A DNA stretch of 32,317 bases from assembly GCA_902500745.1 (NCBI GenBank), contig CABVRS010000020.1, positions 1-32,317 on the forward strand, written 5' to 3'. The notes under the pieces were generated by a model. That model saw nothing but the letters and a program-made list of their open reading frames with translations. It had not been told where the DNA came from and ran no database searches. Numbering within the stretch: position 1 is the first letter of the stretch; each line of letters opens with the position of its first letter. Shown here piece after piece: positions 1-32,317 of this stretch. Both the position numbers and the translations under genes were made by a program. Source of the DNA: an uncultured Nitrospira sp. GTDB taxonomy: Bacteria; Nitrospirota; Nitrospiria; Nitrospirales; Nitrospiraceae.

Positions 1-2
1 TG

Positions 3-47
3 GTGGAAATCCTCACTGAATCCATAGAGACTTTGCACATCGACTGA
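3..47 (+). other. possible 3' end of an upstream plus-strand gene
   Basis: One plus-strand frame is open from the window edge and reads VEILTESIETLHID before a TGA at 45-47. The other two plus frames stop almost at once. It could be the C-terminus of a gene converging on the SAM-hydrolase gene, but fourteen codons are too few to judge. The remaining bases up to 127 show no recognisable feature. Confidence 0.2.
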
Positions 48-127
48 GTATCATCTACTTCACCTGCTCACTTCCGTTTGTCGGTCATGTCTGCGATCAG
101 ATCGACACCGCAATACGATAAGGCCTT

Positions 128-928
128 TCAACAGAGTCGAAACTCCGCTCCCACGTCGATTTGCAGACATCGCGCCGCACTGTCTTCCCGCAGAAAGATC
201 TCCAAGAATCCGCCACTATTGATCAGCGCGGCAGGAGTCTCTCCATCCCCTTGACTGTAGTTTCCTACCAATTTGGTCACGATATGCGATCCGAGATGGA
301 TCTCGATCTTTGCCAGACCGATGGTGGCCTGAAATTCCCGCACCTGCTTCGCCGTGACATTTGAGATCAGATTACCGAATCGATCGATGTACTCAATCCT
401 TCCGATCAAAATTTGATCTTGCTGCTGAGGTGCCCATACCAAACTTTTCATCGGATCTTTGATCACCGGACCAAAAAATGACGGTGGCTCCCCACTGGCA
501 AGTAAAGCAGCAACAGGCGCAAACAGATCACGTCCGTCAAATGTTCCCCCTTCTGAAGGCAGCCGATAGCGCACCTCCTCGATCTGGCGAATAGTGACGT
601 CCTGCTCATGTTCCAGCACGTGACTAAGCAAGCCGTTATCCGGTGCCAAAAAACTATAGCGTGACGTGGTCGCGAGGATCGCTCGCCTGGCGCTTCCGAC
701 GCCGGGGTCCACGACACAGACATAGATCGTACCGTCCGGGAAATGGCGGTAACAGGCGCCGAGGACATAGCTGGCGTCATCGATCTGATGTGAAGGAATT
801 TGATGGGAGATATCAACGATCCTGGTATTGGGGTGGATGGTCAAGATCACACCCTTCATGCTCGCGACAAACCAGTCGCGTTCACCAAAATCTGTCAGCA
901 GGGCAATGAGAGGGCGTGACGCCGGCAC
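128..928 (-). CDS. SAM hydroxide adenosyltransferase / SAM hydrolase (DUF62 family)
   Basis: The 266-residue protein belongs to the fluorinase/chlorinase-related family whose ordinary members split S-adenosylmethionine with water into adenosine and methionine. Visible family signatures are LTDFGERDWF (residues 11-20), VVDPGVGS (72-79), APDNGLL (95-101) and YIDRFGNLISNV further on. I chose the GTG at 928. It follows the greA stop by one base and has a GAGGA about 8 nt upstream, whereas an earlier in-frame start at 970 would overlap greA by about 40 nt. Residues expected in the Asp-Arg-His triad are D74 and R81, but the third position (in TFDGRD, residue 131) is Asp rather than the His found in characterised members. 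It is the last gene of the pyr string; its link to pyrimidine synthesis is unclear. Confidence 0.88.
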   Translation of the reverse strand: MPASRPLIALLTDFGERDWFVASMKGVILTIHPNTRIVDISHQIPSHQIDDASYVLGACYRHFPDGTIYVCVVDPGVGSARRAILATTSRYSFLAPDNGLLSHVLEHEQDVTIRQIEEVRYRLPSEGGTFDGRDLFAPVAALLASGEPPSFFGPVIKDPMKSLVWAPQQQDQILIGRIEYIDRFGNLISNVTAKQVREFQATIGLAKIEIHLGSHIVTKLVGNYSQGDGETPAALINSGGFLEIFLREDSAARCLQIDVGAEFRLC

Positions 929-929
929 G

Positions 930-1406
930 TCAGCATTCCTCGAATTTGATCTCCACAACCTCGTATTCAACCATCTTCACGGGAGTTTTAACTTCGACAA
1001 AGTCTCCGACTCGCTTACCGATCAGTGCGCGCCCGACCGGAGACTGTACGGAAATTTTGTTGAACTTCATGTCGGCTTCGTCTTGCCCGACCAACGTGTA
1101 CTGCTTCTTGTCTTGCGACTCTTGTTCAACGACCAACACGGTCGCGCCGAACACAATGGTATCGCTCGTTCGTCCCGCAATTTCAACAATGCGGGCCTCC
1201 GCCAATTTCGTCTCCAGCTCAGAGATTCGTGACTCGATAAACCCTTGACGCTCTTTGGCTGCATCGTACTCGGCATTCTCGCTGAGATCTCCGTGCGCTC
1301 GTGCTTCCGCGATCGCTTCGATCACTTTCGGCCGCTCGATTTTCCGCAGGCGATCCAACTCCGCCTTGAGTGCGTCATAACCTTTCTTCGTAATTGGCGT
1401 GGGCAT
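930..1406 (-). CDS. greA: transcription elongation factor GreA
   Basis: This 158-residue protein has the normal length and layout of GreA. An N-terminal coiled coil (about 1-75) begins MPTPITKKGYDALKAELDRL and carries the acidic tip region around DLSENAEYDAAKE. A globular FKBP-like C-terminal domain follows (about 80-158). GreA enters the secondary channel of RNA polymerase and stimulates cleavage of backtracked transcripts. The ATG at 1406 has an AGGAG about 9 nt upstream. The gene lies 22 nt downstream of carB and one base before the SAM-hydrolase start, so it is probably read from the same long transcript. Confidence 0.96.
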   Translation of the reverse strand: MPTPITKKGYDALKAELDRLRKIERPKVIEAIAEARAHGDLSENAEYDAAKERQGFIESRISELETKLAEARIVEIAGRTSDTIVFGATVLVVEQESQDKKQYTLVGQDEADMKFNKISVQSPVGRALIGKRVGDFVEVKTPVKMVEYEVVEIKFEEC

Positions 1407-1428
1407 ACTTCACGTGCTCCTGATCGAT

Positions 1429-4680
<3,252 letters not shown>

Positions 4681-4698
4681 CGTGTCGTGATCGTTGGC

Positions 4699-5658
4699 TC
4701 AGCTGGATTGAGGCATGGGCCCAATCAGTGGCTGATAGGGGGCCGGCACGGGTCGCCCACCTCCCTGCGCCGCATCGTAGTGCGTCAACGCTTCAGGAAT
4801 CCAGGCTTCAATTTGGTTGATGCGTGCGATATCGGAAGGGTGGGTGGAAAGAAACTCCGGGATATTATGTTGCGACCGAAAACAGACTTTATTGATCATT
4901 TGCCTTGGACATCCGCTCATCCGTTCCCAAAATGGGACCGCTTCTCGAGGATCATACCCCGCCTGCGCCATCAGCTTGAGCCCGATGTAGTCTGCTTCAG
5001 ACTCTTGTTTTCGGCCGAACGGTAAGGAGACGCCCACCCCATAGGCACTCATCGCTGCCATCGCGGCGTCCGGACGACCGACAGCGGCGCCGGCTGCAAG
5101 CGCACCGACTTGCCCGATCATTTCCAGAATGCTCCGGCTGTACCGCTCGGCTCCATGGCGCTGAAGGGCATGGGCTACCTCATGCCCGATGACGGTCGCC
5201 AAACCATCCTCATTCTTGGTCATTTTCAAGATCCCGGTGAAGATCGCCACCTTCCCGCCTGGCAGCGCAAACGCATTGATGGTTCGATCGTCCTTGATGA
5301 TGGCAAATTCCCATTGATATTCCGGTTTGTTCGCAGCCGCCGCAATGCGTCTCCCCACCCGATTGACCATCTCATTCAACCCGACATCGTCACTGACTGG
5401 CGCCTTGCGCAGTAACTCGCGGTAGGCACCGATCCCCATCGCAATTTCTTTCTCCTCGGAGATGTAGATAAATTGATCCCGTGCGGTACCCGGCGCGCGC
5501 ACGCATCCCGTCAGCGTTGAGAGCAGTCCACCGGCAGTCGCTAGACTGAACAGCCAGCTCAAGCCGGCCACGCCTCGAGCTCCATGTTGCAACAGGGCTC
5601 GACGCCCGATGCGGCTTGAGAACAACGTGTCGATCTTCTGATCTATCCCTTGTTCCAT
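4699..5658 (-). CDS. M48-family metallopeptidase, exported lipoprotein (BepA/LoiP-like)
   Basis: The 319-residue protein is a zinc peptidase of the M48 family, probably in the periplasm or attached to the outer membrane, where relatives handle outer-membrane protein quality control. The zinc motif HEVAH is at 159-163 in GHEVAHALQRHG, and the third ligand is probably E221 in ESEADYIG. The N-terminus has a twin-arginine-like stretch (GRRALLQ, R19-R20), a hydrophobic segment and a lipobox LTGC (C52). The ATG at 5658 is preferred over the GTG at 5679 because a weak AGAGAA precedes it and nothing precedes the GTG. A TATAAT lies just upstream on the coding strand without a good -35 partner, so an internal promoter is possible. 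It sits between sppA and carB. Confidence 0.9.
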   Translation of the reverse strand: MEQGIDQKIDTLFSSRIGRRALLQHGARGVAGLSWLFSLATAGGLLSTLTGCVRAPGTARDQFIYISEEKEIAMGIGAYRELLRKAPVSDDVGLNEMVNRVGRRIAAAANKPEYQWEFAIIKDDRTINAFALPGGKVAIFTGILKMTKNEDGLATVIGHEVAHALQRHGAERYSRSILEMIGQVGALAAGAAVGRPDAAMAAMSAYGVGVSLPFGRKQESEADYIGLKLMAQAGYDPREAVPFWERMSGCPRQMINKVCFRSQHNIPEFLSTHPSDIARINQIEAWIPEALTHYDAAQGGGRPVPAPYQPLIGPMPQSS

Positions 5659-5726
5659 GTCGATTCTCTGGAGCACCACCGATCATCATTATAGTACCAT
5701 TCATAGGGATCGGCGCCTTGCCTTCA

Positions 5727-6677
5727 CTATGGCATCCATAGATACATGAACTGTGGCGTCCCTCCTCTGACAAATGACGCCAGATCGAAGTCGGCAAACC
5801 CTGCCAGCACACCAGGTGCCAGAATGCGTGAGTACACGTTGTTGGAGTATTCTCCGGGACGCTGGTAGGTCACGACACGGGCTTCCGTGAGCCCCGCTTT
5901 CTTTTTGGCCAGCTCGACCGCATCTTCAAGGTAGCCGATTTCATCAACCAAACCCGCTGCTTTCGCCTGCTCACCGGTGTAGATTCGTCCATCAGCCAAT
6001 CGTTTGATCTGCTCCATCTGCAAGTTGGAGCGCCCCTCCTGCACGATGCTCAAAAAGCGTTGATAAAATGAATCGATGAGCCCTTGGAAGATGGCTCGTT
6101 CTTCCGTCGTCATGGTGCGAAACGGTGAGCCCATGTCTTTACGCGGACCTGATGTGACCGCCGTCGCCTCTACGCCGATTTTTTCGAGCAACCCTTTGGC
6201 ATTGACCGTCAGCATGATCACGCCGATGCTACCGGTGACGGAGGATGGATGGGCCAGAACGGAATCCGCTGCGGCGGCGATATAATATCCCCCGGAGGTC
6301 CCGACATCCATGATCGATGCGATGATGGGGATTTTTCGGGTGGCTTTGAATGTCTTGAGTTCATGATGAATGATATCCGACGCCGTGACCGTGCCACCGG
6401 GCGTATTGATACGAAGTACGATCGCTTTGACTTGCTCATCTTTCGAGGCCCGTGTGAGTTGTTCCTTCACGCTCGCGATCATACTGGCCGAAGGCCGGAA
6501 TCCTTCCTTCTCTTGAGAACTGATGACTCCGGAAATTTCGATCAGCAAGACCTTTGCCTTTCCAGTCCCATCGACCTGCGCTTCTTGCAGAGGCCCCGGA
6601 CCAGGGAACAGCGGAAAGTTGAACGTGCAGCCGGACACCAACAGCCCGATAACGGCCATGACCAAGCGATTACGCAT
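5727..6677 (-). CDS. sppA: signal peptide peptidase SppA, short S49 type, lipoprotein
   Basis: The 316-residue serine protease digests cleaved signal peptides and other membrane peptides. It is the short single-domain form found in Bacillus rather than the double-domain E. coli form. The N-terminal signal ends in VSGC (C17), a lipobox. The catalytic serine is S128 in GTSGGYY. The general-base lysine is K180 in RKDMGSPF, and the 52-residue separation equals that of the Ser-Lys dyad of the B. subtilis enzyme as I recall it. I start it at ATG 6677, preceded by GGAGAA and overlapping the carA stop by 8 nt (ATGCGTAA). A longer in-frame ORF reaches back into carA but only reads through it. Translation is likely coupled to carA. 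Confidence 0.93.
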
Positions 6678-7848
6678 GTTGTTTCTCCATAAGTCGCACG
6701 AATTCTTCAAACAAGTAGGCAGCATCATGAGGCCCCGGTGCCGCCTCCGGGTGGTACTGCACGGAAAAGACCGGCTGATCCACACACGCCATCCCTTCGA
6801 TCGAGTAATCGTTCAGGCTGACATGGGTGAGCGCTAGTTTTCCATAGCGTGTCTCGATCACCGGCGGTGCCTTCGGCACTTCGCGAAGCGGCATCAGCCC
6901 CTGCACGGCGAAGTTATGATTCTGCGAAGTAATTTCAACGGTTCTCGAACGGAGATCCATCACAGGATGGTTGGCCCCATGATGACCGAATTTCAGCTTG
7001 TACGTGTTGAGGCCGAAGGCCAAACACAAAATCTGATGGCCTAAACAAATACCGAAGATCGGATACCGCCCGATCAGTCCCTCCACAGCCTTCACCGCAT
7101 AGGGAACGCCTTCCGGATCACCCGGGCCATTGGAGAGGAAGATGCCGTCCGGCTGCAGTGCCTTGATCTCTGCGGCAGAGGTGCCCGCAGGCACAACCGT
7201 CACCTGACAACCGACATCGACCAACCGCCTCAGAATATTATGCTTGATACCAAAGTCGTAGGCCACGACTCGCCACCGCCTAGACCGTCCGTGGTCCCGC
7301 CCATTTGTCGACGCCTCTGGCATCCATTCGCCTGACCCTGTCGTCCATTCATATGGACGCTCGCAGGTGACCTTGGTGGCCAAGTCTTGTCCAACGATGC
7401 TGGGCGCTTGTTTGGCTCGACCAATGGCCCGGTCGCGATCTAAATCGACATGCGTAATGACTCCCTGCTGCGACCCATGCTCACGTAAATGCCTCGTCAA
7501 GGCTCTCGTATCGATTCCTTCGATGGCCACGACCCGCGCTTTCGTCAACATCTCCTGGATCGTCTGCTTACTCCGCCAGTTACTGAACAGACGACTGGCC
7601 TCCAATACGATGAAACCCTCAGCCCATGATCGACGAGACTCCATATCATCCGGCGTCACACCGTAATTGCCGATGTGAGGGCACGTCATCGTGATGATCT
7701 GCCCCTTGTACGATGGATCGGTCAGTATCTCTTGATAGCCGGTCATGGCCGTATTAAAGACGACTTCACCGACCGTCTCCCCCTCATACCCAAGCGCACG
7801 GCCTTCAAACACCGTCCCGTCCGCCAGTGCCAACAACGCCTTTTTCAT
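6670..7848 (-). CDS. carA: carbamoyl-phosphate synthase small (glutaminase) subunit
   Basis: The 392-residue subunit hydrolyses glutamine and passes ammonia to CarB. The N-terminal CPSase small-chain domain (about 1-150) starts [16 protein letters not shown]. The C-terminal class I glutamine amidotransferase domain (about 195-385) has the nucleophile C268 in GICLGHQ and the partners H366 and E368 in YHPEA. The ATG at 7848 overlaps the TGA of the upstream DUF4149 gene (ATGA), and the stop overlaps the sppA start, so three genes are translationally linked. A longer reading with five extra residues is possible but the overlap favours this start. Confidence 0.97.
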
Positions 7849-8366
7849 GTTCCTGGTCCACACTGGTCAAGCGACCGTTTCGCCTTGAGCGCGATCAGAA
7901 GCAGGCCCAACACAAGGTTAAGCATGTACAATGTCCTAATCGGCATCAGAACACGGAAGAAGCTCTCCAGCGCCGCCTTCTTTGCCGTTGCATCCTTCGT
8001 CGCGAACGCGTGCGCTTGAAGATCCGCGGCATAGGGATGCAACACGGCGATAATGAGCCCCGCGATCATCACCATCACAACCAGCACGATGATCTCACTG
8101 CGTCCGACCTCGATCATCGGATCCCCACTCCACCATCGAAACCATGCTGCGACACAGAGGATCACACTCGCACCCATGACAAACCGTTGGTATCCTTCGA
8201 ATGCTCGAGTTAACAACATCCCTCCGGAATCCTGTCCGCCGAATGTGTTGAACACGGCCGGAATGACCGCCCCGCTCAGCACGATCATTCCTCCGACCCA
8301 TACGGCAAGAGCCACCCACTCAAGCGTCACACAACCGATCTTCCCCCAACGGGGCACCTGTCGCAC
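7845..8366 (-). CDS. DUF4149-like integral membrane protein
   Basis: About 173 residues with roughly four hydrophobic segments: [50 protein letters not shown] and [15 protein letters not shown]. The spacing, and the long soluble loop with [10 protein letters not shown], resemble DUF4149 (TMEM205-like) proteins, whose function is not established. I place the start at GTG 8366, just past the pyrC stop, with GGAG about 10 nt upstream. A TTG at 8396 would extend it into pyrC. It lies between pyrC and carA and overlaps carA by ATGA, so it is made with the pyrimidine enzymes. A transport or membrane-anchoring role would be speculation. Confidence 0.75.
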
Positions 8367-8370
8367 GGCA

Positions 8371-9657
8371 CTACTGCTCCGTGACACCGGCTTCAAACAC
8401 GACCCGGCCGCCGACGATGGTGACGGTCACTCGCCCTTTGACTTTCCATCCCGCGAACGGTGTATTGCGGCTCTTGGACCGAAACTTCGACGGATCCACT
8501 TCCCATTGTTCATATTGATCCACGATCACCACATCGGCATCTGCACCGACGGCAAGTGTCCCTTTGTTGAGTCCGAACGCCGCTGCCGGTGCAGACGTCA
8601 GTTTTTGCACGGCTTGTTCCAGCGACAGCACGCCTTCTTCCACCAGTCCCAATGTCAACGGGAGCGCCGTTTCCAGCCCGACGATTCCGAACGGAGCTTC
8701 GGTAAAGTCTTGCTGCTTCTCCTGCGTCGCATGGGGCGCATGGTCGGTCGCAATCACATCGATCGTCCCATCTCGCAATCCTTCCTTGATCGCGTGAACA
8801 TCGGTCCACGTGCGCAACGGAGGGTTCATCTTGGCGTGCGTATTGTATCCGCGCACCAACTCTTCCGTGAGCATGAAGTGGTGTGGACAGGCTTCCGCCG
8901 TTACCTGAATCCCACGACCTTTGGCTTCACGGACCATTCGAACAGACCCAGCCGTGCTGATATGTGCCAGGTGGAGCCGGGCTCCGGTCAACTCAGAGAG
9001 CGAAAGATTGCGCGCGACCATGACATCCTCCGCCGCCGCGGGAATACCCGGCAATCCAAGTTCAGTCGAGATCAATCCTTCGTTCATACAGCCGCCTTCA
9101 GCCAGATGCAGATCTTCACAATGATCGACAACCGCGAGATCAAATGCCAACGCATACTCCATCGCTCGCCGCATGACCAGACTGTTCATGACGGGCTTTC
9201 CATCGTCGGAGATCGCTACGCAGCCGGACCGTCGCAAGTCACCGATCTCCGCTAACTCCTTCCCTTCTGACCCCTTCGTAATGGCGCCGATCGGCAAAAC
9301 GTTCGCAAGCCCAGCCAATCGAGAACGCTCCAGCATAAACTCGGTGACCGCTTGATTGTCATTCACCGGATTTGTGTTCGGCATGCAACAGACCGTCGTA
9401 AATCCTCCCGCAACGGCTGCGGCACTGCCGCTCTGGATGGTCTCTTTGTACTCGAATCCCGGCTCACGAAAGTGGACATGCAAGTCGACAAACCCCGGCA
9501 TGACAAGTTTCCCACTCGCGTGAATGGTCCGAGCTTCGACCGGTGCGGAAAGATTCGGCCCTATCGCGGAGATTTTTCCGTTATCAATCAGCACATCGAC
9601 TGTCCCGACAAATCGGCCTGGATCAATGACACGACCACCCTTAATCAGAATCGACAC
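8371..9657 (-). CDS. pyrC: dihydroorotase (class I, PyrC type)
   Basis: The 428-residue zinc amidohydrolase interconverts carbamoyl-aspartate and dihydroorotate, the third pyrimidine step. Metal and active-site positions are visible: H60 and H62 in DLHVHFREPG, D152 in ISDDG, H179 in VDHCED, H232 in AHISTAGS and D305 in ATDHAPH. The length and spacing fit the class I enzyme, which in some bacteria works in complex with aspartate transcarbamoylase, made here from the neighbouring pyrB. The start is GTG 9657, with GAGGG six nt upstream. It follows pyrB after a 119-nt spacer, the longest gap within the string. Confidence 0.97.
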   Translation of the reverse strand: MSILIKGGRVIDPGRFVGTVDVLIDNGKISAIGPNLSAPVEARTIHASGKLVMPGFVDLHVHFREPGFEYKETIQSGSAAAVAGGFTTVCCMPNTNPVNDNQAVTEFMLERSRLAGLANVLPIGAITKGSEGKELAEIGDLRRSGCVAISDDGKPVMNSLVMRRAMEYALAFDLAVVDHCEDLHLAEGGCMNEGLISTELGLPGIPAAAEDVMVARNLSLSELTGARLHLAHISTAGSVRMVREAKGRGIQVTAEACPHHFMLTEELVRGYNTHAKMNPPLRTWTDVHAIKEGLRDGTIDVIATDHAPHATQEKQQDFTEAPFGIVGLETALPLTLGLVEEGVLSLEQAVQKLTSAPAAAFGLNKGTLAVGADADVVIVDQYEQWEVDPSKFRSKSRNTPFAGWKVKGRVTVTIVGGRVVFEAGVTEQ

Positions 9658-9702
9658 GATACGCCCTCTCTAAAATTTGGCAGAAGTTTGTTGATTTGGA
9701 TG

Positions 9703-9776
9703 ATCTGTTGAGCAACTCACTGTATTCACGCTTGGCTCATCATTCCGTCACTCGACAAATCGTCAGATCAACAGAT
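9703..9776. repeat. imperfect inverted repeat in the pyrB-pyrC spacer
   Basis: ATCTGTTGA at 9703-9711 is mirrored by TCAACAGAT at 9768-9776, directly after the pyrB stop. An alternative seven-base pairing (TGATCTG at 9701-9707 with CAGATCA at 9764-9770) uses the same bases. The loop would be about 56 nt and no U-tract follows, so it is not a classical terminator. It could be an mRNA processing or stability structure, or chance. Confidence 0.3.
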
Positions 9777-10700
9777 TCACGAATTCGCTCCGGACATGAG
9801 ATATAGAATTCCCATCCTCACCGCAACGCCGTTGGCCACTTGGTCGAGAATGACCGAGGACAGGCTATCGGCCACCTCCGGCGCAATTTCGACCCCTCGA
9901 TTGATCGGCCCCGGATGCATGACGATGACTCCGGTGTCCGCCAGCCGCACTCGATCAGCGGTCAAGCCGTAGAGCCGCGAATATTCCCGTATGGTCGGGA
10001 ACAGCGCGCGTCCCTGCCGCTCCAATTGCAGCCGAAGCATCATGATGACGTTCACGTCGCGCAGGCCTTCGTCCATATGGTGGTACACCTTGGGGCCAAG
10101 CTTTTCCACACCGCAGGGCATCATCGTGGGTGGCCCGACCAGACGCACTTCGGCACCCAGCTTGACGAGCGCATAAATGTTCGACCGAGCAACTCGACTA
10201 TGCGACACATCACCAACGATAGCCACACGCAAGCCCTTAAAACTCATCCCTCGCTGACGGATCGTATACAGGTCCAACAATGCCTGTGTGGGGTGCTCAT
10301 GCCATCCGTCGCCGGCATTGATGACCGACGACTTGACCCCGTTTGCAAGCGTTTCGGCAGCACCCGCGGACGAGTGGCGCAACACGATAATGTCGGCTTG
10401 CATGGCTTCGATGTTCCGGGCCGTGTCGAGTAACGTCTCTCCCTTCACCACACTGCTGGAGGACGGCGCAAAGTTAATCACGTCGGCACTGAGTCGTTTG
10501 GCCGCCAACTCAAAGGACGTGCGAGTTCTCGTGCTCGGCTCAAAGAACAGATTCACGACCGTCTTGCCTCTGAGCGCCGGTACTTTCTTGATCTCTCGCC
10601 CTGTCACTTCCTTGAAGGAATCAGCCGTTTCCAGGATAAGCGTTATCTCATCCGCCGACAACGAGGCGAGGCTCAATAGATCTTTGCGCTTAAGGCTCAT
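9777..10700 (-). CDS. pyrB: aspartate carbamoyltransferase catalytic subunit
   Basis: The 307-residue enzyme joins carbamoyl phosphate and aspartate. The carbamoyl-phosphate loop [11 protein letters not shown] is at 52-62, the mobile-loop lysine K86 lies in VVKGETLLD, and the HPTQALLD signature is at 136-143. The length is normal for a catalytic chain. No pyrI regulatory-chain gene is present in the window, consistent with control by PyrR and with a possible complex with the class I dihydroorotase downstream. The ATG at 10700 has GGAGGA about 5 nt upstream and lies 13 nt after the pyrR stop. Confidence 0.98.
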
Positions 10701-10713
10701 AAGATCCTCCGCT

Positions 10714-11395
<682 letters not shown>

Positions 11396-11396
<1 letters not shown>

Positions 11397-11432
11397 AATG
11401 AGCTCCTTGCCCACCTCACTGGATGAGCATTA
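11396..11432 (-). promoter_or_regulatory. PyrR-binding RNA hairpin (PyrR box)
   Basis: The minus strand at 11423-11403 reads TCCAGTGAGG, three bases, then GCAAGGAG. It matches the conserved PyrR-binding loop of Bacillus pyr leaders (TCCAGAGAGG...GCAAGG) with one difference in the first block. Flanking TAATG/GCTC and GAGC/CATTA segments can pair with a two-base bulge to form the lower stem. The box contains the AAGGAG ribosome site of the leader ORF, and the hairpin's 3' foot reaches its ATG. Binding of PyrR-UMP would therefore hide that site. The match is direct; binding itself is inferred. Confidence 0.85.
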
Positions 11433-11443
11433 AAGGTTTCGTC

Positions 11444-11472
11444 ATCCTACTGAACCCCTTTCCCCCTGTCAA
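11444..11472 (-). promoter_or_regulatory. sigma-70 promoter of the pyr operon
   Basis: On the minus strand a perfect -35 TTGACA (11472-11467) is followed after 17 bases by TAGGAT (11449-11444), which differs from TATAAT at two positions. Transcription should start near 11437. That leaves just enough leader for the PyrR hairpin to begin within the first several bases of RNA. No other comparably good promoter was noticed in the string. Confidence 0.85.
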
Positions 11473-11618
11473 GCGCGGCGAGTCTTACGTGGCAGCCGGG
11501 CGGGATCCGATGAATCTCCCCTACGCACAGAGAAGGTCCTGAACACTTTTCCCATGGGGCGTTATGTTATAGGTGCTTTGTTGCCGATCTTGAGAGGCAC
11601 GATAAGACGATAGTTTCG

Positions 11619-12506
11619 ATGAATTACCCAAAACTCTCACGTTTCCAGATCTCGCTCCTCGGTGTACTCCTGACGATGTCGGGCTGCACACGAACTGCCC
11701 TCGTAGCCGCCAATCTTCCCACGCACTTCGACGCAACGGTTGTCGTGAAGGATCAGGTGTATGGGCCCGACCCTGCACAGAAACTCGATCTATATATCCC
11801 AGCCGATAAGACAAAAAAGCCGTTCGAGGTCGTGATCTTCTTTTATGGTGGGCGCTGGACCTACGGTGCCAAGAAAGACTATCGCTTTGTTGGATCAACC
11901 TTCGCAAACCGAGGCTTTCTGGCTGTTATTCCTGACTACAGAAAGTATCCCCAGGTACGGTTTCCAGCGTTCGTGGAAGACGGCGCCAAAGCTCTCTCCT
12001 GGGTCTACGATCACATTGCCGAGTTGCACGGCAATCCTACGCGGATCCATGTGGTGGGGCATTCCGCAGGGGCTCATATTGGTGCATTGGTAACTGCCGA
12101 TCCTCGATATCTTGCCGATGAGGGGAAAGATCGGTCGATCGTCATTCATGACTTCGCCGGACTCGCTGGCCCCTATGCCTTTACCCCTGACGAGCCGGAT
12201 CTGGAAGACATGTTCGGTCCGCCACAGAATTATCCGAACATGCAGGTCACCACGTTCATTGACGGCACACAACCGCCGATGTTGCTGCTCTACGGCAACA
12301 AAGACACAGCCGTGAAACTCGCCAATCTTGAAAAGCTGGAGCAACGTATCAAGCAACGAGGCGGCTGCGTACGAGCACGAATCTATTCGGACGCGAATCA
12401 TACCGACCTTGTCGGAGCACTGACATGGTGGAATCTCAAAGCTCTACCAGTCGTTGACGACATCATACGATTCTTTCTGTCCTGCAACCAGACGATCGCA
12501 GAGTGA
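11619..12506 (+). CDS. alpha/beta-hydrolase (esterase-like) lipoprotein
   Basis: The 295-residue protein has a signal sequence ending in TMSGC (lipid Cys 23), then an alpha/beta-hydrolase fold of the BD-FAE/carboxylesterase kind. The nucleophile S149 sits in GHSAG. D229 in YGNKDT and H261 in DANHTD are the likely rest of the triad. The usual HGGG oxyanion motif is replaced by FFYGGRW (74-80), where Tyr stands in the place of His. The substrate is unknown; short-chain esters are typical of relatives. It is divergent from the pyr operon, with the start about 150 nt from the pyr promoter. The ribosome site is weak. Confidence 0.85.
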   Translation: MNYPKLSRFQISLLGVLLTMSGCTRTALVAANLPTHFDATVVVKDQVYGPDPAQKLDLYIPADKTKKPFEVVIFFYGGRWTYGAKKDYRFVGSTFANRGFLAVIPDYRKYPQVRFPAFVEDGAKALSWVYDHIAELHGNPTRIHVVGHSAGAHIGALVTADPRYLADEGKDRSIVIHDFAGLAGPYAFTPDEPDLEDMFGPPQNYPNMQVTTFIDGTQPPMLLLYGNKDTAVKLANLEKLEQRIKQRGGCVRARIYSDANHTDLVGALTWWNLKALPVVDDIIRFFLSCNQTIAE

Positions 12507-12560
12507 GATGTTCGTCAACGTTGGTTATGACCTGGATATGAAAGGAGAGCGCTCCCTCGA

Positions 12561-13784
12561 CTATTCCGGTGCCGTGAGGGCATCTTGTGTGACATGGCCG
12601 GTTTGTGATTTCTCCACAAGATTGTGCTGAATTTCTTTGGCGATAACGAACGCCAGTTGGTCAGTAGACAACGCGCCCATCGGCAGTGGCTTTATCTCAC
12701 TATAAAATGGATCGTCAGGCACAGCGGGCCGATGGAGATTAATCAGAATCGCCGCTGGTTGGATCAGCTTTCCAGGATCCCCTACCAATACAGCCTTCTC
12801 TGCCGACAACACCCTGGTTCTGGTCGCCCAATCACGCTGGTCGATCTTCACAAACGCCACGTTCCAGATGTTTCCGTTTAAAAGGTTCGTCACAGCAAGC
12901 GGCAGGTAATTCAGAAAAAAGGGATCCCGCACGATTTTCTGCAATGCTTCCCGAACCCGAAGATCGTAAAACTTCGTCGCAGAATCGGGCTGACTCGGCT
13001 GAAGCAACGCCGTGCCGCCGACCTCGTAGTAGGACTGGCCCTCCAAACTCCGCTGGTCATCCACCGTCCGCAGGTACGTCTCAAAAAGTTGTTGAAGCAC
13101 CCGCACGCGCTCCTCGCTGGAGAGCGATCGAATGTCCCTGTCGGTTCGAATATCGGTATGTCGGAGGTCTCGCTGGGAGGAGACGGCCTTGGGCTTATGA
13201 CCAGTCTCCGCTTTGCTGACCACCCATTGGAACTCTCCCGCCAGCACCGATGCGAACTGCTCAGCCTGTCCTATGTATCCTTTCTCTTTCATTAATGACG
13301 CACTGATCAACCTGACCCGACCAGAGTCTACTGTTCGCACCACAAGAAAAGGGAACGTCTTCCCTTCGTGATTGTGTACGCTCTGTTCAATGATCACGCG
13401 CTCGAGCATTCCCTTGCTCACCGCGTCATCGAACCGCGGAAAGTCCTGTCGATGCTGACTCAAATAGGAGAAGGTACTGATCACTGTCTGAAGAACAGCG
13501 TCAGACTGAGGTTCATCGAGATTCCCGGCAGCTACCCCTTCTGTCTCCCGAGCGACAAACACTCGAAACGAGAGCCCTGGAATCTCATGGCCTAACCCTG
13601 AATGATGATGAAACGCTATCCCGGACCCTCCACTAGGACCCTCTTCTGCCGCATGGGCCTCGGCAGTGAAGCAAGCCAGGATAACAACAAACGACAAGAC
13701 CAGTCGTCTATTCCTGACCCACGTGCCAATGCCAACTCTCGCAGCCGGCCTCGTTTGGTCAACCAGGTGGTGACGCACCTTCAT
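12561..13784 (-). CDS. exported protein of unknown function
   Basis: The 407-residue product (from ATG 13784; a GTG at 13799 is also possible) has a basic start, a hydrophobic stretch (RRLVLSFVVILACFTAEAHA) and a probable signal peptidase I site after AHA, so it is probably periplasmic. I do not recognise the mature part. It has a His-rich FHHHSG shortly after the signal and, near the C-terminus, LAFVIAKEIQHNLVEK. The latter looks like the helix of an HEXXH zinc peptidase with Lys in place of the first His. No good Shine-Dalgarno is seen for either start. It converges with the hydrolase gene upstream. Confidence 0.8.
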   Translation of the reverse strand: MKVRHHLVDQTRPAARVGIGTWVRNRRLVLSFVVILACFTAEAHAAEEGPSGGSGIAFHHHSGLGHEIPGLSFRVFVARETEGVAAGNLDEPQSDAVLQTVISTFSYLSQHRQDFPRFDDAVSKGMLERVIIEQSVHNHEGKTFPFLVVRTVDSGRVRLISASLMKEKGYIGQAEQFASVLAGEFQWVVSKAETGHKPKAVSSQRDLRHTDIRTDRDIRSLSSEERVRVLQQLFETYLRTVDDQRSLEGQSYYEVGGTALLQPSQPDSATKFYDLRVREALQKIVRDPFFLNYLPLAVTNLLNGNIWNVAFVKIDQRDWATRTRVLSAEKAVLVGDPGKLIQPAAILINLHRPAVPDDPFYSEIKPLPMGALSTDQLAFVIAKEIQHNLVEKSQTGHVTQDALTAPE

Positions 13785-13799
13785 CCCCGAATTACCCAC

Positions 13800-14157
13800 A
13801 TTGCAATACGCTACTGCTCACCGCTCGCACTGTCAACGCATGGTGGTGGCCAGGCTAAAGATTATGACCAGGTCGTATCCAAAACTACCGACTTAAGCTT
13901 CGTAAAATAGTGCGTAGTACTCTTGTCTCGACCAACTGCACTCTGAACCCTACAGAGGCATCCAGATATGTCCAACGAAATGACCACCTCTATCCCGCAT
14001 GAACACCTACCGACGATCTCTTGGCGAGTCATAACATATTGAAAGTAGATCGTTTAATAAGTCGCAATTCGTGAAACTTGATAGACCGATGCCCTGGCAC
14101 CCCATTTGCTCGTATTTCAATGTGGCCAGTCCATGCCAGTCAACAAAGGAGGGTGTC
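13800..14157. other. 358-nt divergent intergenic region with no recognised element
   Basis: The stretch between the exported protein and the small plus-strand gene is relatively AT-rich in its right half. It must contain promoters for both directions, but no hexamer pair with proper spacing stood out. No RNA gene, repeat or coding frame could be supported. The only clear signal is the AAAGGAGGG ribosome site at its right end. Confidence 0.5.
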
Positions 14158-14601
14158 ATGGACGCGACAACTCATACCGTGACATTCCGTATTGTCTGGT
14201 GCCGACGGCAGCGGGCAAGCGCACGTACCAACGCTGAGCTAGAAGCCTGGCTCGCTGAGGAAGCGGGCCTCCGAGATGCGGTTCTCCATCGGGATCACGT
14301 CAATAAGTATCGGCTTCGTTCATCCGAGTTATTCGAACGCTACTTGTTAGGGTTTCAAGATGCAAAAGCGCTCATGCGTGCGGCGAGGGCAACTCGCTTT
14401 AGTCAATCTGTCGGTGACAGAACACCACCTCACATCGGTTCCAACTGGAGAACTATCAGCACTGCCCTCCCTTCTCGTACACACGACCGTCGATCTCTGT
14501 CGGCACTGCCTGATGGCAACCCTCGGCGGACCAATTCCATCTTTCGTCATTTACCTAGGGGAAATCGTTCTGGGAACCTGAAGGCGGGTAAGACTATCTA
14601 G
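14158..14601 (+). CDS. hypothetical protein, possibly frameshifted
   Basis: ATG 14158 has a strong AAAGGAGGG about 5 nt upstream, so a gene almost certainly starts here. The first 70-80 residues (MDATTHTVTFRIVWCRRQR, then NAELEAWLAEEAGL) look protein-like. After about 14400 this frame becomes rich in Arg, Ser, Thr and Pro in the manner of a wrong frame. The neighbouring frame is open from 14351 to a TGA at 14581 and reads more naturally, for example LSALPSLLVHTTVDL and ATLGGPIPSFVIYLGEIVLG. A frameshift between about 14351 and 14450 would join them. Either version overlaps the 3' end of the convergent YqgE gene. I do not recognise the family. Confidence 0.5.
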   Translation: MDATTHTVTFRIVWCRRQRASARTNAELEAWLAEEAGLRDAVLHRDHVNKYRLRSSELFERYLLGFQDAKALMRAARATRFSQSVGDRTPPHIGSNWRTISTALPSRTHDRRSLSALPDGNPRRTNSIFRHLPRGNRSGNLKAGKTI

Positions 14602-15168
14602 CCACAGCGTGGCAGGATCCTTGTCGAAGATGTTGAAGGTATCCGACGGTAAGACGCCCCACGATCCTTGGCGCATTTCAGAATCGAGTTGCCCAGGTGC
14701 CCATCCGGCAAAGCCGGCAAATGCGCGGAAGCCTTCGGTCTGCTTGGGTTGGGCGATGAGACGTTCCAGGATTCTGGGCGTCCCAACATAGATTCCATCG
14801 ACAATCCGCCGGGCATCGGGATACGGTTCCTTCAGGTGGAATAACAAGACCATCTGCGTTTGCCCGACCGGTCCACCGGCAAACAAACGATGGCTCGTTC
14901 TCTTCAGCACAGGAAGGTCAGGCAACACGTCGGATAACGACACATTCGTAGGTCGATTGAGAATGAGACCAACGGTGCCATCGTTTCCGTGTTCGAGAAT
15001 CAGCAGGACCGTTTGTTCAAAATTTGGATCATCGAGAGAGGGGCTCGCAACGAGCAGTACGCCTCGTTCAACTGACGATGGCAAAAATTCTTGCTGCCCA
15101 AGGGCAGGAATGGCAAATAGTAGAACCACGACCCCCGCGAGGAAGGCCTTAGCAAAGCAGCCCTGCAA
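14551..15168 (-). CDS. YqgE/AlgH family protein (UPF0301), apparently exported
   Basis: About 205 residues. The body matches the YqgE/AlgH (DUF179) family: RGVLLVASPSLDDPNFEQTV, then GLILNRPT, FAGGPV, and AFAGFAGWAPGQLDSE. Its biochemical role is not established. Unlike the usual cytoplasmic members, it begins with a signal-like stretch (AFLAGVVVLLFAIPALG before QQ). The start is uncertain. TTG 15168 has no ribosome site. A GAGGTG lies near 15190, where a GTG in another frame begins MKSCLLSL, so the true start may lie upstream or a small frameshift may exist near the 5' end. Confidence 0.8.
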   Translation of the reverse strand: MQGCFAKAFLAGVVVLLFAIPALGQQEFLPSSVERGVLLVASPSLDDPNFEQTVLLILEHGNDGTVGLILNRPTNVSLSDVLPDLPVLKRTSHRLFAGGPVGQTQMVLLFHLKEPYPDARRIVDGIYVGTPRILERLIAQPKQTEGFRAFAGFAGWAPGQLDSEMRQGSWGVLPSDTFNIFDKDPATLWLDSLTRLQVPRTISPR

Positions 15169-15380
15169 AGCGACAAAAGGCAGGATTTCACCTCAATTCA
15201 ACTGCTAACAGATATCGTTTCTCCCTCGTAAAAGCAACAGGTTCCCGAGATGGAATAGGATGCGACCACCGTTGATCCAGAGTGGCAATCTGAGACACGT
15301 TCTGTGCTAGACTGCCGATAGTTGTGACCCGTGAATGACACAGTCTTGTTGGCTGGATTAATCGCAAAGGAGACGGCATC

Positions 15381-15983
15381 ATGAAGGCCTGTTGGCGAGA
15401 GCTCGTCGGGATGGCTATGATTGCTTTGTGTACCCTATCGGGATGCATCGATCCGCCGACCTCGCCCTATGTAGATGTACGAGACACAGTGACGAGAATC
15501 GATGAACGACGACCGGTGGCGGAGCAAGGGACCGCCGAAGAGCAGTACAACCTTGGCGTACAGTACGAGAATGCCCTGCCACGAGACCATCGAGAAGCCG
15601 TCCGTTGGTATCGTATGGCTGCGATGCAGCGGCACGCAGGCGCTTTCTACAGACTCTGTGCTCTCTCGGACATGGGTCGAGGCATACCTCAAGACTATCA
15701 AGAAGCGCTCCGGTGGTGCCGGCTTGCCGCAGACCATCGACATGGGGCCGCCATGTTTCTGGTCGCAACGTACTATGAAAAGGCCCGAGGGGTTCCGAAG
15801 GACGTGGTTCAAGCCTACCAGTGGTATAACCTGGCGGCATCCAATGGGCATGAAGCCGGCGCGAAATGGCGCGATCGTCTCGCCCGTGATATGACACCGA
15901 CTCAAATTGCGCAAGCCCAATTTCTTGCGCGGAACTGGAAGCCGAAAACCGAAGAGCCACCACACGAGAACGAGGCTCCTTGA
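15381..15983 (+). CDS. Sel1-repeat (SLR) lipoprotein
   Basis: The 200-residue protein has a signal ending in TLSGC (C22) and about three Sel1-like repeats: AEEQYNLGVQYENAL, GAFYRLCALSDMGRGI and AAMFLVATYYEKARGV, each followed by an A-W/Y-(Y/C)-R/N-LAA helix. A C-terminal tail carries MTPTQIAQAQ. Such repeats form alpha solenoids that bind other proteins. The ATG follows AAGGAG by about 8 nt. A similar gene follows 208 nt downstream; the two look like diverged paralogues. Confidence 0.88.
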   Translation: MKACWRELVGMAMIALCTLSGCIDPPTSPYVDVRDTVTRIDERRPVAEQGTAEEQYNLGVQYENALPRDHREAVRWYRMAAMQRHAGAFYRLCALSDMGRGIPQDYQEALRWCRLAADHRHGAAMFLVATYYEKARGVPKDVVQAYQWYNLAASNGHEAGAKWRDRLARDMTPTQIAQAQFLARNWKPKTEEPPHENEAP

Positions 15984-16116
15984 TTTTTTCCAGCTAGATA
16001 GTCCACTACACCTTGAAGGTTCTCCGCGCGCCACGCGTTCAGCAGTCAACCACTGTACACATTTGAACAGCGCGGCTTGGTTCCACCCTAACAGGCTCGT
16101 TATTTGAACTTCGTTC

Positions 16117-16146
16117 TTGATCTCACGGCCCTCGGCTGAGTAGGAT
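16117..16146 (+). promoter_or_regulatory. candidate promoter of the second Sel1 gene
   Basis: TTGATC (16117-16122), an 18-base spacer and TAGGAT (16141-16146). The -10 is identical to that of the pyr promoter. It would start RNA near 16153, about 40 nt before the ATG. The rest of the 15984-16191 spacer shows nothing recognisable. Confidence 0.45.
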
Positions 16147-16191
16147 ATTGGGTCCGTAGGTATCACCATCGTTACTCTCTAGAAAAACAAA

Positions 16192-16785
16192 ATGGTTCAG
16201 CGGCAGCGGCCCTACATGTCTGGTATCTTCGTAGGACTGCTGGTGGTGCTATCCCTCCATTCAGGATGCACCGCTCCCCCTCCTCCTCACAATTCTCAAC
16301 CACTCATCGGTGGACAAGAGGTGAGCGAGATCCTCAAGCGTGCTGAAGCCGGTAACCCCGATGCTCAAAACCGATTGGGCGTGCTCTACAGCGAAGGGCG
16401 GGGGGTACCTCAAAACTACCTTGAAGCAAAGGATTGGTTCAAAAAAGCGGCTGATCAAGGCCATGCGGATGCTCAGGTCAACCTCGGTACGCTGTATTCA
16501 TTGGGGCAGGGCGCGCCCTACAGCGACCACATGGCTTTGTTTTGGTTTCAAAAGGCGGCGGAACAACGCAATGCGTTGGCCTTCGCAAAGCTCGGCATGA
16601 TGTATGAGCGTGGGCGCGGCGTACCCCAGAACCTCATCGAGGCACACATGTGGTATAACCTCTCGGTAGCCTACGGTGAGACTCGGGCCGCCGAAGCTCG
16701 CACTGCTGTGGCAACACGCATGACGGCTCCACAGATCGCCGAAGCGGAAGCACGCGCGAAACAATGGAACCCCAAACAACGATGA
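16192..16785 (+). CDS. Sel1-repeat (SLR) lipoprotein
   Basis: The 197-residue protein has a signal ending LHSGC (C26) and about three Sel1 repeats: PDAQNRLGVLYSEGRGVPQN, ADAQVNLGTLYSLGQG and LAFAKLGMMYERGRGVPQN. Each is followed by a W-(F/Y)-(K/Q/N)-AA or similar helix. The C-terminal tail MTAPQIAEAEARAKQW parallels the end of the preceding Sel1 gene, supporting common ancestry. No strong Shine-Dalgarno precedes the ATG. It is probably a periplasmic, membrane-tethered scaffold; the partner is unknown. Confidence 0.88.
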   Translation: MVQRQRPYMSGIFVGLLVVLSLHSGCTAPPPPHNSQPLIGGQEVSEILKRAEAGNPDAQNRLGVLYSEGRGVPQNYLEAKDWFKKAADQGHADAQVNLGTLYSLGQGAPYSDHMALFWFQKAAEQRNALAFAKLGMMYERGRGVPQNLIEAHMWYNLSVAYGETRAAEARTAVATRMTAPQIAEAEARAKQWNPKQR

Positions 16786-16815
16786 AGATCAGGAGGATGC
16801 GGAATTTGGGAAGGA

Positions 16816-17211
16816 CTAAAAAATTCCGGCTTGTTTCTGGAGCCAGCGAACGTATTTCACAATCTCATCGACGTCTTCAGGCTTGACGGCATTGATCTTC
16901 GGCATATCTCCGAACTGCCAATGATGGGCTTTCACCCCATTAGCAGCAGCCCTCTGGAACGCCGCATCGCCGTGATGATTCGGCTCATATACCTTGTGAA
17001 CCAACGGTGGGCCTTGACTGGTTCCAACCCCACCACCGCCGTGACACGTTGAACAGTTCACGTTGAATTTCTGTTCGCCGTCGCGCAACTCGGCTGGAGC
17101 GGAAGCCAGCGTTCCGGTCGCCTTTGGTTCAGCCCCGTTCTGACTACACGCCTGGGTTGCACCCAGCAATGTGACAAGTGCGCTCATCCACAGCAGTTGT
17201 GATGATTTCAT
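16816..17211 (-). CDS. monohaem class I cytochrome c, exported
   Basis: The 131-residue protein has an N-terminal hydrophobic signal and one haem site, CSTCH (53-57), with M103 in FGDMPKI as the likely sixth ligand. Cys 22 in ATQAC could be a lipid site, but the lipobox is not canonical. It is a periplasmic electron carrier; the partner cannot be told from the sequence. I start at ATG 17211 because an earlier frame start (17253) runs into queC. It lies 35 nt after queC on the same strand and converges with the Sel1 gene. Confidence 0.92.
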   Translation of the reverse strand: MKSSQLLWMSALVTLLGATQACSQNGAEPKATGTLASAPAELRDGEQKFNVNCSTCHGGGGVGTSQGPPLVHKVYEPNHHGDAAFQRAAANGVKAHHWQFGDMPKINAVKPEDVDEIVKYVRWLQKQAGIF

Positions 17212-17246
17212 AGAGCAGGACCGCAGAGTGAACAACATTATGGCTC

Positions 17247-17945
17247 TCAACATACCGCATACGGGATCGGATCTACAACTCCCGCCTCTGCAAATCCTCG
17301 TCTCCGAATCAGACAGCTGTCACAGTGGCCACAAGCGACCGTTCCAATCGGGTCATAACAACTATGCGTGAGATGGAAGGGAACGCTCAGGGTCAGGCCC
17401 AGCCGGATGATATCCGCCTTGGTCAACTGGAGGAGTGGTGCCCGTATCTCAATCTTCTTTCCATGCATCCCTGCCTTCGTGCCGACTCGAAGCACCGCTT
17501 CCACAGCTTGTATGAACTCCGGGCGACAGTCAGGATACCCGGAATAGTCGACCACATTGGCTCCGAAATAGACGACCGAGGCGCCCAATACTTCCGCCTG
17601 TGCAGCAGCCAGTGACAAAAAAATCAGGTTCCGGCCCGGCACATATGTATTCGGAACATCCCGACACCGTTCGGAGTCACTCCGATCTTTCGGCACCGAC
17701 AGTCCGTCGGTGAGAGCCGACCCGCCGATCGCCCGCAAATCGACATCCAACACAACGTGCCGTTCAACGCCTAGGGCCTCCGCGACTTGCTTGGCACGTT
17801 GCACCTCCACTGCATGCCGCTGCTGGTACGCGATCGTCAGCAGAGCGAGTGTGTACCCATCCTGACGTGCGACAGCCGCCACAACCGTGGAGTCCAAACC
17901 ACCACTCGCGAGAACAACCGCCCGTTCTGAGGTTTGCCCACCCAT
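17247..17945 (-). CDS. queC: 7-cyano-7-deazaguanine synthase QueC
   Basis: The 232-residue ATP-dependent enzyme converts 7-carboxy-7-deazaguanine to preQ0 in queuosine biosynthesis. The PP-loop SGGLDS is at 14-19. The zinc-binding cysteines are C196, C205, C208 and C211 in the C-terminal ACGHCDSC region, all conserved. NTYVPGRNLIFLSLA and GANVVDYSGYPDCRPEF are family signatures. No other queuosine gene is nearby. It is 48 nt downstream of the DksA/TraR gene and just upstream of the cytochrome c gene. No clear ribosome site precedes the ATG. Confidence 0.97.
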   Translation of the reverse strand: MGGQTSERAVVLASGGLDSTVVAAVARQDGYTLALLTIAYQQRHAVEVQRAKQVAEALGVERHVVLDVDLRAIGGSALTDGLSVPKDRSDSERCRDVPNTYVPGRNLIFLSLAAAQAEVLGASVVYFGANVVDYSGYPDCRPEFIQAVEAVLRVGTKAGMHGKKIEIRAPLLQLTKADIIRLGLTLSVPFHLTHSCYDPIGTVACGHCDSCLIRRRGFAEAGVVDPIPYAVC

Positions 17946-17993
17946 GCCGGAAAGGAGAGGAAGCAGAATACTGTGAAGTGAAATTCCTTAGCG

Positions 17994-18557
17994 TTAGTCG
18001 CGATCTTCTTCGCGTTCGATTTTCTCCAGCAACTCAGCGCGCGATTGGCATTCCACGCAAAGCTTGGCAAAGGGAACGGCTTGAAGACGCTTTTCGCTGA
18101 TTTCAACTCCGCACTCTGCACAAATACCGTAGGTACCTTCATGCAGCCGCATCAGCGCTTCATCGATCGACTGTCGTCGACGGTTACGCATTTCCATTAA
18201 AGAAATACCCAGCTCACGCTCAAGATCCATCAGTGCCTGATCACCGACATCGCGCGCTGATTCGAGACGTCGCTGTTGATCTTCGGTGAGAGACTGCCCC
18301 AGACTGTCTTCAATCTCCTTAATGATTTCCTGGCGCTTACTGAGCAGCATCTTCTGGAGCAATTCCTGCCGCTGTTCCCGCGCCTCTCGCTCTTTGAGAG
18401 TCTCCTTCGGTCTCACAGGAGCATTCACCTCGACTTCCTGAGCTGGCTTAACAACTGGTGCCGCACTCGAGGTAATCGGCTGCGGTTTTTTGACCGCAGG
18501 CGCTGCCGACTTCGACTTCACATCCGCCTTTTTCTTGCCCTGCGTTTTCGTCGCCAT
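17994..18557 (-). CDS. DksA/TraR-type C4 zinc-finger protein with basic N-terminal extension
   Basis: The 187-residue protein has a Lys/Ala/Pro-rich tail (1-50), a charged coiled coil (about 50-140) and a C4 zinc finger (C146, C149, C167, C170 in ICAECG and LCVECQ). The order coiled coil then zinc finger is that of DksA-type proteins that act in the RNA polymerase secondary channel. The coiled-coil region contains ARDVGDQALMDLERELG, and the acidic tip residues of true DksA are not obvious. It could be a paralogue such as the YteA/TraR group rather than DksA itself. A candidate promoter lies upstream at 18610-18639. Confidence 0.85.
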   Translation of the reverse strand: MATKTQGKKKADVKSKSAAPAVKKPQPITSSAAPVVKPAQEVEVNAPVRPKETLKEREAREQRQELLQKMLLSKRQEIIKEIEDSLGQSLTEDQQRRLESARDVGDQALMDLERELGISLMEMRNRRRQSIDEALMRLHEGTYGICAECGVEISEKRLQAVPFAKLCVECQSRAELLEKIEREEDRD

Positions 18558-18609
18558 GGAATATCCACTCCGAAAGTAAATGGTTGAGGCTGGGTCGAAA
18601 AGTCCGGCT

Positions 18610-18639
18610 TCTATATCACGGCCTCTCCATTGAGAACAA
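18610..18639 (-). promoter_or_regulatory. candidate promoter for the DksA/TraR-queC-cytochrome c genes
   Basis: On the minus strand TTGTTC (18639-18634) and TATAGA (18615-18610) are 18 bases apart in the 110-nt gap after apt. Both hexamers have four of six consensus bases. It would allow separate transcription of the three downstream genes. Confidence 0.35.
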
Positions 18640-18667
18640 GAGCCGAATGGGAGACCCGCAGAAACGC

Positions 18668-19192
18668 TTAGGGATACGTGATGGTCGAATGAACGTCATA
18701 CCCGGCAAGCTTCTCACGCCCATTCAAACTTTTCAGTTCAACAAGAAAGTCGAGTCCAACGATCGTACCGCCTAGTTGACGAACGAGGTTGACCGTCGCT
18801 TCAGCCGTTCCTCCGGTGGCGAGTAGATCATCGACGATCAGGACGCGCTCATCGATTTCGATTGCATCACGATGGATGGCGAGGCTGCTGTTTCCGTACT
18901 CGAGGTTGTATTTGACTTCATAACAATCGGCCGGAAGTTTTCCGGGCTTGCGGACCGGGACAAATCCAGCTCCAAGACGCGCCGCAAGGACCCCACCAAA
19001 GATAAACCCACGGGACTCGATCCCGACGACCTTGGTGATTCCCCGATCGTGATACCGAGCCGTCAATTGGTCGGCAAGACTCCGAACGGCGGCAGGATTC
19101 TTCAGTAGTGTGGTGATGTCATAAAACAGAATGCCGGGCTTCGGAAAGTCCGGCACTTCACGAATGAGCGCTTGATAGTTAACAACAGTCAC
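18668..19192 (-). CDS. apt: adenine phosphoribosyltransferase
   Basis: The 174-residue purine-salvage enzyme makes AMP from adenine and PRPP. The N-terminus has the typical [19 protein letters not shown]. The PRPP motif is [16 protein letters not shown], and [18 protein letters not shown] is the family's base-binding region. It starts at GTG 19192, only five bases after the sigma-factor stop and without its own Shine-Dalgarno, so coupling to the sigma gene is likely. Confidence 0.97.
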
Positions 19193-19197
19193 GAGAA

Positions 19198-20151
19198 TTA
19201 GAGCAGATCTGCCTGTGTCATCGTTTTTCGCTCGATGGTGTGACGAAGCCGAACTAACGCCGCCATCTCGATCTGCCGGACCCGTTCACGGGTTAATCCC
19301 ATTGTACGGCCGATCTCTTCCAGCGTCTTTGCTTCATCTCCATCGAGTCCGAACCGTGACACAATAACAGTTTGCTCTTTCTCAGGCAACTCCCTAACCC
19401 ACTTCATGAGCTTTGCCCGTCTTCGTACGCCATCAGCCGTCTCGTCAGGCGAAAGCCCAGCCGGATCTTCGATGACATCACGAAGAAACGTATCGGTACT
19501 ATCGTTGAGCGGACTGTCAAGCGAACAGGTAGTACGCACCAGCTGCTTCAGATCCAAGACTTCGTCTTCAGAGGTCTTCATCTTGGCGGCGACTTCCGCT
19601 GCTCTCGGCTCCCGCCCAAGCGCTTGAACTAATTGTTCCACACGATTCAGATACCGATTGAGGCGCTCTACCACATGCACCGGCAGACGCACCAGTTTCC
19701 CCTGATTGATAATGGCCCGTTCAATGTACTGACGAATCCACCAAGAGGCATAGGTACTAAACCGAAACCCTCGCTTGTAATTGAATTTTTCGACCGCTTT
19801 GATCAGGCCCAAATTTCCTTCTTCCACGATGTCGGAAAACGGAAACCCTCGATGCATATATCGCTTCCCGATGCTGATCACGAGGCGTAGATTGGATTCG
19901 ATCATCTGCTGGCGAGCTTGTTCATCCCCCGCCATCACTCGCTTCCCAAGTTGTTGCTCTTGTTTGAATGTCAACAGAGTCGATCGACGAACCTCACGAA
20001 GATAGCTTTTCAGCGTATCAAGCCCTTCTGATCGGCTGCTCTCTCGCTCTCCCTGATCCGACGTCTCGGTAGGCTCTGCGCCCCCCACGTCGTCGACGGT
20101 TTGCCTCCGAGCCTCACTCATATCGGACTCTTCGTCATGCTGCCGACTCAT
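19198..20151 (-). CDS. sigma-70 family RNA polymerase sigma factor, RpoS/RpoD (group 1-2) type
   Basis: The 317-residue factor lacks region 1.1 and begins with a polar tail (1-42). Region 1.2 follows ([12 protein letters not shown]), then region 2 with [12 protein letters not shown] and the -10-binding helix [17 protein letters not shown] (131-147), region 3, and region 4 with [20 protein letters not shown] (277-296). The size and absence of region 1.1 suit an RpoS-like alternative or stationary-phase factor rather than the housekeeping one. The ATG at 20151, with AGGGA upstream, avoids the acylphosphatase gene that a longer frame would run into. It is followed immediately by apt. Confidence 0.92.
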
Positions 20152-20164
20152 GGCTTTTTGTTCC

Positions 20165-20461
20165 CTAATACCACACGCTGAAGGTTGAATATCGTCCGTC
20201 TGCCGGACTCCACTCCATCTCAATTTGTATGACTCGCCCAGCCGAAGGACCGACTTCCAATTGCTGGACAAAGGCTTCGATCACTGGTTTCTGACCCTCG
20301 ACGTCCAACTCCACCCGGCCATCGTTGAGATTGCGAACGCCACCTAACAGATCAAGATTCGATGCGATTCGTGCCGCAAACGCACGAAACCCTACGCCCT
20401 GCACATGACCATGCACAACGAGATGTGCTCGAACCGGTTGCTCATCAGCCGATTGCGTCAT
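20165..20461 (-). CDS. acylphosphatase
   Basis: The 98-residue enzyme hydrolyses acyl phosphates. The signature [13 protein letters not shown] contains the phosphate-binding R26, and N44 in [10 protein letters not shown] is the catalytic Asn. The C-terminal strand ends YSTFSVWY, typical of the family. It lies 13 nt upstream of the sigma-factor start. About 290 nt of sequence without a supported gene separates it from the tRNA gene upstream. Confidence 0.95.
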
Positions 20462-20753
20462 TCGGCGCTACCGTATGCATGACACCACAACAGCCGCGTA
20501 CCCTTTCGCACAGCGGATATTCTCATACCTCTCCAGATGCGTCACGTGTTTTACGCTTTCCAAGCGTCTCCGTTCCGATCATCACATTAAGGATTGCCCC
20601 TGCCTCTATCGGGAGGTAGCCGAATGCGGCCCGTATCCTGTTCATCGTGCCGCGCAACAGCGACACTTTGAAAATGGGTATGCTGGTGATGTGTGTATCG
20701 ACGACTACAACACAACGGTCGGCAATGGGCAGGCGGTACGAGCACGCTTGGTG

Positions 20754-20830
<77 letters not shown>

Positions 20831-20864
20831 ACAAGACCAAGTCGAAACAGAAGGGCTGATTGTC

Positions 20865-21968
20865 TTACAACAGAGGGGCAAAAGGCAACCCATGAGCGTC
20901 CGCTACTCCACGACACGTTACGTTCCCATCTTTCAGATTGACCCCTTTTGCCAAACCTGGGTCCGATTGAACCGCTCGATCGACGCCATCCGATGCAAGT
21001 CGGAGCAGATACGGCATAGTCGCATTAGTGAGCGCATAGGTAGATGTCCGAGGAACGATACCAGGCATATTGGCCACACCATAGTGAAGGACCCCATCTA
21101 CGACATACACAGGATTGGAATGAGTTGTCGGCCGAGTCGTTTCTACACAACCACCCTGATCCACCGAAACATCGACGATGACTGAACCAAGCTTCATTCG
21201 TGATACCAGCGCCCGCGAGACAAGCTTCGGCGCCTTCATTCCTGGAACCAGCACGGCTCCGATGACAAGATCGGCCGAGGACACAGTCTCTTCAATGACG
21301 GAAGCACTCACAGCCCTGGTGATGATGCGCCCCTGGTAGTGATCGTCCAGTAGGCGAAGTCGTTCAACATCCAGATTGACGACAGTGACCCGTGCCCCCA
21401 AACCCACGGCCATACGAACAGCCGAGGAGCCCACCACTCCAGCGCCAAGCACAACCACATGGCCTGGCTCAACCCCGGGAACTCCTCCCAGCAATACCCC
21501 ACGGCCTCCATTGACCTTTTCCAGGTATTGCGCACCAATTTGCACAGACATTCGTCCAGCTATTTCACTCATTGGCTTGAGCATCGGAAGACTACCGTCT
21601 CTAGCTTCCGTCGTCTCATAGGCAATAGCCGTCACTTTGCTGTTCAAAAGCTCCCTGGTCACATCAGGCAACGCGGCAAGATGTAGATAGGTAAATAAGA
21701 CTTGCCCGGGTCGAAAGAGCGGACATTCTACAAGTAACGGTTCCTTCACTTTCACGATCATCTCGGCTCGAGCAAACACGTCACTTTTCGAACGCGCGAT
21801 CGTGGCCCCTCCCTTGCAATACTCGTCATCGCTAAATCCACTACCCTCGCCCGCGGAGGATTCAACCCAAACCTCATGCCCACAGTGGCACAACGTCGCC
21901 GTAGCCTCCGGTGTGAGACTGACGCGATATTCGTGATCCTTGATTTCTTTTGGTATACCGATAATCAT
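20865..21968 (-). CDS. ald: alanine dehydrogenase
   Basis: The 367-residue enzyme interconverts L-alanine and pyruvate with ammonia and NAD. The start [20 protein letters not shown] is typical. R15, K75 and H96 fall at the positions of the substrate and catalytic residues of the mycobacterial enzyme as I recall them. The NAD-binding loop [14 protein letters not shown] lies in the middle. ATG 21968 has AGGAG about 8 nt upstream, and a longer in-frame start at 21992 looks unneeded. It is transcribed away from the ferredoxin operon. Confidence 0.97.
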
Positions 21969-22016
21969 CAAGACGCTCCTCTCGCTAGCCATTGCATGCT
22001 GCCATCGTCCAGAACC

Positions 22017-22022
22017 ATTATA
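22017..22022 (-). promoter_or_regulatory. candidate -10 element of ald
   Basis: A perfect TATAAT on the minus strand about 50 nt before the ald ATG. No convincing -35 lies 16-18 bases upstream, so activator dependence or another start is possible. Confidence 0.4.
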
Positions 22023-22082
22023 CCGCTAGACTTCGAGACCGCGTGATACAAGTTACCCACATGTCAGCGTCCATGCCGCCCG

Positions 22083-22112
22083 TGGACAGTCTTGAAATTT
22101 CTATTGTATGAT
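22083..22112 (+). promoter_or_regulatory. sigma-70 promoter of the four-gene ferredoxin operon
   Basis: TGGACA (22083-22088), an 18-base spacer and TATGAT (22107-22112), each one base off consensus. RNA would start near 22119, about 25 nt before the first ATG, which has a GGAGGT ribosome site. Confidence 0.6.
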
Positions 22113-22143
22113 ATGTCTTCAGCCGTTCTTCATGGAGGTGGGT

Positions 22144-22518
22144 ATGGACTCTTTGAAAGAGACGTGTCACGCGTGCAGAGCCTCCGGTGGCCCACTCGCA
22201 AGATTATCGTTGGGGAAAGACTTTTTTGGCCGCCCCTACGACCGTCTCTCAGATCAAAACCCGCAATGGTATTGTGCTTCCTGCTCCATGCATAAGAACG
22301 TACAAAGAGACTTTCGCGACATCCACGCCGAATTCGACAAACTTCGAGCCGGTCAGGGCTCTGAACTTTCACAGGGTGATAATTTTCAACGCGCATCCTT
22401 GCGGCTACAAGAAATCCTGACCATCTTGAGCGCACCCCAACAGCCATCGCCGTTCTTACAGCGCCCAGACGTCGTACGCCTGATGGAACAGCTTACGACG
22501 TGTACCGTGCCGGTCTAA
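22144..22518 (+). CDS. hypothetical protein with a CxxC...CxxC zinc-ribbon-like N-terminus
   Basis: The 124-residue protein carries CHAC (C8, C11) and CASC (C44, C47), spaced as in a small zinc ribbon. The segment between them includes GKDFFGRPYDR. A helical C-terminal half (EFDKLRAG, RASLRLQEILTIL, VVRLMEQLTT) suggests a binding or dimerisation part. The ATG at 22144 follows GGAGGT closely, while an upstream frame start at 22108 has no ribosome site. It is first in an operon with two ferredoxin-like genes. I do not recognise the family. Confidence 0.75.
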   Translation: MDSLKETCHACRASGGPLARLSLGKDFFGRPYDRLSDQNPQWYCASCSMHKNVQRDFRDIHAEFDKLRAGQGSELSQGDNFQRASLRLQEILTILSAPQQPSPFLQRPDVVRLMEQLTTCTVPV

Positions 22519-22529
22519 CGGATTCCCCA

Positions 22530-22883
22530 ATGCCGGCATTTCAACGACATATCTTTATCTGCACCAACCAGCGCCCACAGGATGATCCACGCGGTTGTTG
22601 TGCAAAACTTGGGGCGGAGAAACTTCACGCGCACTTCAAAAGTGAAACTAAGCGACTTAATCTCAAGGACATTGTCCGTGCTAATAAGGCCGGCTGCCTC
22701 GACCATTGTGACCTCGGCCCCAGCGTGGTGGTCTATCCTGAGGGAGTGTGGTACTGGGTCGGCACTGAAGCCGATGTCACAGAGATCATGGAACGGCATG
22801 TCGTGCAAGGTGAAATCGTCACTCGGTTACTTATGCCTGAGCACCCAGTCCCAGAACAATTAGTGCCACTCAAGAGGTCATAG
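22530..22883 (+). CDS. thioredoxin-like [2Fe-2S] ferredoxin
   Basis: The 117-residue protein starts MPAFQRHIFICTNQRP. Four cysteines, C11, C23 (or C24), C56 and C60 in CLDHCDLGP, are spaced as in the Shethna/Aquifex Fd4 type of thioredoxin-fold [2Fe-2S] proteins. VVVYPEGVWY and VTEIMERHV complete the fold signature. It is a cytoplasmic one-electron carrier or cluster protein; the partner is unknown. The ATG is 11 nt after the previous stop with no good ribosome site, so re-initiation is likely. Confidence 0.92.
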   Translation: MPAFQRHIFICTNQRPQDDPRGCCAKLGAEKLHAHFKSETKRLNLKDIVRANKAGCLDHCDLGPSVVVYPEGVWYWVGTEADVTEIMERHVVQGEIVTRLLMPEHPVPEQLVPLKRS

Positions 22884-22902
22884 CGCTCTCCACGACACGC
22901 CC

Positions 22903-23316
22903 ATGCCGACCGAAGACAAATGGAAGGCCAACATGCAAAAGGTGGCCTTCGCCCAACAGTTTCCCGGCTTGTTATTGAACTGGCACGCCTGCGAGGGCAA
23001 GACAATCCGCGCCGTCCTTCCACTCACAGGGAAACCGGGCGCGATGGTGATCGTATTCACCGATGCGTCCTTTACGATCGTTCCTCCCCTTACCCCTGAG
23101 CCCTGGGCCATCGGACAGGCGCTTGTCGATGCTCGCCCTGAGCTTGAATCTGCACACCGCACTGCCTACGAGGAATACGACCGATTGGCACAGAGGGACA
23201 GAGAGGCGCTACGAAGCGCGCGATTGGAAAAGATTTTGGGTGCGATTCATAATAACCTGGAACAGATTCCCGAGCTTAAAGACCGGCTCACAGCACTCGT
23301 ACAGGAATGGAAATGA
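22903..23316 (+). CDS. hypothetical protein
   Basis: The 137-residue protein has a mixed N-terminal half (GLLLNWHACEGKTIRAVLPL, PGAMVIVFTDASFTIVPPL) that could be a small beta-rich domain. A charged helical C-terminal half follows (YEEYDRLAQRDREALRSA, then EQIPELKDRLTALVQEW). No motif or family is recognised. It sits 19 nt after the [2Fe-2S] ferredoxin and overlaps the next ferredoxin gene by ATGA, so it is expressed with them and may be their partner. Confidence 0.75.
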   Translation: MPTEDKWKANMQKVAFAQQFPGLLLNWHACEGKTIRAVLPLTGKPGAMVIVFTDASFTIVPPLTPEPWAIGQALVDARPELESAHRTAYEEYDRLAQRDREALRSARLEKILGAIHNNLEQIPELKDRLTALVQEWK

Positions 23317-23615
23317 GCAGCCTCCCACAAAAGAACATGTTCGAGATCTTCTCGCAAGGCCTCTTTGAAGGAGTCAAACCCATGTTAGTCATTCGTGATC
23401 ACCTCGTCCGTCATCCCGACCGCTGTACACATCAGGCCGTCTGCGTGCCGATTTGCCCGACGAGCGCCTGGCTCTCGACACCTCCTTACAAGTTTGATCC
23501 ATCACGCTGCCTGGAAAGCTGCCGGCTCTGCCTCGATGCCTGTCCATCACAGGCGATCTATGCCGTCTTCAAGAAGGGGGACAAGTTATTGGAGCCGCAA
23601 AAGAAAACCGGGTAG
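23313..23615 (+). CDS. ferredoxin-like iron-sulfur protein with atypical cysteine pattern
   Basis: The 100-residue protein has two cluster motifs near its C-terminus. The first is C38-x5-C44-x3-C48-P, where the usual second Cys (residue 41) is Gln. The second is C66-x3-C70-x2-C73-x3-C77-P, with one extra residue after the first Cys. Seven cysteines instead of eight suggest one [4Fe-4S] and one [3Fe-4S] or a labile cluster. Residues 1-35 are an extra N-terminal part (FEIFSQGLFEGVKPMLVIRD). The ATG at 23313 overlaps the previous stop (ATGA) with AGGA upstream; an ATG two codons earlier is also possible. Confidence 0.85.
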   Translation: MSSLPQKNMFEIFSQGLFEGVKPMLVIRDHLVRHPDRCTHQAVCVPICPTSAWLSTPPYKFDPSRCLESCRLCLDACPSQAIYAVFKKGDKLLEPQKKTG

Positions 23616-23647
23616 GATGACGACTTCTCGTATACAGCACCGCGTAT

Positions 23648-24703
23648 TCACACAATCTGTTTTCGCAAGTGCCCCCAGTAGGCCGTCCCAGCATATCCGC
23701 ATCCCACAGTGCCGGTCGTCACGGCCATGATCTGATACACCTTACTGCGAGAAATTTTTACTTTCACGGAAGGATTCAAAAGGTCAGGAGAATTCATCAC
23801 AAGCTTGAGCGATTCTCCGGCGGAGAGAATCGGCCACATACACGCCAATCGCAATCGGGTTTCATAGCGGGGTATCGCCATCGTGTACAACCAGCCTTGA
23901 TCAAGATGTTCCACCGCAAGACGAACAATGTTCCTGAGCACCGGTCTGAAGCGCGGAAGGTTGTTCTGGACCAAGAGATCCTGTGGCGTTAACCCCGCTT
24001 CATCGAGTAGCATTTCGGGAACGTAACAACGTCCCTTCTGCAGATCGTGGGCGAGGTCTTTCATAATGTTGGTCAGCTGCAGCCCCTTGCCAAATCGCAC
24101 CCCAATCTCTGACATGCGATGCACATCCCAATCTGCTAACGCCTTACGATGAGCACACATCAGATCGGTCCAAAATTCCCCGACGCACCCCGCTACATGG
24201 TACGTGTAGCGATCGAGATCATCGAGCGTTTTAAGCGCAACAAGATCTGTCGAGGAAGATCCGGGAAAGACGCTTAGGTCCATCTCCATGCCCTGCGTCA
24301 ATGTCGTCAGGACCCGCTGGATCCGACGCCTGTCGTCCGGTGAACAGGCGAGAAAAAGTCGAACGCACTCATCTAGCCGCTCAAGCAGAATTCGTTCAGC
24401 TGAATCCTGTTGGGCCGGCCCTACGGCCTGTTGAATCGTCCGAATCTGAGCCCAATCCACATGCTCATTGAGAAGCTGCTCCCTCAGCCGGTTGAGAAAA
24501 CCTAAACGATGCGGGCGATCAATCAATTCCGTATCCGCAATCGTATCGGCGGCTCGAGCAAAAAGATAGGCAAGGCCCACCTGATTGCGCACATTGGCCG
24601 GAACAACCGCTAACGTCGTATAAAATAGGCGTGAGACCTGTTTGAGCAGGTCTTGCAGCAGTTCCTGTTTAGAGGAACTGGTCGTCGCAGAAGCGTTCAT
24701 CAT
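23648..24703 (-). CDS. squalene/phytoene synthase family protein (probable squalene synthase)
   Basis: The 351-residue trans-isoprenyl diphosphate synthase joins two C15 or C20 prenyl diphosphates head to head. The two aspartate motifs are D53-x3-D57 (ARAADTIADT) and D216-x3-D220 (NIMKDLAHDLQKGRCYVP). The wording GLQLTNIMKDLA...GRCYVP is closer to eukaryotic-type squalene synthases than to crtB. The C-terminus has a mildly hydrophobic stretch (QIMAVTTGTVGCGYAG) that may contact the membrane. No hopanoid cyclase or carotenoid gene is in the window, so the product cannot be fixed. GGAAG precedes the ATG by about 5 nt. Confidence 0.87.
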   Translation of the reverse strand: MMNASATTSSSKQELLQDLLKQVSRLFYTTLAVVPANVRNQVGLAYLFARAADTIADTELIDRPHRLGFLNRLREQLLNEHVDWAQIRTIQQAVGPAQQDSAERILLERLDECVRLFLACSPDDRRRIQRVLTTLTQGMEMDLSVFPGSSSTDLVALKTLDDLDRYTYHVAGCVGEFWTDLMCAHRKALADWDVHRMSEIGVRFGKGLQLTNIMKDLAHDLQKGRCYVPEMLLDEAGLTPQDLLVQNNLPRFRPVLRNIVRLAVEHLDQGWLYTMAIPRYETRLRLACMWPILSAGESLKLVMNSPDLLNPSVKVKISRSKVYQIMAVTTGTVGCGYAGTAYWGHLRKQIV

Positions 24704-24984
24704 GTCACTTCCACTAGACTTTCTATCCCATTGGGTTCAGCACTGGGCATCGACCACCGTGTTCCTAACAGAAGAAGGACATGCGGGATATTGGATTGAA
24801 TGGCACCCATCGAACCCCCTAAACGGTTTACACAAAACGGGTTTCTAGCAGGAACGCCGGGAGAGGGTCAACCTTATCGACATATTTTCAGAGACTTCCA
24901 ACATCTTGACTCTATAGAATGAGGTCTTATTCCTACATCCATGATTCACATGCGTAACAGTGTATCGGAAGCAACGGATTTGTG

Positions 24985-25025
24985 TATAATTGTGGCAGTT
25001 CAGCAACTCGCTTCACATGAAGCGA
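24985..25025 (+). promoter_or_regulatory. htpX promoter -10 and an 18-bp palindromic operator-like site
   Basis: TATAAT at 24985-24990 has no strong -35. Downstream, TCGCTTCA-CA-TGAAGCGA (25008-25025) is a perfect 8-2-8 inverted repeat, roughly +11 to +28 of the expected transcript and 25 nt before the htpX ATG. It could bind a dimeric regulator or form a 5' hairpin close to the AAGGAGG ribosome site. It is not the CIRCE element. The rest of 24704-25050 shows no supported gene. Confidence 0.55.
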
Positions 25026-25050
25026 ATGTCTGTCTTCAAGGAGGCTCACG

Positions 25051-25938
25051 ATGAAGTGGTTCAAAGGCATAGGCCTACTGCTGATCGCTAATATACTCAT
25101 TATGGTGACGCTCTCGATTACCGTCCCCATTGTCATCAATGTAATCTTGCCGATGTTCGGAATCGACGTCCGTGGTTCCGTCGATCTCTCGTCATTGGTA
25201 TGGGCCGCCATGTTCGGATTTGGTGGTGCATTCATCAGTTTGGCATTCTCGAAGCAAATGGCGCGAGCCATGCTTGATTGCCAACAGATTACCCAGCCTC
25301 GGTCTCAGGCCGAACAGCTCATCTATGGTTCCGTGCAGGAAATCGCTCAACGACTGCATATCACCATGCCTGAAGTATGGATCTACGACTCCCCCGATCC
25401 CAATGCCTTCGCAACAGGGCCCAGCAAAAACAATTCCATGGTGGCCGTCTCAACTGGATTACTCCAAAATCTCAAGGAAGACGAGGTCAAGGCTGTTCTT
25501 GCTCATGAAATGGGCCACGTCTATAACGGCGACATGTTCGCCACAACTGTGCTGGCCGGGTTGATGAACACGTTTGTGTATTATATCGCCATGTGGGTGC
25601 GACGTTTCTTCGCGGAGCGGGATCAGGCAGCCCTCGGCTTCGGCCTATCACTGGTGCTTCAGATCATAGTCAGCATCCTCGCGTCCATCGTCATCAGTTG
25701 GTTTTCCCGTCGTCGGGAGTTTGGAGCCGATGCGTTTGCGGCGAAGGTGTACGGGAAAGACTCCATGATCGGTGCCCTGCGGGCGATTGATCGATGGGTG
25801 AATCGTGCTCAGTTCCAATACTCGACGCAGGATGCTCTGGCTACGATGAAAATCTCCGGCAACAGCAGTGGGTTCATGAGCTTATTCTCAACCCACCCGC
25901 CGATTGAGGTACGGATCGCGGCATTGGAGAGACTTTAG
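25051..25938 (+). CDS. htpX: membrane zinc protease HtpX
   Basis: The 295-residue M48B protease degrades damaged membrane proteins in the inner membrane. Two N-terminal membrane segments (about 6-36 and 50-66) and two more after the active site (about 163-181 and 197-217) fit HtpX. The zinc site is H152-E153-x2-H156 in LAHEMGHVYNGD, with E223 in REFGAD as third ligand. AAGGAGG lies about 8 nt before the ATG. Its last codons overlap the end of the convergent gene by 4 nt. An inverted repeat in the leader suggests regulation. Confidence 0.96.
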   Translation: MKWFKGIGLLLIANILIMVTLSITVPIVINVILPMFGIDVRGSVDLSSLVWAAMFGFGGAFISLAFSKQMARAMLDCQQITQPRSQAEQLIYGSVQEIAQRLHITMPEVWIYDSPDPNAFATGPSKNNSMVAVSTGLLQNLKEDEVKAVLAHEMGHVYNGDMFATTVLAGLMNTFVYYIAMWVRRFFAERDQAALGFGLSLVLQIIVSILASIVISWFSRRREFGADAFAAKVYGKDSMIGALRAIDRWVNRAQFQYSTQDALATMKISGNSSGFMSLFSTHPPIEVRIAALERL

Positions 25939-26222
25939 TCCTGCTTCTTAAAGAACTCGATATGGGCGCGGTATTCCTCAATGGCCGCGCCCAAAGCAGC
26001 ACTCCCCTGCGCGATGTTGTCTTCGAGGGCTTGCTCAATAGTGAGATCGCTGATTTCAACTTCATAGCGATCCTGGATGTTTGTTCTTACCGGCCCTCCG
26101 GTCATCGCCCGCGGGAGAAAGATCTCCTTCCAGACTTCTTTTTCCACTAAGCACACATCCCGAAATCGCTCATAGAGCAACTTCAGTTTCTCTGAATCTG
26201 TAATCCTGGCACGCGTTCCCAT
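25935..26222 (-). CDS. hypothetical small acidic protein
   Basis: The 95-residue protein is highly charged and mostly helical, with EKLKLLYERFRDVCLVEKEVW, EISDLTIEQALEDNIAQG and AAIEEYRAHIEFFKKQD. It has no signal or membrane segment. I do not recognise the family. Codon quality looks real, and the gene fits tightly between htpX (4-nt convergent overlap) and the exported protein upstream, only 23 nt away on the same strand. Confidence 0.7.
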   Translation of the reverse strand: MGTRARITDSEKLKLLYERFRDVCLVEKEVWKEIFLPRAMTGGPVRTNIQDRYEVEISDLTIEQALEDNIAQGSAALGAAIEEYRAHIEFFKKQD

Positions 26223-26245
26223 ACAGACACCCTTTCCTACTAAAG

Positions 26246-26899
26246 CTACTTGTTTGGTTTCCGTTCCGGCGACAAGGGAGGCATAATCTCGCTTACTATA
26301 AAACGCATCGTACCGACCTGATTTGCCGCATGAAACGGCTGCTGTCCTATCGGCGCGATATAGATCTTCGCCAGATAATTGCCCGTGGCCCAGCGCGGGC
26401 TCGACCTTTTCAACTCAAGATAGCCATATCGTTCATGTCCGGGCACTTCAAGCACATCCTTGCCCAATGGATTCTCATCGAGCCGACCACTCGACTGTTC
26501 CAGATACCATTGCACCGCGAATTGTGCCGGATCTTCCAATGGGGCCACCTCGAAGACAATATAGATTGCCGGAATCTCCGGCGTGAAGATTGAACTGGGA
26601 TCGATCGGTTTAAGACGTGGGTCTTGGGTATACCACCCTTTTCGTCCAAACGTATCCCATTCCACATCAAACCCCTTAGCCATTTTGATCCAGGTAAACA
26701 GCGACTGCGGAACGCCTTTTTCCTGATCATCGAATGCTGGACTGTGAGTTGATCCGACCTCCGTGGACTCTTGTTCCTTAGGCGTCAGAAGGTCTCTGGC
26801 TATTCCTATCTGTCCCTGACATAGAGCAATGCACACCACGACAGGAACCGTCCATCCTTTTGCCGATCGGCCCCGTAACCTATCACCCATCGTATTCAT
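26246..26899 (-). CDS. exported protein of unknown function
   Basis: The 217-residue protein has a basic start followed by WTVPVVVCIALCQGQIGIA, a probable signal peptide. The mature part (FTWIKMAKGFDVEWDTFGRK, then IYIVFEVAPLEDPAQFAVQW and LAKIYIAP) looks like a beta-rich periplasmic domain. YIVFEVAPL and the late MRFIV strand resemble secreted beta-sandwich proteins, but no family is recognised. The ATG at 26899 has only a weak ribosome site, and a second ATG lies three codons in. It may be co-transcribed with the small acidic protein downstream. Confidence 0.75.
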   Translation of the reverse strand: MNTMGDRLRGRSAKGWTVPVVVCIALCQGQIGIARDLLTPKEQESTEVGSTHSPAFDDQEKGVPQSLFTWIKMAKGFDVEWDTFGRKGWYTQDPRLKPIDPSSIFTPEIPAIYIVFEVAPLEDPAQFAVQWYLEQSSGRLDENPLGKDVLEVPGHERYGYLELKRSSPRWATGNYLAKIYIAPIGQQPFHAANQVGTMRFIVSEIMPPLSPERKPNK

Positions 26900-27101
26900 C
26901 GTACTGAGGCTCTCTTATCGGAGCTAATGACTACCGGACGACAATTGCGTGAGGCAATTTCAGACTTTGCTTATGTGGGGGCACGCAGCGATCACTCTGA
27001 AACACCGTGCTTTTGGGAGAGGTGCGTCCGGGCAAGAGTCAAGTTAGGACTCAACGACGATGTCTTGGCCTCGGTGCAGGCAACAGGCCTAGCAAAACCA
27101 A

Positions 27102-27323
27102 TCAGTAGGGACCTACGCCAGAACCGACTGCACGATTCTTCTCTTCCTGCTTCAGCTTGTCGAATGCCTTATCGGCGTGATCACGGACCTGTTCCTGCGT
27201 CATCGTCGACGTTGGCTTAGGCGCGTCAGCAGCACACCCAGCCATACTCACCAGCATCACCCCAAACAGAGGAATGATCCATCTAGATCTGCGTCCTATT
27301 TCCCACATCGGTAGGCTGAGCAT
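27102..27323 (-). CDS. small lipoprotein
   Basis: The 73-residue product has a basic N-terminus, a hydrophobic stretch (WIIPLFGVMLVSMAGC) and a good lipobox (C30). A short hydrophilic tail follows (TMTQEQVRDHADKAFDKLKQ). GAGGAGG lies 6 nt before the ATG. The tail resembles other tiny Lys/Glu-rich lipoproteins of unknown role. A plus-strand frame overlapping its end (26927-27220) is probably not a gene. Confidence 0.8.
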   Translation of the reverse strand: MLSLPMWEIGRRSRWIIPLFGVMLVSMAGCAADAPKPTSTMTQEQVRDHADKAFDKLKQEEKNRAVGSGVGPY

Positions 27324-27409
27324 CTGAATCCTCCTCGGTCATGATGGATTGATCGTGTAACCCGCATCATACCATCCCTTCGGACGAATACCATTCTGAA
27401 CTCATATCG

Positions 27410-27438
27410 TTGACTCAATAGGACCAGGAGGGTATGCT
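27410..27438 (+). promoter_or_regulatory. sigma-70 promoter of the YqeY-like gene
   Basis: TTGACT (27410-27415), a 17-base spacer and TATGCT (27433-27438) lie 35 nt before ATG 27474, in the divergent spacer with the small lipoprotein. RNA would start near 27445. Confidence 0.55.
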
Positions 27439-27473
27439 CCCATCCCACAATCTTATAACCTATGAGGCCTCCC

Positions 27474-27920
27474 ATGTCACTGAGCGATCGCCTGACTGAA
27501 GACCTGAAACTTGCCATGAAATCACGCGATCAGCTCCGCATGGACGTGATCCGGATGATCAAGGCTGCGGTCTTGAACAAGGAGGTCGAACTGAGGCGGG
27601 ACCTGGATGATGCTGAAATGAGTCGGGTGATGACAACCCTCGTGAAACAACGTCGGGAGTCCGTCGAGCAGTTCGAGAAAGCCCAACGTTTGGAACTAGC
27701 CGCGAAAGAACGGAAAGAAATCGAGATTATAGAATCCTACCTCCCCAAATCCCTGACCCATCAAGAACTTGAAGCCCTTGTCGTCTCCGTCATCAACGAA
27801 AGCGGGGCCTCGTCCATGAAGGATATGGGACAGATCATGAAGGCTGTCATGGCCCGTGTGGCGGGACAACCTGTCGATGGCAAGCACCTCAGCGACCTGG
27901 TCAAAAGCAGACTCTCCTAA
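27474..27920 (+). CDS. GatB/YqeY domain protein
   Basis: The 148-residue protein matches the YqeY family: RLTEDLKLAMKSRDQLRMDV, RRESVEQFEKAQR, EIEIIESYLPKSLTHQELE and MGQIMKAVMARVAGQPVDGK. The fold is the tRNA-binding tail domain of GatB, standing alone. A role in tRNA-dependent amidation is presumed from homology but not established. I prefer ATG 27474, preceded by GAGG, over an ATG four codons earlier. Confidence 0.93.
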   Translation: MSLSDRLTEDLKLAMKSRDQLRMDVIRMIKAAVLNKEVELRRDLDDAEMSRVMTTLVKQRRESVEQFEKAQRLELAAKERKEIEIIESYLPKSLTHQELEALVVSVINESGASSMKDMGQIMKAVMARVAGQPVDGKHLSDLVKSRLS

Positions 27921-27949
27921 TCTCATCCCAAAATATCTTTGCTATACTA

Positions 27950-27968
27950 GATTCCATTGGGTGGAATC
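27950..27968 (+). terminator. hairpin after the YqeY-like gene, weak terminator candidate
   Basis: GATTCCA and TGGAATC form a perfect seven-base stem around TTGGG, followed by TTCAGTTTTCTT. The U-tract is interrupted and the stem is AT-rich. It may instead be a 5' hairpin of the response-regulator transcript, since TATACT (27943-27948) lies directly before it. Confidence 0.4.
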
Positions 27969-28004
27969 TTCAGTTTTCTTCGCGTTGAGCCGTTAAGAAT
28001 AAGT

Positions 28005-28643
28005 ATGGCGATCCTCATTGTCGATGACTCCCCCGACCAGCATCTCCTCCTTCGGTCGATCCTGACCAAGGCCGGCCACGACCAGATTGTGGCGGCAGAG
28101 TCGGCGCAGGCAGCGTTTGCCCTCCTGAATCTTGATGGGGGGCCGTCGTCGATCGTGGTTGATTTGATCTTGATGGATGTTCTGATGCCAGATCTTGATG
28201 GTGTCGCGGCATGCCGGCGAATCAAACAACAGGGGCATCTTCAGGACATCCCAATCATCATGGTGACCGCTAAAAATGATCTCGACAATCTGAAGGACGC
28301 ATTCTCAGCCGGAGCGATGGATTACATCAATAAACCGGTCAAGAGTGTGGAATTACTCGCGCGGGTCACCTCAGCTTTGACCTTGAAAACTGAGATGGAT
28401 TGTCGCAAGAAACGCGAAGCTGAGTTGTGGCGCAGCAATGAAGAGCTACAGCGCGCACTGAAGGAAGTCAAGGTGTTGCGCGGGCTGATCCCAATCTGCG
28501 CCTCGTGCAAGAAAATCCGCAACGATGGCGGGTTTTGGCAACAAATCGAAGAGTATATCGGTGAACATTCAGAAGCAGAATTCAGCCACGGGCTCTGCCA
28601 ACCCTGTCTTAAAAAGCTTTATCCTGGCGTTTATCAAGACTAG
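28005..28643 (+). CDS. response regulator: receiver plus C-terminal four-cysteine domain
   Basis: The 212-residue protein has a receiver domain (1-125) with the acidic pair D7-D8, phospho-acceptor D58 in [10 protein letters not shown]88 and K110. A coiled-coil linker follows (130-158). A C-terminal domain has ICASCKK (C165, C168) and LCQPC (C198, C201) around [21 protein letters not shown]. The same cysteine domain is found at the end of many bacterial sensor and regulator proteins, but its function is not known to me; metal binding is likely. ATG 28005 is the start that gives the canonical MAILIVDDS receiver. It opens a signalling gene block. Confidence 0.92.
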
Positions 28644-28690
28644 CTGCTACGATTCCGCCAGTTATTCTCCTTCTCACACTGAGTACATCT

Positions 28691-29695
28691 ATGAGCATTC
28701 TGATTGTTGATGATTCTGTAGATGACCGCCTGCTCTTGCAGAGCATTCTGTCCACTGCAGGGTACGAAAACATTCATTCAGCAGACTCTGCATCTGCGGC
28801 GTTTAAGTACCTGGGACTCGATGGGGGTAAGCATGGAGCCGCGCGAGTCGATCTCATTCTCATGGATATTCTAATGCCCCAGATGAGTGGTATTGAGGCC
28901 TGCCGCCAGATCAAAGCCGTCGATCGCTTCAGAGACACACCCATCATCATGGTGACGGTTAAGACGGACCCCGTCGATCTTCAGTTGGCGTTTGCCGCAG
29001 GTGCCATGGACTACGTGGCAAAACCGGTCAACAAGATCGAGTTGCTTACCCGAGTGCGCTCGGTACTCCGACTCGTTCACGAGGTCGACCGCCGCCGCGC
29101 ACGTGAGCAAGAGCTCCTGGAGGTCATGCGGCAACTCCAAGAAGCCAATCAGATGCTGCTCCGTCTCTCCTGTTTAGATGGACTGACGGGCATCACCAAC
29201 AGACGTCAATTCGACGATTTTCTAGATCAAGAATGGCGGAGAGCCGTTCGCGAGTCGACTCCGTTGTCACTGATCATATTCGACATCGACCGTTTTAAAA
29301 CCTATAACGACACGAAGGGGCACACAGCGGGAGACGAATGCCTGAAACAAGTGTCTGCGGCGATATCCAGTTCCGTGAATCGCCCTGGTGATTTGGTCGC
29401 CCGTTACGGTGGAGACGAGTTTGTCACGGTTCTGCCTGGCACCGGTATCGATGGCGCAGCACAAGTGGCTGAAAGTCTACGTCGACGAGTCGAATCCTTA
29501 GGCATTAAAAACTCGGACGGAGAACTCGTGACGATCAGCGTTGGGTATGCCTGCGTGGTTCCCAACAGGCATTCTTCACCTACCGATCTCATCAAGGCAG
29601 CTGACCAGGCTTTATATCAGGCCAAAGAAGAGGGACGCAATCGAACGAAGTCGGCCAGCATTCTCTCGCTGGTCGAGGATACGCACAACGACTAG
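28691..29695 (+). CDS. response regulator diguanylate cyclase (REC-GGDEF)
   Basis: The 334-residue protein joins a receiver (1-125; D59 in [10 protein letters not shown]111) to a short coiled coil and a GGDEF domain (about 160-325). The active-site GGDEF is intact (240-244), with [11 protein letters not shown] as the metal and substrate region. An RxxD inhibitory site (RPGD, 231-234) lies five residues before GGDEF, so c-di-GMP feedback is expected. Phosphorylation probably drives dimerisation and c-di-GMP synthesis. Its receiver closely resembles that of the preceding gene, including the unusual LDGG insert. Confidence 0.96.
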
Positions 29696-29733
29696 ACACA
29701 CTGCCACACTATTCACTGGCCGCTCGCACGCCC

Positions 29734-32016
29734 ATGTCACGTCATCCTCGTGGAGAATCCCAAGGACGAGTTGCGACTCCAATTAAATCCTCTCAGCGTT
29801 CCATATCCGGGACCAGGCAGAAGGCGATCGGTCGCACGCAACAGCGCGCACGGCATATTCGCTCCTCCTTTGATCCGATAGCACTCACGTTCCTCGAGCA
29901 ATACCAAAACATACTCCACAAGCTGGCGCAAAGCGACGCCTTGACCAGCGGCAACCTTTCCCAGGCCTTCCGAGCCATTACAAAGGCTTCCTGTGCTCTC
30001 CTTCAGGTCAAACGCTCCAGCGCGTGGCTCTTGTCTCAAGAGCGAGACACCGTGATGCTGATTGACCTGTACGAAACCGGGCGACGCCGTTCCAGACCAG
30101 ATTTGGTGTTCCCTTCTGCGAACTGTCGGCACTACCTTCGATCGCTTACTCGAGAACGTCGTGCCATTGCAGCGTCTCAGGCTTTCGATGATCCACGGAC
30201 AAAAGACCTGACCAATGCCTATCTCTCTCAATTCGATATCCAAGCGATGCTGAGCGCTCCCATTAGGCAAAAGGGGAAACTCGTCGGTGTACTCTGCGCC
30301 GAGTCTCTCGGAGCACCTCGGCAGTGGAGCCAACAGGAAGAGCATGTGCTCGGTCTCTTGGCCACAATGGCAACCTTGGCGCTTGAAGCATCCGACCGAC
30401 GTCAAGTGGAACAGGCGCTCCGCGTTGCCAAAGAAGCCGCTGAAGTGGCGAGTCGGGCCAAGAGTGAGTTCCTCGCCAGCATGAGTCACGAAATTCGCAC
30501 CCCGATGAATGCCATCATTGGTATGGCTGACCTTCTCTGGGAAACTCCTCTTACGCCGGATCAGCGTAAGTATCTTCGGATCTTTCGCCGAGCCGGAGGC
30601 ACACTCCTGAATCTGATTAACGATATCTTGGATCTTTCCAAAGTTGAAGCCGGCCACCTGGAACTAGAGGCCATCGAGTTTGACTTGAGCGAGGTTGTTG
30701 ATAAAGCCATCGATATATTAGCGATGCGAGCGAATGAGAAGCGTCTTGAGCTCACTTCCCATGTGGACCCAGACGTGCCGTGCCACTTGATCGGCGATCC
30801 GACACGATTGACACAGGTCCTGATCAATCTGATCGGCAATGCACTCAAATTCACCGAAACCGGCACCGTGGAAGTTCGCGTCACCCGCGATCCCAGTCGA
30901 CATACTGCCGGTGCGGTTCGCCTTTCCGTGAGCGACACCGGAATTGGGATTCCTCCGGATAAACTGGAATTGATCTTCGACAGCTTCACACAAGCACATG
31001 TCTCAACGACAAGACAGTATGGAGGAACGGGACTCGGCCTTGCGATTACCAAACAGCTCGTCGAACGAATGAACGGTCGGATCTGGGCGGAGAGTCTCGT
31101 GGGAAGCGGTAGTACCTTTCAGTGTTCTCTCCTTTTTGAGGTTCAAACGACATCCACACACCAGAAATCCACACCCCTGATCGATCTTACCGGAGTGCGG
31201 GTTCTTGCTGTAGATGATCATCCGACCAATCTCCTCATACTGCGGGAAACATTAAGCGCATGGGGAGCCGAGGTGACGGAAGCGAGTGACGGCAAGGCAG
31301 CATTGGAGAAACTCCGCTACGCAGCAGAAGAAAACAAGAATTATGAGCTTCTGCTCCTCGACTCTCGCATGCCAGAGATGAGCGGCTTTCAGGTTGCTGA
31401 ACAGGTGAAAGCGCTATCCAATGAGAACGGTCCCACGGTGATCATGCTGACATCGGATCATTGGGCTGATGATATTGCCCGGACCTACGATCTCGGCCTT
31501 GGTGGGTACTTAATCAAACCCATTCGACGAAGCGACCTTCTGCAATCAATCGGGATTGCGCTAGGCCGAACAAAAGGCACACCACCAAAGCCTACGGAGA
31601 CCATTGAGCCGTCTTCAACACCCTCAACACGAGCCATGCGGGTTCTATTAGTCGAGGATTCTCCGGATAATCAACTGCTGGTCCGGTCTTACTTGAAACA
31701 GACAGACTATTACCTAGAGATCGCGGAGCATGGCGCCATCGCATTAGAGAAATTCAAAACCTCGCATTACGATGTCATCTTGATGGACATACAGATGCCG
31801 GTCATGGACGGGTACGCCGCCACTCAAGCGATGCGATCGTGGGAACGGGAACACGATTTAACCCCCACACCGATAATCGCCCTTACCGCGTTGGCGCTCA
31901 AAGAAGAAGAGACTCGCATTTTCGAAGCTGGCTGTAACACCCATCTTACGAAACCCGTCAAAAAATCAACGCTATTAGAGATTCTCCGGGCGCACAAGGA
32001 ACACCTTATCTCATGA
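29734..32016 (+). CDS. soluble hybrid histidine kinase: GAF-HisKA-HATPase-REC-REC
   Basis: The 760-residue kinase has a basic tail (1-45), a GAF sensor domain (about 60-220) and the HisKA helix with phospho-acceptor H252 in [11 protein letters not shown]. The ATPase domain carries the N box (N369, [11 protein letters not shown]), DTGIGIP (401-407) and GGTGLGL (430-436). Two receivers follow, with D543 (K595) and D685 (K740). No membrane segment is visible, so it senses a cytoplasmic signal through the GAF domain. The C-terminal receiver can pass phosphate to the Hpt protein next door, which overlaps by ATGA. The start ATG 29734 has no clear ribosome site and could be later. Confidence 0.95.
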
Positions 32017-32317
32017 GTTCCCCCTTACAACCAAAATCAGCCGACCGCTTCACCGTTGAGATTAGCCGCGACCTTGAAGATATCGTACCTATCTTCTTGG
32101 GGAACCGAGAGAACGATCTCCAAACGCTTCGAGATGCGCTGACTCGGCAAGACTTCGGAACGATTCAGAATCTAGGCCATCGGTTGAAAGGTGATGGAGG
32201 CGGCTATGGATTCGACAGGATCACTGATATTGGAGCCCAACTAGAACAGTCAGCTAAGGAACAGGACAACGCCAAAATCAAAGAACAGATCATGCAACTC
32301 GAAGATTTTCTTGGACG
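32013..32317 (+). CDS. Hpt (histidine phosphotransfer) protein, cut by the window end
   Basis: The visible 101 residues start at an ATG overlapping the kinase stop (ATGA). The helical bundle has the phospho-acceptor H56 in [15 protein letters not shown], followed by [13 protein letters not shown]. It is the expected relay partner between the hybrid kinase's receivers and a response regulator such as the two upstream. The 3' end lies beyond the window, so further domains are unknown. Confidence 0.92.

What the first reader, a model, noticed from the sequence alone, without database searches (positions are those of the whole stretch)
22083..23615. Four-gene redox operon joining two unusual ferredoxins with two proteins of unknown family
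A promoter followed by a CxxC/CxxC protein, a thioredoxin-fold [2Fe-2S] ferredoxin, an unknown protein and a seven-Cys ferredoxin, with short gaps and an ATGA overlap, looks like a dedicated electron-transfer or cluster-handling unit. It lacks any recognisable oxidoreductase, so the partner enzyme is elsewhere or one of the unknown proteins is new.
Basis: partly seen in the sequence, partly recalled or inferred. Interest (0 to 1): 0.55.

Follow-up and report, generated by a model that had tools for sequence, protein, structure and literature searches.

The report
Nitrospira ferredoxin pair with orphan partners
Nitrite-oxidising Nitrospira bacteria carry a tightly conserved cluster of two small iron-sulfur electron carriers and two proteins of unknown family, which gene order in related bacteria suggests may power enzymes that insert sulfur into RNA or cofactors.

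Summary
The window is from a Nitrospira-type genome. Four same-strand genes, P1 (22144), P2 (22530), P3 (22903) and P4 (start corrected to 23313), lie in unbroken order in 45 of 47 sampled genomes of the window's family. P1 is a predicted four-Cys zinc-ribbon protein; P3 has a confident model without a clear solved relative; neither passes a Pfam or NCBIfam cut-off. P2 is a thioredoxin-like [2Fe-2S] ferredoxin with FeSI's four ligand cysteines. P4 is a seven-Cys ferredoxin found only in the order as far as tested; its spacing (CX5CX3CPX16CX3CX2CX3CP) fits neither published dicluster motif tested. P2+P4 is the constant core; P1 is missing in one sister family, P3 from the cluster in another. 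In sister orders, 13 of 29 P2 orthologues sit directly upstream of the radical-SAM methylthiotransferases MtaB and MiaB, one directly downstream of lipoyl synthase; none of nine paralogue loci does. Best reading: electron supply for Fe-S enzymes, sulfur-inserting radical-SAM enzymes being the best-supported clients (inferred, 0.4). Main rival: carrier for the reductive-TCA 2-oxoacid:ferredoxin oxidoreductases. No client is shown experimentally.

The parts
22083..22112 (+). sigma-70-like promoter candidate (TGGACA-18-TATGAT)
   Evidence: 10 of 12 matches, but 3 sites found against 1.3 expected in the region, so suggestive only
22144..22518 (+). P1: 124-aa protein with C8xxC11 ... C44xxC47 zinc-ribbon-like N-terminal half and three helices; no family above cut-off
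   Evidence: weak zinc-finger hits only; AF2 pLDDT 85.7; four Cys in 81 of 81 distinct sequences
22530..22883 (+). P2: thioredoxin-like [2Fe-2S] ferredoxin (Shethna I / Aquifex 1f37 kind); predicted ligands C11, C24, C56, C60
   Evidence: (1f37 E 2.6e-24; 5abr E 1.6e-18); same ligand numbers in FeSI (PMC8561814)
22903..23316 (+). P3: 137-aa protein of no known family, three-stranded sheet plus long C-terminal helices; no conserved Cys
   Evidence: AF2 pLDDT 92.0; no PDB match E<=0.001
23313..23615 (+). P4: seven-Cys ferredoxin CX5CX3CPX16CX3CX2CX3CP; start overlaps the P3 stop (ATGA)
   Evidence: start codon 23313 from 103 of 104 matched sites

Best explanation
P2 and P4 are a pair of small iron-sulfur electron carriers, made from one coupled gene cluster, that supply low-potential electrons to soluble Fe-S enzymes encoded elsewhere. 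The best-supported clients are sulfur-inserting radical-SAM enzymes: the tRNA methylthiotransferases MtaB and MiaB, possibly lipoyl synthase. P2 would carry one [2Fe-2S] cluster; P4 probably a [3Fe-4S] cluster (C40, C46, C79; the usual second Cys of that motif is Gln, Asn or Lys at position 43) and a [4Fe-4S] cluster (C50, C68, C72, C75), and would pass electrons to P2 or to the client. P3 is proposed as a docking or specificity partner of P2, P1 as a structural zinc protein that tunes the unit. Shown: gene order, conservation, candidate ligand residues, grouping of P2 with the sister-order sequences. Inferred: cluster types, electron transfer, clients, roles of P1 and P3.
For: P2 orthologues (same side of a 99/98-supported split from the paralogues) in sister orders lie directly upstream of MtaB-MiaB in 13 of 29 genomes from three families, gaps 7-104 bp measured mostly to the first aligned MtaB residue; a rhodanese gene is upstream in 13 of 13 and MoeA in 12 of 13. 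MtaB and MiaB pass curated NCBIfam cut-offs in the five proteins scanned. In one further genome P2 follows lipA by 3 bp. Control: 0 of 9 paralogue loci show MtaB, MiaB or LipA in the stretch fetched. P3 sits between rhodanese and P2 in 5 of 5 f10 genomes read, next to P2 in 4 of 7 f9 genomes, and next to P2 in the window's order. The MiaB of the P2-linked kind (55-61% identical) is kept, beside MtaB, in f1 and f3 genomes. A [2Fe-2S] ferredoxin is described as donor to LipA, and as believed to serve MiaB, in the apicoplast (PMC8844926 passages); a ferredoxin activates Thermotoga MiaB (reported in PMC10470005 passages).
Against: In the window's own order the MtaB-MiaB pair stands without P2 beside it in the loci read, so the link is by orthology only. 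The f2 genome searched (G051, 87% complete) has P1-P2-P4 but no MiaB of the P2-linked kind (best 32% identity). The 13 genomes may reflect one inherited arrangement, not independent events. Seven of 29 P2 orthologues sit instead by a histone-deacetylase-family gene and, where the contig reaches (6 of 7), TldD/TldE; three have MoeA and TldD within a few kb with a hydrolase beside P2; five show none of the probed genes. P4 has no link to any radical-SAM gene. P3 in family f20 pairs with a PF02552 gene, which points elsewhere.
Confidence: 0.4

Rival explanations
1. P2/P4 are carriers for the reductive TCA cycle: they take electrons from a ferredoxin-reducing complex I and hand them to the pyruvate and 2-oxoglutarate:ferredoxin oxidoreductases.
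For: Nitrospira needs reduced ferredoxin for these enzymes (PMC6606698 passages; PMC3578206 passages on Nitrospina and Nitrospira). In four f20 loci from three genera P3 lies just downstream, same strand, of a PF02552 gene, and a PF02552 gene lies just upstream of alpha-, beta- and gamma-subunit-like oxidoreductase genes in the window's own genome (only gamma passes a curated cut-off).
Against: PF02552 is in 20 of 20 genomes searched; nine of these (G227, G188, G211, G205, G171, G077, G068, G095, G102) had no P4 at E<=1e-10, and two of the nine show a POR alpha gene beside PF02552 (L279 of G227, L272 of G068). So these enzymes do not need P4. Short-frame PF12838 matches other than P4 exist in the seven genomes searched (not checked one by one). 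No oxidoreductase of this kind was seen beside the cluster in the loci read.
Confidence: 0.25
2. The set is an iron-sulfur or redox sensing/handling unit: P1 (zinc ribbon) and P3 are regulators or cluster-delivery factors, and the ferredoxins report or buffer the redox state.
For: P1 has four invariant Cys with weak zinc-finger matches; rhodanese and MoeA neighbours of P2 in sister orders fit sulfur/cofactor handling; P1 lies directly upstream of fructose-bisphosphatase in four of four f20 loci read.
Against: No DNA-binding or scaffold family matched above cut-off; P3 has no conserved Cys.
Confidence: 0.15
3. General housekeeping ferredoxins without a dedicated client; the neighbours in sister orders are incidental survivors of an ancient gene block.
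For: P2 orthologues have at least four different neighbourhoods; the alanine dehydrogenase and squalene/phytoene synthase flanks in Nitrospirales have no obvious link; some near-complete order members lack P2.
Against: P4 mean column identity 92% in 18 rows, invariant order in 45 of 47 genomes and overlapping starts suggest selection on the set.
Confidence: 0.2

Closest known systems
Shethna protein I / Aquifex aeolicus thioredoxin-like [2Fe-2S] ferredoxin (PDB 5abr, 1f37; NCBIfam NF041613, NF041612)
   Same: P2: family by sequence, four candidate ligand Cys at the same numbers as FeSI, CX12CX31CX3C
   Different: Scores 79 bits against cut-offs of 195 and 150; falls on the other side of the tree from the 1f37 sequence, whose own placement on a long branch is uncertain; not in a nif cluster
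7Fe (FdxA-type) ferredoxins
   Same: P4: seven Cys, two CP motifs, one Cys of the first motif lacking; ferredoxin I chains such as 1ff2 among the PDB hits (organism recalled)
   Different: CX3C instead of CX2C in the second motif and 16 instead of at least 17 residues between; 0 of 63 full P4 sequences match the published 7Fe motif (motif from PMC11430716 passages)
Ferredoxin-dependent MiaB/LipA systems (Thermotoga; apicoplast)
   Same: Proposed role: small ferredoxin as donor to sulfur-inserting radical-SAM enzymes
   Different: Other ferredoxin settings; the link here rests on gene order in sister orders
FeSI-containing stretch of the Azotobacter nif cluster
   Same: A thioredoxin-like [2Fe-2S] ferredoxin predicted to be cotranscribed with a 4Fe-4S ferredoxin-like gene and unknown genes (PMC8561814)
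   Different: No nif genes in the window flanks read; P1 and P3 were not compared with the Azotobacter unknown genes

Membership tests
Thioredoxin-like [2Fe-2S] ferredoxins (P2) | sequence relationship to solved members over the whole domain | tested here: met
   1f37 E 2.6e-24 over profile 6-104; 5abr E 1.6e-18
Thioredoxin-like [2Fe-2S] ferredoxins (P2) | four ligand cysteines | tested here: met
   73 of 73 tree rows have CX12CX30-33CX3C; same numbers as FeSI
NCBIfam FeSI / Clostridium [2Fe-2S] equivalogs (P2) | curated equivalog score cut-off | tested here: not met
   79 against 195 bits, 78.7 against 150 bits
Thioredoxin-like [2Fe-2S] ferredoxins (P2) | a [2Fe-2S] cluster | not testable with these tools
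   needs EPR or UV-visible spectroscopy
7Fe ferredoxin (P4) | published motif CX3-10CX3CPX17-40CX2CX2CX3CP | tested here: not met
   0 of 63 full sequences
2[4Fe-4S] ferredoxin (P4) | published eight-Cys motif CX2-7CX2-4CX2-3CX14-42CX1-2CX2-8CX3C | tested here: not met
   0 of 63; position 43 is Q 46, N 15, K 2 of 63. The Alv motif was not run
Fer4 superfamily (P4) | Pfam gathering score | tested here: met
   PF12838 37.5 against 27 bits; PF12837 31.3 against 25. In whole-genome scans P4 was listed only in G213, and weakly, or not listed
Any Pfam or NCBIfam family (P1) | curated cut-off | tested here: not met
   no family; 18 members scanned against Pfam, weak zinc-finger hits in 1 member each
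Any Pfam or NCBIfam family (P3) | curated cut-off | tested here: not met
   Med26 helical bundle weak in 17 of 18 members, best E 2.3e-5; the window protein scores 16.3 against 20.6 bits (other members' scores against the cut-off not shown)
Known solved fold (P3) | significant fold match | tested here: inconclusive
   none at E<=0.001; best Z 4.5, rmsd 6.1, 81 aligned
Known solved fold (P1) | significant fold match | tested here: inconclusive
   none at E<=0.001; best Z 6.7, rmsd 2.5, 68 aligned, model residues 48-123 (helical half)
Ferredoxin donor of MtaB/MiaB/LipA | electron transfer to the enzyme | not testable with these tools
   only gene order tested

The most novel reading that the evidence does not exclude
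A previously undescribed, order-wide electron-delivery module of nitrite oxidisers: a thioredoxin-like [2Fe-2S] ferredoxin moved out of an ancestral MoeA-rhodanese-P3-P2-MtaB-MiaB operon and coupled by overlapping genes to a new spacing class of seven-Cys ferredoxin, with P3, a protein of no known family, as a new kind of specificity partner for sulfur-inserting radical-SAM enzymes.
Probability: 0.22. Interest if true: 0.6.

Novelty: new variant of a known kind. Interest (0 to 1): 0.42.

Why it matters
How Nitrospira routes low-potential electrons is an open question; published work discusses a 2M-type complex I as a possible ferredoxin reducer (passages). A highly conserved ferredoxin pair found in most sampled members of the order gives named, small, expressible proteins to test. 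If the radical-SAM link holds, it assigns a donor to tRNA methylthiotransferases in a phylum for which my paper searches listed none, and gives a function to a group of thioredoxin-like ferredoxins. P3 and P1 are conserved proteins without any family and would gain a context.

Tried and rejected
FeSII-type conformational protection: considered because of the name Shethna; [quoted passage not shown]

P1-P4 as defence proteins: no PADLOC match. P3 on plasmids: no match. P3 as a Med26/TFIIS bundle: weak, window protein below cut-off. Ribosomal L29 and ATPase matches to P1/P3 are helix look-alikes at poor scores. The fold tables list no clear relative; this is not evidence of a new fold.

P4 as the main ferredoxin of the reductive TCA cycle: kept as a rival, not adopted, because POR-type genes occur in genomes without P4.

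Not done: absence of flavodoxin, location of MoeA/rhodanese in Nitrospirales, P4 in family f4 and in the whole class sample, P3 elsewhere in f2 genomes, expression data (supplements not available).

Rows dropped before counts: in the P4 count one row (L150, run of unknown bases) was left out of 64, and L056 (P4 cut short beside the synthase gene) is the single full row failing the motif. G239, whose P2 fell on the paralogue side of the tree, was left out of the 29; G220, G240, G250 and G261 of the 34 sister-order genomes had no group-A hit to read. Each sister-order genome in the 29 contributes one locus; G244 had two such matches (L179, L189) and counts once.

Paper searches behind novelty statements.

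Full report
What is there. The window lies in a Nitrospira-type genome: the 40 named loci found with P3 are nearly all records titled Nitrospira, Nitrospiraceae, Nitrospirae or Nitrospirota. Between an alanine dehydrogenase gene (minus strand) and a squalene/phytoene synthase gene (minus strand; families) stand four plus-strand genes P1-P4. In the 40 named loci (L032-L071) the alanine dehydrogenase is upstream in 40, P2 and P3 in 40, P1 in 39 (not L070; fragmented in L069), P4 in 39 (L071 ends first; cut short in L056), the synthase in 36. A phylum sample of 198 genomes holds 47 of the window's family (own genome included): 45 carry P1-P2-P3-P4 in unbroken order on one strand, one (G213) P1-P2-P4, and one (G162) only a partial P4 beside a run of unknown bases. 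So this is a conserved operon-like unit, not chance. It is not universal: in a class sample 18 of 246 genomes, 16 of them in the order, gave no P2 match at E<=1e-25; most are incomplete, but four of these order members are at least 90% complete. In the 35 same-genus genomes, P1 is missing in G008 and only a 22-residue match with a stop in G003.

Start of P4. The codon at window 23313 is GTG (80) or ATG (23) in 103 of 104 matched sites in the fetched loci, some genomes being counted in more than one locus. P4 therefore most likely starts there and overlaps the stop of P3 (ATGA or GTGA), which suggests coupled translation. The promoter-like site at 22083 is well placed but weak as evidence: 3 sites found, 1.3 expected.

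The proteins. P2 is a thioredoxin-like [2Fe-2S] ferredoxin: profile match to Aquifex 1f37 at E 2.6e-24 and to 5abr at 1.6e-18, and Cys 11, 24, 56, 60 at the same numbers as the ligands of Azotobacter FeSI (PMC8561814, first part of the text read). It fails the NCBIfam equivalog cut-offs of that group. P4 has seven Cys, CX5CX3CPX16CX3CX2CX3CP, in 62 of 63 full distinct sequences; 0 of 63 fit the published motifs for 7Fe or 2[4Fe-4S] ferredoxins (motifs from passages of PMC11430716). Position 43, where a normal first cluster motif has its second Cys, is Gln 46, Asn 15 or Lys 2 of 63. By analogy with known dicluster ferredoxins (established knowledge, recalled) this predicts a [3Fe-4S] and a [4Fe-4S] cluster. 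Mean column identity of P4 is 92% in 18 rows. P1 has C8xxC11 and C44xxC47 in 81 of 81 distinct sequences reaching into distant families; its only Pfam hits are weak zinc-finger ones. P3 is modelled with pLDDT 92.0, shows no conserved Cys and no significant solved relative.

How far it spreads. P4 at E<=1e-10 occurs in 56 of 198 phylum genomes, all in the window's family (47) and sister family f3 (9); family f2 has it in the four loci read. P2 (with paralogues, E<=1e-10) occurs in 139, P3 and P1 (E<=0.001) in 67 each of 198. f3: P2-P3-P4 in 8 of 9, P2-P4 in 1. f2: P1-P2-P4, no P3 between P2 and P4, in 4 of 4 loci read; P1 itself was found in 5 of 8 f2 genomes. So P2+P4 is the constant pair within the order, and P1 and P3 come and go. 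f-numbers are the tool's anonymous families.

Where P2 sits elsewhere. I read the surroundings of the best P2 match in 30 of 34 sister-order genomes of the class; 29 of these fall with the window's P2 in a tree whose two halves split at 99/98 (few columns, many inner forks unresolved, some long branches). Of the 29: 13 (families f7, f10, f38) have P2 followed on the same strand by MtaB and MiaB, gaps 7-104 bp measured mostly to the first aligned MtaB residue, with rhodanese upstream in 13 and MoeA in 12; in the five f10 genomes P3 lies between rhodanese and P2. One (f8) has lipA, 3 bp, P2. Seven (f9) have a histone-deacetylase-family gene, P2, P3 in four of the seven, and TldD/TldE in the six whose contig reaches that far (two of the deacetylases checked by Pfam). 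Three (f6) have MoeA and TldD within a few kb. Five (f5, f11, f37) show none of the probed genes; in f11 a methyltransferase and a DUF3641 radical-SAM gene follow at about 280 bp. MtaB, MiaB, LipA and TldD assignments pass NCBIfam cut-offs in the proteins scanned. As a control, nine loci of the P2 paralogue group carry none of MtaB, MiaB, LipA in the stretches fetched. In the six Nitrospirales loci read, the MtaB-MiaB pair exists but without P2; its MiaB is 55-61% identical to the P2-linked kind in the f1 and f3 genomes searched, while the f2 genome G051 shows only 32%, which counts against a MiaB-specific role there.

P1 and P3 outside. In distant family f20 (which I take for Leptospirillum-like; recalled, not from a call) P1 lies directly upstream of fructose-bisphosphatase, with a histone-deacetylase-family gene nearby, in four of four loci read (L140, L141, L142, L144). 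There P3 follows a PF02552 gene on the same strand in four loci from three genera (L134, L137, L138, L139) and not in the two loci of a fourth genus (L135, L136), with nadA near it in all six. A PF02552 gene stands just before 2-oxoacid:ferredoxin oxidoreductase-like genes in the window's own genome. This is the strongest evidence for the rival reading. Against it, PF02552 with a POR alpha gene also occurs in genomes without P4 (L279 of G227, L272 of G068).

Mechanism. The cluster encodes two carriers side by side. P4 plausibly accepts electrons from a reductase and P2 hands them to a client. The company of P2 in sister orders - rhodanese, MtaB, MiaB, once LipA - consists of sulfur-inserting enzymes and a sulfur-handling gene, and such radical-SAM enzymes need an electron donor; a [2Fe-2S] ferredoxin is described as donor to LipA in apicoplasts and is believed to serve MiaB (PMC8844926 passages), and a ferredoxin activates Thermotoga MiaB (reported in PMC10470005 passages). 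I therefore commit to electron supply with sulfur-inserting radical-SAM enzymes as first client, at 0.4; the reductive TCA oxidoreductases are next at 0.25. Everything past gene order and candidate ligand residues is inference.

Novelty. P2 is a known kind; P4 is a new spacing variant of the seven-Cys kind; P1 and P3 are unnamed families. My paper searches showed no report of this cluster in their listings; most subscription papers are not held.

Noticed in passing
G000:C93:8079-8366 (L147) and G196 (L148): Nitrospira has a second thioredoxin-like ferredoxin, of the paralogue group, followed on the same strand by a 170-aa molybdopterin-binding-family gene (PF00994 in L147).
   Followed up: partly
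L128, L167-L171, L173 and L140-L142, L144: A histone-deacetylase-family gene sits beside P2 in family f9 and near P1 in family f20, a hint of an old shared neighbourhood.
   Followed up: partly
L134, L137, L138, L139: A solo PF02552 gene (CO dehydrogenase beta / ACS epsilon-like) pairs with P3; in G068 it is apart from another PF02552 gene that stands in the 2-oxoacid oxidoreductase run (L272).
   Followed up: partly
window 20754-20830: tRNA-Pro (cgg) on the minus strand; ORFs 20475-21185 and 20693-20941 over it look spurious.
   Followed up: no
L150 (G162:C17): Partial P4 next to a run of unknown bases beside an adenine phosphoribosyltransferase-like gene (by eye); probably an assembly gap.
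   Followed up: no
L055 (named Nitrospira sp. isolate RCA) 8405-15559: The synthase gene lies about 4-6 kb from P4 and appears as two matches, suggesting an insertion between the cluster and its usual flank.
   Followed up: no
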